Part shown: positions 1 to 49,000 of the stretch, one piece after another
How positions within the stretch are numbered: the first letter of the stretch is position 1
Layout of the letters: each line of letters begins with the position of its first letter
IMG/VR virus record: IMGVR_UViG_3300034521_000392
Span: 1 to 49,000 of that record
Length of the DNA: 49,000 bases
Direction: 5' to 3' (one strand)
Source: a virus
The notes under the pieces: model-generated
Databases searched by the model: none
What the model saw: only the letters and a program-made list of their open reading frames with translations
Told to the model about the DNA's origin: nothing
Translations under genes and position numbers: made by a program

Positions 1-468
1 ACGACCAGGAAGCTCAAGCCCGGCGGTCGTTCCCCATGTATCAGGGAGCCCTCGCTTACTGTTGAAGAGATCAATCATTCTCAACCACGACGGACCGGTG
101 AAAGTGGTGCCATCCGGGAGCTTCAACGTGATATTGCCTGAGTTGCTGAATACCTGCTGCCAGTTCTGTTTGTCATAATTCAGGCCCCGGAGTGCCTCAG
201 CACTCTGAGCCACCAGTGCCGCAGTGACCATATTCAATGCCACGCGGGGAACGGCTGACCAGGCGGCGCCTGATTGTGTGGGTCCGGTATAATTACTGAC
301 GAGCGTCAACGCTGTACCACTTTCCACGGACTTAACCGGGAGCGTATAGGGAACGCCGCCGACAGTAACAACAATGAAATCTCCGGCCGCCAGCTCTGTG
401 GTAAATGACGTTCCTGCCCCAGATACCAGAGCAGAGTTATTCGTCAGGGTTAAGGTTCCTGCTGACAT
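1..468 (-). CDS. Tail fibre protein, N-terminal part (cut by window edge)
   Basis: The reading frame opens at ATG 468 and stays open for 156 codons to base 1, so the C-terminus lies outside the window. A GAGGAAAAAC ribosome site precedes the start. The visible part begins MSAGTLTLTNNSALVSGAGT and has a short beta-rich head-like segment, then a region (LVAQSAEALRGLNYDKQNW) resembling the collar seen in phage side tail fibres. It is the last visible gene of the tail operon, directly after the host-specificity genes, where a receptor-binding fibre is expected. The fibre role rests on position and general sequence character; the receptor-binding tip is not visible. Confidence 0.6.
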   Translation of the reverse strand, partial: MSAGTLTLTNNSALVSGAGTSFTTELAAGDFIVVTVGGVPYTLPVKSVESGTALTLVSNYTGPTQSGAAWSAVPRVALNMVTAALVAQSAEALRGLNYDKQNWQQVFSNSGNITLKLPDGTTFTGPSWLRMIDLFNSKRGLPDTWGTTAGLELPGR

Positions 469-477
469 AGTTTTTCC

Positions 478-1422
478 TCAGTACATGTTCGGAAGAATGA
501 GAATCGGCATGGCGATATTCCTGTTACGGGTCATATCCCATGAGCCAGAGTTACGATCCGCAAATACTTTGTTGTAGGCTGACCTGACGCTACCGCCTGA
601 CATGACCACGCCTTTAGTTCTGATATTTCCCCATCCACCAATCATTCGTACCTGAACGCCGGTATAGACTATCTGGCAGAACCCGCCGCCAATATCCTGA
701 AAGGCATCAGTGATCTGGATTTGTCGGTCATACACAAAGGGGCGTTTCACCGTGGAGAACGTGACCTGGCCTGCGGCGTTGGTCATCGTGATACCGTCGC
801 CGCCGACAGGTGCGGTCTGATTGAATATCACCAGATCAATCGTCGCCGTTCCGGCCACATCGTCCCGCCCTGTGTAGGAAATATCGCGCACGATGATACT
901 GGTTCCATCAAATCCCACCGACACATTCGGGTTATCCCATTTGCCGAAAGGAATACCGGTGACCGGAAGCGCAGCGCTACCGTTTACCGTAATGCGCCCG
1001 GAATAAGCGCAGGTCATCAGCGCGGCCTGGTTGGATATGGCGGTAAAGTCAGTCGAGTTTGAAACCAGTAATCCTTCGTTGTAAGTCGCCGCAGGCAGCA
1101 ATTCCATAACGTAGCCTGACCAGTCAGGGACAATGCTTTTCCCCCCTATTGTCTCAGCCCCGATGATTACCCCGGAATCACCGTTTCGGGTGACACCCGT
1201 CATTATGGCCACGTCGAATTCAGCAAAGGAATAGATGTAGATGGGATTAGTTGGCACAACGATAGCCTGCGAACCGGGAACAAGCGGGGTATTGACCGGG
1301 TACTGCATGAACTGGGATGACCAGCCCGAGAACGATGTACAAAAACTGGGTGCTCGCAGCCCCGCAGTAATTGCCATCACCGGACGGCCATCGTTGTAAT
1401 CAATCAGAATCCCTTCCGGCAT
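478..1422 (-). CDS. Phage tail protein of unknown role, downstream of J
   Basis: A 314-residue protein starting MPEGILIDYNDGRP. I chose the ATG at 1422 because it overlaps the J-like stop codon (TAATG) and has GGGAGG eight bases upstream; an in-frame GTG nine bases earlier is possible. It is Gly, Thr and Ile rich with no signal peptide or transmembrane segment, as expected of a beta-rich structural protein. It resembles a conserved unknown family (I believe DUF6453, from memory) found after the J-like gene in enterobacterial prophages. Translational coupling to J and a ten-base gap to the fibre gene point to a tail-tip or fibre-attachment role, which is inference. Confidence 0.55.
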   Translation of the reverse strand: MPEGILIDYNDGRPVMAITAGLRAPSFCTSFSGWSSQFMQYPVNTPLVPGSQAIVVPTNPIYIYSFAEFDVAIMTGVTRNGDSGVIIGAETIGGKSIVPDWSGYVMELLPAATYNEGLLVSNSTDFTAISNQAALMTCAYSGRITVNGSAALPVTGIPFGKWDNPNVSVGFDGTSIIVRDISYTGRDDVAGTATIDLVIFNQTAPVGGDGITMTNAAGQVTFSTVKRPFVYDRQIQITDAFQDIGGGFCQIVYTGVQVRMIGGWGNIRTKGVVMSGGSVRSAYNKVFADRNSGSWDMTRNRNIAMPILILPNMY

Positions 1423-4400
1423 TATGACCACCTCCCGACGACAACCCGTCCACCACCAGGAAGATTAACTGTCACTCCGTTACCGTTGATAACAACTGTG
1501 TTATTGGTACCGTTAAATGAAAACTGGCCGCTGTTCGCATAAAACTGTCCATGAAATTCACAGTTCCCGTTTTTGTCGATATTCCACCCAGCCCCAGAAG
1601 GACCAGGGATGAAAGAGGTGGACCGGATATAGTTGCCAATCTTGGCATTGGTGATACTGCCATCCTGAATTAGTGCATCGCGGATAAATACTTGCCCGTT
1701 ATAGACAAAAAATGCAGCAGTGTAATTTCCCGGATCACTTCCGGAATAAATACCAAACTGATCAGCAGCAAAAACCACTGTGGATTTATAGCTGTTCCCC
1801 GATGGCTCAATCGACATACCGAACCCGGTGCTGTATTTCACTCCATTCCTGACAATGCCGAGATTAGTGACATAAGAAGCTTTTGCCGTTCCATCAATAT
1901 TTACTTCGGCGGTCAGTTTCTGGTTAACCGCAGCAGTCAAAGTGCCTTCTGGTCCGATTGACGCCTGAACATAACTGGACAGATCAGCGAGCCCCTGTTC
2001 GGCGGTAGCCACCGTGGTTTTTACGACAAGAATATCAGCACGTACCTCACCATATTGTTGATACTGATGCTCAACGGTGCCATGGTTCGCCAGCGCATTT
2101 TCCATAATGCCTTCCAGGTTCGTATCAACACCCTCCTGAACATTTTTAAACGCATCTGACTCTCGTATTTGCCCATCAATAAGATCTATCATTCCTGGAA
2201 TATCAGATGACGCCTGCCCGGATGCTTCAACAAATTCAGATACCCCGAAAGCATTCCTGGTGCGAACATAGACGTAATATGTTTTATCAGCCTGTAGACC
2301 ATGAAGGGTCCACTGGTTAGAGCGCCCAAGGAACTGAGTCTGGTCTTCAATGTCTGCGGGATTTTCTATCTGATTCAGCCCGGAATACCAGAATTCAAAC
2401 GAGGTGTCGGTCGTTGCCGTAATGCGCATAACAGGAACCAGGTCAGCAGAGAACAAGCCGGGCGTCCAGATAACACTGGATGGCGCAGGTGGTGCGCCGA
2501 TAACCATGCTGATTTGTGTCTCTGCGCCTTTCATCCCGTTTTCATTACGACCACGAACACCCAGCGTGTAGCTACCGGCATTCAGACCAAAAAACTCATA
2601 GCGGAACTGGTCTGTTTCGTACTGAGCTACCACTTTCCCATCAGCCGAGTAGACATAGAGTTCGAAAACAAGCTTTTTGGTAGTTGTTGCCGTCTCCCAT
2701 GTTGCAGTAACCTGTACAGTCTCAGAGTTGGTGTTGATGATGCGCAGGTTCTCCACGTTAGGTACGCGGTAACCGTTCAGCGTATCGCTTGGAACATCAA
2801 ACACAGCACCTTCATCAACAATGGCCTGTTTGTTCGGATCATGTTGCGATGCAGTGATGCTGTAGACTGAATTGTTATCCGTCTCGGCAATGCTCAGGAT
2901 GCGGAAGAGTCTGGTAGAAACGTTGCTGGTAGAAATGGCAAATACAGTACCGTCACGAACCCATGCTGGCGTTGTTTTCAACGTCACTATATTGTCGGCA
3001 ATACTGCCAATATCATACTTAACGAACTTACCGTCACTGCCCATGATCGACATGGTGTCGCCTTCTGATATTAGAGACGCATCAACCGCATCAACAGTAA
3101 TTTTGTTACCTGCATGCGACATAATGCGGCCACCAAGACGCGCACCAGCATAGTTGTTATCCATGATTTCAACGATGTCACCCGGCGTGAAGTGGATAGC
3201 ATCACGCGCCATCTGGAATGACAGTCTGCTGCTCTCGCGCTTCGCTGTTTCCAGCAGCCATTTTCCTGCTCGCCATGCCTGGCCTCGGGACGTACACCCA
3301 AATGCCTCAATGGTCGTTTCGTTATAGTTTCCACGTGCGATCATCTCATCGTCGGAAACATACTCTTTCACCTGCTCCCAGCCGTTATCCGGGTCAGTCC
3401 ATGACACAACAACGGCATTGTATTTCTCTGAACGCTTCACGGAGCTACGTTTGAACTCGCCATCAACTACGTTAGCATTTGTTATTGTCGCAATCGGGTC
3501 CTGTGGCGCATCAAGCATGACGGACAGGCGCATCCCGTCCCACAGCGCTATACCGCGAAACATGCTCGCTATCTTGTCAAGAATGTCACGCGCACTCGCC
3601 TGCTCGGTAATATAAGCATTCAGCGTCATTCTTGGTTCCTGACCGCCGTAGCCGTCATTAACAAGTTGATCGCAATACTGAGACAGAACATACAGCGCCC
3701 CGTCATCGACATCGATATACCCAGCTCGTTTCGCCAGCCCGAAACGGGTATTCTTCGCCAGTTCACGGAACAGCCACGCCGGGTTGTTAGTCCACGCTTT
3801 TTTGAATCCGCCAGTCCACAACCCCGAGTAAGTTCTGGCAATCGGATCGTAGTTGTCAGGAACATCCACAATCAGTCCGCGAAGATGGTATGTGCGACTA
3901 GGGGTGTCGGTGTACTGGTCTCGGTCAATAACCGCACCAGCGATAGCGGAGAACGGATAGTTCAGGTTATCGTCAGTGATCTCGCTGTAGCTGTTCCAGA
4001 TAGTGCCGTTTGACAGCAAATCACTGGTGCTGTCCGGCGTAATTCGACGCACACGGATATCGAACGGTTTTGTGTCAGGGGCATCAATCAGGTGCGCCTC
4101 AAGATACTCGCCGGAAATTTTACCTGGGCCGATAGTAACGTTTTTTTCGATAACCCATCCGGTTGAACCAGTTCGGGACTCGATGACCATAGTTACTGAG
4201 GTGTTCTTTTGGTTACCTTTGGTGTCCTGCTCGACCAACCCGGTTGTCCCAATATTAAAACGCACCCGGGTTACATCCTGGTCTGTAATGGTGCGCACCA
4301 GCGGTGTATCGTAGGTAACTTCAGTATTGACGATGGTTGTCGCTTCGATTGCAGAGAAACCATTGATTGGTAATTGATTTTCAGAGCCCGGTCGCCATGC

Positions 4401-4604
4401 AACGCTGATACCGTTAACACTAACGTTTCCGTTGGCGTCAGTAACCGGCGTTTTATTCAGCCTGAATGAAGACAAATGTGACTGATCAATCGGGCCGTAG
4501 ATTGGTCCTTCCGATATAAGGTCCAGCACCCGGTAAAATTGTTTTGATTTGAGGTTATCGTCAAGGAGAGTTGGGGTTGATGCTTTACCGCCACCTGAAG
4601 ACAT
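1422..4604 (-). CDS. J: Host-specificity / central tail-tip protein, lambda gpJ-like
   Basis: A 1060-residue protein, close to lambda gpJ (1132). It starts MSSGGGKASTPTLLDD. The first half is the hub domain typical of gpJ. Fibronectin-III-like segments follow around residues 600-780 (for example WTLHGLQADKTYYVYVRTRN). A DUF1983-type domain at about 850-1000 includes YSTGFGMSIEPSG and FVYNGQVFIRDALI, which closely match the C-terminal pattern of gpJ. In lambda this protein forms the tail spike and contacts the outer-membrane receptor. It follows the I-like gene by nine bases and its stop overlaps the next start. The C-terminal end, where receptor choice lies in lambda, differs from lambda. Confidence 0.93.
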   Translation of the reverse strand: MSSGGGKASTPTLLDDNLKSKQFYRVLDLISEGPIYGPIDQSHLSSFRLNKTPVTDANGNVSVNGISVAWRPGSENQLPINGFSAIEATTIVNTEVTYDTPLVRTITDQDVTRVRFNIGTTGLVEQDTKGNQKNTSVTMVIESRTGSTGWVIEKNVTIGPGKISGEYLEAHLIDAPDTKPFDIRVRRITPDSTSDLLSNGTIWNSYSEITDDNLNYPFSAIAGAVIDRDQYTDTPSRTYHLRGLIVDVPDNYDPIARTYSGLWTGGFKKAWTNNPAWLFRELAKNTRFGLAKRAGYIDVDDGALYVLSQYCDQLVNDGYGGQEPRMTLNAYITEQASARDILDKIASMFRGIALWDGMRLSVMLDAPQDPIATITNANVVDGEFKRSSVKRSEKYNAVVVSWTDPDNGWEQVKEYVSDDEMIARGNYNETTIEAFGCTSRGQAWRAGKWLLETAKRESSRLSFQMARDAIHFTPGDIVEIMDNNYAGARLGGRIMSHAGNKITVDAVDASLISEGDTMSIMGSDGKFVKYDIGSIADNIVTLKTTPAWVRDGTVFAISTSNVSTRLFRILSIAETDNNSVYSITASQHDPNKQAIVDEGAVFDVPSDTLNGYRVPNVENLRIINTNSETVQVTATWETATTTKKLVFELYVYSADGKVVAQYETDQFRYEFFGLNAGSYTLGVRGRNENGMKGAETQISMVIGAPPAPSSVIWTPGLFSADLVPVMRITATTDTSFEFWYSGLNQIENPADIEDQTQFLGRSNQWTLHGLQADKTYYVYVRTRNAFGVSEFVEASGQASSDIPGMIDLIDGQIRESDAFKNVQEGVDTNLEGIMENALANHGTVEHQYQQYGEVRADILVVKTTVATAEQGLADLSSYVQASIGPEGTLTAAVNQKLTAEVNIDGTAKASYVTNLGIVRNGVKYSTGFGMSIEPSGNSYKSTVVFAADQFGIYSGSDPGNYTAAFFVYNGQVFIRDALIQDGSITNAKIGNYIRSTSFIPGPSGAGWNIDKNGNCEFHGQFYANSGQFSFNGTNNTVVINGNGVTVNLPGGGRVVVGRWS

Positions 4605-4613
4605 AGCGCCACC

Positions 4614-5156
4614 TTAGCTAATTGATTCTGTCCAGTTCTGGTTGTTGCTTGTGTCAATACCGAGAGAAATGACGTTCGAGCCGACTTCCATTTCCCCGAG
4701 AAGAATTGGAACCGGTCGCCCCTGACCTACCCTGTTTTCTGCACTGGTAAATGAATTGTTCGTTAATGTATTTGTTTCCGCCGCTTCTGCCGACGTTTTC
4801 GTTTTCATGTTACGGGCCATATAAATAGAGTACGCAACAGACGCAGCGGCGATGACCAGGGTGGCAACAAGGGCAAAAGTTCCCGAAATAGCCCCCTCAA
4901 TTACCGGCACAAACAACACTGTGGAACCGTCTTTAAGGTTTCTGTCCATATGCCACTGGACGGAATCTCCTGTCACCTCATCACCAGCGACACGCATCCT
5001 GATACGGGAACTAAGAAATGCTTTTTTAAATTCGTGATTCTGGGAAAGGAGTAACCGTAATCCCTGCGCTGGCGTATCAACGTTCAGAGGGACCTGGCGG
5101 TAAAATCGGCGTAAATTGCCAGCAAATTTAAAGATGAGCACTGTTCGTGTCTCCAT
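4614..5156 (-). CDS. I: Tail assembly protein I-like
   Basis: A 180-residue protein. The N-terminus (VLIFKFAGNLRRFYRQVPLN, then TPAQGLRLLLSQ) matches the ubiquitin-like start of lambda tail assembly protein I, which acts in building the tail tip. Residues about 90-115 are hydrophobic and small-residue rich (GTFALVATLVIAAASVAYSI), a feature of this family. It overlaps the K-like gene by 73 bases in another frame, the same arrangement as K and I in lambda. The C-terminal part ends near a GRPVPILLGEMEVGSNVI motif typical of the family. It is shorter than lambda I (223). Confidence 0.88.
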   Translation of the reverse strand: METRTVLIFKFAGNLRRFYRQVPLNVDTPAQGLRLLLSQNHEFKKAFLSSRIRMRVAGDEVTGDSVQWHMDRNLKDGSTVLFVPVIEGAISGTFALVATLVIAAASVAYSIYMARNMKTKTSAEAAETNTLTNNSFTSAENRVGQGRPVPILLGEMEVGSNVISLGIDTSNNQNWTESIS

Positions 5157-5803
5157 ATGGAATGCATCTGCTTAACGTATGCCGGACGCATAGTCTCTCT
5201 CCGGCTCAGGTGTCCAGCGTGGTCGTGGTGAAGCACCATATTGTCTTCGAGGAGAATCATTGCGTGGCAAGGGTCAGCGCCGGGGAATGGTTGTCTGATG
5301 ATGACGTCACCAGGCAGGGCTTCTCCCGGTGATACCTGGTGAAAGCCATTGAGCGGCATGTTTTTCAGGTAGAGGTTTTCACCACGTAACCACCAACCAT
5401 TCGCACGTTCAAAGTTCGGCAGGCTAATACCACACAAATGATATGCGTCCCTGAACAATGTGTAGCAGTCCATAACACCATGCTCGAACCTGCGCCCCAG
5501 CAGGAATGGCACTGGCCTGTATTTGCGAATCCTACCACCGCACGCAAGCCACCACGGAAGCCCTGTAATCCCTTGCATCTGGCGATCAGCACCAGAAAGG
5601 AACGGTACGTTTTGTGGGTGCGAGTGGAACACCGCCACTACATCTCCCGCTTCCTCGGCTTTCAGCCAGTCATCATCGCTGATGCGGAAATGCTTGCCCG
5701 GTTCGGGATGCTCATTCCTGCAGCGGAACAACCGATCGCCATCAAGGATTAAGCCGCACACCTCATCCTGCGACGATGCCGCATATTCGAGTAACTCTTG
5801 CAT
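5084..5803 (-). CDS. K: Tail-tip peptidase K-like: JAMM plus NlpC/P60 domains
   Basis: A 239-residue protein with two domains. The first is a Mov34/JAMM metal peptidase with Glu14 and a complete H60-x-H62-x7-S70-x2-D73 signature. The second is an NlpC/P60 cysteine peptidase with candidate Cys113 (HGVMDCYTLF), His180 (DPCHAMIL) and a His-rich third site near 192-194. In lambda K this pairing is needed for tail-tip assembly and probably local cell-wall cleavage at DNA entry. The start overlaps the L stop (TGATG) and the end overlaps I, so the three genes are translationally coupled. All catalytic residues look intact. Confidence 0.92.
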   Translation of the reverse strand: MQELLEYAASSQDEVCGLILDGDRLFRCRNEHPEPGKHFRISDDDWLKAEEAGDVVAVFHSHPQNVPFLSGADRQMQGITGLPWWLACGGRIRKYRPVPFLLGRRFEHGVMDCYTLFRDAYHLCGISLPNFERANGWWLRGENLYLKNMPLNGFHQVSPGEALPGDVIIRQPFPGADPCHAMILLEDNMVLHHDHAGHLSRRETMRPAYVKQMHSIWRHEQCSSLNLLAIYADFTARSL

Positions 5804-6507
5804 CAGGAAACCTTCTGAGAGCCGGGGAAACTACTGATTGGCATTGGTTCCGGTCGCGGATAACGGAAGCGGCAGCCGCTACGGCGGTGAGAGCACTTGT
5901 CTTTCGCCGGGTCCGTGGTTGGATTGTCGCGCTCATCTGCAACAGGAGGCCCGTCATATCCACACCCGACGCCGCGATACTGCCACTGGCACACGTCTGC
6001 CAGAATAGTGCGAGCCGGGATAATGGCGTTATCGCAGTCAATCGGTGTCGCCAGCGTGTAGGTCACCTGTTCGAACGTCTCTTCCGTCATTTCTTCAACG
6101 ACGTAGCGGGAAACTGCTTCCTGAGTTGGATCGGCATCAGGGTTACCGTTCGGGAAATTCACCGCATCCAGGTACTTAACCGGCACCTGACGCCTGGTGA
6201 TAACCACGCCAAGCATGTCATCAAAGTCATGGTTGATACCCGTCAATAAGCCGGTAACGTTCGCCACCGCCATTGACGGGCGGGCATATGTTCCTTCGTT
6301 CTTTGACTCGAATCCTTCCACTGCTATCGGGTACGCCTGATACTGGTTACCTTTCCAGATAACGTTCCCGTAATAGCCATTTGTGCCAGAATGGAACCGG
6401 ATAAGGTCACCACCAAAGGGTTGCAGGTCAGCTTCGAACAAATCGATGAATGCGCCAACTCCGGCGTCTACACTGTCGATAATTAAATTTGCAGGTATGT
6501 CGCGCAC
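5803..6507 (-). CDS. L: Minor tail protein L-like, iron-sulphur cluster type
   Basis: A 234-residue protein of the lambda gpL family. The N-terminal domain includes GYYGNVIWKGNQYQAYPI, and the C-terminal domain keeps four cysteines at residues 173, 182, 205 and 212 (VCQW, GCGY, KCSH, GCRF). These are the spacings of the cysteines reported to bind a [4Fe-4S] cluster in lambda gpL, so cluster binding is expected. The protein sits between the tail tube and the J hub. It lies just after an intrinsic terminator, so transcription of L and all later tail genes probably depends on Q antitermination or partial read-through. Confidence 0.92.
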   Translation of the reverse strand: MRDIPANLIIDSVDAGVGAFIDLFEADLQPFGGDLIRFHSGTNGYYGNVIWKGNQYQAYPIAVEGFESKNEGTYARPSMAVANVTGLLTGINHDFDDMLGVVITRRQVPVKYLDAVNFPNGNPDADPTQEAVSRYVVEEMTEETFEQVTYTLATPIDCDNAIIPARTILADVCQWQYRGVGCGYDGPPVADERDNPTTDPAKDKCSHRRSGCRFRYPRPEPMPISSFPGSQKVS

Positions 6508-6521
6508 GGCAAACTCCCATT

Positions 6522-6545
6522 AAAAAAGCCACCCGGAGGTGGCTT
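6522..6545 (-). terminator. Intrinsic terminator between M and L genes
   Basis: Read on the minus strand: GCCACC, loop TCCG, GGTGGC, then six T. It overlaps the last bases of the M-like stop codon and lies just before the L-like start. A strong terminator inside the tail operon fits a Q-antiterminated late transcript. Confidence 0.85.
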
Positions 6546-6891
6546 ATCGTGGCACTTGTTCAAACGTGGCCGTTAGTTCAAACAGCGGCCCGGTCTTTGT
6601 CATATTCCAGGAGCGGCAGACAAAAAGCTTCTGTACCCCCGTATCGGATGGCGTCCAGTAGAACGCCTCTACTGCCATTCGAGCCTTGAGAAATGTCTCA
6701 GCATCCTTCGCTGGATTGCTACGGCACGCCCCGCTGACGCCGCGAAAGGTGAGCGAGTATTTATCCATTAACGGGTTGATACCCTTCACCTGTCGCTGCT
6801 CGTAGCCGTCACCGAGCTTAACAACGGCTACGTTTGGGGTACGTTCAACCTGATAAGCTCGCTGCGGTGTCCATGTGAATGTTTCTGGCAC
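6544..6891 (-). CDS. M: Minor tail protein M-like
   Basis: A 115-residue protein, about the length of lambda gpM (109). It begins MPETFTWTPQ and carries VVKLGDGYEQRQVKGINP and FYWTPSDTGVQKLFVCRSW, the conserved core of the phage minor tail protein M family. In lambda gpM is one of the few proteins linking the tape-measure/initiator complex to the tail tube. The start codon lies two bases after the tape-measure stop. The product acts in the virion, not in the cell. Assignment is firm by both sequence and order (H-M-L-K-I-J). Confidence 0.9.
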   Translation of the reverse strand: MPETFTWTPQRAYQVERTPNVAVVKLGDGYEQRQVKGINPLMDKYSLTFRGVSGACRSNPAKDAETFLKARMAVEAFYWTPSDTGVQKLFVCRSWNMTKTGPLFELTATFEQVPR

Positions 6892-6893
6892 GA

Positions 6894-9203
6894 TTACCTC
6901 CGTAGTAACCCGTTCGGACGTTGCTGGTCGCGGATGGTGTTCAGGCTCACCTGCTTCATCATCTGCGTCATCTTAGCCATCGTTGCATCATCTATTCCGC
7001 CAGTGGTGTTGATTTCGAAGGTGATGTGCTGCACCACTCCACCGCCACCTCCAACCTTATCAGCAGGAATGATCTTTCCTGACTGGTTCGGGATGAATGC
7101 CTGCTGCCCACCTGCTGTCTGGAAGATTTCAGAGCGTCCATCCTCGTTGACACGATAGGCGTTACCAGCAGAAACCGTACCGCCGTAGCGACGACCGCCA
7201 CTCATGGTGACACTTGCAATATTCGAAAGCAGGGAAGCACCGGCCGAGGCGATGGCTGCGTAGTTCGCCATTTTTTGTGCTGGCGTAAGAGCAGTCGGAT
7301 CCGCCATGGCCTGCATAATCGCCGTGTTAAGGCTCAGGGTTGATTGCGCTATCGCGAATGCTTTTGCAGCAGCGAACATGGCAACATATGCACCACTGCT
7401 CTTTCCAGACGTGTTTTCGATAATTGACGCCAGGCTGTCAAAGCCCTGCGATGCCGAGCCGAGAATGGAACCTATCGCCTCAGTTTGTGCATTGGCCTCA
7501 TCTACAGCAATTTTCCTCCTGGCGTTTGCTGCCTGCTCCTGAATGGCCGTCTTGGCATCTTCGTATTGCTGGACGCTCAAAACACCCATTTGCTGGTACT
7601 GTTGCAGTGCCGCCAGCTTCTGCTGCTCCTGGAGCGCTATTTGAGCCGTCGGGTCTTGCACAGCGCCGGTAACAGCGTCAGGGGTGGTTTTGTTGGCGGC
7701 AATCTCCTGATCGGTAAAGCGCTTAGCCTGCTCGGCCTGAGCGCGGTTCTTAATGGCCGTTGTCACTTCCCATATGGCTTTTGCCTGCTCTTTGGCCTGA
7801 GCTATCTGTTCATTGGTCGCCTTGCTGCCTAACGCCATTACAGCATCATACTGAGCCAGTTCCAGTGAACCATCGGCATACCCAGTGTTCAGGCGAGCCA
7901 GTGCATTGCTTTGTCTCTCTAGGGCTTGTTTAGCCGCATCAACAGATGATGAGTGTCTGGAGCTTGCTTTTGCTGCCTTATCTCGTTTTTCTTTTTCTTC
8001 TTCCAGCTGAGCATTTATTCTTGACGCCGCAATAAGTTGATCTTTTTGTTCGCGAGTCAGGTCTTGTTGCTCAATCCCGTATTCAATGGCCGCCTGCTTG
8101 CCTTTGGTTAGAGCTATTCTCTGCGCCTCAAGTTGCTTGCTAATTCCATCAAAATTAGCCTGTTGCGCCTCTGTTTTTAGCTCATTTAGCGTTCTCTTTA
8201 GTGCCTCGCCATTATCATGTGCCTGTTGCATTGCGGCAGCAGCATCGAGAATTCTTTTTTCAAGGTTTGATATGGCGTCTGCGCCATCCTGCGTCGATGG
8301 CTTAAGAGCCCTCATGTAATCAACAAGAGAACTTACCGCTTGTGGGGATGGATTTTTAGCAAGCTCAGTTAGCCTTTTACCCAAGCCAAAAGCTGCATCA
8401 TCAGAAATATCAAACTGACTGGACAGCATAGCAACCGTGTTAACCAACGTCATGGTCGAGGAATTAAATGCTGGGCCTAGTGACGTTGCTTGCTTAATGG
8501 CGTCATTGAAATTACTGGCGCTAATCTCCATTAGATCCATGGCACCGCCAAATGCTTTAACATTCGCGACGCCGCCATTCAAACTTCTCCACCAAGATGA
8601 TTGCTCATCAATTATATTTGTTATTGCCTTGCCAGCGTCCCTGACCGCTATTTCATACTGTTGAATTGCGTTATCTCTTAACTGAGAAGCAAGTGTGGCG
8701 TTAGTCGCTGCCAGTCTGGCATAGTCATTAGAAAGCGCAGCCACCCCTTGACTGTTAATAACGACTACTTTGTTGAGCGTCTCCGCTGCTGTCTTTAACT
8801 GCTCCATCTCATCTTTTGTTGATCCTAACGCAGCGGACAGAGAACCAATCAAAACAGACCCTAGCGCAATAACGGCACCAAAAACAGCACCTCCTGGGCC
8901 AAACGCCCCAGCAAGCTGAGATCCCTGCTGACTAAAGGCTACCAGCGCAGACTGTCCACCCTGCACCTGTACAATGAAGTCCTGAATCTGATAACCAGCC
9001 TGTTGCATACCAGATCTCAATCCACCAGATACCGCGCCAGCAGTTTTCGTTACTGTTGTGTTTAGCTTTTCGGCTGACCTATCTGCCTTTTTAAAGCTAG
9101 ACTCCATGTTGTCGGTAATGCGATCGACTTGCTTATTTGCTTTCAACAGCTGGTCTGTTTCAGCTTTTATGATTATTTCAATTTCACCAACCGTTGTAGC
9201 CAT
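6894..9203 (-). CDS. H: Tail tape measure protein
   Basis: I chose ATG 9203 (MATTVGEIEIIIKAETDQL; 769 residues) because GGAG lies eight bases upstream; longer in-frame starts fall inside the preceding terminator. The protein is mostly helical with long Gln/Ala-rich coiled coil (about 330-520). It has hydrophobic stretches near 105-130 (GAVFGAVIALGSVLIGSLSA) and 600-680, and a C-terminal HITFEINTTGG segment seen in lambda-type tape measures. It sets tail length and is ejected at infection. At 769 residues it predicts a tail slightly shorter than lambda's (853). An accessory block separates it from its usual upstream chaperone gene. Confidence 0.93.
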   Translation of the reverse strand: MATTVGEIEIIIKAETDQLLKANKQVDRITDNMESSFKKADRSAEKLNTTVTKTAGAVSGGLRSGMQQAGYQIQDFIVQVQGGQSALVAFSQQGSQLAGAFGPGGAVFGAVIALGSVLIGSLSAALGSTKDEMEQLKTAAETLNKVVVINSQGVAALSNDYARLAATNATLASQLRDNAIQQYEIAVRDAGKAITNIIDEQSSWWRSLNGGVANVKAFGGAMDLMEISASNFNDAIKQATSLGPAFNSSTMTLVNTVAMLSSQFDISDDAAFGLGKRLTELAKNPSPQAVSSLVDYMRALKPSTQDGADAISNLEKRILDAAAAMQQAHDNGEALKRTLNELKTEAQQANFDGISKQLEAQRIALTKGKQAAIEYGIEQQDLTREQKDQLIAASRINAQLEEEKEKRDKAAKASSRHSSSVDAAKQALERQSNALARLNTGYADGSLELAQYDAVMALGSKATNEQIAQAKEQAKAIWEVTTAIKNRAQAEQAKRFTDQEIAANKTTPDAVTGAVQDPTAQIALQEQQKLAALQQYQQMGVLSVQQYEDAKTAIQEQAANARRKIAVDEANAQTEAIGSILGSASQGFDSLASIIENTSGKSSGAYVAMFAAAKAFAIAQSTLSLNTAIMQAMADPTALTPAQKMANYAAIASAGASLLSNIASVTMSGGRRYGGTVSAGNAYRVNEDGRSEIFQTAGGQQAFIPNQSGKIIPADKVGGGGGVVQHITFEINTTGGIDDATMAKMTQMMKQVSLNTIRDQQRPNGLLRR

Positions 9204-9221
9204 AATATTTTCTCCAGACAT

Positions 9222-9245
9222 AAAAAAACCGGCCAATGGCCGGTC
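9222..9245 (-). terminator. Intrinsic terminator after the lipoprotein gene
   Basis: On the minus strand ACCGGCCATTGGCCGGT is a near-perfect palindrome followed by seven T. It closes the accessory block (lipoprotein and upstream gene) just before the tape-measure start, so the block may be a separate unit silent to the tail operon. Confidence 0.88.
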
Positions 9246-9260
9246 ATTTACAATGCATCT

Positions 9261-9731
9261 TTAATTACACCAAGACTCGTAAGAATCGTTAAACACGCCA
9301 ACTAGTTGTTCGACAATTTTTCTTGAAGTTTCACTTCCAGACAATTGCACTGGGTACTTAGACATTTTAATAAAAGGTGATTCATTGCTATCGACATACA
9401 CAAATTTCGCCCCTATCTTACTTATATCAGTTTTCCCAGAAACCATGCCACATACAGCGCTACCTCTTTTGTGTCGGTAAACCTTCATTTCTGAAAATGT
9501 AACTCCATTGTTTATGTTGAAGTTGGAATCACAGACAGCAATCATTCTTGCCTTAGGCGCTATTTTATTACTGCTCATACTCTGCCATCTTCGGCATTCA
9601 CCTTGCTTATAATCTTTTGCAAGAGTTCTTTTTACCGATGATTTCGCCTCAGTTAATAACACATCATCACTTTTCTTATCGCATCCTGATAAAAAAACAC
9701 AGGCAAGCAATATGATCAGTAACTTGTTCAC
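9261..9731 (-). CDS. Putative lipoprotein, accessory (moron-like) gene
   Basis: A 156-residue protein with a clear type II signal peptide: MNKLLIILLACVFLSGC, where Cys17 would be lipidated. Asp18 follows it (CDKK), a +2 residue that favours retention in the inner membrane. The mature part has further cysteines (C48, C67, C94, C155) that could form disulphides in the periplasm. It starts at GTG, overlapping the upstream stop by four bases. AT content is higher than in the tail genes. Lipoproteins in tail operons of T1, T5, phi80 and N15 (Cor/Llp) block superinfection, so exclusion is a reasonable guess, but I see no sequence match to those proteins. Confidence 0.7.
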   Translation of the reverse strand: MNKLLIILLACVFLSGCDKKSDDVLLTEAKSSVKRTLAKDYKQGECRRWQSMSSNKIAPKARMIAVCDSNFNINNGVTFSEMKVYRHKRGSAVCGMVSGKTDISKIGAKFVYVDSNESPFIKMSKYPVQLSGSETSRKIVEQLVGVFNDSYESWCN

Positions 9732-10057
9732 ATCGCAGCCCCGCGCTCTTTATGGATGGATATCTCGTTAAGATGCTCAACAACCCTAATACCAAAATCA
9801 GTAATCGTGTATGGCTTGGTGAATATATTTATCATCTCAGAAAGATGTTTATGTGGATCGCTTAAAATTGGGTGCTCTGGTGAGTTTTTAGCATTGTAGT
9901 GAGACACACCAACGAGAGCAAACACCAACTCTTCAAATACAACACGCTTCGTGACTCCATCATATGTAACTTTATCATCACCAGTTTTATGTTTAAGATA
10001 GCGTAAATAGGCAGCAGCAACTTCCTCTGCCAAGCGCTGCAATTGGTCTTGTTCCAT
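9728..10057 (-). CDS. Hypothetical protein in accessory block
   Basis: A 109-residue soluble protein. The start is ATG 10057 (MEQDQLQRLAEEVAAAYLRY), preceded by GGAG at good spacing. It is predicted mostly helical with no membrane segment. A central VVFEELVFALVGV and C-terminal YTITDFGIRVVEHLNEI suggest a compact helical or winged fold. It lies between the antirepressor terminator and the lipoprotein gene and is translationally coupled to the latter. I do not recognise the family. Coupling suggests the two act together, perhaps in superinfection immunity; that is inference only. Confidence 0.6.
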   Translation of the reverse strand: MEQDQLQRLAEEVAAAYLRYLKHKTGDDKVTYDGVTKRVVFEELVFALVGVSHYNAKNSPEHPILSDPHKHLSEMINIFTKPYTITDFGIRVVEHLNEISIHKERGAAM

Positions 10058-10127
10058 GTAGCTTCTCCAGTTTTTTGGTATCAAATGAATCCTACCATCT
10101 GTTGACGACGAGGTCAGCAGGAACGAC

Positions 10128-10150
10128 AAAACCCGCAGTTAAGCGGGTTT
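10128..10150 (-). terminator. Intrinsic terminator after antirepressor
   Basis: On the minus strand AAACCCGC, loop TTAACT, GCGGGTTT, then one more T. It ends the Arc-like/antirepressor unit 20 bases after its stop codon. The stem is symmetric, with A-rich flank on the other side, so it may also work weakly on the plus strand. Confidence 0.75.
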
Positions 10151-10169
10151 GTGGTAATCGTGATATCGG

Positions 10170-11093
10170 TTACAGGTTAATGCGATGACATGCCTTATCA
10201 CGAACAGCGACGTATGAGGCCATTTCTTTCATCGCCCAGCTCTGCTCAGCCATGATGGTGCGCAGCGCCTTTAGCTCAGCGCTTACCGCACTAACGTCGT
10301 ATCCGGCGGCTGTGAGTGCCGAAACCAATTTATAAGCCGGGCTGCAATCAACCAGTGCCGCGCGATCAAGGGTTATCGTATCACCACATTGTTGACGAAT
10401 AACTGTATACGGCGCGTTTTCAACAAACCAAGAAATCGGGAAGTTGATATCCAGTTTCGGCGCGGGTAGTTCTTCCTGCTTGCCGATGAACTCCCCTTCC
10501 AACGGCACTCGAGCCGCAATAGAAAGCGCCTCAGTAAACTGGTCTTCGCTGATTTCCTTGTAGCTGCAACCAAAATGGGATTTAAGTGACGACCACATTG
10601 TGATCATCGCTTTGGCCTGGCATTCTTTCGGCAACGCTTTACCGCGAGTCATTACCAGTTGCTTAATGGCTTCCTGCTGCTCGGAGGTGATTTTTCCGGG
10701 TAGTGATTTTTTAGCCTTGCGCGGGTTCTTAACCTCGCCTTTCGTCCAGTACTCGTAAAGCACATCGTCGCACTCTTCCTGATAGCGAATGACGTTATCG
10801 CGGATTTCCGGGCGGACCTTGTTCGGACTAATACTGTTCAGCCAAGCAGCTAGCTTGCGTAACGCCAGGCAAATCATAGATTGCATCCCGCCAGCCGAAG
10901 GTATGGTGATTTCGACCATACCTTTTGCAAAGCGTTGAGAAATCTTCTTATGTTGCGATTTCCAGTCCAACCCCATACCCTCCACAATTGGCTTCATCGG
11001 GGTATAAGCCTCACCGTTGTGCTCAACAACGAAAAGAGAATTACCATAGAAAGGCACGTTGATTGTGCGATCTGCAATTGCTAAACTTGTCAT
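10170..11093 (-). CDS. ant: Antirepressor, P22 Ant-like
   Basis: A 307-residue protein with the phage antirepressor N-terminal domain (residues about 1-125: FYGNSLFVVEHNGEAYTPMK, GMGLDWKSQHKKI, LRKLAAWLNSISPNKVRPEI). P22 Ant binds and inactivates C2-type repressors, so this protein would release lysogeny or overcome immunity. The start is ATG 11093 (MTSLAIAD) with GGGA upstream; a TTG five codons earlier is possible. It follows the Arc-like gene by 71 bases, an interval holding a predicted antisense RNA. It sits inside the tail operon but ends in its own terminator. The C-terminal half is less conserved, as in other Ant proteins. Confidence 0.88.
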   Translation of the reverse strand: MTSLAIADRTINVPFYGNSLFVVEHNGEAYTPMKPIVEGMGLDWKSQHKKISQRFAKGMVEITIPSAGGMQSMICLALRKLAAWLNSISPNKVRPEIRDNVIRYQEECDDVLYEYWTKGEVKNPRKAKKSLPGKITSEQQEAIKQLVMTRGKALPKECQAKAMITMWSSLKSHFGCSYKEISEDQFTEALSIAARVPLEGEFIGKQEELPAPKLDINFPISWFVENAPYTVIRQQCGDTITLDRAALVDCSPAYKLVSALTAAGYDVSAVSAELKALRTIMAEQSWAMKEMASYVAVRDKACHRINL

Positions 11094-11166
11094 GTCAATA
11101 TTTCCCAATCAGATTTGTTGATATCGAAGCCTCAATGGTTGCAGCCATTGGGGCTTCGCTGTTTTT
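11092..11166 (+). ncRNA. Predicted sar-like antisense RNA opposing ant translation
   Basis: A plus-strand promoter TTGATT (11059-11064), 17 bases, TAAACT (11082-11087) would start RNA near 11092-11097. A 14-bp stem with a six-base loop (11125-11158), then CTGTTTTT, would end it at about 11166. The RNA of roughly 75 bases is antisense to the ant start and Shine-Dalgarno and covers the arc-ant gap. P22 makes sar RNA of about 69 bases from exactly this place to repress ant. Position, length, promoter and terminator all agree; expression is not shown. Confidence 0.6.
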
Positions 11167-11326
11167 ACAGCGCATGTTGCATTTTCTCTCTGTACTTTAG
11201 CCACCAAACCAATCCTTGGACCAAGACTGCATTTTCTGAAAGCCCCTCCTCATCGGCTATGCGTTTAAACTCCTCTTTCAACTTCTGCGGATAACGCAGG
11301 GTCGTCTTTACTTCACTCTTTTCCAC
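11165..11326 (-). CDS. arc: Arc-like ribbon-helix-helix repressor
   Basis: A 53-residue protein starting at GTG 11326 with a perfect AAGGAG six bases upstream. This start gives exactly the length of P22 Arc and leaves the operator region free. An ATG seven codons earlier lacks a ribosome site and lies within an operator repeat. The ribbon-helix-helix fold shows as VKTTLRYPQKLKEEFKRIAD (strand and first helix) then EGLSENAVLVQGLVWWL (second helix). By analogy it dimerises, binds its own promoter and shuts off its operon with ant. The C-terminus has WW instead of Arc's usual residues. Confidence 0.75.
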   Translation of the reverse strand: MEKSEVKTTLRYPQKLKEEFKRIADEEGLSENAVLVQGLVWWLKYREKMQHAL

Positions 11327-11338
11327 TCTTATCTCCTT

Positions 11339-11425
11339 AGGGGCCATAATGCCACCACAAGGCCATAATGCCACCATTGAAATGATATGGCAATATGGCA
11401 CCATTGTTTTTTTGAGGGATTTGCA
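11339..11425. promoter_or_regulatory. Divergent operator/promoter region of immI-like module
   Basis: The 87 bases between the Arc-like and Mnt-like starts hold a direct repeat GGCCATAATGCCACCA (11342-11357 and 11361-11376, period 19 bases) and related half-sites TGGCACCATTG (11396-11406) and TGCCACCATTG. Minus-strand promoter candidate: TTGCCA, 17 bases, CATTAT. Plus-strand candidate: ATGCCA, 17 bases, CAATAT. Two ribbon-helix-helix proteins flank it, as in P22 Pant/Pmnt. Site-to-protein assignment is inference. Confidence 0.65.
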
Positions 11426-11785
11426 ATGGCCGAAAAACAAGTAAAAGATTACGACAAGTTCAACCTACGCTTCCCGGATGGGATGCGTGACGCTATAGCT
11501 GAGCGGGCCAAGCGCAATGGCAGGTCGATGAACTCTGAAATTGTGCAGATACTTCAAGAAACGCTGGATACCGATAAGGCTGTTTCTGAAAGCGACCTTG
11601 TTGATTTCGACTCAACTCAAGCCGCTTTTAATGCCGCATCGACAGTAGAAGAGAAAGAGCAGTTCCTAAGTAATCTTGCGAAAAAAGACCCGTTCACGGC
11701 AGACATACTTCGCGAGGGAGAAGAGCACGCCAGAAGACTTGCTGCGATACTTGGCCGCCGCATGGGGTATCTGGATGAAGAGTAG
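11426..11785 (+). CDS. mnt: Mnt-like ribbon-helix-helix repressor
   Basis: A 119-residue protein starting at ATG 11426 with GAGG upstream. The N-terminal DNA-binding part reads KFNLRFPDGMRDAIAERAKR then NGRSMNSEIVQILQ, very close to P22 Mnt, whose NGRSMNSE stretch is identical. The C-terminal helical tail (about 60-119) is longer than Mnt's tetramerisation helix. P22 Mnt is made in the lysogen and represses ant. Here it is transcribed away from arc and ant, the same layout. It is one of the few plus-strand genes inside the minus-strand late region, as expected of a gene expressed from the prophage. Confidence 0.85.
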   Translation: MAEKQVKDYDKFNLRFPDGMRDAIAERAKRNGRSMNSEIVQILQETLDTDKAVSESDLVDFDSTQAAFNAASTVEEKEQFLSNLAKKDPFTADILREGEEHARRLAAILGRRMGYLDEE

Positions 11786-11825
11786 TAAAAATCCCAACTG
11801 ACTGAGCCAGGACATCTGACCAAAC

Positions 11826-11837
11826 TGTTAAAGAGCA
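11826..11837 (-). promoter_or_regulatory. boxA-like antitermination element
   Basis: The minus strand reads TGCTCTTTAACA, identical to the core of the E. coli rRNA-operon boxA that binds NusB-S10. It lies just before late transcripts would run antisense through the Mnt-like gene. No boxB hairpin is evident beside it. Function is inference. Confidence 0.4.
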
Positions 11838-11895
11838 CCTACCCACGTGATTAAAACGCTGGCGGGTGCGTAAAGATAGGGAAGCAATGAAAATG

Positions 11896-11910
11896 TTACC
11901 CGTTGGGTAA
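11896..11910. repeat. Perfect 15-base palindrome, possible operator
   Basis: TTACCCGTTGGGTAA is a perfect inverted repeat (six-base arms, three-base centre) in the AT-rich non-coding stretch between the Mnt-like gene and the next tail-operon terminator. No protein partner is identified. Confidence 0.4.
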
Positions 11911-11937
11911 TAATATGTTGATAAATGGCACTTTTTG

Positions 11938-11961
11938 CAAAAACAGCCCACCTGAGTGGGC
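11938..11961 (-). terminator. Intrinsic terminator after gene 11970-12191
   Basis: On the minus strand GCCCAC, loop TCAG, GTGGGC, then TGTTTTT. It closes the tail-side transcript at the edge of the immI-like block, insulating it from the late operon. Confidence 0.85.
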
Positions 11962-11969
11962 TTGAGTCT

Positions 11970-12191
11970 TTACTCCAGAAACCTGGTTCCTGTCACAAAA
12001 TCATCGCTACCAACTCGGTGGCTGCCGTAAACGGCATCGTACCCAACACCAAGATCAGCAGCTTTCGTTTCGGCTACATCTTTTGTGGCGTATACACCGA
12101 CAAGGTGCCAGGGAGAACCGCGCACAACTCCCCACCCCAAGACCCATCCTTTGTTATCCGGGTCCGCTTTTAGTCCATCTGCTACAAACAT
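11970..12191 (-). CDS. Small conserved phage protein of unknown function
   Basis: A 73-residue protein (MFVADGLKADPDNKGWVLGW). A near-ideal AAAGGAGAT precedes the ATG, so translation is likely. It is Gly and Trp rich, without membrane segment or signal, suggesting a small beta barrel (GVVRGSPWHLVGVYATKDVAE). I do not recognise its function. It lies between the tail-chaperone region and the immI-like block and ends in a strong terminator. Similar short proteins occur in enterobacterial prophages as hypothetical genes; it could be part of the accessory insert rather than the tail. Confidence 0.65.
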   Translation of the reverse strand: MFVADGLKADPDNKGWVLGWGVVRGSPWHLVGVYATKDVAETKAADLGVGYDAVYGSHRVGSDDFVTGTRFLE

Positions 12192-12259
12192 GCATATCTC
12201 CTTTGTTAACCAGATTGCATGTTATTTCGCCTGACGAAGGCAAGGCAAGGTGCAAAGAC

Positions 12260-12484
12260 TCAGGATAAAGTGGCTTTCACGTTTAACCCGGTGATACCAC
12301 CGGATGGAAACAGAACTGACAGGGGGCTATCATCAACACTTACATCATAGTGGCGGATGAACACATTCGAAATTTTACCTGACAGGGAATCCTCAACCAG
12401 TACGCTATCACCCTGCAATACCTGAAACTCAACATTATTGAGAACAATACCACTGGATGAGAATTCAATTTTAACTCGCTTCAT
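12260..12484 (-). CDS. Small hypothetical protein in tail region
   Basis: A 74-residue protein beginning MKRVKIEFSSSGIVLNN, with GAGG at suitable distance upstream. The alternating hydrophobic pattern (FQVLQGDSVLVEDSLSGKI) suggests an all-beta fold. It starts 22 bases after the chaperone candidate stops, in the slot where lambda has the GT extension, but I see neither a slippery sequence nor a frame that would fuse the two. The role is unknown; tail assembly or an accessory role are both possible. Confidence 0.6.
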   Translation of the reverse strand: MKRVKIEFSSSGIVLNNVEFQVLQGDSVLVEDSLSGKISNVFIRHYDVSVDDSPLSVLFPSGGITGLNVKATLS

Positions 12485-12506
12485 AGTCTTTTCCTCACGT
12501 AAACAG

Positions 12507-13160
12507 TTAATGCGGTCCGTTCCGTTGCGCGTCGATCGCCAGCATCTGCTCTGCCCAGTTCATAACTTCGTCATATTTCTCCTGGGTTGGCACCTTGCCT
12601 TTATCCTTTTGCGGGAACTTGGCATTCATGGCAGCCCGGAAGCTGGTCATCGTCATGTTCCAGGCGTCCGCCTCGCTCATTCCGAGGTGGGCAACAGCGG
12701 TATAGACGAATGACCTGACATCGAATTTATCGCTGTACTCGCCCTTCTTGCTCTCGAACTCTCCCGGGGGCTGATCGCCCATTACGCCATGAAGCATCAG
12801 GTGGCGGGCGAGTTGAATAACATCTTCGATCGGAATGGCTCCCGGCTTGAACAGCAGCCGTCCTGCCGCATTCACTGAGTACGAACCAATCACCTCTGCA
12901 ATGTTACCTTCTGAGCAATGCCGGACTACGCTGGCAGCCGACGCAGCCATTTCAGCAAAGCAACGAGCGTTAACAGCCTTCAGAGTCTGGATATCGGCGA
13001 TATGGTGTTTCGGATAGTGCCCGGCATGAACCTTCACGAAAGCATCAACAATCTGTTCCGGTGAGCCGATTCGGGACATAGCCAGAAATGAAGGGTTGAG
13101 AAATATCTCTTTGCCAGCGGCGCGAATGACAGCCTGGCCGATATCGGTTATTGCTTTCAT
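12507..13160 (-). CDS. Tail assembly chaperone candidate (G position)
   Basis: A 217-residue mostly helical protein starting at ATG 13160 (MKAITDIGQAVIRAAGKEIF), preceded by GAGAGG. It occupies the place of the tail chaperone G between the major tail protein and the tape measure. A C-terminal VYTAVAHLGMSEADAWNMTM segment resembles the helical motif of tail-chaperone and GPW-like proteins that recruit the tape measure. The family looks like one annotated as DUF6246 (from memory). A strong terminator separates it from the major tail gene, giving lower expression than the tube protein. The chaperone role is inference from order and helix pattern. Confidence 0.6.
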   Translation of the reverse strand: MKAITDIGQAVIRAAGKEIFLNPSFLAMSRIGSPEQIVDAFVKVHAGHYPKHHIADIQTLKAVNARCFAEMAASAASVVRHCSEGNIAEVIGSYSVNAAGRLLFKPGAIPIEDVIQLARHLMLHGVMGDQPPGEFESKKGEYSDKFDVRSFVYTAVAHLGMSEADAWNMTMTSFRAAMNAKFPQKDKGKVPTQEKYDEVMNWAEQMLAIDAQRNGPH

Positions 13161-13170
13161 GAAACCTCTC

Positions 13171-13192
13171 AAAAAAAAGGGGCCGAAGCCCC
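13171..13192 (-). terminator. Strong terminator after major tail protein
   Basis: On the minus strand GGGGC, stable TTCG tetraloop, GCCCC, then eight T. It follows the major tail gene by five bases and should make its transcript the most abundant of the tail region. Confidence 0.92.
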
Positions 13193-13197
13193 TGATA

Positions 13198-13932
13198 TCA
13201 CGCTGCGTTGACAACAACCGTAGCAGACCCGGACATCACGCTGCCCGCTGTGGAGGAAGACACCTGACAACTGTATGATCCGGCATCACCCGCAGCCACG
13301 TTTGCTTTGGTGAATGTTGCTGATGTTGCGCCAGAGACGTCACTACCCCCCTTCTTCCACTGGTAAGTCAGTGCTGAATTGTCAGACACAGTCGCAGCCA
13401 CCGACAGGTTCAGCGTATCGCCAACGGTCAGCGTGCGATTCTGTGGCTGGGTAGTGATGGTGATAGTTGCACCAACGTCGCGCACGTCAACCTGACCGGC
13501 ACTGGACGCTTCGACAGACCAGGTGGCAACGTCGTCGTGCGGCGCCTCATCGCCCCATGATGTCACCATGAACGGCCCTTCGGTGATATCGTTCGGAGAG
13601 ATGATCTTGAACCATACATACGGCTGGTTGCTGGTCTCTGCTGGCGGGTTGTAGACGTGACGCTTAAGCGCGTTCTGCGCATAAACATCCTCTTTGCGGG
13701 TCACACCGTCACCAGAGAACGAAATGTTCTTGTAAGTAACGAGGTTCTCTTGCGTAAATGCAGCGCTCATGTCGCCGGTCGCATCTGCGGTTTCCCACTC
13801 TGCATTTACTGTTTTGCCGCGCATCATGCCGAGTCGGCGGTAAGCGCTGGCGGTGGGTTGTACTTCAGGGCATCCAATCGCGTAATAAACGACGACGTCG
13901 CGCCCGGTAAAAGCGCCCGATTCACACGCCAT
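13198..13932 (-). CDS. Major tail (tube) protein with C-terminal Ig-like domain
   Basis: A 244-residue protein. Residues 1-155 (MACESGAFTGRDVVVYYAIG to SVEASSAGQVDVRD) form the tail-tube domain, a beta barrel that stacks in hexameric rings. Residues about 157-243 are an immunoglobulin-like domain (ITTQPQNRTLTVGDTLNLSV, LTYQWKKGGSDVSG, DAGSYSCQVSS), with the typical Trp and Cys core and a YxC motif. Lambda gpV also carries a dispensable surface Ig domain. Start ATG 13932 is preceded by GGAG. Position between tail terminator and chaperone supports the call. Confidence 0.88.
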   Translation of the reverse strand: MACESGAFTGRDVVVYYAIGCPEVQPTASAYRRLGMMRGKTVNAEWETADATGDMSAAFTQENLVTYKNISFSGDGVTRKEDVYAQNALKRHVYNPPAETSNQPYVWFKIISPNDITEGPFMVTSWGDEAPHDDVATWSVEASSAGQVDVRDVGATITITTQPQNRTLTVGDTLNLSVAATVSDNSALTYQWKKGGSDVSGATSATFTKANVAAGDAGSYSCQVSSSTAGSVMSGSATVVVNAA

Positions 13933-13949
13933 AGTGATTTATCTCCGTG

Positions 13950-14336
13950 TTATCTGGAAATGATGGTTTGAAAGGAAATGTCGAAGAGGTAACGACCTTC
14001 TTCGGTCTGGATGGCGGTGATGCCGCCTATTGGCTGCATCGAAATGATGCATTCGCTTTTGTAGTCGTCGATCATCGCCTGGCGGATGGCGTCGGCGCGA
14101 TCTTCAATCTCGTTAATGTTGCTGTCGTTCTGGCCTGACAGGAGGAGGATGCGGAAATAATCGCGGGTTATCGCTTCTTCTGGCTTTCCGCCACCGCTCT
14201 GCTGGATGACAAGGTATCTTTCCCCCTCGGTATTCTCCAATTCATTCCAGAATCGCTTCTGGACGCGATAACCAACATCAAAGCCATGCGACTGCAACCA
14301 CGCTCTCAGCGCGTCATACACTTCGCTACGCGTCAT
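13950..14336 (-). CDS. Tail terminator protein, gpU-like
   Basis: A 128-residue protein (MTRSEVYDALRAWLQSHGFD). The N-terminal helix, the central RYLVIQQSGGGKP strand and the ITAIQTEEGRYLFDISFQTI ending fit the tail-terminator fold that caps the tube and joins it to the head. Length is like lambda gpU (131). The gene starts inside the last codon of the gp10-like gene (four-base overlap) and lies 17 bases before the major tail protein, the usual order in siphophages. The function is inferred from position and length; sequence support is moderate. Confidence 0.75.
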   Translation of the reverse strand: MTRSEVYDALRAWLQSHGFDVGYRVQKRFWNELENTEGERYLVIQQSGGGKPEEAITRDYFRILLLSGQNDSNINEIEDRADAIRQAMIDDYKSECIISMQPIGGITAIQTEEGRYLFDISFQTIISR

Positions 14337-14731
14337 ACTTTGTACCCTTGCTTGATGATGGCCTTAATCTCGTTGAGGCCGTCGCGCTCAAAGCCTTTGC
14401 GGAGGAAGTCCGGTTCGCCATCTGGATCCCAGTAATTTCCGCTGCCGTCTGGCCTTGGCTTGCCTTTCAGCTTGCCCCTTGCGGCATTAACTGCGGCGGC
14501 ATAGTTAGCCGCATACCCCACCCGCCCAATCATTCCTGATGGCATTGGTTCGAGTTTTTTGTATTGGCTGTTGATGAGAACTGATGTTTTCGCAACCGGA
14601 GTAATCAACGCCGCATGGTTGGCCCCGGCATTCATGACTTCATAGAGAACCTTCTCCGTTCGGATGCCAGCGATATCACTCAGCACCTTGCGGGTGTTCA
14701 TCTGAACACGCTTGATACCTTTAACGGGCAT
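14333..14731 (-). CDS. HK97 gp10 / lambda gpZ-like morphogenesis protein
   Basis: A 132-residue basic protein (MPVKGIKRVQMNTRKVLSDI). Features of the HK97-gp10 family are the N-terminal helix, the SVLINSQYK strand, and the GRVGYAANYAAAVNA motif followed by a FLRKGFERDGLNEIKAII C-terminal helix. In lambda gpZ this protein is needed to load the tail-end of DNA at the head-tail joint and stays in the tail. The gene overlaps the terminator-protein gene by four bases and lies eight bases after the preceding connector gene. Confidence 0.8.
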   Translation of the reverse strand: MPVKGIKRVQMNTRKVLSDIAGIRTEKVLYEVMNAGANHAALITPVAKTSVLINSQYKKLEPMPSGMIGRVGYAANYAAAVNAARGKLKGKPRPDGSGNYWDPDGEPDFLRKGFERDGLNEIKAIIKQGYKV

Positions 14732-14738
14732 GATCCCC

Positions 14739-15101
14739 TCACGTAAGAATTTTGTAGTCTGGTTCTTCTTCGAAGAATGACATATCCCATTCCGTCACCG
14801 CTTTGATGATGTTTGCACCAGCTTTCAGCGGATCGGCCTGTGCCGTTGTATCACCTCTGGCGATATACCAGTCACGCTTCGGCATGGTCGCATCGATGCC
14901 ATTGCGCTTCAGCTCAGTGAAGAAAATCAGGTTCGTGGTGAACTCTTTCCCACTGGCATCTACCGCAACTTCATTGTTTGCCGTCCAGGTGCAGTCAATC
15001 AGGTAGGGGGTTCCGGTTGTCCAGGTGCTGTTCCAGTCGTCGTAGACGCGCGGGTAAACAGTGGCAACATTGGTATAGCTCCATGCGGCTGTTTCAGACA
15101 C
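14739..15101 (-). CDS. Head-closure (stopper) candidate
   Basis: A 120-residue protein starting at GTG 15101 with a strong GGGAGG upstream; the start overlaps the preceding small gene's stop. It is beta-rich and acidic (WSYTNVATVYPRVYDDWNST, WYIARGDTTAQADPLKAG) without a membrane segment. It lies between the adaptor-type protein and the gp10-like protein, where siphophages encode the stopper that closes the head. I do not recognise a specific family, so the role is based on order. A minor tail component is the alternative. Confidence 0.5.
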   Translation of the reverse strand: MSETAAWSYTNVATVYPRVYDDWNSTWTTGTPYLIDCTWTANNEVAVDASGKEFTTNLIFFTELKRNGIDATMPKRDWYIARGDTTAQADPLKAGANIIKAVTEWDMSFFEEEPDYKILT

Positions 15102-15273
15102 CGTTATCCTCCCACCGGATCACCTCCGGATTCTCCGCCGCAACCTTCCGGCACAGCAGATACCAGTCACCGTTGCTTTTGACGTATCCGGTAACGCGCT
15201 TACCACTGTCGGTCATCACCCAGACTTTGACAAAAGGCTCCGGCAGCCGCTTCTTAACCGATATCCAGGCCAT
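15094..15273 (-). CDS. Small DUF551-like protein
   Basis: A 59-residue protein beginning MAWISVKKRLPEPF and ending EVIRWEDNGV. The Trp-Ile-x-Val-x-x-Arg-Leu-Pro-Glu opening and the closing WE motif recall the DUF551 family of small phage proteins. Start ATG 15273 overlaps the adaptor stop (TAATG) and has GGGAG upstream; the stop overlaps the next GTG start. This tight coupling argues it is translated, although short. Its role among head-tail connector genes is unknown. Confidence 0.65.
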   Translation of the reverse strand: MAWISVKKRLPEPFVKVWVMTDSGKRVTGYVKSNGDWYLLCRKVAAENPEVIRWEDNGV

Positions 15274-15674
15274 TACTTACTCCCGCTGCACATGCAACCA
15301 GCTTTACCGATCCATATGCCAGCAAAAGCTGTATTGGTCGGGTCTGGAGGGATGAGGTCATTAGCGCAGCCGTGTTTATCGGTGACGCGCAACAGTGCCA
15401 GCGCCCCTCTCCATCGATCGGGAAACGACTGATACCGGAATGAGCGTGACGCACCATTAGGGCCAGTCTGCGAGCTGATATACTTGTCGCCTTGCGCCAG
15501 CCCCATAAGTGACAGCAGATAGAGTTGAATCAACAGCGAGGTCGATGCCGGATAATGCGCATCAAGACACTCCTGTATGCTGTTGGCCTGGTCGACGAGA
15601 GCCTGAAGAACAAAATCGGGAATGGAAACGCCCTGACTTTGCAAATACCCCTTCGCCTGTTCGAGAGTTACCAT
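15273..15674 (-). CDS. Head-tail adaptor (connector) protein
   Basis: A 133-residue protein (MVTLEQAKGYLQSQGVSIPD). The VTLEQAKxYL opening, helical first half (LVDQANSIQECLDAHYPAST) and central TSLLIQLYLLSLMGLAQGD fit head-tail connector proteins that bind below the portal. It follows the capsid genes after a double hairpin. The C-terminus has three cysteines (GCAND, GCMCSGSK), which is odd for a connector and may hint at metal binding or disulphides in the virion. Exact family uncertain; I would place it with the HK97 gp6-like or DUF7370-type connectors. Confidence 0.65.
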   Translation of the reverse strand: MVTLEQAKGYLQSQGVSIPDFVLQALVDQANSIQECLDAHYPASTSLLIQLYLLSLMGLAQGDKYISSQTGPNGASRSFRYQSFPDRWRGALALLRVTDKHGCANDLIPPDPTNTAFAGIWIGKAGCMCSGSK

Positions 15675-15711
15675 TGTCGACTCCGTGAAACACCCCGCCG
15701 GAGCGGGGCAT

Positions 15712-15733
15712 AAAAAAACCGCCTTAGCGGCGG
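15712..15733 (-). terminator. Terminator after capsid cluster, followed by a second hairpin
   Basis: On the minus strand CCGCC, loop GCTAA, GGCGG, then seven T. A second GC hairpin (15693-15708: CCCCGC, CGGA, GCGGGG) follows without a T run. Together they probably lower transcription from capsid genes into tail genes. Confidence 0.85.
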
Positions 15734-15736
15734 CTG

Positions 15737-16021
15737 TTATTCAGCAGGGAAAAGCTTTTCGAGTTCGCCATCCGGCAACAGCTCACTGAGCTTTTCAGCC
15801 CCGAGGTTGCCTTTAAACTCGATACCCAGCTCCGTCAGGCGCGCTGCGATAATCTCTTTTCGGGATTTCACATCCGTGCCAGCCTCTGGCGTCGCCGGTG
15901 TTAATGCCGCATCAGAGAGTTTCATAACATGAGGCTTTAGCGCAGGATGCAGTTTCTCAATTTCAACCACATCACCGACGTTCACTCCATGCCATGCTCT
16001 GGTTACCTGGTATTTAGCCAT
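15737..16021 (-). CDS. Small protein with HeH/LEM-like C-terminus
   Basis: A 94-residue protein. The first part (MAKYQVTRAWHGVNVGDVVE) looks like a small SH3-type barrel. Residues about 53-88 (RKEIIAARLTELGIEFKG, AEKLSELL) match the helix-extended-helix pattern of HeH/LEM domains common in phage head proteins. It lies ten bases after the capsid gene and before the connectors. Similar proteins are usually unannotated head-region proteins; a role in DNA or head completion is inference. Confidence 0.65.
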   Translation of the reverse strand: MAKYQVTRAWHGVNVGDVVEIEKLHPALKPHVMKLSDAALTPATPEAGTDVKSRKEIIAARLTELGIEFKGNLGAEKLSELLPDGELEKLFPAE

Positions 16022-16031
16022 GCTGATCTCC

Positions 16032-17129
16032 TTATGCCAGATTGGCGGCGTAGACCACGCCGGACAGGCCTTCGCCGTCTTTCTTAATTTGCAGACCCTC
16101 AGCGCTCATAATCTGGAAATTATAATTCGACTGAGGCATTGGGCGCGGCAGAGGGACAACGCCGACAGCCATACCGACCAGCGGAGAAATCACGTCCTGA
16201 CGACGCTCATAAGCGAGGAATTCATTACCGGAAAGCGCGTAGGTCATCTGGATAGACTTCGCAGGAATGAACTTGCTGATCGCATCCAAAACCGTGCCGC
16301 TCAGTAACGCATTGGTGCCGGTGTTAATGTCTACCAGGTATGGCTTCGCCATGTTGGCCCACACTTCCGGGCTAACCCACAGCTTGTCGTAAGCAGTTAC
16401 TTTGTTGGTGCGAGCCGTCAGCCCAAACGGACCGGTCGGGCCGAAGAAGGCCAGCAACTGCGCCGGGGTTGCAGTGGTGAGGTCGATGTTGGCACCGCCA
16501 GCACCGCTACCAAGGTTGATTTTCTGAGTGTTGCGGTGGTTTTTCATGCCCTGAGCCGGCATGCCATCTACAACGATGCTGGCATCGCCATTCAGGTAGA
16601 AGTTGACGCGTTTTTTGTGGAATTTACGCATCTTGGCCGACTGCGATTCCAGAGCCAGATCGATACCGACGGTGCTGAGCCCTGCAGCATGACGCCAGTT
16701 AACGCCATAACCAGCAGTGAATACCGGAACAGGGTCGCCATCAGAGCCAAACTCGGTATGGTCGAAAGAGTAAGGCGCCTGACCGTCAATGCTGATAGAG
16801 ACATCATCAGCGATATCGCCGGAGACGTTATACAGCTTTGCAGTTTTGCCGATTGGCAGAATGGTCTGCACACCCATCAGGTCATTGACGATTTCCATGC
16901 CAATTTCCTGATCGCGCATCTGGATAATCTGACGGTCAATTTCGGCCCAGAACTCGCGAGTAAAGCCACCGATAGCGTTCGCCGCCAACATCTCATGTGT
17001 CATGCGCGTGCGATACGCGTTGACCATCATGTCGTGCTGGGCGTTATAGATGTCACGGTTGGCCCAAAGCTCATTCCAGTGACCGCGCAGGCGGCCATTC
17101 GTAGCCAGTGTTTCAGCGGTAAAATACAT
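16032..17129 (-). CDS. Major capsid protein
   Basis: A 365-residue protein (MYFTAETLATNGRLRGHWNE). Length, the helical N-terminus, the central SFDHTEFGSDGDPVPVFTAG loop and the beta-rich C-terminus with PLVGMAVGVVPLPRPMPQSN fit HK97-fold capsid proteins of a DUF6260-like branch (family number from memory). No long N-terminal scaffold domain is present; a separate scaffold is encoded upstream. It stands between the decoration protein and the small HeH protein and has a normal ribosome site. High expression is expected. Confidence 0.85.
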   Translation of the reverse strand: MYFTAETLATNGRLRGHWNELWANRDIYNAQHDMMVNAYRTRMTHEMLAANAIGGFTREFWAEIDRQIIQMRDQEIGMEIVNDLMGVQTILPIGKTAKLYNVSGDIADDVSISIDGQAPYSFDHTEFGSDGDPVPVFTAGYGVNWRHAAGLSTVGIDLALESQSAKMRKFHKKRVNFYLNGDASIVVDGMPAQGMKNHRNTQKINLGSGAGGANIDLTTATPAQLLAFFGPTGPFGLTARTNKVTAYDKLWVSPEVWANMAKPYLVDINTGTNALLSGTVLDAISKFIPAKSIQMTYALSGNEFLAYERRQDVISPLVGMAVGVVPLPRPMPQSNYNFQIMSAEGLQIKKDGEGLSGVVYAANLA

Positions 17130-17143
17130 TCTTATTCTCCTGA

Positions 17144-17599
17144 TTAAGCGCCAGCATCTGCAGCGGCTACGGTACCGACGCGCATACGCACACGGATGAA
17201 ATCGGTAGTGCTGGCTGCAATGGTCGCATCGTCTTGGCTATAGCCAATCACCGAATCGGTGTCTGCAGTAGCTTTGGTAAATTGCCCATTAGTACCCAAC
17301 TTGATTGGATCGTCTTTGGCATAAGTTCCCTCCACGCACAGCAGCGCCAGCTCGCGGCCCTCTTCTACGTAGTTACCCACTGCGGAGTCGCTGGCTGGCA
17401 CTGCTTCAGTGATTTTGAGACCCTGATGATAGGCAACATCGATGATGTAGATACGACCAGCCAGCGCAGTTGCCTGCGCAAACTCATTGTCGTCATTGAT
17501 GACTGCAGCGGTACCGGGCAGCAAGGATGCGGCAGTAACGCGGGTTTCGGTCTTGTACAGAGACTGACCGTCGATATTAATGCGACGATAACGTGCCAT
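17144..17599 (-). CDS. Capsid decoration protein
   Basis: A 151-residue acidic, beta-rich protein (MARYRRINIDGQSLYKTETR). The family usually reads as a capsid cement protein: GRIYIIDVAYHQGLKITEAV and ELALLCVEGTYAKDDPIKLG resemble the beta-tulip folds that stabilise expanded heads. It lies directly before the capsid gene and after the protease/scaffold gene, the same place as lambda D between C/Nu3 and E. The call combines order with fold-like features. Confidence 0.7.
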   Translation of the reverse strand: MARYRRINIDGQSLYKTETRVTAASLLPGTAAVINDDNEFAQATALAGRIYIIDVAYHQGLKITEAVPASDSAVGNYVEEGRELALLCVEGTYAKDDPIKLGTNGQFTKATADTDSVIGYSQDDATIAASTTDFIRVRMRVGTVAAADAGA

Positions 17600-17611
17600 T
17601 ATTCTGGCTCC

Positions 17612-17956
17612 TTATTTGAAGTATTCGTCAGGGTTCGGCGCACCGGTTTCTTTCTGCTGCTGCGCATTGTTGGTGCCCAGCGGAGCAGCTTCGCCCAGTG
17701 ACTTGAACATCGCGTCCAGCGCATCGCCAGAAAGCGCGTTGGCCACGATGTCGCCATGGACCTTAGCAACCGCATCACGCTTTGCCTTCTCTTCGGCGCG
17801 GGAGTTGGCGGTCAGGGTCTCAGCAAGCTGCTGATGATTAGCCTGTAGCGCATCAACCTTTTCCGCGAGAGGCTTGATAGCCGCTTCCGTGTTGGTCGCA
17901 ACAGCCTGGCCGATCATGCTGCCGATTTGTTCCAGTTCTTCTTTGGTTAAAGGCAT
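17612..17956 (-). CDS. Nested scaffold protein from internal in-frame start
   Basis: Inside the protease gene an in-frame ATG at 17956 (MPLTKEELEQIGSMIGQ) has a strong CGGAGG at five to six bases. Translation from it would give a 114-residue helical, charged protein equal to the C-terminal scaffold part (EKVDALQANHQQLAETL, then EEKAKRDAVAKVHGDIVANA). Lambda makes Nu3 from inside gene C in the same way. The ribosome site is direct evidence; production is inference. Confidence 0.65.
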   Translation of the reverse strand: MPLTKEELEQIGSMIGQAVATNTEAAIKPLAEKVDALQANHQQLAETLTANSRAEEKAKRDAVAKVHGDIVANALSGDALDAMFKSLGEAAPLGTNNAQQQKETGAPNPDEYFK

Positions 17957-18874
17957 GTCGCCCTCCGTTTTGTGGTTTGGTGCAGGCTGTTCCTGCGGTG
18001 TGAAAAAAGATTTGAGTTTGTTGACGACAGCAACCCATGAACTCTGGCGCTGAACCTCTGTCCCGGTATCATCAAAGACAATCTTTCCGCCTTCAGACTT
18101 GTATCCGTAAACCTTCGGCTCGCCATTGTTGAGGATGATTACCGCTTGCGAGTCAGTGAAGTCAGCCACCCAGGCGTATTCTTTCTCGCCAGGAGCGAAT
18201 TTATCTTTCGCTGCCTTCTCCAGCCTCCGCTCACGCTCGCGATAGGTTTCCCCCACCAGAGCGCCGGAATTAGCTTTCAGTGGAGTGGCAAGATCAGCAT
18301 TTACCATCATCCCTACCCCCTGTTCTGGCGTAGCTGCGCCAACCTCATCCAGAAGGATGGCGTCATGGTCCATCGCGTTAATTTTCGCAACCCATGAAGC
18401 CCCCTGAGCTTTCTGCTCATCGTTCGCTTCAAGCTCCTCCAGGAATACGGCAACGCTGGTATGGATTGGCGGAACATCCTCGCCTTTCTCCAGCGCTTCA
18501 AGACGCTCAAGGAGGCGCTTTCCGTCATCCGTGCGCTTTGCCACTTCTGTATCGATCCACTTCTCGACGTAGACGCGGTTGCCGGACTTCTTGACGTTTT
18601 TGTTCCATGCCCCTACATAACCCACATTCAGCCCCTCAGGACTAAAAGCAGAAACAAACTGACCGTTGACCTGTGGATGTCCAAGCGGTGCCAGTGTCCC
18701 CTCCAGGCCACTGTAGTGCTGGTCAATCTCACTGGCCGGATACAGACCGCCGTTCATGACCACGTTCGCCGGAAGGGTGTAGGAAGGAACAACCCAGTGC
18801 TCGCGTCCGTTGTGCTGTTCGCGCCGGATGGACTTACTGTTCACCTTCGAGGTGACATTAACTTGCATTGGCAT
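17612..18874 (-). CDS. Prohead protease fused to scaffold (DUF2213-type)
   Basis: A 420-residue protein. Residues about 1-230 are the DUF2213 protease-like domain: WVVPSYTLPANVVMNGGLYP, APLGHPQVNGQFVSAF, PPIHTSVAVFLEELE. His65 (GHP) and Ser139 (HTS) are candidate catalytic residues, similar to the His-Ser arrangement of herpesvirus/U35-type prohead proteases. Residues about 307-420 are a charged helical scaffold. The protein should build the prohead, cleave itself and its partners, and leave. A separate internal start makes the scaffold alone. Confidence 0.8.
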   Translation of the reverse strand: MPMQVNVTSKVNSKSIRREQHNGREHWVVPSYTLPANVVMNGGLYPASEIDQHYSGLEGTLAPLGHPQVNGQFVSAFSPEGLNVGYVGAWNKNVKKSGNRVYVEKWIDTEVAKRTDDGKRLLERLEALEKGEDVPPIHTSVAVFLEELEANDEQKAQGASWVAKINAMDHDAILLDEVGAATPEQGVGMMVNADLATPLKANSGALVGETYRERERRLEKAAKDKFAPGEKEYAWVADFTDSQAVIILNNGEPKVYGYKSEGGKIVFDDTGTEVQRQSSWVAVVNKLKSFFTPQEQPAPNHKTEGDMPLTKEELEQIGSMIGQAVATNTEAAIKPLAEKVDALQANHQQLAETLTANSRAEEKAKRDAVAKVHGDIVANALSGDALDAMFKSLGEAAPLGTNNAQQQKETGAPNPDEYFK

Positions 18875-18877
18875 GAG

Positions 18878-19807
18878 TTAACCCTTAGCCCATTGGTAGC
18901 CACGGGCTTTCATTGTGTTAAATGTTTTCTGAGCCTTATCGACGATGGTGTCGCTTAACGGCTTGCCGTTTTCATCAACCAGTACCGCGATCGTGGAGCA
19001 TTTGCAGTTCACGCCGTTTGCATCCTTAGCCCACCACTCCCGCTGCTCTTCTGCGGTATACAGATGGGCGTGACGCGCGGCATGGGTGCTTCGGGTCGTC
19101 GGGCTGAGCGCTGATATGTGCATCTGCTTTGTACGGATGCCATATCGTTCTCTGGCTTCGTCGTCTTCGTCCAGGCGCGCACGGCGCAGCGCGGTGGTAA
19201 TCTCCGTCCTGGCAATACGATTAGCCCGGCGAGACTCAATACCCGTCTGCTCAGTAAGGCGCTTAGCTATCTCCAGTGGATTTTGTCCGCGCCCAAGTCC
19301 ATCGGTCAGTATCCGCGCCATATCCGCTTTCACACTGGCGCTGAGGTTCTTCATTTCCTCGAAGGTACGAGCGCGAACAAGAATCAGCCTACGTCGGTAC
19401 GGTTCGCTGAGAAGGATTGTCGATACGCTTTCCTGTCCGGCAGCGTACACGGCTGATTGCTGCGCCAGATTGGCGAACTCCTGCGCCGTGCCGCGCTGAT
19501 AAGCCGGGTTAACGTATTCAGTCCAGAACCAGAACCCCGTCTCGTTATCAGCACCCAAAATCTCATCCACCAGCAATGAGGCATTGCTGAGAAGCATTGA
19601 TAACTGAGTGGAGTCAAGGTCGAAGGTGTAACGCTGGTTTACTGATGGTGATGCAGGAATGCGGTCGAGAATGTACTTGTAGGCTTTGCTGATACGCTTC
19701 ATTCGCCTGGCGAACTCGTTCATTGCTCCGCGCTCAAGGCGGTCAGCACCTGTCGGATCTTTAAGGTTTCCGGGTAGTATCGGTGACTTTGCCTTCGTCA
19801 TCGTCAT
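18878..19807 (-). CDS. Minor head protein, Mu gpF-like
   Basis: A 309-residue protein starting at ATG 19807 (MTMTKAKSPILPGN), with GAGG upstream; nearby ATGs at 19801 and 19810 are alternatives. The C-terminal part holds the gpF/SPP1 gp7 signature: ANRIARTEITTALRRARLDE, then TKQMHISALSPTTRSTHAAR and a closing NCKCSTIAVLVDENG with paired cysteines. These proteins sit inside the head near the portal and help DNA exit. The gene overlaps the portal gene by 47 bases, as is common. Confidence 0.88.
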   Translation of the reverse strand: MTMTKAKSPILPGNLKDPTGADRLERGAMNEFARRMKRISKAYKYILDRIPASPSVNQRYTFDLDSTQLSMLLSNASLLVDEILGADNETGFWFWTEYVNPAYQRGTAQEFANLAQQSAVYAAGQESVSTILLSEPYRRRLILVRARTFEEMKNLSASVKADMARILTDGLGRGQNPLEIAKRLTEQTGIESRRANRIARTEITTALRRARLDEDDEARERYGIRTKQMHISALSPTTRSTHAARHAHLYTAEEQREWWAKDANGVNCKCSTIAVLVDENGKPLSDTIVDKAQKTFNTMKARGYQWAKG

Positions 19808-21113
19808 CATCTCCCTCGACAAGAGGTTTTGGTGAACCCTCATATCCGGCCGCCACACGAATCTCTTCACCAGTGAAAGGCTGCTCACCAGTTGCCAGGG
19901 ACGCATTGTTTATCTGCGCCATCTTCTGAGCGGCATCCAGTTTTTCACTGTCGCTTTGCGCATTGAGGTCGTCCCAGATAACGGTCTTCTGACTGACCGG
20001 ATCGAGGATGCTTAATTCGATCAGCTTGTCGCAGAAGTCCTCAATCTCGAATGACAGGTCGCCACGGCGAGACTGGCAGCGAGTATTGAAGTATTTCTGG
20101 TCTTCGGTGCTGCTGCGCTCGGCCTGCTGATTACCAACCAGAATGCGCGTCGGAATATCAACCCCTGCGGCGGCGGTCTGCAGGTTTACATCGTACGTTG
20201 GTGACGGGTCAGAAACCGGAGAAACCAAGGAGGTTACGCTGGCACCCTGGAGAGAAAGCAACACATCATTGCCGCGATTCATCTCGCGTGCAGCGTCGTT
20301 GAATCTGTCCTGCAACTCGTCAACACTGACGCTGTACATTGATGCCAGATTGGCAAAGTCGATTTCTTTATCGAAACTAAGTGCTAACTGTCGCGCTGCG
20401 TTCTTCAAGAATGACTCACCAGACCCGCCCTCTACCTTCTCCAGGCTCACAAAAGCGTTATAAGCTGGCTCAAGGAAGCCAATAGCATCATCTGAGTAAT
20501 CGCCAAGGATGAAAACGCGATCAGGGTGGATATTGACGCGGCGGCTTGATCCATTCGGCAACCGCTCGGCGTACTGCCACATCTTAGGCTGTCCGTATGT
20601 CTGCGAGTTCAGGCCAGTATCCCACTCACCAACAGTGAGCGATCCGGCCCACGCCACCGATATTTTCTGAAGACCTCGCCCTTTGGTGACCGGAAGGCTC
20701 CAGTCTTTTTCGTCGCGGATGTGCAGAAGGATTCCTGCATAACGACCGACAAGGCGACGGCGATCCGCCTCGGCAAATGAGCGCCAGAACCGGTTGTTGA
20801 ATACCTGCTTTGACTTGTTTTCCCAGGTGGTTTCGTTTTCGCTCTCGTCGGCATCATCACCCTCGATGATTTCCGGGTTCGTCTGCCAGCACTTGCCCAC
20901 CAACTTCTCTACTGCGCCGTGGGCTATTCCACCGCGACGGTACAGAGCATAGAGGTTTTCGTAGGTTACCTGCTCAGGGAAGCCATACTCGCACCACGCG
21001 GAATGACGCTTATTGTCCAGCCCCATCGTCGGTGCCATCAGTCCCATACGGGCGCGCGCCATCCGCGCATCGTTAAGAGCGTGATTTACCGCAAGTGTTA
21101 ATTTATCACTCAT
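19761..21113 (-). CDS. Portal protein (DUF1073-type)
   Basis: A 450-residue protein beginning MSDKLTLAVNHALNDARMAR. It carries the order expected for DUF1073-type portals: YENLYALYRRGGIAHGAVEK near the N-terminus, HPDRVFILGDYSDDAIGFLE in the middle and IPTRILVGNQQAERSSTEDQ before the C-terminal helix. The acidic tail (EGDDDDDEGK) is typical. It forms the ring through which DNA is packed and leaves. The start overlaps the stop of an inserted HNH gene, and its first residues resemble the HNH protein's first residues. Confidence 0.88.
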   Translation of the reverse strand: MSDKLTLAVNHALNDARMARARMGLMAPTMGLDNKRHSAWCEYGFPEQVTYENLYALYRRGGIAHGAVEKLVGKCWQTNPEIIEGDDADESENETTWENKSKQVFNNRFWRSFAEADRRRLVGRYAGILLHIRDEKDWSLPVTKGRGLQKISVAWAGSLTVGEWDTGLNSQTYGQPKMWQYAERLPNGSSRRVNIHPDRVFILGDYSDDAIGFLEPAYNAFVSLEKVEGGSGESFLKNAARQLALSFDKEIDFANLASMYSVSVDELQDRFNDAAREMNRGNDVLLSLQGASVTSLVSPVSDPSPTYDVNLQTAAAGVDIPTRILVGNQQAERSSTEDQKYFNTRCQSRRGDLSFEIEDFCDKLIELSILDPVSQKTVIWDDLNAQSDSEKLDAAQKMAQINNASLATGEQPFTGEEIRVAAGYEGSPKPLVEGDDDDDEGKVTDTTRKP

Positions 21114-21643
21114 TCGTGCCTCGCAAATTCGCCATGAAGACTCTCCCTCATCTCAATTAGCCAGGCCTCAACTACGCCTCTAGATGTAGAGAACTTGCGG
21201 TGGATTTTTCCGTTATCCCAAATTCGCCCCTGCCACCCGCAGTTTTTTGAGTGCCACGAAAGCCCCTTAACGCCGGATGAGTTATCTTTCCGAAGTGGGG
21301 TATTCTTTAGGTTTTCTGCTCTCGTTGCTGGGCGAAGGTTTTCGAGTTTGTTATTGGTGGTATTGCCGTCTTTGTGGTCGACATCAACCGATGACCCAAG
21401 CGCGCCATGCATCAATACCCATACCACTCTATGGGCAAGATACTTTTTCTTATTGATGGTGACGTAGTAGTAACCACGCGCGCCGTTGTAGCTTCCAGCA
21501 TGGTCTCCGGCTTTAACTCTCCCAGAGCTTTTTATCCACACCAGGCCAGTTGGACTTAAAGGGCTGTATGCAACACACTCCCGGATTTTATGTATGTCTA
21601 AGCCCCCGTTATCACCAACGGCGAGAGTTAATTGGTCAGTCAT
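21110..21643 (-). CDS. HNH homing-type endonuclease inserted before portal
   Basis: A 177-residue protein. The HNH core is LAHRVVWVLMHGALG, then VDVDHKDGNTTNNKLENLRP; a following SSGVKGLSWHSKNCGWQGRI segment is an AP2-like DNA-binding part typical of phage homing endonucleases. The family cuts DNA at a specific site and spreads by repair. It begins MTDQLTLAVGDN, close to the portal start MSDKLTLAVNHA, so the gene seems to have captured or copied the portal's first codons. It ends in ATGA overlap with the portal. Confidence 0.85.
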   Translation of the reverse strand: MTDQLTLAVGDNGGLDIHKIRECVAYSPLSPTGLVWIKSSGRVKAGDHAGSYNGARGYYYVTINKKKYLAHRVVWVLMHGALGSSVDVDHKDGNTTNNKLENLRPATRAENLKNTPLRKDNSSGVKGLSWHSKNCGWQGRIWDNGKIHRKFSTSRGVVEAWLIEMRESLHGEFARHE

Positions 21644-21672
21644 GGTTTATCCGTTGGTGGAGTTAAGGCATG

Positions 21673-21693
21673 AAAAAGGCCACCGAAGTGGCC
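21673..21693 (-). terminator. Terminator after small gene 21699-21872
   Basis: On the minus strand GGCCAC, TTCG tetraloop, GTGGCC, then five T. It separates the terminase/small-gene unit from the HNH-portal unit. Confidence 0.88.
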
Positions 21694-21698
21694 TGAAC

Positions 21699-21872
21699 TT
21701 ATTGGTAGCTTTTCAGCTTTATCGTATCGCCCTTAAATTGCTTCTGAAGCGCCTCGAGCAGAGCTGATTCCGTCTTCCCATTAGCAAGAACATCGTTTAG
21801 CTTTACCTGATTGCCAACCGTTGAACCCTTCGCGATACGCTGGAAAATGACGTTTTTGAAATGATGCTGCAT
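21699..21872 (-). CDS. Small protein between terminase and portal
   Basis: A 57-residue basic protein starting MQHHFKNVIFQRIAKG. A near-perfect AAGGAG lies at good spacing before the ATG, and a strong terminator follows the stop, so it is very likely a real gene. It has a likely helix-turn-helix-like or helical fold (NQVKLNDVLANGKTESALLE) but no recognised family. Its place between TerL and portal might mean a role in packaging regulation; this is inference. Confidence 0.65.
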   Translation of the reverse strand: MQHHFKNVIFQRIAKGSTVGNQVKLNDVLANGKTESALLEALQKQFKGDTIKLKSYQ

Positions 21873-21934
21873 AACTATCTCCTTGTAAGTACATCATTAA
21901 TAAATAACGTCAATTCTTGGTGAATCTTTAATTT

Positions 21935-23182
21935 TTAACGCAACCTTTTTGGGATCATCATCCCGGCCATCTGACCTTTGCGCTTAATGTGTCCGTCTAG
22001 GCTGTAGCGAATACCGTCCCAACAGTGTTCGAAACCGTCTGCCAGTTTAGGCAATACCTCGCCAGTGATGCGGTCTGTTTTGTACGACCACATACGGGCC
22101 TCACGCGCTACGTTCTTGCAGCGCGGATGGATTATGATTTCGTCGAATCCGCGAAGATGGGCGATCCCGTCCTCAACGCTTCCTTGCCATTTCTCAGCGG
22201 CTGATATGTTGAAGCCCTGCCGCTTGAGATAGCTGATAGTCTCGGGCCGAGCGGAATCGGCCTTGATGGGCCAGTCACGCGCACCTGGAATCGTATCGTA
22301 CAGCTCTGGCATATGGTCGAGCTCTGTCTGCTGACCGTATGCCTCGTATTCGATGTACAGCCGGTTGTGCAGGATGAACGAGCGAGTCAGCGTGTTCGGG
22401 TCTTTGGCGAAACCGAAGTCGGCACCGAAGAACAGGCGCTCAGCTTCTTTCCAGAGGTTTTCCGAGAACTCAGCGATCCGGTATTTTCCGGCCAGCACCT
22501 GCTTATCAGAGTTTTCGAGATAAGCCCCTTCCCACACCCATGCGTAGGTTGCCGGGTCAAGACGGCGCTCATCGTTCAGCCGCTCACCTTCCAGCACGTC
22601 GGGGAACCACGGATTATCCGTGTAGTTCATCTCAACAGTGATGCAGTCGTCGCCGGCTTCTTTACGGAAACGCTTATCCGTGGCGCTACCGTCGCGCTCC
22701 GGGTTCCACGTCACCCAAATCTCCGAACCTTCCTCACGAACTGTCGGGCTCAGCTTCTGCCAGGCTATTTCGCTGACTGATTCAGCCTCGTCGACCCAGC
22801 ACAGCAGGATGCGCGCTTTCGACTTGATGCTGTCGAGGTTATGCCGCAGACCGCAGAACACGTAGTTAACGCTCTTGTCGATGGTGCGGATGTACTTCTC
22901 GCCGATGTCAAAGTTGGAAGCCAGCCAGGGAACAGACAGGATCGCCTGTTTCACCTCCTGCATGCTCGACTCTTCCAGCGAGTTCATGAACTCACGCGCG
23001 CAGAGCACCACACCGCTTTCACCGTTCATCATCGACTGGTAAGCCTTTACCGCAGTCATCAGCGCGAATGTGCGCGTCTTGGCACTACCTCGACCACCAT
23101 GTGAGCACCGGTAACGCTTATTGGTGGCTGTGAATAACGGGGCAAGCTTAGCGGGGATCGGCAGTTGGACGGCTTCACTCAT
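21935..23182 (-). CDS. terL: Terminase large subunit (PBSX/Terminase_3 type)
   Basis: A 415-residue packaging motor. The ATPase domain has Walker A GGRGSAKT (residues 29-36) and Walker B LLCWVDEAE with Asp131-Glu132. The nuclease domain starts near FFGADFGFAKD with Asp255 as a metal ligand and has further acidic sites (SARPETI and DGFEHCWDGIRYSL). It translocates DNA into the prohead through the portal and cuts concatemers. The start overlaps the small subunit's stop (ATGA). The PBSX-type motor often packs by headful, but the cutting mode cannot be read from sequence alone. Confidence 0.95.
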   Translation of the reverse strand: MSEAVQLPIPAKLAPLFTATNKRYRCSHGGRGSAKTRTFALMTAVKAYQSMMNGESGVVLCAREFMNSLEESSMQEVKQAILSVPWLASNFDIGEKYIRTIDKSVNYVFCGLRHNLDSIKSKARILLCWVDEAESVSEIAWQKLSPTVREEGSEIWVTWNPERDGSATDKRFRKEAGDDCITVEMNYTDNPWFPDVLEGERLNDERRLDPATYAWVWEGAYLENSDKQVLAGKYRIAEFSENLWKEAERLFFGADFGFAKDPNTLTRSFILHNRLYIEYEAYGQQTELDHMPELYDTIPGARDWPIKADSARPETISYLKRQGFNISAAEKWQGSVEDGIAHLRGFDEIIIHPRCKNVAREARMWSYKTDRITGEVLPKLADGFEHCWDGIRYSLDGHIKRKGQMAGMMIPKRLR

Positions 23183-23634
23183 GCTTTCGGCTCAACGGGT
23201 AGTAGCTGGATGATGGTTGGCTTCGGCGTCATTGTTCCATCCGGGCTGGTGTGCTCGACCTTCTGCTTGTTGCTGTACGCATCGCCAACCTCTTTGGCAG
23301 CCTGCTCCATAAGAGTGGCGGCCAATGCCATGTTTCTCATGCTCTCGGCTTTAGTCATCATCCGGTCAAGCGCGCGTAGACGATAGGCTTTGTTGGCGAT
23401 CGGGATGTCGCTTAATTCGGTCTGGAAGCGCTTGCGGGTTTCATGGAATAGCTCAACCCATTTCTGCGCCAGCCCCCTGCCGTTTGCTTTCGTCGGGTCG
23501 TGTGATTCGACCTGCTGACGCGTGATGCTCAGGTCAAATTCTTTTTTGACCAACTCAACCACCTGGGATGGAGTATCGAAGCAGGCAAGGGACTGAACGA
23601 TGAAGGCTTTGACCTCACCTTTCAGTGTCGCCAT
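23179..23634 (-). CDS. terS: Terminase small subunit (DUF2280-type)
   Basis: A 151-residue protein (MATLKGEVKAFIVQSLACFD). The N-terminal helix-turn-helix (TPSQVVELVKKEFDLSITRQ, QVESHDPTK) would bind the packaging site; the central helices (AYRLRALDRMMTKAESMRNM) oligomerise. This matches DUF2280 small terminases that pair with Terminase_3 large subunits. It is coupled to terL by a four-base overlap. It should recognise pac or cos DNA, which I cannot locate. Confidence 0.85.
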   Translation of the reverse strand: MATLKGEVKAFIVQSLACFDTPSQVVELVKKEFDLSITRQQVESHDPTKANGRGLAQKWVELFHETRKRFQTELSDIPIANKAYRLRALDRMMTKAESMRNMALAATLMEQAAKEVGDAYSNKQKVEHTSPDGTMTPKPTIIQLLPVEPKA

Positions 23635-23666
23635 AGCTTACCTACCCGTCATATTCAGTCAAAAAA

Positions 23667-24305
23667 TTAAGCCAGTTTCAGCATGCACGTCCCGCACGCT
23701 CTGGCGATGTTAAGTTTTGCCACCTCTGCAGGTTGATTGGCTACGTCCACTAGTTCTTGCACTTCAGTGCTCGCCCCGTATCTACGTACTACACCAACGA
23801 ACTCTTCAACGTCGTGGCCGCGCAATGTGAGAACTGGCTGCCCGGTCTCTTTGTTGAACTTAGGTGCGCCGAAGTCATCAGTGGCCTGGGCAATGTGGTA
23901 AAGCTCATGCTCTACTAATGCGCAGAATTCGAGGTCACTGCATTGTGAGCAGTAATCTGCTGCCAGCGTGATGATGAACTTCGGGATGCGCCCGAACCAT
24001 TCATACATCTGCTGTTCCATTCTTGCCTTCTGCCAGCCACCGGCACGGAGCATTACCTGCTCAGCCTGACCGAGAACGTAGCGCCCTTTCTTCGCGAATG
24101 AGTCAGAAGCCCACATAAAACACAAATCAGCTTCCATTAAATGGGCGTGGTCTGGGTTATGGATGCTTCCGCTATCGCTGAGGATTTGATGGCTTATCCA
24201 GTCATGCACTTCATTGGCGGGAATCAATCTGGTGTAGGGCTGCCAGTTATCAGGGCCAATGAAATTAACTGGTGGAAGTGGCCTGCGCTCGTCTTCGTTC
24301 ACCAT
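23667..24305 (-). CDS. Putative metallopeptidase with HExxH
   Basis: A 212-residue protein. H133-E134-L-Y-H137 (VEHELYHIAQ) is an HExxH zinc motif; a downstream GHDVEEFVGVVRRYG could give the third ligand (Glu). A CSQCSDLEFC cluster near 119-128 and a C-terminal CGTCM pair suggest another metal site. The family is known as putative phage metallopeptidase found beside terminase genes. Substrate unknown; a role in packaging or host shutdown is a guess. Confidence 0.75.
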   Translation of the reverse strand: MVNEDERRPLPPVNFIGPDNWQPYTRLIPANEVHDWISHQILSDSGSIHNPDHAHLMEADLCFMWASDSFAKKGRYVLGQAEQVMLRAGGWQKARMEQQMYEWFGRIPKFIITLAADYCSQCSDLEFCALVEHELYHIAQATDDFGAPKFNKETGQPVLTLRGHDVEEFVGVVRRYGASTEVQELVDVANQPAEVAKLNIARACGTCMLKLA

Positions 24306-24308
24306 GAG

Positions 24309-24680
24309 TTAATCCTGTTTTATATACGGCAAAAATGCCGAAAACATTCTGTCGAGCAGATAGCAGTAGGTTTCGTTTGCCGTTCCAGTGTCGATTGTCA
24401 CACCAACATCATTGCAGCAGTAAAACGTTGCATGAGCGCATTCGTGAACAAGGGTACTAACGCTGTTATCGAAAACACCAATCAGATAAACGTTTTCACC
24501 TGTTACATCATCGAAAAAATGGCGGCACGCGCCGTTGAACATGCTTATGTCAGCCAGGGAGACACCAAGCGCTTTTTCTGCCTGCTGCCATTCCTCTTTT
24601 GACCGACACAGATACACATTCGCACAGTGAAACAACGGAACGAAAAAGCGCGGTAACTTAGGCCATTTTGTTTTTGCCAT
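24309..24680 (-). CDS. Second HExxH protein beside terminase
   Basis: A 123-residue protein (MAKTKWPKLPRFFVPLFHCA) with H79-E80-C-A-H83 (LVHECAHATF), a zinc-peptidase-like motif, and several cysteines (CCN, FHCA, LCRS, ACRH). It lies three bases before the larger HExxH gene, so two small putative zinc hydrolases are made together. GAGG precedes the ATG. I recognise no specific family. It might be a minimal metalloprotease fold or an inactive partner of its neighbour. Confidence 0.65.
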   Translation of the reverse strand: MAKTKWPKLPRFFVPLFHCANVYLCRSKEEWQQAEKALGVSLADISMFNGACRHFFDDVTGENVYLIGVFDNSVSTLVHECAHATFYCCNDVGVTIDTGTANETYCYLLDRMFSAFLPYIKQD

Positions 24681-24697
24681 TTTTATTACCTCAGGAT

Positions 24698-24738
24698 TTC
24701 ATTATCGAAGCCCCTCAGTGAAGAGCTTCTGTAATGAA
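24698..24738. repeat. Inverted-repeat element, copy A
   Basis: TTCATTA (24698) and TAATGAA (24732) flank GAAGC (24707) and GCTTC (24725), so the 41 bases can form a two-step hairpin. A similar element is at 25294-25331. No T run follows, so it is not an ordinary terminator. Confidence 0.5.
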
Positions 24739-25149
24739 TCAGGCGGTAGCTTTTAGCTCACTGGACTTGTCCCGTGCCATCGAGAGGCACAGTCTCACCA
24801 TAATAGCGACAATTGCGTAGCAGACGGCGGTAAACACCCACCCACCATATGCCAGACCGCCCACAATCAGTACAAGGCAGATCCAGTTATAAAGCCTCTT
24901 TATGAATCCCGGCTTCCCTGATGCCCCTTCGAGATACTTAGTCAGCTTTGATTTCTTCACAGGATCGGTTTCTACCGATATAAGACCAATAGTCGCCATC
25001 GTGATAGCGCAAACGAAGACGGCGAGAAGCATAACCACCCAGTAAGCGCTGACCACAATTGCAGTAATACTTTCCTGCCCTACGACTACTGAATACAAAA
25101 GAACAACCATCAGCGCCAGGGTGACGATGTTAGTGATGAATGATTTCAT
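24739..25149 (-). CDS. Phage membrane protein, several transmembrane segments
   Basis: A 136-residue protein starting at ATG 25149 (MKSFITNIVTLALMVVLLYS), preceded by GGAA. It has about four hydrophobic segments: 4-24, 30-55, 88-105 and 108-125, with a charged loop (VETDPVKKSKLTKYLEG) between the second and third. It lies between two copies of an inverted-repeat element and before the HExxH genes. Function unknown. Possibilities are exclusion of other phages or an accessory lysis or holin-like role, but the order gives no firm clue. Confidence 0.65.
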   Translation of the reverse strand: MKSFITNIVTLALMVVLLYSVVVGQESITAIVVSAYWVVMLLAVFVCAITMATIGLISVETDPVKKSKLTKYLEGASGKPGFIKRLYNWICLVLIVGGLAYGGWVFTAVCYAIVAIMVRLCLSMARDKSSELKATA

Positions 25150-25293
25150 TTTTATTCCAATGAGGAGGTGAGTGTTGTTCGCCGCATTGCCACGCTTCAC
25201 AGAGTTGCGCCGCCACTTCTCGTCTGTTCCGAGCCGCCAAGATAGTGATCACCTCCTACGGGGTTACACAATCTGATCCTTGTCGGGAGGAAG

Positions 25294-25331
25294 TCATTAT
25301 CAAGCCCACCCGTAGATGAGCTTTGTAATGA
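25294..25331. repeat. Inverted-repeat element, copy B
   Basis: TCATTA (25294) and TAATGA (25326) flank AAGC and GCTT. It matches copy A in arms and spacing, although the centre differs. Both copies lie just downstream of a membrane-protein gene and before the next gene on the minus strand. Confidence 0.5.
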
Positions 25332-25364
25332 AGAACCGTTGTGAAAGTGGCTCTCGATTTATGG

Positions 25365-25748
25365 CTAGTTCTTGCCCATTAACTGCGCTGCATATTCAAT
25401 GAGCCATACCTTGGGCGCCAGCCACAGCTGCATTAAGTTTCCAACGTTGGCTAATAGCACCAATCCGCACGCAATGAAGATTGCAAATGAGAACATCATC
25501 CCGAAAAAACCGGTCGATTCCTTCTCGACGCCTTCATGCCACTGATAGGATTTTCTGAAAGCAAAGCACATCGCAATCATGAGTATGGTGCAGGTAAAAA
25601 TGCGGAAGCTATACGACGCCAATTTCCAATGCATAAGCTGTTCTATCACGTCGGGTAATTGAGCCTTGCTAAAATCTACCGCCTGATCAACTCCATTCAT
25701 CGCCTTCCGAATCAAACTGGCGACAATTTTATCTGTCTGCTCGTTCAT
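25365..25748 (-). CDS. Membrane protein downstream of KilA-N gene
   Basis: A 127-residue protein starting at ATG 25748 (MNEQTDKIVASLIRKAMNGV), overlapping the KilA-N stop (ATGA). The N-terminal half is soluble and helical; two transmembrane segments follow at about 47-65 (FRIFTCTILMIAMCFAFR) and 83-105 (MMFSFAIFIACGLVLLANVG). Coupling to KilA-N suggests joint expression under the C4-like RNA. The family is unknown to me. A host-membrane or exclusion role is inference. Confidence 0.65.
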   Translation of the reverse strand: MNEQTDKIVASLIRKAMNGVDQAVDFSKAQLPDVIEQLMHWKLASYSFRIFTCTILMIAMCFAFRKSYQWHEGVEKESTGFFGMMFSFAIFIACGLVLLANVGNLMQLWLAPKVWLIEYAAQLMGKN

Positions 25749-26272
25749 TTCGCCGCTCCCTGCATGATTGCAACCATATCCGGATCCATCTGGTTGATGA
25801 TTCTTTCCCGGGCACCATTCAGGATTTTCTTTCGACCACCAATTCCCCACTTGTTCATGGTTTTGGCGCAGTTGCTCACTTCTTTCGTTTCGTTAGCGAT
25901 CAGCAAGTCGAGTCTGTTTAGGCGGGTCATATTGCTAACGCCGTTAAGTACTGCTTCGCGGAAAGTGTTGTATACACGGATTTCAAACTCTGGCTTCAGC
26001 CAGGCTGCATAGCGAATCACGACCAATTCAAGCGCCCAGGTGCCTTGCTGTAGACCGCCCTTGATGATATTGACCGATGCACTTTTTGTTGCATCGCTTA
26101 AAGCCTGAACAAATCGCTTCACTTGCTTGCTCTTCAAAAACACACCTGGTCGTTGTGACTCGGTTGCTTCTCCATTTGCTACTGCTGCCGCGTGAAGATC
26201 GTTGAGGTTGTATCGACCCTCGTTATCGACGCGAACTGGCACGCCATTTACTACTACCGTTGGATATTGCAT
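25745..26272 (-). CDS. KilA-N domain protein (antirepressor-type regulator)
   Basis: A 175-residue protein starting at ATG 26272 (MQYPTVVVNGVPVRVDNEGR) with AAAGG upstream. Residues 1-110 are a KilA-N domain: YNLNDLHAAAVANGEA, GVFLKSKQVKRFVQAL, then GTWALELVVIRYAAWLKPEF. KilA-N proteins bind DNA and act as antirepressors or killing proteins. The C-terminal third has no named domain. A C4-like antisense RNA and its complementary target lie just upstream, the layout known for ant of phages P1 and P7. It is separated from the lysis genes by a terminator. Confidence 0.88.
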   Translation of the reverse strand: MQYPTVVVNGVPVRVDNEGRYNLNDLHAAAVANGEATESQRPGVFLKSKQVKRFVQALSDATKSASVNIIKGGLQQGTWALELVVIRYAAWLKPEFEIRVYNTFREAVLNGVSNMTRLNRLDLLIANETKEVSNCAKTMNKWGIGGRKKILNGARERIINQMDPDMVAIMQGAAK

Positions 26273-26290
26273 CGTATTTACCTTTTTGGT

Positions 26291-26330
26291 GATATGAGCC
26301 AGTTCTCGCAGACATGGACAGCCCAAGAGC
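26291..26330 (-). promoter_or_regulatory. Target sites of the C4-like RNA in the KilA-N leader
   Basis: In the leader of the KilA-N mRNA lie GCTCTTGG (26323-26330) and CTCATATC (26291-26298), each exactly complementary to eight bases in the C4-like RNA just upstream. The second site ends five bases before the AAAGG ribosome site. Pairing would hide the ribosome site. Confidence 0.55.
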
Positions 26331-26340
26331 GGCACGATGT

Positions 26341-26420
26341 AAGCCACCGTCCTGTCTCTGCCTCATATCCCGAAAAGCTCTTGGTTTTTGTGCGCGGAGA
26401 ATGCGCAGTGGTTTTGCTTC
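26341..26420 (-). ncRNA. C4-like antisense RNA
   Basis: On the minus strand the 80 bases can fold as a junction: an outer stem (CCAC with GTGG plus AAG with CTT), a hairpin TGCGC-loop-GCGCA (26391-26407), and a region exposing CCAAGAGC and GATATGAG, which are complementary to sites near the KilA-N start. The order a, b, a', b' before an antirepressor-type gene is the signature of P1/P7 C4 RNA. A covariance-model search would settle it. Confidence 0.6.
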
Positions 26421-26426
26421 GTGCAT

Positions 26427-26451
26427 AAAAAAGCCCGACCGAAGTCAGGCT
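26427..26451 (-). terminator. Terminator after lysis genes
   Basis: On the minus strand AGCC-T-GAC, TTCG loop, GTC-G-GGCT, then six T, following Rz1 by about 25 bases. It separates the lysis genes from the C4-like/KilA-N unit. Confidence 0.85.
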
Positions 26452-26476
26452 GTGTTTGTCTTTAATGGGTGACGAA

Positions 26477-26734
26477 TCAATCAGACGATCGTGATTCTTC
26501 AATTTTCCTGATGCTGGCCTTATCGATGTTGCACTGGCTCAGTGCTGATAACAGGCTGACATTCAGATCCAAACTGGCCCCGTAAGTCAGCGGATCGGGT
26601 ATAGCTGGCTGGGCAGTCTCAGATGTCAGGTTTGCTGGTATCGGAACCGCTGGAACCTTCACGTAAACTGTCCGCGTATTTCCGCAGCCGGTCAGAAGCT
26701 GAAGCAGGCACAGTCCGACGAGCACAGTCATCAT
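26477..26734 (-). CDS. Rz1: Rz1-like outer-membrane spanin lipoprotein
   Basis: An 85-residue reading frame starting near ATG 26734 (MMTVLVGLCLLQLLTGCG) has a lipobox LTGC, so Cys17 would be lipidated. The mature part is Pro-rich (VYVKVPAVPIPANLTS, AIPDPLTYG), as in o-spanins. It begins inside the Rz gene in another frame and runs past its end, the overlapping arrangement typical of Rz/Rz1 pairs. With Rz it fuses the inner and outer membranes in the last step of lysis. The ribosome site is weak, usual for Rz1. Confidence 0.85.
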   Translation of the reverse strand: MMTVLVGLCLLQLLTGCGNTRTVYVKVPAVPIPANLTSETAQPAIPDPLTYGASLDLNVSLLSALSQCNIDKASIRKIEESRSSD

Positions 26735-27002
26735 TCGTAACAGCCACTTTGATATCTGCCTGGGCTCTCTGTGACTCCAGTGCGATCTGCTGTTTTGCAT
26801 ACTGGTTAGTCTCCAGAACGATGTTGGTGATTTTGATGGTGCGCAGGACGTTGTCGGTGATGGTGACCGCGCTGGTTGCTGACAGCTCAGCATCATCAGC
26901 CCGTTTCTTCTCACTCTGGTAGCTGCCGTAAGAAAACCACGACACCAACGCCAGCAGGAGAATCACGCTAGGCACAATCAGCGACTTCAGGCTGATGTTC
27001 AT
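26619..27002 (-). CDS. Rz: Rz-like inner-membrane spanin
   Basis: A 127-residue protein with an N-terminal signal-anchor (LKSLIVPSVILLLALVSWFS, residues 5-24) and a long periplasmic helix (YQSEKKRADDAELSATSAVT, then TNQYAKQQIALESQRAQADI). This is the layout of i-spanins. The start overlaps the endolysin stop by four bases, and Rz1 is embedded in another frame. It works with Rz1 to disrupt the outer membrane after the endolysin acts. Confidence 0.88.
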   Translation of the reverse strand: MNISLKSLIVPSVILLLALVSWFSYGSYQSEKKRADDAELSATSAVTITDNVLRTIKITNIVLETNQYAKQQIALESQRAQADIKVAVTNDDCARRTVPASASDRLRKYADSLREGSSGSDTSKPDI

Positions 27003-27397
27003 GCAGGGATCTCAACGTGAGGCGCGTCGATGAATTTGGTTTCAATGGGCAGTGACGGGTCATTTTTCCAGTTGATGCCGAATCGGAGTTTCAGACCCTG
27101 TTCATCAGCAGCCTGTTTAACCGCCTTGAGCAACGGCTTGAACTCTTCAATCTTCCAAGTAGTGTTAACTGGGATGATATCGACAGCGTGACCGGTCAGA
27201 TGGCGGCTATTCATTGTCTGCGACTTGCCAGTAGCAACCATTTCTTTCTGTCTGGCTTGCGTTCTCAGACCTTCGATAACGATGAAGTCGACCGGAGTTA
27301 ATTCCAGCGCGCGGCGGATCACTTTTATCAGGTCAGGATTAACACCTTTCAGGTTCGTCTCGCTACGCTGGGAAAACTTAAAGTTATTGGTTTGCAT
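26999..27397 (-). CDS. Endolysin, M15 peptidase type
   Basis: A 132-residue peptidoglycan peptidase. The zinc site is complete: S64-R-H66-L-T-G69-H-A71-V-D73 and a late His127 (APHVEI). This matches L-alanyl-D-glutamate peptidases such as T5 endolysin, and not the lysozyme or transglycosylase type of lambda. There is no signal peptide, so it needs the holin to leave the cytoplasm. The gene overlaps the holin and Rz genes by a few bases. Confidence 0.92.
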   Translation of the reverse strand: MQTNNFKFSQRSETNLKGVNPDLIKVIRRALELTPVDFIVIEGLRTQARQKEMVATGKSQTMNSRHLTGHAVDIIPVNTTWKIEEFKPLLKAVKQAADEQGLKLRFGINWKNDPSLPIETKFIDAPHVEIPA

Positions 27398-27701
27398 TCT
27401 TCATCCCCGTCAGGCGTTCCCAGAAGTACGTCAGTGCCACGGAACCCATCGCCCCGCTAATGCCTGAAGTAACCAGAATCATGTAAAGGCTAAGCCCGCT
27501 TTCAACGCTGATCAGGCCACCAATGAGACCGGTAAAGCCGGACACTGCAATTTGCGCCAGCGCGTTGATCCAGCTCCAGGTGGCTTTGTTCTGCTTAACG
27601 TCAATAAGGTATCGGACCAGGCCGCCCCAGCATGACAGAGCAAGGACAATCAGCCATGACACTCCGGCAATGCTTTCTTTATCTTGCATACGTTTAGCCA
27701 T
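27384..27701 (-). CDS. Holin
   Basis: A 105-residue membrane protein. Start ATG 27701 (MAKRMQDKESIAGVSWLIVL) has a strong GGAGG. Three hydrophobic segments lie near residues 11-30, 45-65 and 70-92, with a charged C-terminus (WERLTGMKNANQ). It precedes the endolysin and overlaps it by 14 bases. It would form the membrane holes that release the endolysin. It resembles the phage holin families of LydA-like type, but the class is uncertain. No dual-start antiholin is evident. Confidence 0.8.
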   Translation of the reverse strand: MAKRMQDKESIAGVSWLIVLALSCWGGLVRYLIDVKQNKATWSWINALAQIAVSGFTGLIGGLISVESGLSLYMILVTSGISGAMGSVALTYFWERLTGMKNANQ

Positions 27702-27798
27702 ATCACCTCCGAAGAAACGGGGTGCTGTGTTTGTAGTGTGGGAGGCCGTCAGACACTGATAGCTACGTGGCATCTTTGATTGATTGTCTGCGGCCTGA

Positions 27799-27822
27799 AT
27801 AAAAAATCCCACGGCGTGTGGG
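27799..27822 (-). terminator. Second terminator downstream of pR'
   Basis: On the minus strand CCCAC, loop ACGCC, GTGGG, A, then a T run. It lies about 130 bases after the pR' start and 100 before the holin, so late transcripts cross it only with Q. Confidence 0.75.
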
Positions 27823-27883
27823 CAATATGAGGGTCTAGCAATGTCAGCTCTTTGGCTGGATACCCTGGCTGGGATTTGGCAAT

Positions 27884-27913
27884 AAAAAAGCCCGAGGCGT
27901 TAACCTCAGGCTT
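27884..27913 (-). terminator. First late terminator (tR'-like)
   Basis: On the minus strand AGCCTGAGG, loop TTAACG, CCTCGGGCT (one mismatch), then five further T. It lies about 40-65 bases after the pR' start, shorter than lambda's 194. Confidence 0.85.
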
Positions 27914-27957
27914 GAATTCTTTACCGTAACAATTCACGGATTTTTAGTGTTAGGGCG

Positions 27958-27986
27958 ATGATATTCTAACTTTCGTCATTATGCAA
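27958..27986 (-). promoter_or_regulatory. Late promoter pR'
   Basis: On the minus strand TTGCAT (27981-27986), 17 bases, TATCAT (27958-27963; five of six matches). It lies 20 bases after the end of Q, as in lambdoid phages, with start near 27950. The untranslated leader holds two terminators. Q would act here to extend transcription into lysis, head and tail genes. Confidence 0.75.
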
Positions 27987-28005
27987 GCTGCAATCGTTAT
28001 CGGAA

Positions 28006-28785
28006 TCAAACTTTGCTAGTAACTTTCGATAAAATCGCATTTGCCGCTGATTCCGCCTTTTCAATCTCTGCAATTAAAGTCTCATAGAATGGCTTAACGG
28101 CCTTGTCCCATACACCTGGTGAAATAGCGTCAGTAAACTGGCGGATGGATCGATAGCAGGACGCTGCCGGAAGGCGCTCATATCCCCTGCCTGAGCATTG
28201 ACGGCAAGCGCTCATAACTGGAACACCCTGCTCCTCTGACTTCTTGCGATCCAATGCCATACCTCTTCCTCTGCACTTCACGCAGGATGTTGAAATGACG
28301 CCTCGGCCACTACATTTCTTGCACGTCTCTTCTACCTGTTCATTCGCTGTTTTTGCAGGCGTTTTTTCTCCACATCCGGGATGCTTAACTACCAGTGTTT
28401 CCTTCCTGATTACGCCGCGACCTTTACAGCATGAGCAGGTAACCTGGCTGGCTGCTGACCGGCAATAATCCTGATATGCAAAAGTTGCGAGAGTTTGCAG
28501 AACCTTGCCCTTAACATTAGTCTCAAGCTTGCGAATGGCTGCCACCTTATCGCAGTGCTTTATCCCGTATTGCATTAGCAACTGAACGGATTTCTTTTTA
28601 TCAGCATCACTCAGATTCATCTTTCCGCTAAAAGCACTGAATCCAAGCGGGGCGCGACTTTGCACCATGCCGAATGCCGCCATAACATCAGTACCAGTTA
28701 AAGAATCTGATGCGGTCGCCCTTGGTGAATCTGATAGTTGCGGTGATTTAGGAGAGTGAAATTTAACTGTGCTTTCAAGATTCAT
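28006..28785 (-). CDS. Q: Late antitermination protein Q
   Basis: A 259-residue protein (MNLESTVKFHSPKSPQLSDS). It belongs to the large zinc-containing Q family of lambdoid phages: four CxxC-type knuckles lie between residues 115 and 205 (CSCCKGRG, CKKCSGRG, CVKCRGRG, CRQCSGRG), like a DnaJ zinc region. The conserved SLTGTDVMAAFGM stretch is near residue 30. Q binds DNA at pR' and modifies RNA polymerase so it reads through terminators. The expected promoter and terminators directly follow. Start overlaps the preceding small gene. Confidence 0.93.
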   Translation of the reverse strand: MNLESTVKFHSPKSPQLSDSPRATASDSLTGTDVMAAFGMVQSRAPLGFSAFSGKMNLSDADKKKSVQLLMQYGIKHCDKVAAIRKLETNVKGKVLQTLATFAYQDYCRSAASQVTCSCCKGRGVIRKETLVVKHPGCGEKTPAKTANEQVEETCKKCSGRGVISTSCVKCRGRGMALDRKKSEEQGVPVMSACRQCSGRGYERLPAASCYRSIRQFTDAISPGVWDKAVKPFYETLIAEIEKAESAANAILSKVTSKV

Positions 28786-28904
28786 GCTGCTTCTCCTAAT
28801 GGCTGTTTGGTTTTGGTCTGGTTCTGGCTGTGCTTTGCTACTGGCGGCATCTTGGCGCGCATGACGCTTTCGGCCTGGTATCGGGCTATCTGCTCGCGGG
28901 TCAT
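28782..28904 (-). CDS. Small nin-region protein upstream of Q
   Basis: A 40-residue protein (MTREQIARYQAESVMRAKMP) with GGAGG four bases before the ATG. Its start overlaps the NinG stop and its stop overlaps the Q start, both four-base ATGA overlaps, so it is a link in a translationally coupled chain. It is basic and rich in Gln and Lys near the C-terminus. Function unknown; similar short genes occur in the nin regions of lambdoid phages. Confidence 0.7.
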   Translation of the reverse strand: MTREQIARYQAESVMRAKMPPVAKHSQNQTKTKQPLGEAA

Positions 28905-29488
28905 GCTGCCTCCTGCTGTTTCAGTTCTTTGAGCTTTGCGCGGTAATGCGCAGCCAGTGCGTCGAGTTCTTCACGGGTCCATTTCTTGGTTTCATGCGGC
29001 CCCATCAGGCGGTCATAGGCCGCTTGCCCAATCTTGGCGATCAGTCGTGGGCGGTATTCACCGATATTCCCTGACAGGTAGGAGTTACAGGCCTCACACT
29101 GGATATGGCAGTTGGTTTCGTCGTAGCGGGTTTCTGGCGATGCGCCGACGGTACGGAAGTGACCAGCGTTCATCTTCGCGCCGGAGTTACGACCACAGCT
29201 GATGCACGGTTGCCCTGCATCACGCTGGCGAATGAACGCGTTAAACGCTGTCTGAGCGCGTTTGTGATATTGGCTGAGTGGTTGCAATGCTTTCTTGCGA
29301 ATCTTCAGCTCACGGCGCTCCTGTTGCGCTTCCTGCTTGCGTTTGCGCTCGGCATCCAGTTTCTTCTTCGCTAACAGCAACTGGCTGTACTCGAAGCCAT
29401 GCTCAGGACAGCACCACCATACGTTGTCGTAGGTAGCAGTGAATTTGGTCTTGCAGATTTTGCAGCTGCGGCGGGTTGGTTTACGCAT
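28901..29488 (-). CDS. ninG: NinG recombination protein
   Basis: A 195-residue protein starting at ATG 29488 (MRKPTRRSCKICKTKFTATY). It has an N-terminal zinc knuckle (CKIC ... WCCPEH), a long coiled coil (KKKLDAERKRKQEAQQERRE) and an HNH-like C-terminal part (QPCISCGRNSGAKMNAGHFR, CHIQCEACNSYLSGN). Lambda NinG (Rap) is a structure-specific nuclease of Holliday junctions that aids focused recombination. The start overlaps NinB by eight bases. All cysteine pairs look intact. Confidence 0.93.
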   Translation of the reverse strand: MRKPTRRSCKICKTKFTATYDNVWWCCPEHGFEYSQLLLAKKKLDAERKRKQEAQQERRELKIRKKALQPLSQYHKRAQTAFNAFIRQRDAGQPCISCGRNSGAKMNAGHFRTVGASPETRYDETNCHIQCEACNSYLSGNIGEYRPRLIAKIGQAAYDRLMGPHETKKWTREELDALAAHYRAKLKELKQQEAA

Positions 29489-29930
29489 TGCGATCACCCC
29501 ACTGCTTAGCCCATTCAATTTCAATGCGGGACTTGTCGCTGAATTTGACGTTCTGCTGCGTGCCGAACCAGTAAATGGCCTCGATGACTTCTACCATCTG
29601 ACGGACGGTCATCTTGCTGGTACGTTGACCGAACATCACAATGCCGCCATCCAGACCAGGAGCCATGCGTTGCTCCTGCTTCTTGGACTTGGCGACCATT
29701 GCGGTTATCAAATCTTTCCAGTCGTCTGAGTCGTATTTGTTGCCGAACCAGAGAACCTGATCGGATAGGTCTTTCAACAGCGGCCATAATTTACGGTTTT
29801 GCTGAGCGGTGCGGGTCATCTCTTTTATGTCGAGAATCAGCGGACGCTTAGCGTCGACCGGCAACTCACGGATGTAGTTGATGGCGTTCTGCTTAACAGA
29901 TTCATTTACGAGGTGGAATTGTTGCTTCAT
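29481..29930 (-). CDS. ninB: NinB recombination protein
   Basis: A 149-residue protein starting at ATG 29930 (MKQQFHLVNESVKQNAINYI) with GGAGG upstream. It matches lambda NinB (Orf): KRPLILDIKEMTRTAQQNRK and LWPLLKDLSDQVLWFGNKYD are highly conserved. NinB binds single-stranded DNA and substitutes for RecFOR in loading recombinases. It is the first nin gene of a coupled set with NinG, a small gene and Q. Confidence 0.93.
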   Translation of the reverse strand: MKQQFHLVNESVKQNAINYIRELPVDAKRPLILDIKEMTRTAQQNRKLWPLLKDLSDQVLWFGNKYDSDDWKDLITAMVAKSKKQEQRMAPGLDGGIVMFGQRTSKMTVRQMVEVIEAIYWFGTQQNVKFSDKSRIEIEWAKQWGDRNA

Positions 29931-30025
29931 ACGCCACCTCCGAGAGATAACGCAGAATGCAGAAAATCGCAGGTGCATTTCTGCATCTGTGACAGGTGGT
30001 TTGAAGTACTCTTTGTGTTTCGCAT
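29927..30025 (-). CDS. Possible 32-residue leader ORF before ninB
   Basis: ATG 30025 (MRNTKSTSNHLSQMQKCTC) has GGGAAAT upstream and its stop overlaps the ninB start (GTATGA). The arrangement would couple ninB translation to the leader. There is no family support. The ribosome site lies in a 15-base sequence shared with the ant leader. Confidence 0.35.
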   Translation of the reverse strand: MRNTKSTSNHLSQMQKCTCDFLHSALSLGGGV

Positions 30026-30083
30026 CTAATTTCCCAATCAGATGCAGAGGTCACAACCAGTTGCTCAGACTGGCTGCGACATA

Positions 30084-30112
30084 ATTATAACACTAATTTT
30101 GAGAGTGGGTAA
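30084..30112 (-). promoter_or_regulatory. Promoter upstream of ninB with extended -10
   Basis: On the minus strand TTACCC (30107-30112), 17 bases, then TATAAT (30084-30089) preceded by TGT, a consensus extended -10. It overlaps the 3' end of the preceding small gene. It could drive nin genes and Q apart from pR. Confidence 0.5.
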
Positions 30113-30323
30113 TGTTGCTTGACGTTGCGTTAGTCATCACCTTCCCGCAGCGCTTGCAGTAGATACCATGAAACGTCTCTGGCCTTGTTTTATCAATCAT
30201 CTCGCATATGTTACTGCTGCTATATCCAGCCCCTTTTATGTTTAGATTCGGCGCGCCTTTGGTAATTGTCGGACGATATGAATGACCGAACAGAAAGCCT
30301 AAAACACCGCGACATTTATCCAT
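30093..30323 (-). CDS. Small zinc-knuckle-type phage protein
   Basis: A 76-residue protein (MDKCRGVLGFLFGHSYRPTI), start ATG 30323 overlapping the upstream stop, with AAGGGG before it. It has an N-terminal GLFGH-like motif and a C-terminal IYCKRCGKVM pair that, with Cys4 or His, could bind zinc. Similar short proteins are common in lambdoid early regions and have no assigned role. It is the last gene before the ninB promoter. Confidence 0.65.
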   Translation of the reverse strand: MDKCRGVLGFLFGHSYRPTITKGAPNLNIKGAGYSSSNICEMIDKTRPETFHGIYCKRCGKVMTNATSSNITHSQN

Positions 30324-31162
30324 CACTTATCCCCTTCTGACAGTTTTTGCATAGCTCCGGCGTAACGCTGCATTCCATGTTCAAGCGCTGACTTCACCTC
30401 CTGTTGAGGTGCTGCTGGATATGCGCTACCAACCTGCCCTGGCTCGTTACTGCCGGTGCAAGCGTTGTTATGGTCATTTGCATGAGGGCAGCGCTTGTTG
30501 CCGCATTCTGGGCAGACGACAAAACGCATGTCACTCATCGTCACCGGTCGGCAAATTCGACACCAACAATCCGGAGTTACCGGAGAGTTGCCAGACTGGA
30601 GAATAGATTTCAGCGCTGCCCTTGGCATTGCCGACCAGGCAAGAAATACGTCTGGCCTGTCGACATCTTCTGTCGGGAGAGTGTTTTCGATTTCGTCCAG
30701 CGCATCACTTAGCTTCTGAAATGCGTCGTCTGGAACAACGTGGCACTCTTCGCCATCAACCTCTTGCTGACAGCTATCATCTGCGAGTTCGAATGCGGCC
30801 CCGCAAACATTGAGCAGCATTTCAATAACGCGACGGTGTTCTGCTGTTACGTAATTCTCCGGCACTACCTGCGCTGGCGGGGCAGTGTAGAGTGGTATCA
30901 CTTTGACGCCATCCCAAGCCAAATCCCTTGCTCGCTCCTCATCATTGGTAACATGCCATTGATTTAGGTGGAACCATCGCCACGCCATAGGCTCAGCATC
31001 AAACGCCGCAATAGCCACATCAATCACCTTCACTGCATCAGCCATTGCGTAGCCGAGATTACCGCCGTCGCTTTGAGCTGATGCTTTGCTGAGAATTCCG
31101 TGTATCTGGTGCAGGCGCTCGAGTGATACAGGACCGTGCGCCGGGTGGTTGTTAGTTGTCAT
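30323..31162 (-). CDS. Modular early protein, Ea22/Ead-like
   Basis: A 279-residue protein built of modules seen in lambdoid accessory proteins. The N-terminus is SLERLHQIHGILSKASAQSD; the middle has PMAWRWFHLNQWHV, a motif of these families; the C-terminus has a zinc-rich CWCRICRP ... CPECGNKRCP segment and CTGSNEPGQVGSAYP. Ea22-like proteins vary strongly by recombination and most lack a known role. It starts an early unit with five small neighbours. No catalytic site is visible. Confidence 0.65.
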   Translation of the reverse strand: MTTNNHPAHGPVSLERLHQIHGILSKASAQSDGGNLGYAMADAVKVIDVAIAAFDAEPMAWRWFHLNQWHVTNDEERARDLAWDGVKVIPLYTAPPAQVVPENYVTAEHRRVIEMLLNVCGAAFELADDSCQQEVDGEECHVVPDDAFQKLSDALDEIENTLPTEDVDRPDVFLAWSAMPRAALKSILQSGNSPVTPDCWCRICRPVTMSDMRFVVCPECGNKRCPHANDHNNACTGSNEPGQVGSAYPAAPQQEVKSALEHGMQRYAGAMQKLSEGDK

Positions 31163-31165
31163 GGG

Positions 31166-31384
31166 TTAGTCCTCCCTGTACGGATTTAATTTGTTGTGCA
31201 GTTTGTTAAATGGCCTCCATACGATGGAGCTATACCACTCAGCTATTTTTTCTGCCTGTTCTCCTGCTAACCAGATGAGGACTATCGGTGATATTGGAAT
31301 CATTAAAATAAGAAAGAGAAAGAAAAATAGCCCCTCTTTAACACGGCTTTGGCGCGGATAATTCTTCCTGAATATTTTTGTCAT
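31166..31384 (-). CDS. Small membrane protein
   Basis: A 72-residue protein (MTKIFRKNYPRQSRVKEGLF) with one strongly hydrophobic segment, residues 19-40 (LFFFLFLILMIPISPIVLIW), and a basic N-terminus, so the N-terminus probably stays inside. GGAG precedes the ATG and the start lies one base after the previous stop. No family recognised. Among the small early genes it could be a host-membrane effector; unproven. Confidence 0.6.
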   Translation of the reverse strand: MTKIFRKNYPRQSRVKEGLFFFLFLILMIPISPIVLIWLAGEQAEKIAEWYSSIVWRPFNKLHNKLNPYRED

Positions 31385-31385
31385 C

Positions 31386-31850
31386 TCACTCCACCTTCAC
31401 GCCAATGCCAGCGGCAGGATTATCTAATCCAGTACCCATGCAGTGCTCACAAGCGCCACCAGGCAAACCAGAGTAAGAGCCGTCTGAGCAGTAACGGCAT
31501 GGCTCGCCTTCGTTTTTAGTGCTCACTTTTGGCATGAGGCTGGATGTTGACGCGTCGATATAGGAATCAGATATGTCGGCATCGCGTCCATCGAATACAT
31601 AGCAACTCTGCGAAATGAATACCTCCAGCTCTGCTATGCGCTCTTCATAGCGAGCACCAACCGATACGGCTTTATGGAAGGCTTCGCACCACTTTGACGA
31701 TTGCGCCTGCGTCTTCTCCAGCTCATCCAGCAGCGCCAGCACAGCTTCCGGGCTTGCTTCATCCTGCCAGGCGTCAGAGGTATCACTGACAGAGCGGAGC
31801 ATGATTTCTTCCTGCGCCGCTTCACGCAGAGCCTGTTTGTTGATTGTCAT
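31386..31850 (-). CDS. Modular Ead/Ea22-like protein with zinc knuckle
   Basis: A 154-residue protein with the common opening MTINKQALREAAQEEIML of Ead-type proteins, a helical middle (LLDELEKTQAQSSKWCEAFH) and a C-terminal zinc knuckle CRYCSDG ... CEHCMGTG. Several proteins here share N-terminal modules, consistent with recombination among cassettes. The start overlaps the upstream stop by four bases. Function unknown. Confidence 0.65.
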   Translation of the reverse strand: MTINKQALREAAQEEIMLRSVSDTSDAWQDEASPEAVLALLDELEKTQAQSSKWCEAFHKAVSVGARYEERIAELEVFISQSCYVFDGRDADISDSYIDASTSSLMPKVSTKNEGEPCRYCSDGSYSGLPGGACEHCMGTGLDNPAAGIGVKVE

Positions 31851-32059
31851 TGGGCTGTCTCCCAGCAGATTTGAACCGCATAACTGCTTTTAACTCGCTT
31901 CACTGCACCGAGAGCCTCAAGCTTTTTCAGGCGGCGCAGTACATACGCTGTCTTGATGCCCTTGTATTTATCGCGTAACCAGTGAGTGACCACATAGGTC
32001 ATGCAATTGCCATGGTCACGAAGCACCTGGATGATTTCTTCATCGGTTGGCTTGCTCAT
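31847..32059 (-). CDS. Small winged-helix protein
   Basis: A 70-residue protein (MSKPTDEEIIQVLRDHGNCM). The pattern of three helices and a wing (YVVTHWLRDKYKGIKTAYVL, RRLKKLEALGAVKRVKSSYA) fits a winged helix-turn-helix domain of the FaeA or DNA-binding type. It could regulate local early genes. It overlaps the next gene by four bases and the previous by four. DNA binding is inferred from the pattern only. Confidence 0.65.
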   Translation of the reverse strand: MSKPTDEEIIQVLRDHGNCMTYVVTHWLRDKYKGIKTAYVLRRLKKLEALGAVKRVKSSYAVQICWETAQ

Positions 32060-32256
32060 AGCGCGGCTCCTTCAGTCTTCATGGGTATGAAACGTGATGG
32101 CGACCAGTCGCAATATGTATCCGTTTCTGTGTGTCCGAACATGGCTTTACAGCGCCGGATGTGATGGCAGTTACCGCACATAGCGCCAGCAGGTAAACGC
32201 ATCTTGTCAGGGTCAGCGGGGTCATAGTTCAGCGCCTGTTTGTTGAGTCCTGTCAT
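32056..32256 (-). CDS. Small cysteine-rich protein
   Basis: A 66-residue protein (MTGLNKQALNYDPADPDKMR). CGNCHHIRRC (residues 27-36) and a later Cys make a likely zinc site (CxxC-x5-C ... C). It is common as a short hypothetical gene in lambdoid nin-proximal regions. It is coupled to both neighbours by four-base overlaps. Role unknown. Confidence 0.6.
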   Translation of the reverse strand: MTGLNKQALNYDPADPDKMRLPAGAMCGNCHHIRRCKAMFGHTETDTYCDWSPSRFIPMKTEGAAL

Positions 32257-32540
32257 TGCTCTTTTTCTCCCGACATAATGGTGAAAGCAGAAAAAAGAGG
32301 ATTACCGCGAATTACCGATGTGGCCTCTGCGAACTCTCTGATGTGCCGCCCTTCAAATGTCAGCATTGTAGTGCAGCAGCCGCGCCCCTTTTCCTCGCAA
32401 TTCTCATAAGCGAATGACGCCACCATCAGCATGTTGTGCTCATTGCAGATAGCGATTATTTGTGTCATTGACGGGCTAATTTTCTCGTCGTAGACGCTTT
32501 CAAGGTTGTAGTAAACCGGAACTGTGTTGAGTGCTGTCAT
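32253..32540 (-). CDS. Small phage protein of unknown function
   Basis: A 95-residue protein starting ATG 32540 (MTALNTVPVYYNLESVYDEK), with GGAGG upstream. It is alpha/beta in pattern: QIIAICNEHNMLMVASFAYE, then a CCTTMLTF strand and FEGRHIREFAEATSVI. The start overlaps the upstream stop by four bases. Similar proteins are common in enterobacterial prophages as hypothetical genes. No catalytic motif is evident. Confidence 0.6.
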   Translation of the reverse strand: MTALNTVPVYYNLESVYDEKISPSMTQIIAICNEHNMLMVASFAYENCEEKGRGCCTTMLTFEGRHIREFAEATSVIRGNPLFSAFTIMSGEKEQ

Positions 32541-33028
32541 TGGGCTGCCTCCAGTTTCGATTTTCGCAGCGCTTCTTTGTAGCTGGCCTTCGCTGCTTTT
32601 TTGGTGTCGCACCACTCACCTTCAACATCACGTCGTGGATAGCCATAAGCCGCGTCGTATGAGCAGCGAAACATTCGGCATTTTCCATCACGGCTGTATT
32701 CGACTTCAGGCAGTCGATATCCCAACAACCATTCACTGAAGGGCTGGCAGCTATCAGCATCAAGATATTCTTCGTATCGAGTGCGTTTCTTTGGCTCTGG
32801 CAGTGCAGAAATTGCCGTTGCTTCACCTTTTTCTGTGACGTGATAAAGCATTCCGCCGCCTACGAAATCAGGCGCAGGACGGGAGGTGGCTAAACCATCA
32901 GATACCAGTTCTTCCCACTTCTCGTTATCCGTATGCCCTTCGCCTGCGAGGAAATAATTACGGTATGGCGTGCGGTTCCGCTCATTGATGCCCAGCGCAT
33001 GCTGCATGAGTTCAATTCCAGTGCTCAT
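32537..33028 (-). CDS. Hypothetical protein with winged-helix-like N-terminus
   Basis: A 163-residue protein (MSTGIELMQHALGINERNRT). The first 80 residues (KWEELVSDGLATSRPAP, GGGMLYHVTEKGEATAISAL) have the look of a winged-helix domain with a final wing. The second half is rich in Tyr and Arg (YSRDGKCRMFRCSYDAAYGY). It occurs in lambdoid early operons. It overlaps both neighbours by four bases. Function unknown; DNA binding is possible. Confidence 0.6.
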   Translation of the reverse strand: MSTGIELMQHALGINERNRTPYRNYFLAGEGHTDNEKWEELVSDGLATSRPAPDFVGGGMLYHVTEKGEATAISALPEPKKRTRYEEYLDADSCQPFSEWLLGYRLPEVEYSRDGKCRMFRCSYDAAYGYPRRDVEGEWCDTKKAAKASYKEALRKSKLEAAQ

Positions 33029-33573
33029 TTGGCCTCCTGGCGAATCTCATCAGCAAACATCTGAGCGCGGTAGGCTTCACCCTCGAGAGCATCAGCAGCA
33101 CGTAAATCATCACGTTCTCTAGCAATTCTTGCAGCAGTTTTGCGGCGCAATACCAAAGCTTCCACACCCTGCGCCCGCACTTCAGCCAGGAAAGCGTCGG
33201 TGGATGTGGTTTTGATTCGATTAATAATTGCGACCATCCCGGCCCTCAGTGATTCATCTTCAGTTGCGCCATTTTGTGTGGCAACCTCAGATGCCTCGTA
33301 ACCGTAATCACTCTGTAACAGCCAGTTTTCTGGATTTTTAAGCGATGCATTATCCACCGCCAGCGCCCTGCACTTGCTCTCGGCGTTAGCGAGCTGTACT
33401 GCCATGTCTGTGAGTTTTTGCTCTGCTGCACCTTCTGCTGCCAGAAATGCTTTGTATGCCAAGTGAATACCAAATTGTGCATAGCAATTACGCCGCTCAT
33501 CCCATTCGAAATCACTTCCGTGAAACCACTGTTCAGCAGTCATCCAAGCTTCAAATTTTTCTCTGCTAGTCAT
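33025..33573 (-). CDS. Ead/Ea22-like modular protein
   Basis: A 182-residue mostly helical protein (MTSREKFEAWMTAEQWFHGS). The REKFEAWM opening and FGIHLAYKAFLAAEGA are common N-terminal modules of Ead-like proteins. A C-terminal helix-rich part has AEVRAQGVEALVLRRKTAAR and many Glu and Arg residues. It may be a coiled coil. It overlaps the next gene by four bases. Role unknown. Confidence 0.6.
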   Translation of the reverse strand: MTSREKFEAWMTAEQWFHGSDFEWDERRNCYAQFGIHLAYKAFLAAEGAAEQKLTDMAVQLANAESKCRALAVDNASLKNPENWLLQSDYGYEASEVATQNGATEDESLRAGMVAIINRIKTTSTDAFLAEVRAQGVEALVLRRKTAARIARERDDLRAADALEGEAYRAQMFADEIRQEAK

Positions 33574-33587
33574 AATCCTACCCTCAT

Positions 33588-33611
33588 AAAAAAGGCCCGC
33601 GATGCGAGCCT
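33588..33611 (-). terminator. Terminator after gene 33613-33879
   Basis: On the minus strand AGGCTCGC, ATC loop, GCGGGCCT-like arm, then a T run (TTTTTT). It lies next to the 33613 stop and before the Ead-like gene. Confidence 0.75.
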
Positions 33612-33612
33612 G

Positions 33613-33879
33613 TTAATCTGCTTTCAGTTCCGAGATGGAAAATTTCATCTCTTCCAGTTTCTTTCTCTGCTTCTCAATGGATTTAATTTTTGCTAGTCGT
33701 CGACGTTCACAATCTGCAATCGCCTCTCCCTCGCTCAGCCAGAAATCTTTACCGTGTGCGTTGGCCAGGTATCCATTTACCTTGTACGATGCCATTGATC
33801 CGTTATAGAGAATCTCCGCTTCAACGGAGAAAGGACCATCCGTTAGCGCATATTTCGTTACGAATACCTTTGTCACCAT
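33613..33879 (-). CDS. Small hypothetical early protein
   Basis: An 88-residue protein (MVTKVFVTKYALTDGPFSVE). The first half is beta-rich (EILYNGSMASYKVNGYLANA) and the second is a basic coiled-coil helix (RRLAKIKSIEKQRKKLEEMK). GGAGG precedes the start closely; the adjacent GTG is an alternative start one codon in. It stands alone between two terminators, so its expression needs antitermination or a separate promoter. Function unknown. Confidence 0.6.
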   Translation of the reverse strand: MVTKVFVTKYALTDGPFSVEAEILYNGSMASYKVNGYLANAHGKDFWLSEGEAIADCERRRLAKIKSIEKQRKKLEEMKFSISELKAD

Positions 33880-33892
33880 TTCCTCCGGGCAT

Positions 33893-33915
33893 AAAAAAGG
33901 CCGACTATCACGGCC
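33893..33915 (-). terminator. Terminator between small early genes
   Basis: On the minus strand GGCCG, loop TGATAGT, CGGCC, then six T. It lies between the 33961 gene stop and the 33879 start. Confidence 0.78.
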
Positions 33916-33960
33916 ACGCTTGCTGATAACTCTGCTATGTAGGCTTCAGTCATGTCAGAT

Positions 33961-34155
33961 TTACCTGATGTAATTCCATCCGAATTTGATGATTGCTATC
34001 GGTGCGACGGCAACCAGAAACCACATGAATACGCTTGCTAAGAAGTAGCCAAAAGCATCTTTCCCTTCGGTTACTCCGCGCATGAAAGCCTGTAGAACAA
34101 TAACGAACCACAGCAGCATCCAGAGAACGCCAATAATTTTTGCGATTATCAACAT
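33961..34155 (-). CDS. Small membrane protein
   Basis: A 64-residue protein (MLIIAKIIGVLWMLLWFVIV) with two hydrophobic segments at 1-24 and 36-58 and a short charged loop (RGVTEGKDAFG). The start overlaps the preceding gene's stop region (seven bases). It could be a small exclusion or regulatory membrane protein, but nothing in the sequence shows which. It is followed by a terminator. Confidence 0.6.
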   Translation of the reverse strand: MLIIAKIIGVLWMLLWFVIVLQAFMRGVTEGKDAFGYFLASVFMWFLVAVAPIAIIKFGWNYIR

Positions 34156-34607
34156 GACGCCATGACCTCTCTCAGTGCATTGTTGATGAATGCAGTCAGA
34201 TGATTAGCGCAGCCAAATACAAACGGTGCTGATTTGCTGTATACCCACAACTTGCGCTGACCATGCCATTCCCTGTGCAATTCGCCCTGCTTATTCAGCG
34301 AAATCAGAATCTGCGTTACAGTTGTTTTGTCCAGGCCAGTAATGTCAGAAACCTCGCCAGACGTTGCGCTACTGCCATCTTCGAAATAATCCAGAACTGC
34401 TTTCACTCGCTGGTTATGTAAATCGGTAAGCCGGTAATGATTAACCTTGTTGGTGACGCTGTGGATTTCTAACTGGCCTGATTCGAGAAGGTCGCGTACA
34501 ACCTGATTGATACGGTTAACTGGTAATTTGGTTACTGCGATGAGTTCTTTCTTTGATGCCGGCTTGTGTGTTTCAAGGTAAGTGATGATTTTGTCTTTAG
34601 CGTTCAT
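34149..34607 (-). CDS. Winged-helix DNA-binding protein after helicase
   Basis: A 152-residue protein (MNAKDKIITYLETHKPASKK). It contains two winged-helix-like repeats: KKELIAVTKLPVNRINQVVR near 20-40 and a second near 80-110 (SGEVSDITGLDKTTVTQILI). A third region ends NHLTAFINNALREVMASC. It resembles replication-region regulators and may help load the helicase, by analogy with lambda P, which also lies at this place. P function is a guess. It starts at the helicase stop (overlap one base). Confidence 0.6.
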   Translation of the reverse strand: MNAKDKIITYLETHKPASKKELIAVTKLPVNRINQVVRDLLESGQLEIHSVTNKVNHYRLTDLHNQRVKAVLDYFEDGSSATSGEVSDITGLDKTTVTQILISLNKQGELHREWHGQRKLWVYSKSAPFVFGCANHLTAFINNALREVMASC

Positions 34608-36040
34608 CAGAAGCCACCTTTCTGTTTCGGTTTGGTTTCTCGTCCGCGCCTTGTTGCAACTGCGGATTGCTGGTCTGTGTCGTAGATAGCGCCGTTGTAT
34701 TGGTTGCAGTAGACGGTGCCGGTATTTCCATGACGGTTTAGCCTCAGGATTAACTCGGTTTCACCTGCCGGAACGCTGTCATCAAATGCGCCTTCTCGGT
34801 GAATACCTACCCAGTAATCACAATCCTGCTCAATCTGGCCGGTGTCGCGGGAATCGCTTGGTAAAGGGCGCTTGTTGACGCGCTTCTCAAGTTCACGGTT
34901 TAGCTGAGTCAGCAGCACAACGACGCAACCAAGCTCTTTGGCGAGGTTCTTGAGGCCTTTGGTGATCATCCCGTATGCAAGGTCGTTACGATCGGCTTTC
35001 TCGGCGGTCATGAGCGTCAGGTAATCCACAAGAATCATCCCGACAACGCCTTTCTCTCGCTTGATTCGGCGGCTTTCGCTAACGATGTGCGCCAGTGATA
35101 ACCCGGGCGTGTCGTCGATGTAGAGCATGTCTATTTCACTGAGCCTCCCGGCGGTAGCCATGGCTTTCTTGAAATCACCGTCATAATCGCCCTGGTATTG
35201 ATCGTCAGCGTCGTCTGTTACCGGCATGTAGAAAATGCTAGGGTTAACGCCTGACTTCTGACCGACAAGCTTTTCCAGAATCTGATCGCCTGGCATTTCA
35301 AGGCTGAACATCAAAGCTGGTTTACGCTCTCTGACGGCGCAGTTGATAGCCATCTGACCGTAAAGCGTGGTCTTACCCATCTTCGGACGTGCACCAATGA
35401 CGAAGAGTGAGCCTTTCACCAGGCCTTTCGGAGCAAGCATTCGGTCAAGTGATGGTATGCCGGTACTCATACCTCGCTGCTCTCCTGACGGGTCGAAGCG
35501 TTTTTCCAGATCCGTTACCCAGTCATCCATGACATCGCCAAATGAGCGAAGCCCTCTACGGCTACCGGTCTTTGAATGGTCAGTCAGTTGGGTAAATATG
35601 CTCTGGATGGCTTCGTACTTCTCCGTAGCGCTCATGCCGTTTCTGGCGTAGAGCAATTCGGTAGCCTCGTTCATGCGCTGGATGCCGTAACGCTCCATGG
35701 CTGATTCACGAACCGATGCGGCGTAAGCAACTATGTTTGCGGCGCTTGGTGTGTTCTTGGCGATCTGAGCTATGTAAGCGAAACCACCTACCTGCTCGGT
35801 AAGTCCCTTGCTTTCCAGTGAATCGAAAACCGTCAGGCCATCTACCGGCTTGTTGTCGCGGAACATCTGACGCATTTCAGCGAAGAGAATCTGGTGTGCC
35901 CTGTTGTAAAACGACTCTGGCTTAAGCATTGCCAGAACTCTCTGGACTCGCTCACTGCTGTCGTCATCCAGTAACAGTCCACCGATAACGCTTTGTTCTG
36001 CTTCTGGGTTGTGAGGAACGGTTATCATCTCAGAGGTCAT
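34607..36040 (-). CDS. DnaB-type replicative helicase
   Basis: A 477-residue protein starting at ATG 36040 (MTSEMITVPHNPEAEQSVIG), preceded by GAGG. The N-terminal DnaB domain (HNPEAEQSVIGGLLLD) and the C-terminal RecA-like motor with Walker A GARPKMGKT (216-224), MILVDYLTLM and VVLLTQLNRELE are complete. It resembles P22 gene 12 rather than lambda P: the phage brings its own helicase. It follows the O-like gene with an eleven-base overlap. The C-terminal tail is basic (KPKQKGGF). Confidence 0.93.
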   Translation of the reverse strand: MTSEMITVPHNPEAEQSVIGGLLLDDDSSERVQRVLAMLKPESFYNRAHQILFAEMRQMFRDNKPVDGLTVFDSLESKGLTEQVGGFAYIAQIAKNTPSAANIVAYAASVRESAMERYGIQRMNEATELLYARNGMSATEKYEAIQSIFTQLTDHSKTGSRRGLRSFGDVMDDWVTDLEKRFDPSGEQRGMSTGIPSLDRMLAPKGLVKGSLFVIGARPKMGKTTLYGQMAINCAVRERKPALMFSLEMPGDQILEKLVGQKSGVNPSIFYMPVTDDADDQYQGDYDGDFKKAMATAGRLSEIDMLYIDDTPGLSLAHIVSESRRIKREKGVVGMILVDYLTLMTAEKADRNDLAYGMITKGLKNLAKELGCVVVLLTQLNRELEKRVNKRPLPSDSRDTGQIEQDCDYWVGIHREGAFDDSVPAGETELILRLNRHGNTGTVYCNQYNGAIYDTDQQSAVATRRGRETKPKQKGGF

Positions 36041-36929
36041 CGCATGCTCCCTCTCGCGTCTTGGCGTAAACATCAACATTCAGGAAGAACTCAAGGGACT
36101 TTTTACGCCATGTCTTTCCTGTTCGCTGGTCTGGTCTGTTTTCCAGCATCCAGCGGCAGTTGGTGGCGATGTAATTCAGATAAACTTCCCAGTCGTTCAA
36201 GGTGAACGCATGTCCGTCCAGTTGTCGGGTGACTTTGCTGGCTTTCTGCCAGAACGTTCGGATCAGGTTTCTTCGCTTGTCAGTCAGGATATTTATTCCC
36301 TGAGCTTCAGGAAGAATCTTGCGGTATACATCGACCACCTGCTCACAACTGAGAGACGGTTTTTTCTGGTCTGGAATCTCTGAGGAAGATGCACTCTCTC
36401 TTACGTTAGTAAGAGAGTTATTAGTTATATTATTGTTTATGGACAACTGTTGGACATTCGTTGGACAGATACCCTGCTCAGGCCTTTCCGGATGCGGTGT
36501 TGCGTTGGACAACTGTTGGACATTCGTTGGACAATTTTGAGCCTGAAAATCGTCATATTTGCATATGGTTATCAGGCTAAATTTCCTCTCTTTCGACTCA
36601 GTTTTAATCATCCCTTTTGACTCAAAGGTTCTTAGTAAACTTCTAACCTTGTTGTCCGGAATAAAGGTTTCCATGACAAGAGTTGGACGTCCTGTGATCA
36701 TCTGACCACGACCAACAATCATCTCACCGATATCAGTCATTACTACGGTATCTGCATGGTTAGCCTTGAGGATCAGGTGAAGCCATAAGTGGACGGCCTG
36801 AGAGTCCTTATAGAGCTTGCTATCCATGAACTGGCGGTGCAGATAGACAAAGCCCATATTTGCCGCCCCACTGTTCTGTACAGGCTTCTGAGTAGGCCTG
36901 TAGTCTGCTAATTGCTTAACGACGCCCAT
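36030..36929 (-). CDS. O: Replication initiator, O-like
   Basis: A 299-residue protein (MGVVKQLADYRPTQKPVQNS). The N-terminal domain is a winged helix (AVHLWLHLILKANHADTVVM, KVRSLLRTFESKGMIKTESK). A low-complexity middle holds CPTNVQQLS twice, encoded by DNA iterons. The C-terminal domain (FTLNDWEVYLNYIATNCRWM) would contact the helicase. Like lambda O, the gene contains its own origin. It is translated from ATG 36929, just inside a small upstream gene. Confidence 0.85.
   Translation of the reverse strand: MGVVKQLADYRPTQKPVQNSGAANMGFVYLHRQFMDSKLYKDSQAVHLWLHLILKANHADTVVMTDIGEMIVGRGQMITGRPTLVMETFIPDNKVRSLLRTFESKGMIKTESKERKFSLITICKYDDFQAQNCPTNVQQLSNATPHPERPEQGICPTNVQQLSINNNITNNSLTNVRESASSSEIPDQKKPSLSCEQVVDVYRKILPEAQGINILTDKRRNLIRTFWQKASKVTRQLDGHAFTLNDWEVYLNYIATNCRWMLENRPDQRTGKTWRKKSLEFFLNVDVYAKTREGACDDL
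36396..36533. other. Replication origin: phased iterons, AT-rich stretch, palindrome
   Basis: Six TGGACA units lie at 36440, 36451, 36462, 36506, 36517 and 36528, all in 11-bp phase. They form two copies of a 28-base direct repeat 66 bases apart. Next to them is an AT-rich run (36419-36439) and an inverted repeat CTCTCTTAC-GTTA-GTAAGAGAG (36396-36417). This is the lambda ori layout inside the O gene. Confidence 0.75.
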
Positions 36930-37080
36930 GCTTCACCCCTGCCTTAGCCATTGCGATACGAATAACGCCAACAAGACGCTCTGCGAACGCCTTATTTTTA
37001 GAAGCAGCAACGACCAAACCATCTGGTGAATCAGGGTGTCGAATCTCTTCTTTTTCCTGGTACTTTTTGCGTTTAGCCAT
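36916..37080 (-). CDS. Small protein between cII and O
   Basis: A 54-residue basic protein (MAKRKKYQEKEEIRHPDSPD). ATG 37080 has AGGAG upstream; the stop lies 14 bases inside the O start. The helical C-terminal part (AFAERLVGVIRIAMAKAGVK) has the look of a small dimerising helix. It is unrecognised. The basic start could bind nucleic acid. It lies in the pR operon where several lambdoid phages have a short gene. Confidence 0.6.
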   Translation of the reverse strand: MAKRKKYQEKEEIRHPDSPDGLVVAASKNKAFAERLVGVIRIAMAKAGVKHGRR

Positions 37081-37103
37081 TAAAATGACTCCTGTAAATT
37101 GCT

Positions 37104-37403
37104 TTAAAAATCCATCGTGATTTGGTCTGATCGCTCGGTTGCCGCCGGGCGATTTTTCTTTGTGAGCACCGCAGCTACTTCTCTTGCCAACCGCGCCATA
37201 TCGTCATCAACGACACCCCACTCAAGAACTGCCAACAGCATTGCCATCTTCGGCAGCCACGTTTCTTTCCAGCGGGTTATCTGTGCTTTATCGACGCCGA
37301 TCTCTTTAGCTACGTTATTGCCACCTTTCATAGCGATACGGTTAAGCAACCAGGACTCAATGCGACGGGCATTGACCTTGTTGCGGTTAATTGAGTTTTC
37401 CAT
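37104..37403 (-). CDS. cII: CII transcriptional activator
   Basis: A 99-residue protein starting at ATG 37403 (MENSINRNKVNARRIESWLL). It is clearly lambda CII-like: VAKEIGVDKAQITRWKETWL is the DNA-binding helix, and MLLAVLEWGVVDDDMARLAR is nearly identical to lambda. The final RPAATERSDQI matches too. CII activates the repressor promoter pRE and decides lysogeny. The pRE candidate overlaps its first codons. AAGGAA lies before the start. Confidence 0.96.
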   Translation of the reverse strand: MENSINRNKVNARRIESWLLNRIAMKGGNNVAKEIGVDKAQITRWKETWLPKMAMLLAVLEWGVVDDDMARLAREVAAVLTKKNRPAATERSDQITMDF

Positions 37404-37412
37404 TTGTAATAA
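37381..37412 (+). promoter_or_regulatory. CII-dependent promoter pRE
   Basis: TTGC (37381), six bases, TTGA (37391) matches the CII site TTGC-N6-TTGC at seven of eight bases. TAATAA (37407-37412) is the -10. It overlaps codons near the cII start, exactly as in lambda, and would make antisense RNA over cro and the cI message. Confidence 0.7.
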
Positions 37413-37544
37413 TTCCTTTGGTGTTAAATAGTTAATTGATAAATCGTTTGTTCTTTTTATCGTGCACCATTGACAGTCATCCATGACCACGCCGGGCACC
37501 CGACCATATACCGGGCCGTTCGGTAATATTTTTAAAGAGATTTT

Positions 37545-37763
37545 TTAGGCAGTAAAAATGCCTGGATACAGCACTTCCTTTGACAGACCGGTCGCTTCTT
37601 CGTATTTGCGCATCTTGGTAACCGGGAGGCTTCCGCCTCGCTTTTTAAGCATGTTGATGGCCTGAGGAGTAACCCCTACCTTTTCGGCTAGGATTTTCTG
37701 AGAACCACCAACAGCACTGATAGCCATGTCAAGAGGAGTAACAGTCTTCGGTTTGTTGATCAT
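37545..37763 (-). CDS. cro: Cro-like repressor
   Basis: A 72-residue helix-turn-helix protein (MINKPKTVTPLDMAISAVGG). The HTH is SQKILAEKVGVTPQAINMLK. A YdaS-like or P22 Cro-like pattern fits: short, basic and with a C-terminal KEVLYPGIF tail. It is the first gene of the pR operon, with GGAG six bases before the ATG and the right operators directly upstream. Cro represses cI and the early promoters. Confidence 0.9.
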   Translation of the reverse strand: MINKPKTVTPLDMAISAVGGSQKILAEKVGVTPQAINMLKKRGGSLPVTKMRKYEEATGLSKEVLYPGIFTA

Positions 37764-37781
37764 GTCTTACTCCAGTTAACG

Positions 37782-37858
37782 TTAATCAACACCATGTTAA
37801 TTCATGACGTGGATTAAATCAACATCATGATGATGGAAAAAATACACATCATGTTTAC
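37782..37858. promoter_or_regulatory. Right operator region with pR
   Basis: Operator-like 17-mers with half-sites ATCAACA and TGTTNAT lie at 37785-37801, 37818-37834 and 37842-37858; a weaker overlapping one lies at 37798-37814. pR on the minus strand reads TTGATT, 17 bases, TAACAT. The same motif occurs at pL. CI and Cro would bind here. Confidence 0.75.
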
Positions 37859-37880
37859 CATGGAGGGAAGCGGAGGTTTT

Positions 37881-38591
37881 ATGAGTGGAATTGCAGAAAG
37901 AATCCGGCATTTACTTGCCAGAGAAAATATGAAGCAGAAGGATTTGGCTGAACAGCTTTCTACGAGTGCGCAGACTGTTAATAACTGGATTAAGCGTGAC
38001 TCCATAAGCCGTGAGGCTGCTCAGCAAATTTCAGAGAAGTATGGGTATTCTTTAGACTGGCTTTTAAATGGCAAGGGATCACCAAAGATAACTGATGATG
38101 CTGGAATCCCTCCTGAATCAGAATGGGGAACCGTAGACGCATGGGACAAGAACACGCCACTACCAGATGATGAGGTTGAAGTGCCGTTCCTTAAGGACAT
38201 TGAATTTGCATGTGGTGATGGGCGCGTACATAGCGAAGATCATAACGGTTTTAAGCTGAGGTTCTCAAAGGCAACATTGCGTCGCGTTGGGGCAAATAGC
38301 GATGGTTCTGGCGTTCTTTGTTTCCCGGCAACCGGTGACAGCATGGAACCAGTAATACCTGATGGGACAACCGTTGCGGTAGACACGAATAATAAGCGCA
38401 TAGTCGATGGTAAACTTTATGCTATCGCTCAGCCAGGTGGCGGAGACGATAAGTTGAAGCGCATAAAACAGCTATATCGCAATCCTGGTGGAATGCTGAC
38501 TATACGCAGCTTTAACCGGGAAGATGAGACAGCGAACGAAGCTGATGTAGAAATCATTGGTCGCGTATTCTGGTACTCTGTATTGCTATAG
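37881..38591 (+). CDS. cI: CI repressor, LexA-like
   Basis: A 236-residue repressor starting at ATG 37881 (MSGIAERIRHLLARENMKQK) with GGAGG just upstream. Residues 1-65 form an XRE HTH (QKDLAEQLSTSAQTVNNWIK). The C-terminal S24 peptidase has Ser154 (GDSMEP) and Lys178 (DGKLYAI); a Cys111-Gly112 bond is the likely RecA-stimulated cleavage site. It holds lysogeny by binding the operators beside cro and pL. Induction by DNA damage is expected. A terminator follows. Confidence 0.95.
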   Translation: MSGIAERIRHLLARENMKQKDLAEQLSTSAQTVNNWIKRDSISREAAQQISEKYGYSLDWLLNGKGSPKITDDAGIPPESEWGTVDAWDKNTPLPDDEVEVPFLKDIEFACGDGRVHSEDHNGFKLRFSKATLRRVGANSDGSGVLCFPATGDSMEPVIPDGTTVAVDTNNKRIVDGKLYAIAQPGGGDDKLKRIKQLYRNPGGMLTIRSFNREDETANEADVEIIGRVFWYSVLL

Positions 38592-38602
38592 ATAGTAATT
38601 GA

Positions 38603-38625
38603 CCCGGCCACCGCTCCGGGTTTTT
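38603..38625 (+). terminator. Terminator after cI
   Basis: CCCGG, loop CCACCGCT, CCGGG, then five T on the plus strand. It ends the cI message before the convergent gene at 38624. Confidence 0.8.
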
Positions 38626-38848
38626 ACTTCCCTTTCCTCATGAACTCCGCAGCATCCCTCGGTAATCCCTTGTGAATAACATTACCCACCGCCCCCCTCT
38701 TGGCCTCCAGGCTATCCACAATCGCATCCCGACCAATAACCACCCCGCCAATAATCAACTCAGCAACTGCTCCGCCAATCTCGCCAGCAATGAAAGCTGC
38801 ACGATCGTCCAATAGCTCATTCCGTCCCATATCCATTCCTAAACCCAT
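38624..38848 (-). CDS. Small gene between cI and pL, convergent to cI
   Basis: A 74-residue protein starting ATG 38848 (MGLGMDMGRNELLDDRAAFI), with GAGGG before it. It has a Gly/Ala/Ile-rich central helix (AGEIGGAVAELIIGGVVIGR), possibly amphipathic, and a basic C-terminus. No family recognised. Genes at this place in lambdoid prophages (rex, sieB and others) are often expressed in the lysogen and exclude other phages, so that role is possible. It ends at the cI terminator. Confidence 0.6.
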   Translation of the reverse strand: MGLGMDMGRNELLDDRAAFIAGEIGGAVAELIIGGVVIGRDAIVDSLEAKRGAVGNVIHKGLPRDAAEFMRKGK

Positions 38849-38948
38849 AACAAAGCCCTCTTTGATGTTTTTCTGAGCATAACACCAACAAAGCACAAAA
38901 ATAAATAAACATACAAATCAACAGGAAGGAATAAAATCAACATAATTA

Positions 38949-38989
38949 ATCCACACCGTGTTGACTATCAAATCCACATGATGTTTAAT
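38949..38989 (+). promoter_or_regulatory. pL promoter and left operators
   Basis: pL reads TTGACT (38961-38966), 17 bases, TTTAAT (38984-38989). Operator 17-mers with half-sites ATCCACA and TGTTNA cover both elements: 38949-38965 and 38972-38988. They match the right operators, so CI represses the plus-strand early operon. Confidence 0.85.
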
Positions 38990-39227
38990 TACCCCATCGA
39001 AACAACACAGCGTTTCGGTCAGTCGAACGGCGCGACAGTAAACCATGCGTCGGGCACCAGGCGGGTTCAGGATGAACGGCAATTGGATGCAAACGGAATG
39101 TTTTGTAGTGCGGTGAAATGCAACTGCCAGACAGTAACCGGGAAGATAAGCAACCCGGCACCGCACCACAAAGGATTCCGATTTAATCGGTTACGGCGCG
39201 TTAATTAACTTTATTGAGGGTGAATTC
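38990..39227 (+). other. pL leader region, no confident gene
   Basis: After the pL start near 38996 comes a leader of about 230 bases. It holds a hairpin CCGGG ... CCCGG at about 39138-39158 and the first copy of a 23-base repeat. I find no classical boxA. An open frame crosses it, but its start lies in the promoter and it lacks a ribosome site. Confidence 0.5.
39189..39211 (+). repeat. 23-base direct repeat, copy 1
   Basis: GGTTACGGCGCGTTAATTAA plus CTT, identical to 39457-39479, just before the first early gene's ribosome site. Confidence 0.9.
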
Positions 39228-39431
39228 ATGGACAAGAAACAATTTAAGGCAATGAGCAGCGAGTACCGCAAGCGCGCAGGCCGCTATGTTCGCAATGGTT
39301 GGAGAGGCCTTTTCTCAGACCTTCAGTCTGAATTCCCTTTGATGGTTAAGTGCCAGCCAAGCGATAGACCCGTTTCCATTCGCGTCTGGCTGAAACTGGA
39401 TTCAATGCGTAGCAGTTTAGGTAATCGATAG
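39228..39431 (+). CDS. First early-left gene, small basic protein
   Basis: A 67-residue basic protein (MDKKQFKAMSSEYRKRAGRY). GAGGG precedes the ATG. The first half is Arg/Lys rich (EYRKRAGRYVRNGWRG), the second VKCQPSDRPVSIRVWLKLDS. It is the first gene after pL, where lambda encodes an antiterminator N nearby; the Arg-rich N-terminus would suit RNA binding, but there is no sequence match and this is speculation. A terminator overlaps its end. Confidence 0.6.
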   Translation: MDKKQFKAMSSEYRKRAGRYVRNGWRGLFSDLQSEFPLMVKCQPSDRPVSIRVWLKLDSMRSSLGNR

Positions 39432-39456
39432 GTCGCATAACGCGGCCTTTTCTTTT
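39431..39456 (+). terminator. Early terminator 1, GGTCGC/GCGGCC type
   Basis: GGTCGC, loop ATAAC, GCGGCC, then TTTTCTTTT. The same stem recurs at 39747 and 46374. Confidence 0.8.
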
Positions 39457-39479
39457 GGTTACGGCGCGTTAATTAACTT
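39457..39479 (+). repeat. 23-base direct repeat, copy 2
   Basis: Identical to 39189-39211, and again just before the ribosome site of the next gene, 268 bases on. It may mark a duplication of the leader or a recombination joint. Confidence 0.9.
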
Positions 39480-39492
39480 ATGAGGTGAGGCA

Positions 39493-39756
39493 ATGGATAT
39501 TAAAAAATTACTCCAAGAAATTGAAAACTTGGAATCAAACATAAGAGACATAGACAACTTATTGGGAGCGCATGGGCTGCATGGATTTAACTTGATTGTT
39601 GTTGCAGCTAACAATACCCAATGGAGAGGCGCCGCCGATCAGGAGTTTCTAATTGAAGCACTCAAATCGAAAAGAAACGAGATGCACGAGAGGCTTGTGA
39701 AGTTGATTGATGCGGTTGGAGTTGTTGAAAAGGTAATTGATGGACTGGTCGCTTAG
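39493..39756 (+). CDS. Small helical early protein
   Basis: An 87-residue protein (MDIKKLLQEIENLESNIRDI) with GAGG before the start. Two heptad-rich helices (1-24 and 60-86, EALKSKRNEMHERLVKLIDA) flank a loop (HGLHGFNLIVVAANNTQWRG), so it may form a coiled-coil hairpin. I do not recognise it. It is second in the pL operon, between two terminators. The C-terminus overlaps the start of the next hairpin. Confidence 0.6.
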   Translation: MDIKKLLQEIENLESNIRDIDNLLGAHGLHGFNLIVVAANNTQWRGAADQEFLIEALKSKRNEMHERLVKLIDAVGVVEKVIDGLVA

Positions 39757-39767
39757 GCGGCCTTTTT
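39747..39767 (+). terminator. Early terminator 2, GGTCGC/GCGGCC type
   Basis: GGTCGC, loop TTAG, GCGGCC (one G-U pair), then TTTTT. It overlaps the last codons of the upstream gene. Confidence 0.8.
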
Positions 39768-39799
39768 ATTAGCTCACGATACAAACAGAGGGTAAGGCG

Positions 39800-40096
39800 A
39801 TGATCGACGACGTTCAACGCATCGATTCAATGATAAATGTTCTGAAAAATATGAAGCAGGACATGAAGCGACAGCAGAAGTTGAGCTCCATGAACAGCTT
39901 AGAGCTGACTCCCAAGCAAGCTCAAAAGCGTAATGCTGACGCTGAGTGGATTGCCATGGAGCAGATTAAGCGCCGCCATGAACTACATGCGCTTTCAGTT
40001 GAGCTTGGTTTCGCTGAGCGCCGTGCCAGTTACGACCCATTTGAATTAACCGACGGCTGGCACCGATTCAATCACAAGCCTCGTGAACCTCAATAG
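39800..40096 (+). CDS. Small early protein with helical N-terminus
   Basis: A 98-residue protein (MIDDVQRIDSMINVLKNMKQ). The first 85 residues look helical and charged (MKRQQKLSSMNSLELTPKQA, then AEWIAMEQIKRRHELHALSV). The C-terminus is FELTDGWHRFNHKPREPQ. GAGGG precedes the ATG. No family recognised. It lies between two terminators of the pL operon, so its expression needs antitermination. Confidence 0.6.
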   Translation: MIDDVQRIDSMINVLKNMKQDMKRQQKLSSMNSLELTPKQAQKRNADAEWIAMEQIKRRHELHALSVELGFAERRASYDPFELTDGWHRFNHKPREPQ

Positions 40097-40118
40097 CCGC
40101 CTAACAAGCGGCTTTTTT
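40095..40118 (+). terminator. Early terminator 3
   Basis: AGCCGC, loop CTAACA, GCGGCT-like arm, then six T in all. It overlaps the stop of the 39800 gene. Confidence 0.82.
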
Positions 40119-40152
40119 CATACCTCAGCGGCTTCTCAGAGGACGCTTAGTT

Positions 40153-40197
40153 ATGAATGGCGGCTATCCACCGCCTGTTAGCGCAGAGGTCTTTTAA
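40153..40197 (+). CDS. Possible 14-residue leader peptide
   Basis: ATG 40153 encodes MNGGYPPPVSAEVF and has AGAGGA upstream. The mini-frame contains a GGCGG/CCGCC hairpin (40158-40175). Three prolines in a row would stall ribosomes, so it could act as a sensor of translation. No comparative support. Confidence 0.3.
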   Translation: MNGGYPPPVSAEVF

Positions 40198-40231
40198 CGT
40201 TCAGCGGCGCGGCTTAAGCGCGGAGATGATT

Positions 40232-40447
40232 ATGAGAAAACTAAAACCTGGTCACGTATACGTAGAGGTTGTTCACAACATTGTCGGAGGGCTATCTCTT
40301 TGCGTTTGCGACGACAGTGGTGGGAGCAGGGTATCCGGAGAAAAAGTAGGTGGATGCGAAACGTTGAAGAGGTTTGAGGTTGACGCTGACGAGCTTATTC
40401 GAGAGATACGCAGTTATCGAGCCAGAAAAACTCGGGAGACATCATGA
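40232..40447 (+). CDS. Small early protein
   Basis: A 71-residue protein starting at ATG 40232 (MRKLKPGHVYVEVVHNIVGG) with CGGAG before it. The first half is beta-rich (HVYVEVVHNIVGGLSLCVCD), with the second a basic helix (ADELIREIRSYRARKTRETS). It is coupled to the next gene by a four-base overlap. Unknown role in the pL operon. Confidence 0.6.
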   Translation: MRKLKPGHVYVEVVHNIVGGLSLCVCDDSGGSRVSGEKVGGCETLKRFEVDADELIREIRSYRARKTRETS

Positions 40448-40602
40448 CAGTCACCCACAACGGCAAGCAGTACCACGCATCAAAACTCAACGACAACGAG
40501 TGGCAACTCTCATCAGTCGATAAACCTCGCGAGAAAATCACAATGAACCGCTGGCAGATGCACATTGCAGGGTTATTGCAGCAAGTGGAGGGTAAATCAT
40601 GA
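40444..40602 (+). CDS. Small early protein, coupled
   Basis: A 52-residue protein (MTVTHNGKQYHASKLNDNEW) starting by ATGA overlap and ending by ATGA overlap with its neighbours. The short beta-like N-terminus and the helical QMHIAGLLQQVEG end suggest a compact fold. No family recognised. Coupling supports real translation despite its length. Confidence 0.6.
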   Translation: MTVTHNGKQYHASKLNDNEWQLSSVDKPREKITMNRWQMHIAGLLQQVEGKS

Positions 40603-40808
40603 TCGGGCATTACGGAACGACACCAATGATTCGCCAGTGCGTGATGCCTGGAATGATGGCACTTCACGAGGGCCGAACTTATCGTGTCTCAGCAGTCATT
40701 CAGGAGCGCAAATGGGTTTACCTGCACACCGATGCAGAAATCATCCGCCTTAGTAACTGTGTGATTGACGTCCTCCTGGACGGTCACGGCAACCCTATCC
40801 AGCACTAA
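40599..40808 (+). CDS. Small early protein
   Basis: A 69-residue protein (MIGHYGTTPMIRQCVMPGMM). GGAGG precedes the start. The YRVSAVIQERKWVYLHTDAE part suggests a small beta barrel; the end is SNCVIDVLLDGHGNPIQH. Unknown role; last of three coupled short genes before the coiled-coil protein. Confidence 0.6.
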   Translation: MIGHYGTTPMIRQCVMPGMMALHEGRTYRVSAVIQERKWVYLHTDAEIIRLSNCVIDVLLDGHGNPIQH

Positions 40809-40878
40809 CCACCCTATTCAACCGATCGGCCTGGCTTTCTGCAGGCGGGATCTGCACATCCAAATTTCAGGAGAAACT

Positions 40879-41850
40879 ATGAGCGAAGTAATGGACTTAA
40901 CTGTCATCGAAATCAAGCCGGAACAGGCGCCAGTGCTTTACGTAGCGGGCGGCCTTGACGCTTACCTCGAACAGATCCGCCAGGCAGTAAACGAAGTGCC
41001 GGACCTTTCAACGAAGAAAGGTCGTGACCGTGTCGCTTCTCTGGCGGCGCAGGTGTCTCGAAGCAAGACGGCAATTGAAAAGCCTGGCCGTGAGTACTTG
41101 AAGCGCCTGAAAGAGGCTGTGCGTCCGGCTGAGGCCGAAATTAAGCGGTTCGTTGATGCCTGCGACGAACTGCGCGACGCGACACGCCGCCCACTCAACG
41201 AATGGGAAGCTGAGCAGGAGCGTATTAAGGCTGAAGAAGCCATGAACGCACTGCACGCCGAAGCGCTGGAAATGAACATCAAGTTCGATCAGGAGCTGGC
41301 GGCAAGGTTCGAAGCAGACCACGAAATGGCTCTGCTGATGAATGACAAATTTGACCGTGACCACGAAGAGCAGCGTCGCCAGGCGGAACAGGCGCAACGC
41401 GAGCACGAAGAACGCATTAAACAGGAAGCGGCAGAACAAGCTCGCCGCGATGCCGAAGCGAAGCACAAAGCGGAGATTGAAGCGGCAGCGCGCCGTGAAG
41501 CGGAAGAAAAAGCGCGCCGAGAAGCGGCGGACCGGCAACGTATTGAGGCCGAGCAGCGTGCGGAACGCGAGAAGCAGGAAGCAGAAGCGCGGGCAGAGCG
41601 AGAAAAAGCCGCGGCAGTGGAAGCTGAGCGCCTTAAAGCAAAACAGGCAGAAGATGCTCGACTGGCCGAAGAAAAACGCAAAGCCGACGAGCAAGCCAAG
41701 CGTGAAGCTGACGTGAAGCATCGCAAGACGATCGGCACCAACATCGTTAACGCGCTAACCAACCACACCAGCTTAACCCGCGAACAGGCTATCGAAGTGC
41801 TTACCGCACTGAAAGATGACCTGATCCCATGCGCGAAAATTCATTACTGA
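40879..41850 (+). CDS. Long coiled-coil protein of the recombination operon
   Basis: A 323-residue protein starting at ATG 40879 (MSEVMDLTVIEIKPEQAPVL) with AGGAG upstream. Residues 1-110 form a helical head (AYLEQIRQAVNEVPDLSTKK, RSKTAIEKPGREYLKRLKEA). Residues about 145-295 are an uninterrupted highly charged Glu/Ala/Arg coiled coil, as in TolA. A short C-terminal helical domain (IVNALTNHTSLTREQAIEVL) follows. It lies directly before the recombination genes of the same operon. Function unknown; it may tether or order recombination proteins. High Ala, Glu and GC content differs from the neighbours. Confidence 0.75.
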   Translation: MSEVMDLTVIEIKPEQAPVLYVAGGLDAYLEQIRQAVNEVPDLSTKKGRDRVASLAAQVSRSKTAIEKPGREYLKRLKEAVRPAEAEIKRFVDACDELRDATRRPLNEWEAEQERIKAEEAMNALHAEALEMNIKFDQELAARFEADHEMALLMNDKFDRDHEEQRRQAEQAQREHEERIKQEAAEQARRDAEAKHKAEIEAAARREAEEKARREAADRQRIEAEQRAEREKQEAEARAEREKAAAVEAERLKAKQAEDARLAEEKRKADEQAKREADVKHRKTIGTNIVNALTNHTSLTREQAIEVLTALKDDLIPCAKIHY

Positions 41851-41857
41851 GGCAACC

Positions 41858-42142
41858 ATGAACGCATACCTCACTTACGACCGAATCGAAGATCGGCGCT
41901 GGGTTGAGCAGCAGCTAACCGATGAGAAAGAGAAGTGGATCGACGACCGGGCGCAACAAATCATCGACATGATGCCAAAAGAGCCGTCCGGCCTCTTCCA
42001 CTTCTCGGTCCCGATTGACTCCAGCCCATACGAAGGACTTCGCAGCGATAAAGCTGGCGAGGCCTACAACGATTTCCTTTCGGCAGTTGCTTACGCCCAG
42101 GCGGAATACGACTGGGAACACCGTACCGGCTGCCCGTTTTAA
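41858..42142 (+). CDS. Small acidic protein of recombination operon
   Basis: A 94-residue acidic protein (MNAYLTYDRIEDRRWVEQQL). A helical N-terminal half (RAQQIIDMMPKEPSGLF) and an AEYDWEHRTGCPF end. It lies seven bases after the coiled-coil gene and precedes the OB-like gene. Unknown family; similar short genes accompany lambda-Exo-type systems. A host nuclease inhibitor role like Gam or Abc is possible only by position. Confidence 0.55.
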   Translation: MNAYLTYDRIEDRRWVEQQLTDEKEKWIDDRAQQIIDMMPKEPSGLFHFSVPIDSSPYEGLRSDKAGEAYNDFLSAVAYAQAEYDWEHRTGCPF

Positions 42143-42153
42143 GGATGCATGAA

Positions 42154-42657
42154 ATGTCTGAAACTAAAACTCACTACCGAAAGGCTTTTGACTCTCCATA
42201 CCTGAGCAGTGCCGACATCGTTGAGCCAACCGTGCTGACGATCGCTCGGGCAACGTTAGAAAACGACAAAACCAAAAAATCCAAAGACGTTTTTAACACC
42301 GCTTATTTTGAAGAGCGCGAGCTGCGCCCCGGCGAAAAGCTCAAGCCGATGATTCTGAATGCCACGAACAGCAAGATGCTGAAAAGCATTACCGGATCCC
42401 CCTTCCTTGAGGATTGGGTTGGCGTGAAGGTCACTGTTTACGTCGATAAAAATGTCCGGTTCGGAAAGGAGTCGGTTGAAGGCCTCCGCTTAAGCCCGGC
42501 GCGCGTTACAAAGCCGGTGCTTTCGCCGGAAAAAACGCAGGCATGGAATAACGCTAAAGCAGCCTTCAAACGCGACGGCAACCTTGATGCAGTGCTGGCG
42601 AGAATGGACATTTCTCCGGAGCATCGCCGCCAGCTTGAGCAGGAGTGTTCATCATGA
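42154..42657 (+). CDS. Probable OB-fold recombination partner protein
   Basis: A 167-residue protein starting at ATG 42154 (MSETKTHYRKAFDSPYLSSA), with AAGG upstream. THYRKAFDSPYLSSADI, MILNATNSKMLKSITGSPFL and WVGVKVTVYVDKNVRFG match a conserved phage family that occurs beside Erf/RecT-type annealing genes and nucleases (from memory). A beta-barrel single-strand DNA-binding role fits. The stop overlaps the nuclease start (ATGA). No separate Bet-type annealing protein is visible, so this or an unrecognised neighbour may take that place. Confidence 0.6.
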   Translation: MSETKTHYRKAFDSPYLSSADIVEPTVLTIARATLENDKTKKSKDVFNTAYFEERELRPGEKLKPMILNATNSKMLKSITGSPFLEDWVGVKVTVYVDKNVRFGKESVEGLRLSPARVTKPVLSPEKTQAWNNAKAAFKRDGNLDAVLARMDISPEHRRQLEQECSS

Positions 42658-43277
42658 TCTGGCACGACGTCGAGCAAAACGGTGAAGAGTGGGACACCCT
42701 TCGCCTGGGGAAAGCCACCGCGTCAAACTTCGGTCTGATCATGGCTAACGATGGAAAGGCGTTTGGTGAACCCGCCAAGCGTTACGCCCTTCAGTTGGCT
42801 CTTGAGCAAATTAAGGGGTGCAAGTCTGAGTTTGGCTTCTCAAACGAGCACATGGAGCGCGGGCACGAACAGGAGCCAATTGCCCGCATGCTGTACGAAG
42901 AGATGAACTTCGTCGACGTGGATAACGGCGGGTTCTTTGATCACGGAACGTACGGAGACAGCCCCGACGGCCTCGTTGGCCAGGACGGGCTCGTTGAGAT
43001 TAAGTCGGTCATTGCCGCCACTCACTACTCTACCCTCACTCGCGGCTCCTTCGATCCGGCATACAGATGGCAACTGGTCGGCCACCTTGATTGCTCTGGC
43101 AGGAATTGGGTGGACTTCATCAGCTACTGCTCAGATTTCCCGGACGGTAAACAGCTCATCGTCTACCGCCTTACAGCTGCTGAATGTGAAACAGAAATAG
43201 CCCGGCTTCGCGCGCGCCGAAAAGACTTCCTCGAACTTGTTGCGGACACGAAGCGCCGCATTCTGGAGCTCGAATGA
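42654..43277 (+). CDS. YqaJ / lambda-Exo-type exonuclease
   Basis: A 207-residue nuclease starting at ATG 42654 (MIWHDVEQNGEEWDTLRLGK). The PD-(D/E)XK core shows Asp105 (GDSPDGLV), Glu115 and Lys117 (LVEIKS), with the same spacing as lambda Exo Asp119, Glu129, Lys131. An ARxxL-type helix and HEQEPIARMLYEE precede it. It degrades 5' strands of double-stranded ends so that single strands can anneal. It is coupled to its upstream partner and to the following gene. Confidence 0.93.
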   Translation: MIWHDVEQNGEEWDTLRLGKATASNFGLIMANDGKAFGEPAKRYALQLALEQIKGCKSEFGFSNEHMERGHEQEPIARMLYEEMNFVDVDNGGFFDHGTYGDSPDGLVGQDGLVEIKSVIAATHYSTLTRGSFDPAYRWQLVGHLDCSGRNWVDFISYCSDFPDGKQLIVYRLTAAECETEIARLRARRKDFLELVADTKRRILELE

Positions 43278-43702
43278 AACGCACACCCTTCTACCGCAGG
43301 CCCGGGCGAACCGGGCAATTCTCCGGCCTCCGTGAGCGCGTTATATGGATGATTCAGACGCGCGGCCGCCCGGTCACCGGCAGCGAAATCGCCGAGAAGT
43401 TTGGCGTAACGCTCATCGAGTTTAACCGGGTCGCCAACGGCATTACCCGCGGCTCCGGACAGATAGCTCAGATAGTTGAATCGGAAAAATGGATCAACGA
43501 GGACGGCATCTGCGACCGGACTTTCGACCTGGTAACAAAGCCAAAGGTCGTAACGCCGCAGGGTAAATCACGGCTGTTCACCCGGCGCGCCATAGAGCAA
43601 TCGCAGGAAGGCAGGCGGCAGGAGTGCATTGCTCGCGCCGCCCGCCGTCGCCTCCTTATAGCTCAGGGCCTCTATATCGACGAAATGGAGTCCATCCTAT
43701 GA
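43274..43702 (+). CDS. Hypothetical winged-helix-like protein
   Basis: A 142-residue very basic protein (MKRTPFYRRPGRTGQFSGLR). A winged-helix-like core appears at about 25-60 (IQTRGRPVTGSEIAEKFGVT, LIEFNRVANGITRGSG). The C-terminal half has helices rich in Arg (EGRRQECIARAARRRLLIAQ). It is coupled by four-base overlaps to the nuclease and to the next gene. It probably binds DNA; the role is unknown. Confidence 0.65.
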   Translation: MKRTPFYRRPGRTGQFSGLRERVIWMIQTRGRPVTGSEIAEKFGVTLIEFNRVANGITRGSGQIAQIVESEKWINEDGICDRTFDLVTKPKVVTPQGKSRLFTRRAIEQSQEGRRQECIARAARRRLLIAQGLYIDEMESIL

Positions 43703-43851
43703 CTCACGCTCACGACGACATCAGGGTTGGCACTCTGTGCCTTCCCTTCATTGGTAACGGCTGGCTAATGCCATGGGGTGAAGTGGTCAGCAATCCATTA
43801 AAGGCGCAGCGGCTCGCTGAGGAATATCGGGAAAGACAGGAGGCAGCATGA
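43699..43851 (+). CDS. DUF1317 protein, lambda Orf61-like
   Basis: A 50-residue protein (MTHAHDDIRVGTLCLPFIGN). The NPLKAQRLAEEYRERQEAA tail matches lambda Orf61 (DUF1317), which lies in the exo-xis interval of lambda. The function is unknown but the gene is conserved in lambdoid early operons. Coupled to both neighbours by overlap. The match to lambda supports the operon's identity as a pL recombination operon. Confidence 0.85.
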   Translation: MTHAHDDIRVGTLCLPFIGNGWLMPWGEVVSNPLKAQRLAEEYRERQEAA

Positions 43852-44600
43852 TTCATTTTCACGGCGGCCCTATTACGCCGGACACATGCGCACTGAAGGC
43901 ATGGAAAGGCAGGCACGCTTTCATTTCCTTCGCCAACCCTGGCCAATTAGCCCTGGCCAGCGAAGTCACCCAGTCTTTCGCGCTGGATAACGGCGCATTC
44001 AGCTTCTGGACGAAAAAGCGCGTTGTTAACTGGAATGACTACTACGCGTTTGTAGGTCGCTGGATGAATCACCCTCGCTTTGCTTTTGCTGTTATCCCTG
44101 ACGTGATCGGCGGGACCAGTGAAGAGAACGACGCGTTAATCGCCGAGTGGCCGCACGGCAAAGTAGTCGGCGCTCCGGTGTGGCACATGAACGAGCCCGA
44201 TGAACGTTTCTTCCGCCTGTGTCGGGAATTTCCGCGCGTATGCATCGGCAGCATGGGTGAATACGACGCGAAGCGCCCGCGCTCATGTCGGGCAAAGTTA
44301 CGCGATCTCATCCGTCACGTTGTCGACATAAACGGTTATCCGATAACAAAGCTTCACGGCCTGCGCATGCTGAACGCCGATATCTTCCGCCATATCCCGC
44401 TGTCGTCAGCCGACAGTACAAACGTTGCGCGCAACATCGGAATCGACAAGGCGTGGGATAAATCAGCCTACGCGCCGGCAAGCAAAGAAACACGAGCTGC
44501 GGTGCTTGTCGAACGCATTGAAGCCTTTAACTCTGCAAGTTCGCTGAATTACGACGCAGAACGCGATCGGTTCACGCCACAACTTGCTTTCGAGGTGTAA
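43848..44600 (+). CDS. Possible TGT-like (DpdA-type) protein
   Basis: A 250-residue protein (MIHFHGGPITPDTCALKAWK). FALDNGAFSFW, PDVIGGTSEEND, and ITKLHGLRMLN recall the conserved blocks of tRNA-guanine-transglycosylase-like DpdA proteins that insert 7-deazaguanines into DNA; the two aspartates would be the catalytic pair of a TIM barrel. No preQ0 synthesis gene lies nearby, so the base would have to come from the host. Two DNA methyltransferases follow. The family call is from remembered motifs and needs a profile search. Confidence 0.45.
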   Translation: MIHFHGGPITPDTCALKAWKGRHAFISFANPGQLALASEVTQSFALDNGAFSFWTKKRVVNWNDYYAFVGRWMNHPRFAFAVIPDVIGGTSEENDALIAEWPHGKVVGAPVWHMNEPDERFFRLCREFPRVCIGSMGEYDAKRPRSCRAKLRDLIRHVVDINGYPITKLHGLRMLNADIFRHIPLSSADSTNVARNIGIDKAWDKSAYAPASKETRAAVLVERIEAFNSASSLNYDAERDRFTPQLAFEV

Positions 44601-44604
44601 TTCC

Positions 44605-45264
44605 ATGACCGGAAAATACTCTCTTATCTACGCAGATCCGCCCTGGTCTTACGGCAACACCATCAGCAACGGGGCTGCTGCCGATCACTATTCCACGATG
44701 AAGCTCATCGACATAAAGCGTCTGCCAGTGTGGGAACTTGCCGCCGAAAACTCGGTGCTGGCGATGTGGTACACCGGCACGCATAACCAGGAAGCTATCG
44801 AACTGGCTGAGGCTTGGGGCTTTAGTGTTCGCACGATGAAAGGCTTTACCTGGGTGAAGCTGAATCAGAACGCTGAACTGCGCATCAACAAGGCGCTGGC
44901 CGAGGGTGAAATCACCGACTTTTACGACTTCCTCGATCTGCTTAACGCCGAGACGCGCATGAACGGTGGCAACCACACCCGGGCCAACACCGAAGACTTG
45001 CTGATTGCTACCCGCGGCGCCGGGCTGGAACGACAGCGCGCTGGCATTAAGCAGGTGGTCTACAGCCCGCTCGGCGCGCACAGCGAAAAGCCGTGGGAAG
45101 TACGCCACCGGCTGGAACTACTTTACGGTGATGTGCCGCGGATTGAGCTTTTCAGCCGCAGCGCGGCGCCAGGCTGGCATCACTGGGGAAATCAGTGCGC
45201 CACCGCTTCCGTTGAGCTGATCCCAGGCTGTGCCATCGACGTTGTGAAGACGGAGGCAGCATGA
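44605..45264 (+). CDS. MT-A70-type adenine methyltransferase
   Basis: A 219-residue protein starting at ATG 44605 (MTGKYSLIYADPPWSYGNTI). DPPW (residues 11-14) is the catalytic motif of N6-adenine methyltransferases of MT-A70 type. AMWYTGTHNQEAIELAEAWG and NHTRANTEDLLIATRG are family motifs. No target-recognition domain or restriction partner is visible, so it is probably an orphan enzyme protecting phage DNA from restriction. It shares a four-base overlap with the cytosine methyltransferase. Confidence 0.9.
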   Translation: MTGKYSLIYADPPWSYGNTISNGAAADHYSTMKLIDIKRLPVWELAAENSVLAMWYTGTHNQEAIELAEAWGFSVRTMKGFTWVKLNQNAELRINKALAEGEITDFYDFLDLLNAETRMNGGNHTRANTEDLLIATRGAGLERQRAGIKQVVYSPLGAHSEKPWEVRHRLELLYGDVPRIELFSRSAAPGWHHWGNQCATASVELIPGCAIDVVKTEAA

Positions 45265-46331
45265 CGCCTACAGCTTACTACAACGAGATCGACCCATTCG
45301 CGGCGCAGTGGCTGCGTAACCTCATAGTCGCCGGGCATATAGCACCGGGCGAAGTTGACGAACGGAGTATTGAAGATGTCACACCTGAAGATCTACGAGG
45401 ATTCACGCAGTGCCACTTCTTTGCCGGAATTGGCGCCTGGTCCCATTCCCTGCGTCTCGCAGGGTGGCCTGACGATAAACAAGTCTGGACTGGCTCCTGC
45501 CCGTGCCAGCCTTTCAGCGCGGCAGGCAAAGGCGATGGGTTTGCTGACGAGCGGCACCTTTGGCCCCACTTCTTCCACCTCATCAGAGAGCGCAGACCTG
45601 AGCATGTCTTTGGCGAACAGGTTGCAGCAGGTAACGCAAACGCATGGTTCGACCTTGTACAAGCTGACCTGGAAGGAGTGGGATACGCCTTCGGGCTTGT
45701 GCCGTTTGCGGCAGCGGGCGTCGGTGCGCCGCACATCAGAGAGCGGGCCTACTGGGTGGCCAACACCAACAGCATCATCAGTGACCGGGGCGGGTACCTC
45801 AGGACGTCAGGGCGGAATGAATATTCAAACGGCTGCGATGATGTCCGGCTGGCCGACGCCGGTCGCGAACGATGCAAGCGGATCAACCCATTGCTACAGC
45901 GGGAAAAATCAAGACGGAACGCCGAAGGTGTGTCTGAAGTTGCCAGGTTCGGTGCTTCTGACAGGCTGGCCCACACCGACAACGAGCAACACTCGATCGC
46001 CATCAGTAGATGCAGCCATGAATATGTATCGGCAGGACGGCAGCAAGACCCAGCAGCGCTTGCAGGACTTCGCAGGGATTGCCGGGCCCTTGAGGTTAAC
46101 GGTTTTTGGCGAGATGCGGATTGGCTTCTTTGTCGAGATGGCAAATGGCGTCCAGTTGAACCCGGCACATTCCCGCTGGTTGATGGGGCTGCCGCGCGCT
46201 TGGGACGAGTCGAGTCCGGGGTGGCAAGAGTGGCAAGCAGCAACCGCGTCGGCCGACTCAAAGGCTATGGTAACGCCATAAACGCACAGGCTGCGGCTGA
46301 ATTTATCCGGGCCTATATGGAGGGGTTATGA
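45261..46331 (+). CDS. C5-cytosine DNA methyltransferase
   Basis: A 356-residue enzyme (MTPTAYYNEIDPFAAQWLRN). Motif I is FAGIG (54-58), motif IV PCQPFS with catalytic Cys82, motif VI FGEQV (117-121; Glu with Gln in place of the usual Asn), motif VIII RERAY with Arg160/162, and motif X GYGNAI (335-340). The region 166-310 is the variable target-recognition part, with repeated VANTNS, LADAG and LAHTD. It probably protects phage DNA. Almost all of it is overlapped by a second long frame. Confidence 0.9.
   Translation: MTPTAYYNEIDPFAAQWLRNLIVAGHIAPGEVDERSIEDVTPEDLRGFTQCHFFAGIGAWSHSLRLAGWPDDKQVWTGSCPCQPFSAAGKGDGFADERHLWPHFFHLIRERRPEHVFGEQVAAGNANAWFDLVQADLEGVGYAFGLVPFAAAGVGAPHIRERAYWVANTNSIISDRGGYLRTSGRNEYSNGCDDVRLADAGRERCKRINPLLQREKSRRNAEGVSEVARFGASDRLAHTDNEQHSIAISRCSHEYVSAGRQQDPAALAGLRRDCRALEVNGFWRDADWLLCRDGKWRPVEPGTFPLVDGAAARLGRVESGVARVASSNRVGRLKGYGNAINAQAAAEFIRAYMEGL
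45376..46281 (+). CDS. Overprinted 301-residue frame inside the cytosine methyltransferase gene
   Basis: In the +1 frame relative to the methyltransferase, ATG 45376 (MSHLKIYEDSRSATSLPELA) has GGAG eight bases upstream. The frame runs 301 codons without a stop. It has three GWPTP repeats spaced about 30-40 residues apart and ends LNPAHSRWLMGLPRAWDESS. I recall this GWPTP/LNPxHSRWLMG pattern as a widespread hypothetical phage family. Either it is a true overlapping gene or a conserved shadow of methyltransferase sequence. No known domain. It needs codon-level comparison. Confidence 0.5.
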   Translation: MSHLKIYEDSRSATSLPELAPGPIPCVSQGGLTINKSGLAPARASLSARQAKAMGLLTSGTFGPTSSTSSESADLSMSLANRLQQVTQTHGSTLYKLTWKEWDTPSGLCRLRQRASVRRTSESGPTGWPTPTASSVTGAGTSGRQGGMNIQTAAMMSGWPTPVANDASGSTHCYSGKNQDGTPKVCLKLPGSVLLTGWPTPTTSNTRSPSVDAAMNMYRQDGSKTQQRLQDFAGIAGPLRLTVFGEMRIGFFVEMANGVQLNPAHSRWLMGLPRAWDESSPGWQEWQAATASADSKAMVTP

Positions 46332-46373
46332 ACCCAGAAACAGATAACGCCAGTGTAAAGGCACTAATCACTA

Positions 46374-46395
46374 GGTCGCTATCGCGGCCTTTTTT
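46374..46395 (+). terminator. Early terminator 4, GGTCGC/GCGGCC type
   Basis: GGTCGC, loop TATC, GCGGCC, then six T, 43 bases after the methyltransferase stop. The same stem as at 39431 and 39747. Confidence 0.82.
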
Positions 46396-46449
46396 ATTGC
46401 TGGCGTTCACATTCAACCGAATTAACCGCCAGTTCCAGGAGCATTGACA

Positions 46450-46629
46450 ATGGCCGATATCATCGATACCGCAGCAGAGATTGAAGAGCTTCAGCGTAAC
46501 GCTGCCCTTTCCGCTCACCGCATCGACCGTAACGCCGTATCAGCTGAACGTTGTGAAGAATGCGACGAAGATATCCCGGAGCCGCGGCGCGCTGCCGTTC
46601 CCGGCTGCCAGACATGCGCGGAGTGCTAG
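46450..46629 (+). CDS. TraR/DksA-type zinc protein
   Basis: A 59-residue protein starting at ATG 46450 (MADIIDTAAEIEELQRNAAL), with AGGAG upstream. The C4 zinc finger CEECDEDIPEPRRAAVPGC, then CAEC at the end, is typical of TraR/DksA proteins. The N-terminal helix enters the RNA-polymerase secondary channel in TraR, changing promoter use without ppGpp. It follows the early operon's terminator. Length is shorter than TraR (73). Confidence 0.88.
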   Translation: MADIIDTAAEIEELQRNAALSAHRIDRNAVSAERCEECDEDIPEPRRAAVPGCQTCAEC

Positions 46630-46832
46630 GGCGTTATCGAATTAAGGAATAAGCAGAGGGGGATCCATTGAAAGAACGCGGAATGGTTTTTAACCGCGAG
46701 CTTATATACGACTGTATGGATATTGTTTTGCTGAAAACAATAAAATTGCATTAACATCCAATATGGTTTTTAGAAAAGTAGAGCGATAGTTTCTGTAAGG
46801 TTAACAACGGTTCAGTCATAAAGAGGAAAAAA

Positions 46833-47078
46833 ATGCCATATTTTATCTTTTTTGAACAGGGTAAGCAGCCCACAAAACATTCTGTAAGCAGATTCCCTGA
46901 AGATGTTGATTTGTTTCAGGCTAATGGAACAAAACGCCATGTCTATACAGCATCCATTTTCCCTGAAAATAAAGAGTATTTTTATGCTTATGAGAAAGGT
47001 TCTGCGGGACCAAGCGAAAAGGACGTTCTAGACGCAGCTAAGATATTGGACATTCCTCCCGTCATAAGACACATCTGA
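46833..47078 (+). CDS. Unknown protein in AT-rich accessory island
   Basis: An 81-residue protein (MPYFIFFEQGKQPTKHSVSR). GAGG precedes the ATG. Rich in Phe and Tyr (IFPENKEYFYAYEKG). The 200 bases upstream are AT-rich with a hairpin ATTGTTTT-GCTG-AAAACAAT (46722-46741) and promoter-like sequence TTGCTG, 18 bases, TAACAT. Base use differs from the early genes and a terminator follows, so it looks like an independently expressed prophage cargo gene. No family recognised. Confidence 0.6.
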   Translation: MPYFIFFEQGKQPTKHSVSRFPEDVDLFQANGTKRHVYTASIFPENKEYFYAYEKGSAGPSEKDVLDAAKILDIPPVIRHI

Positions 47079-47094
47079 CATATCAAACCCTAAG

Positions 47095-47117
47095 ACCGCC
47101 CATTGTGGCGGTTTTTT
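47095..47117 (+). terminator. Terminator after gene 46833-47078
   Basis: ACCGCC, loop CATTGT, GGCGGT, then five T on the plus strand, 16 bases after the stop. Confidence 0.88.
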
Positions 47118-47338
47118 GGTGTTATTAGATAATGATTGATGATCATGAAAAGGCTTGATCGCCAATAAGTGCAGGAATGGCGTGCATAAGATTTTGTTTT
47201 TCTCAGAAATAGATTATTTGATTAGCTCAAACCTCACCCTGACTTCCCAAACAAATCACAAAAAGTTTCAACGCAACTGATAGCCAGTTATGAGCTGGCT
47301 ATTGGGTGCCCCCTGGCATGGCCAGGAGGACTTTACAG

Positions 47339-47440
47339 TTAATGGCTGATGTAGAGATAGATGCCATAAGCAATCATCGCCACATACGGATTAACATGCT
47401 TAAGCAGCAGAGCCAGCACAATTGGTGAGCATGATTCCAT
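47339..47440 (-). CDS. Possible 33-residue membrane peptide
   Basis: ATG 47440 (MESCSPIVLALLLKHVNPYV) has GAGGG at good distance. The peptide is almost wholly hydrophobic (IVLALLL, then VAMIAYGIYLYI) and would span the membrane once. A promoter-like TTGAAT, 16 bases, TATCAA with TGG before it lies upstream on the same strand, and hairpins follow. This is the look of a small toxin or regulator peptide; identity unknown. Confidence 0.4.
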   Translation of the reverse strand: MESCSPIVLALLLKHVNPYVAMIAYGIYLYISH

Positions 47441-47559
47441 TGCGTTTCCCTCTCACCGCACCTCATCTTTTCAGACAATCCGCGGTCTCGCCGATAATTC
47501 GGCTAAAGGGATCTTATTGATACCAGAAATTTAATTTCATTCAACTAATTCAATCAATT

Positions 47560-47584
47560 CCGGCCATGTGCCGGCTTCTTTTTG
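47560..47584 (+). terminator. Terminator before excisionase
   Basis: CCGGC, loop CATGT, GCCGG, then CTTCTTTTT on the plus strand. It ends any upstream transcript just before the excisionase ribosome site, so xis may need antitermination. Confidence 0.7.
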
Positions 47585-47597
47585 CCTGGAGAAAAGC

Positions 47598-47834
47598 ATG
47601 CAAACAACAATCAGCATTCAGCCGGTTCTGGTTAACCGTGAGCGCGTTCAGGAGATGCTTGGTGGTATCTCCAGAACCACGTTTTATCGTAAGCGCAAGC
47701 AATGGAAGCAATCTGGAATACCATTCCCGCCTGAAGTGAAGGAAATCCACCCACCAAAAGGTGGTGCCCTCTACCGCTATGTAGAGGTCATTCAGTTCTG
47801 CAAAGATAAGGGGCTATTGGCTGCACACTTCTGA
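47598..47834 (+). CDS. xis: Excisionase (AlpA/MerR-like HTH)
   Basis: A 78-residue protein starting at ATG 47598 (MQTTISIQPVLVNRERVQEM) with GGAG upstream. VLVNRERVQEMLGGISRTTF is a winged helix-turn-helix like AlpA and Xis proteins; the YRKRKQWKQ basic stretch would bind the att arms. It converges on the integrase gene and overlaps its 3' end by 43 bases. It should steer the integrase to excision. Length is typical. Confidence 0.78.
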   Translation: MQTTISIQPVLVNRERVQEMLGGISRTTFYRKRKQWKQSGIPFPPEVKEIHPPKGGALYRYVEVIQFCKDKGLLAAHF

Positions 47835-49000
47835 ACTTTCTCTGCCCATAATTCCGCTGCTGCCTGCTGTTCGGGGATGTAATCATACTGGTCATAAACA
47901 GCCAGCATCCCCGTTAGCTTATGCCCGAGTATCTTCTCAGATACATGAGGCGCAATGCCAAGCTCTGCCATCTTTGTTTTGCACGTTCTGCGCAGGTCGT
48001 GCAGAGACCAGTGCTCCCCACCCATAACCTCTTCCACCTGACCCGCTATGGAAATCAATGTACTGGCTGACATAGGCCTGTCCACCTGCAGCTTTGCCGG
48101 CGGAAACACGATTGACTGATCGGGGTACACATCAAAAACCTTCTGTAGATAATCAGCTGCCAGCTGAGAAATCCCACGCACAAAGCGCTTACGCGTTTTC
48201 GAGTTCTCTTTCGGTATAACCCATTCCCTTGCCTTCAGGTCAAAATCACTCTTCCTTGCCAGCCTCAACTCAACACCACGGCAGCCGGTAAGCGCCACAA
48301 TCCGGATCAGCATTTTGTTTTGCCATGACATCTTGGTTTTATCGATAGCATTCCAGAACGCGCCTATCTCGTCGTCATTCAGGAATCTTTCCCCGTCATC
48401 CGGACGGCTGCCGACATCATTAATCTCAAGCAACATTAGAGAATTTGAATTTATACGTTTTCGGCGCAGCGCATAACGGATCACCTGCTTCATCTTCACC
48501 AGAACGTTACCGGCCTGGACCGGCGAACCACCTTTCGTTATGCGCAGGAATATCTGCTCCCACTCAACGGGGCTCATCTCATCTGCTATCAGTCGACCGT
48601 AATTGTCGGTAACGTGAAGCTTCAGCATCCGCTTCCAGTATTCGTACTTCACCATCTCTTTCACTGACGGTGTTTCCAGCCACTCATCAACGAGAGTACT
48701 GATGCTCGGTGAACTTGATACGATGTCCCTGGCTTTCTTCCGCTGTATTGCCGGGTCGCGTCCCTCTTCCAGCCAGCCCTTGCATTCCTCCATTCCGTCA
48801 CGGGCTTCTTTGATCGACATCTTGCCGTAGGTGCCAAGTTTTAGCCTGGCCGGTTTCCCGTTGAAGCGATAACGGTACTGAAAGGTGATAAGCCCCTTTG
48901 GGCTGATCCTGGCAGAAAGTCCACCACCGTCAGCTATCTCCTCTGGTCCATCATATGGCTTGCCAGCTATACGCCTGAGCTTGGTATCGTTGAGAGGCAT
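47792..49000 (-). CDS. int: Tyrosine integrase, P4-like
   Basis: A 402-residue site-specific recombinase whose ATG (MPLNDTKLRRIAGKPYDGPE) ends exactly at the window edge. The N-terminal arm-binding DUF4102 domain (residues 1-90), a core-binding domain (100-190) and the catalytic domain are present. Catalytic residues are Arg241 (TGCRGVEL), His334-x-x-Arg337 (HDLRR), His360 (LGHK) and Tyr369. It is longer than lambda Int (356), as are P4-type enzymes. It inserts phage DNA, often at tRNA genes. attP should lie beyond the right edge. Confidence 0.95.
   Translation of the reverse strand: MPLNDTKLRRIAGKPYDGPEEIADGGGLSARISPKGLITFQYRYRFNGKPARLKLGTYGKMSIKEARDGMEECKGWLEEGRDPAIQRKKARDIVSSSPSISTLVDEWLETPSVKEMVKYEYWKRMLKLHVTDNYGRLIADEMSPVEWEQIFLRITKGGSPVQAGNVLVKMKQVIRYALRRKRINSNSLMLLEINDVGSRPDDGERFLNDDEIGAFWNAIDKTKMSWQNKMLIRIVALTGCRGVELRLARKSDFDLKAREWVIPKENSKTRKRFVRGISQLAADYLQKVFDVYPDQSIVFPPAKLQVDRPMSASTLISIAGQVEEVMGGEHWSLHDLRRTCKTKMAELGIAPHVSEKILGHKLTGMLAVYDQYDYIPEQQAAAELWAEKVQKCAANSPLSLQN

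Follow-up and report, generated by a model that had tools for sequence, protein, structure and literature searches.

The sequence analysed here, referred to as the window, is a stretch of 49,000 nucleotides covering positions 1 to 49,000 of the IMG/VR virus record IMGVR_UViG_3300034521_000392. An antirepressor gene, ant, which encodes 307 amino acids, lies on the minus strand at 10170-11093 and was assigned by matches to Pfam P22_AR_N (4.3e-43) and to phrog_524 and phrog_245 (anti-repressor Ant). On the same strand, an arc-like repressor gene occupies 11165-11326 and would encode 53 amino acids if translation starts at the GTG at 11326 after AAGGAG, as is presumed here; the match to phrog_582, Arc-like repressor, was obtained for 11165-11350 (1.1e-9). 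A mnt-like repressor gene at 11426-11785 is oriented divergently on the plus strand and matches the Pfam Arc-like DNA binding domain (2.9e-19) and Arc-like families of PHROGs. A candidate Pant promoter at 11365-11393 on the minus strand (TTGCCA, 17 bases, CATTAT, with TG before it) was assigned by consensus match only. The stretch between the arc-like and mnt-like genes (11350-11425) also contains repeated GGCCATAATGCCACCA-like and ATGGCA motifs, which are candidate operators. The order and strands of this module are those of the immI region of phage P22 (X01916), with mnt divergent from arc-ant and sar between arc and ant. The same module order is found in epsilon34, and its record annotates sar and Psar at the equivalent place.

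Tail and head genes flank the module on both sides on the minus strand, a tape-measure gene lies downstream of ant, and arc-ant shares the orientation of the tail genes around it. The closest annotated phages among the matches listed are the Salmonella siphoviruses SPN3UB, S107, Oslo and ES18, with about 81-82% identity over 44-55% of the first 25 kb. The best reading of the gene content is that the immI module (mnt, arc, sar, ant) sits inside the tail operon of a siphovirus. A CI-like repressor gene is present at 37827-38591, and its product is the expected kind of target for Ant. Further away, the plus-strand genes at 43848-44600 and 45261-46331 match phage families of queuine tRNA-ribosyltransferase and DNA methyltransferase, and they possibly form a DNA modification cassette.

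The putative promoter Psar is located on the plus strand, with the -35 hexamer TTGATT at 11059-11064 and, after a spacer of 17 bases, the hexamer TAAACT at 11082-11087. TGC directly precedes TAAACT, so that the element can be read as the extended -10 TGCTAAACT at 11079-11087. This extended character is absent from the preliminary description, which had proposed TTGATT-N17-TAAACT on the plus strand within the first ant codons. Sequence and position of that proposal are both correct: since the ant ATG lies at 11093-11091 on the minus strand, the -10 covers ant codons 3-5, and the -35 coincides approximately with codons 10-12. As in P22-type sar, the predicted promoter thus lies within the start of the ant coding sequence and reads against it. 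By consensus alone, Psar was not above chance, as it has 8/12 matches and falls below the listing limit of the promoter scan, and the consensus scan found 6 promoter-like sites in 9500-12800 compared to 4.3 (sd 1.8) in shuffles. With the consensus unremarkable on its own, the case for this candidate promoter rests on the comparison with relatives.

Relatives were collected with the Ant of the window (80 + 48 loci), the Ant of P22 (80), the Ant of an Erwinia phage (28) and from annotated phages (12), and 234 loci, window included, were examined at the ant start. Outside these 234 are 13 loci with an ant N-terminus that is unaligned or at the contig end, as well as L001 and L002, which are copies of the window, and L090 and L091, which gave no ant match. 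Among the 13, three loci (L088, L089, L094) have their best ant match in the C-terminal part; the two-hairpin core is nevertheless visible in them. One examined locus, L114, carries no sar-like hairpins and its -10 pattern looks like a coincidence. It is included in the counts of the -10 pattern, of hairpin I and II pairing, of RNAalifold and of terminators, and excluded from those of sar types, arc linkage, -35 hexamers and swapping.

The extended -10 pattern TGNTANNNT was found at the ant start in 212 of the 234 loci. The form in the window is a minority form, with TGCTAAACT in 24/234 loci compared to TGCTATACT in 157/234. The -35 is weakly kept, since of 65 distinct promoters from the relatives only 27 have at least four of six matches to TTGACA. 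This suggests that the extended -10 carries the sar promoter, because Psar of P22 itself has GTGTTA at the -35 spacing. The expected conservation of the promoter was therefore confirmed for the extended -10, whereas the TTGATT-type -35 provides weaker evidence.

The codon usage of ant offers a second view of this element. Filtering loci by the -10 pattern would have been circular, and no such filter was applied; the 213 loci with an aligned N-terminus yielded 61 distinct ATG starts. Near the ant start, 55 of these have a Ser with Ile, Leu, Val or Met as the next residue, and six lack this Ser motif. The motif Ser is encoded by AGT in 52/55 cases compared to 20/87 elsewhere in ant, the motif Ile by ATA in 39/41 compared to 17/141, and the Ala after the motif by GCA in all 46 cases compared to 52/178. 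AGT-ATA-GCA is the complement of TGCTATACT. Judged from these sequences, the extended -10 overrides the codon choice in ant, although p-values of the test overstate independence because the sequences are related.

The predicted sar antisense RNA (11094-11166, plus strand) is supported by a match to the Rfam family RF00262 and by folding, and would have its 5' end at 11094 or 11095 and its 3' end at about 11164-11166. Since the ant ATG ends the interval on one side and the arc-like stop codon at 11165-11167 on the other, the predicted RNA fills the arc-ant interval exactly. It spans the ant ribosome-binding site, GGGAAA at 11101-11106 on the minus strand, which is the expected target of sar. 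The complement of this site is held in the 5' side and loop of hairpin I (11094-11122). Hairpin II (11125-11158) is the predicted terminator stem, with 15 pairs, 8 of them G-C, and a loop of 4. It is directly followed by CTGTTTTT at 11159-11166, in which the T run at 11162-11166 overlaps the arc-like stop codon. A hairpin of 14 bp and an RNA of about 75 bases had been proposed earlier; the hairpin and a short predicted antisense RNA were recovered, with a stem of 15 bp and a length of about 70-73 nt instead. The proposed location, antisense to the ant start and between the arc-like gene and ant, is borne out by the coordinates, the Rfam match and the gene identities. Folding of the predicted RNA gives two hairpins and an energy of -31.4 kcal/mol compared to -14.5 (sd 2.9) in shuffles (z -5.86), and 0/200 shuffles fold as well, so the modelled fold exceeds chance. 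In P22, the sar RNA has a length of 68-69 nt according to the part of PMC12197685 concerned with it. The predicted RNA shares with P22-type sar this approximate length, the two hairpins with the second as terminator, the antisense position to the arc-ant intercistronic region and the 5' end at the ant start.

The Rfam sar model (RF00262) matches 11095-11160 on the plus strand with 38.4 bits and an E-value of 3.4e-6 over model positions 1-68, and with an E-value of 6.5e-8 in the search of the whole record. Since this score is below the gathering cut-off of 43 bits, nothing is reported when the whole window is searched at the gathering threshold. On sequence grounds, the element is a sar homologue by its layout and by intermediates, yet it is not a listed member by Rfam's own rule. 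One relative with the same hairpin I type as the window (L009) reaches 62.9 bits. Among 20 diverse relatives, only this locus and L025 reach the cut-off at the ant start for which they were fetched, and L068 reaches it at its second ant gene. The cut-off misses most of the diverse sar relatives tested.

The low score, together with TAAACT in place of the commoner TATACT, could also point to a degenerate sar whose RNA the window's phage has ceased to make. This is very unlikely, as the ant, arc-like and mnt-like frames are open, the hairpins are intact, and the TGCTAAACT form recurs among the loci counted above. In addition, two further loci are identical to the window over its 78-base sar stretch, and the contigs L003 and L004 have the same score of 38.4 bits.

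A hairpin on either strand folds on the other, and the minus strand indeed also folds (-22.4 kcal/mol, z -4.1). The structure could therefore serve the ant mRNA as a leader structure, a processing site or an attenuator, with no antisense RNA involved. To compare the hairpins, 53 representatives with less than 90% identity were used, with a register set only from Watson-Crick pairing. In hairpin II, pairs 1-13 contain 99 G-U compared to 9 A-C. Since an A-C on the sar strand is a G-U on the ant mRNA, this G-U excess indicates that pairing is maintained on the sar strand. The T run is located on the plus strand, and it is only on this strand that the biased ant codons form an extended -10. Taken together, a role confined to the ant mRNA is highly improbable.

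The pairing of hairpin II is well maintained among these representatives. Its paired fraction is 0.877 compared to a mean of 0.665 when whole 3' arms were shuffled between sequences; 0/1000 shuffles reach this value, the highest being 0.737. Its inner pairs show up to six different pair types, and RNAalifold on a MAFFT alignment reported 11 pairs in hairpin II, 8 of them with double changes. Hairpin I was not recovered in this RNAalifold analysis because the hairpin I types align poorly. When pairs were counted directly, hairpin I had a mean of 4.70 of 6 Watson-Crick pairs compared to 4.31 in arm-mixed controls, with 4.57 as the highest of 300 controls, and the comparative support for this putative hairpin is modest. 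A sar-strand terminator (at most -8 kcal/mol, at least 5 T in 8) was detected in 69 of 110 distinct sequences, compared to 23 for the opposite strand and 22 in shuffled sequences; on inspection, the weak T run of the P22 group explains at least part of the misses. The terminator hairpin was likewise expected to be kept in relatives, and a compensating hairpin does follow the extended -10 in them. The least probable reading is a plus-strand terminator or insulator against antisense transcription into arc and mnt, with a Psar RNA of no regulatory effect: hairpin II is the longest stem among seven terminator-like sites in 9500-12800, but the predicted 5' end at the ant start codon places the ribosome-binding site within the RNA, termination alone would require no hairpin I and no promoter in ant, and sar of P22 represses ant according to the relevant part of PMC12197685.

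In a search with window positions 11000-11460, 13 of the 19 matched phage records align only at query positions 79-188, which correspond to 11078-11187 and comprise the -10, sar and a short flank, and the outer flanks are unmatched in these records. In E. coli, 635 of 5426 complete genomes match 11030-11200. Directly upstream of ant, 186/211 sar-bearing loci have an arc-like frame compared to 2/23 loci without sar; since the arc profile was built from five proteins, divergent arcs may account for part of the 25 misses. One phage contig (L068) has two ant genes that are accompanied by distinct sar sequences, one at 2435-2500 on the minus and one at 5736-5803 on the plus strand. In phage CUS-3, an unannotated arc-like frame (L087:531-737, plus strand) and the sar core are both present; a passage in PMC2629481 describes this phage as appearing to lack arc.

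We consider that the stretch encodes a P22-type sar RNA silencing ant translation, with a probability of roughly 0.91. The sar-like antisense RNA first proposed between the arc-like gene and ant is supported by conservation, the Rfam match, the fold and the module, and its transcription is expected by analogy with P22. Function and layout of sar are already known from P22, and the window would add another member below the Rfam cut-off. Transcription would proceed from Psar within the first ant codons towards arc and stop at the hairpin II terminator, which lies over the arc stop codon; the product would be a two-hairpin RNA of about 70 bases. Its sequence is exactly complementary to the stretch between arc and ant, with the ribosome-binding site of ant included, so that the RNA should pair with the arc-ant mRNA, and ant translation would be blocked. 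It very probably blocks production of the phage's own antirepressor. Since arc and ant are co-directional with the tail genes, sar could also silence ant on late read-through transcripts, which Mnt and Arc at Pant would be unable to stop. From what is known of P22, a superinfecting phage that carries the same type of sar may also be affected in trans. For the window's phage, this names a likely antisense switch on the antirepressor, embedded in the late operon. In P22, antirepressor synthesis is blocked through the pairing of sar with ant mRNA, as stated in sections of PMC12197685 and PMC13397905, and the latter also reports its detection in RNA-seq. An action of sar on transcripts from the late promoter is mentioned in one part of PMC12111858.

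The relatives differ considerably in their sar sequences. Grouping 89 distinct sar sequences at 80% identity (greedy) resulted in 29 hairpin I types, 17 hairpin II types and 44 combinations. For 30 representatives, the mean predicted duplex energy is -140 kcal/mol when sar is paired with its own leader and -57 kcal/mol when it is paired with the other leaders; the strongest cross-type duplex reaches -123.5 kcal/mol, so some sar types would still cross-react. An ant that is 98-99% identical over 300 nt can accompany sar that is only 58-66% identical. Among pairs with at least 97% ant identity, sar is below 75% in 43/605, and 4 of 13 ant clusters (95%) contain more than one sar type. Since most near-identical ant pairs keep near-identical sar, swapping is a minority event. 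An exchange of hairpins would carry the matching ant leader along because sar and leader are one DNA.

Seven Moraxellaceae loci from named genomes were inspected for a sar-like layout, defined as a promoter-like -10 (TANACT) at or near the ant start and a sar-strand hairpin with a T run. It was seen in five of them, which come from Acinetobacter and Psychrobacter genomes (L116, L127, L129, L130, L131), and not in L132 and L135. In the set found with Acinetobacter/Psychrobacter Ant, which also contains some Enterobacterales types, a sar-strand terminator is present in 39 of 61 distinct sequences, compared to 15 for the opposite strand and 8 in shuffled sequences. In Acinetobacter/Psychrobacter loci and viral contigs, a hairpin loop motif is seen in both orientations, as CCGCCAAGAT or as its complement, as if the hairpin had been inverted.

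A tentative and rather doubtful extension of these observations is that sar forms a large modular system of antisense specificity types, in which a prophage sar silences only incoming ant of its own type and which extends in its layout from Enterobacterales to Acinetobacter/Psychrobacter prophages. If true, this would define antisense-RNA heteroimmunity groups comparable to those of c4 of P1/P7. A literature search by title and start of abstract, with most subscription papers outside its coverage, returned no paper on sar sequence types or Acinetobacter sar-like RNAs. The relatives of sar look more widespread and varied than the public RNA library shows. The control of antirepressors by sar is apparently split into many sequence types, and immunity groups among common prophages could be tested with reporters. 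Biased ant codons that spell a promoter on the opposite strand, in combination with a hairpin, would provide a simple finder of sar genes below the Rfam cut-off.

The original descriptions of P22 sar are reportedly those of Liao 1987, Wu 1987, and Schaefer and McClure 1997. Among other antisense RNAs of phages, c4 of P1 and P7 is made as part of the ant operon, whereas sar is made from its own opposite promoter. Like sar, c4 is a small antisense RNA that silences a phage ant and sets heteroimmunity, as outlined in part of PMC12197685; the likeness considered here is one of described function. The same applies to STnc6030 of the Salmonella prophage BTP1, described in an excerpt of PMC7067206 as a prophage antisense RNA against superinfecting phage; it is a different RNA from sar. 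Salmonella phage vB_SosS_Oslo (L084), a related siphovirus, is closer in its layout, with mnt, arc and ant upstream of the tape-measure gene. Its sar core is present and unannotated in its record, and it has other hairpin I and hairpin II types than the window. The P22 sar (RF00262) and the window's element share the position antisense to the arc-ant intercistron, the promoter in the first ant codons, a length of about 70 nt, two hairpins, a GAAGCC...GGCTTC terminator stem and a mnt gene divergent from arc-ant. They differ in the sequence of hairpin I and inner hairpin II and in the extended -10, which is TGCTATACT in P22 and TGCTAAACT in the window. Compared to P22, the window has a better -35 (TTGATT instead of GTGTTA), a poorer -10 and a stronger T run, and its module lies among siphovirus tail genes with a sar that scores 38.4 bits, below the Rfam cut-off.

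Follow-up and report, generated by a model that had tools for sequence, protein, structure and literature searches.

An overlapping frame within a phage cytosine methyltransferase gene

The question raised by this locus is whether a long open frame lying inside a phage cytosine methyltransferase gene, on the same strand and across nearly all of it, is a gene in its own right and, if so, what its product contributes. The window (the whole stretch of 49,000 nucleotides that was analyzed) belongs to IMG/VR virus record IMGVR_UViG_3300034521_000392, and its right end resembles the early region of a lambda-type phage. An earlier note on this DNA had described a 301-codon frame with its own ribosome site and had suggested an overprinted gene pair of unknown function, perhaps tied to the methyltransferase. 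The frame was found as described, running from ATG to TAA (45376-46281, with the stop codon at 46279-46281) in the +1 register relative to the 356-codon methyltransferase gene (45261-46331), with a GGAG at 45364-45367, eight bases 5' of its ATG. The annotated-type frame is here termed alpha and the overlapping frame beta. The three sites at which both frames had been said to repeat a motif were also present, within 1-2 bases of the coordinates first given, and encode GWPTP in the beta frame (45754-45768, 45847-45861, and 45964-45978) and VANTN, LADAG, and LAHTD in the alpha frame. Each beta codon consists of positions 2 and 3 of one alpha codon and position 1 of the next; as the silent third position of alpha is thereby the second position of beta, a change that is silent in alpha almost always alters the beta amino acid. 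The features of the locus are collected in Table 1.

Table 1. Features of the alpha/beta locus, with positions in the window.
Feature	Position	Strand	Basis
Alpha: C5-cytosine DNA methyltransferase, motifs I-VIII, linker, motif X; annotated-type frame	45261..46331	+	PF00145, phrog_363, AF2 model with Foldseek match to M.HhaI
Beta: 301-codon gene overlapping alpha in +1, putative recognition region and motif IX	45376..46281	+	Conserved register, purifying selection, phrog_1008
Beta ribosome site GGAG and start ATG, within alpha codons R-S-I-E-D-V	45364..45378	+	Homologue codon usage
Alpha motif I region (HFFAGIGAWSHSLRLAG)	45414..45464	+	Alignment; position from sequence
Alpha motif IV, catalytic Cys (PCQPFS)	45501..45518	+	Invariant in alignment A5
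Conserved middle of beta, approximately residues 60-125 (GSTLYKLTWK...RASVRRTS), on the DNA of alpha motifs VI-VIII	45553..45750	+	Beta NN/NS 0.24; fourfold divergence mostly 0.2-0.36
Beta W-TP module 1 (GWPTPTASSVTGAG...)	45754..45846	+	Sequence; module cluster 3
Beta W-TP module 2 (GWPTPVANDASGSTHCYSG...)	45847..45963	+	Sequence; module cluster 7
Beta W-TP module 3 with the stretch leading to motif IX (GWPTPTTSNTRSPS...)	45964..46155	+	Sequence; module cluster 0
Beta putative motif IX (LNPAHSRWLMGLPRAW)	46156..46203	+	Alpha fourfold divergence 0.05-0.2; alignment to motif IX of canonical enzymes
Alpha linker, residues 174-337, sharing its DNA with the beta modules and motif IX	45780..46271	+	AF2 pLDDT <50; alpha replacements near-neutral in modules
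Alpha motif X (GYGNAINAQAAAEF)	46263..46304	+	G337 and N338 invariant in A5; HHalign places relatives' motif X

The pair is preceded by an MT-A70 methyltransferase gene, the stop codon of which overlaps the alpha ATG, and is followed by small genes and an integrase gene. A similar order was seen in an E. coli ST361 locus (L396) and also, without alpha/beta, in locus L428. No restriction enzyme gene was noticed beside alpha/beta (the neighbors were not systematically searched), which makes an orphan modification enzyme the likeliest setting. Just upstream of the MT-A70 and C5 genes, the product of 43848-44600 matched phrog_887 (annotated as queuine tRNA-ribosyltransferase; E 6e-95) and had no Pfam match.

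Conservation of the beta frame

One explanation of the beta frame would be that it is a by-product of composition, or of constraint at the DNA or RNA level, from which no protein is made; long accidental frames are common in GC-rich genes, and expression data are lacking. Permutation of the synonymous codons of alpha, however, gave a mean of 5.3 stops in the beta frame, compared with none observed (0/2000 permutations were as low). Across 102 homologous pairs, no beta-frame stops were seen where 4.2 were expected per pair. Only pairs with a long open beta had entered this set; a check free of that bias was made on 80 IMG/VR loci chosen by alpha patterns alone. A beta homologue in the same register was present in all 80, and in 78 of them beta was open through the LNPAHSRWLMG region, a frameshift being found in the other two; among the 78, 16 betas ended in a variable tail past the motif and 3 started a few codons later. 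The other forward frame contained 8-22 stops in the same loci. In a second set, of 80 bacterial genome loci chosen by beta, every beta overlapped an alpha, 79 of them in the +1 register (best hits), and 76 were intact across the conserved part of beta. The remaining 4 were frameshifted, truncated, or decayed, and in three bacterial genome loci (L280, L290, and L305) the alpha matches were split too. Beta had seemed to be missing from L058, L059, and L082, but this was an artefact of alignments that ran upstream of a shifted start. Separately, single frameshifts in L044, L290, and L313 seem to put the C-terminal part of beta, including motif IX, into the alpha frame; these appear to be errors, decay, or natural fusions, which could not be distinguished here.

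Selection on the two frames

Divergence was computed on pairs with 55-80% alpha identity. At alpha fourfold sites it was saturated on either side of beta (0.60-0.71 before the overlap and 0.72 after the beta stop), was about 0.2-0.36 across most of beta residues 60-125, and was only 0.05-0.2 around the beta LNPAHSRWLMG. An OLGenie-like count, in our own implementation, gave a beta NN/NS of 4.7 before the overlap, 0.95 in the N-terminal part of beta (the first 45 or so residues of which are weakly constrained), 0.24 for the middle segment, 0.05 over the motif, and 1.4 past the stop. As the sequence pairs are not independent, these values are descriptive; the contrast, however, lies within one gene and tracks the boundaries of beta. 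Changes at beta third positions were tolerated and those at second positions were not, constraint stopped at the beta stop, and the other forward frame had no such pattern over the conserved blocks. Together with the codon permutations, these observations make a by-product without a protein barely credible.

Two outcomes had been named in advance as refuting an overprinted pair, namely stop codons in this frame in homologous loci that keep the methyltransferase and the absence of excess synonymous constraint. Neither was obtained, as the frame was not lost in homologues and a strong excess of constraint was found, only under conserved beta segments. The idea of an overprinted pair tied to the methyltransferase is thus supported. 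Judged from comparative sequence data, beta encodes a protein and is subject to purifying selection, and we regard the existence of this overlapping coding gene as near certain.

In the module region, beta NN/NS was 0.064 and SN/SS 0.185, and alpha NS/SS was 1.27 and NN/SN 0.44. By these ratios, purifying selection on beta is strong there and amino-acid changes in alpha look neutral, which makes the annotated frame the passenger in the repeat region. As alpha residues there change at an approximately neutral rate, the doubled motif belongs to beta as a repeat, and the VANTN, LADAG, and LAHTD of alpha are a by-product of it.

Probable translation start of beta

The beta ATG was present in 92/95 aligned homologues. 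The Asp-Val pair that bears it used GAT in 92/95, whereas GAT makes up 31% of the Asp codons in the rest of these genes. In the upstream Arg-Ser pair, Arg was encoded by AGG or CGG in 79% (23% elsewhere) and Ser by AGT in 67% (6% elsewhere), a choice of codons that creates the Shine-Dalgarno site of beta. The conserved ATG and this codon bias argue for independent initiation of beta.

Probable distribution of methyltransferase motifs between alpha and beta

Alpha matched phrog_363 ("DNA methyltransferase"; E 1e-92) and, above the cut-off, PF00145 (E 3e-14, residues 74-172), the latter match stopping at motif VIII. Motifs I, IV (PCQ), VI, VIII, and X are found in its one chain, as expected for a PF00145-type enzyme, but that chain lacks a recognition domain and motif IX, the latter being found in the beta frame. 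The AF2 model of alpha was confident for residues 1-172 and 342-356, with residues 174-337 predicted to be disordered (pLDDT <50), and the best Foldseek neighbors of this model were chains of M.HhaI, aligned over the catalytic domain.

Beta, for its part, matched phrog_1008 ("DNA methyltransferase"; E 5.6e-30, residues 36-279) and gave no match in Pfam and PDB sequence searches. Its AF2 model, made for beta alone, was of low confidence (mean pLDDT 59.8, pTM 0.27), so a recognition-domain fold is inferred and not demonstrated. The identity of beta was instead indicated by relatives in which a single open chain (L218, L226, L317, L388, and L315) runs from the catalytic motifs through W-TP repeats to motif X; the repeats and a LNPxWVExLMGFPxGWTD-type motif lie after motif VIII and before motif X, all in the frame of the methyltransferase itself, and phrog_1008 matches fall inside the L218 and L226 chains. 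As L226, L317, and L388 still have a shortened beta frame that ends similarly, the single-chain form looks inherited and not like one sequencing error. On the evidence of these alignments, parts of beta sit at the recognition and motif IX position of single-chain relatives. In HHalign comparisons with canonical C5 enzymes, LNPDWVECLMGF corresponded to motif IX (LTPKECARLMGF), and LGNAV to motif X. The similarity to motif IX is weak by itself (HHalign pairwise E 0.008, probability 5%), and the putative assignment, weak taken alone, rests on collinearity and on the single-chain relatives. The division of motifs also varies: in L187, L219, L220, and L372 alpha is short, stopping after motif VIII, and motifs IX and X follow the recognition region in beta. 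The equivalent motif X segment of Paenibacillus phage Jacopo, by contrast, is encoded in the alpha frame.

It was also possible that the recognition region is made only as a ribosomal frameshift product of alpha, joining motifs I-VIII to the modules, with no separate protein. The order of motifs across the two frames is indeed collinear up to motif IX, and single-chain relatives exist. However, the conserved start and Shine-Dalgarno site of beta lie far upstream of the modules, beta residues 60-125 would be absent from any fusion and are nevertheless under purifying selection, and the type found in the window would need a second shift back for motif X. The first two of these points led programmed frameshifting to be set aside, and it is considered improbable.

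A separate overprinted protein that is not part of the enzyme, such as a regulator or anti-restriction factor, would be compatible with the lack of Pfam or PDB matches to beta alone and with a fold that could not be modeled confidently. It would not explain why single-chain methyltransferases contain the beta modules and motif at their recognition/IX position, nor why alpha lacks just those parts, and among the loci searched no convincing beta without alpha was found. We give this possibility little credence. One candidate stand-alone beta, in L221, proved to be an N-terminally incomplete beta directly downstream of another gene and is not firm evidence.

The reading that we consider highly probable is a two-subunit C5-cytosine methyltransferase made from overlapping genes, the hidden one of which encodes the recognition region and motif IX. 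Alpha would supply the AdoMet-binding and catalytic core, in which a linker of about 165 residues joins motifs I-VIII to motif X. Beta would start at its own ribosome site inside alpha, be translated independently, and supply the target-recognition region (tandem GWPTP modules, three here) and the motif IX missing from alpha; it would then assemble with alpha, and activity would need both. The complex and its activity are inferred, and the absence of expression, binding, or activity data counts against the model. The function of beta can nonetheless be taken, with good confidence, beyond the "unknown" to which it had been assigned, as a recognition region and a motif IX that are absent from alpha. 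As an apparently orphan enzyme of a prophage, it would likely serve to modify phage DNA against host restriction.

W-TP modules

The 303 betas examined carry 1-6 W-TP units each, which fell into 221 clusters with varying positions and neighbors; the beta of the window has three GWPTP units. The number of module strings (203) is somewhat inflated, since the WxTP pattern also picks up a W-TPSG segment before the repeats in some betas. Between the window and the E. coli ST361 locus, the first and last units are common, with the difference lying in between. Phage C5 methyltransferases of the SPR and phi3T type are multispecific, with several exchangeable recognition units. The pattern seen here resembles recognition-unit exchange in these enzymes, by analogy, in that several units per phage enzyme are swapped between phages. 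The present units differ in being about 25-45 residues long, in beginning with W-TP, and in lying in a separate overlapping frame, and their role in specificity is inferred. That the swappable modules would set sequence specificity, with each W-TP unit setting a recognition site, is a hypothesis.

Comparison with two-polypeptide methyltransferases

Lee, Kam, and Shaw reportedly found in 1995 that the small gene of EcoHK31I lies inside the large one in another frame; such a nested second gene is present here and conserved in homologues. M.EcoHK31I and M.AquI are known two-polypeptide C5 enzymes (PMC3404938), and the former (YGGCCR) is naturally split, as also summarized in PMC3439449. EcoHK31I has motifs I-VIII and X on the large polypeptide and IX on the small one (PMC3404938), an arrangement matched by alpha with motifs I-VIII and X and by motif IX on the second polypeptide, although no sequence comparison was made. 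Its recognition domain was, however, predicted in the large subunit (PMC3404938), which counts against the present model. No such large-subunit recognition domain was indicated here, where the constrained recognition-like repeats are in beta and the alpha stretch is near-neutral and predicted to be disordered. The present beta is also longer (301 aa) and modular, and the family, found in phages and prophages, has no evident restriction partner. It is set apart from the known kind by its range, from proteobacterial to Paenibacillus phages, and by recognition repeats in beta that are modular and recombine.

M.AquI (CYCGRG) is similar in that its two polypeptides are split around the recognition region, and in the minority architecture (L187, L219, L220, and L372) the second polypeptide bears the recognition region together with IX and X, as it does in M.AquI. 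Unlike M.AquI, the window has motif X in the alpha frame and genes that overlap across most of beta; IX and X together on the second polypeptide were not found in the window but were in L187, L219, and L372.

Annotation of the pair

Existing annotations place beta in phrog_1008, alpha in phrog_363, and a "Mte8-like protein" in K1 phages, but these are annotations only, and a literature search found no paper explaining the alpha/beta pair. The "phrog_1008" in PMC9409062 proved to be phrog_10089, and the hidden HNH in a phage methylase of PMC11855218 is a different matter, a homing insertion. Both overlapping frames are annotated in the records of K1ind3, PhiXhv-5, and Jacopo, and epsilon15 (L003) carries the pair. 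In Cronobacter phage JC01 (L005) and Salmonella phage W5_chr3 (L007), only beta is annotated (as hypothetical or Mte8-like), and an open alpha is left unannotated. RefSeq/PGAP calls alpha two pseudogene fragments in the E. coli ST361 locus (NZ_CP103704, 2100-3311), where alpha (404 codons) and beta (343 codons) are both open; this call is probably an annotation artefact of the variable middle. EBPR siphovirus 2 (L004, JF412297, 1108-3627) has an apparent intein in alpha motif IV (SCP / CFPAG...VVHN / CQPFS), and as its beta frame opens in the last part of the intein-coding DNA, the N-terminus of beta is replaced there.

Implications for phage methyltransferases

Beyond this locus, it appears fairly probable that a large phage class of C5 methyltransferases, listed in annotations as minimal one-protein enzymes lacking a recognition domain, consists of overlapping two-gene enzymes, in which specificity lies in interchangeable W-TP modules of the overlooked frame and the annotated frame over the same bases is a near-neutral linker, and that frame switches move the class among forms with overlapping genes, partly overlapping genes, and a single chain. 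Few very long same-strand overlaps are known to combine conservation of both frames with an assignable function. Both products would here be parts of one enzyme, with the hidden frame the more constrained across the recognition region. Automated annotation skips or misnames either frame or both, beta being overlooked in most annotations, and the prediction of specificity for many phage C5 methyltransferases would fail until beta is read. Modules common to betas in different orders would offer a natural route to a module-to-recognition-site code, and, given its single-chain and partly overlapping relatives, the family may serve as a sharp case for the origin and resolution of gene overlaps.
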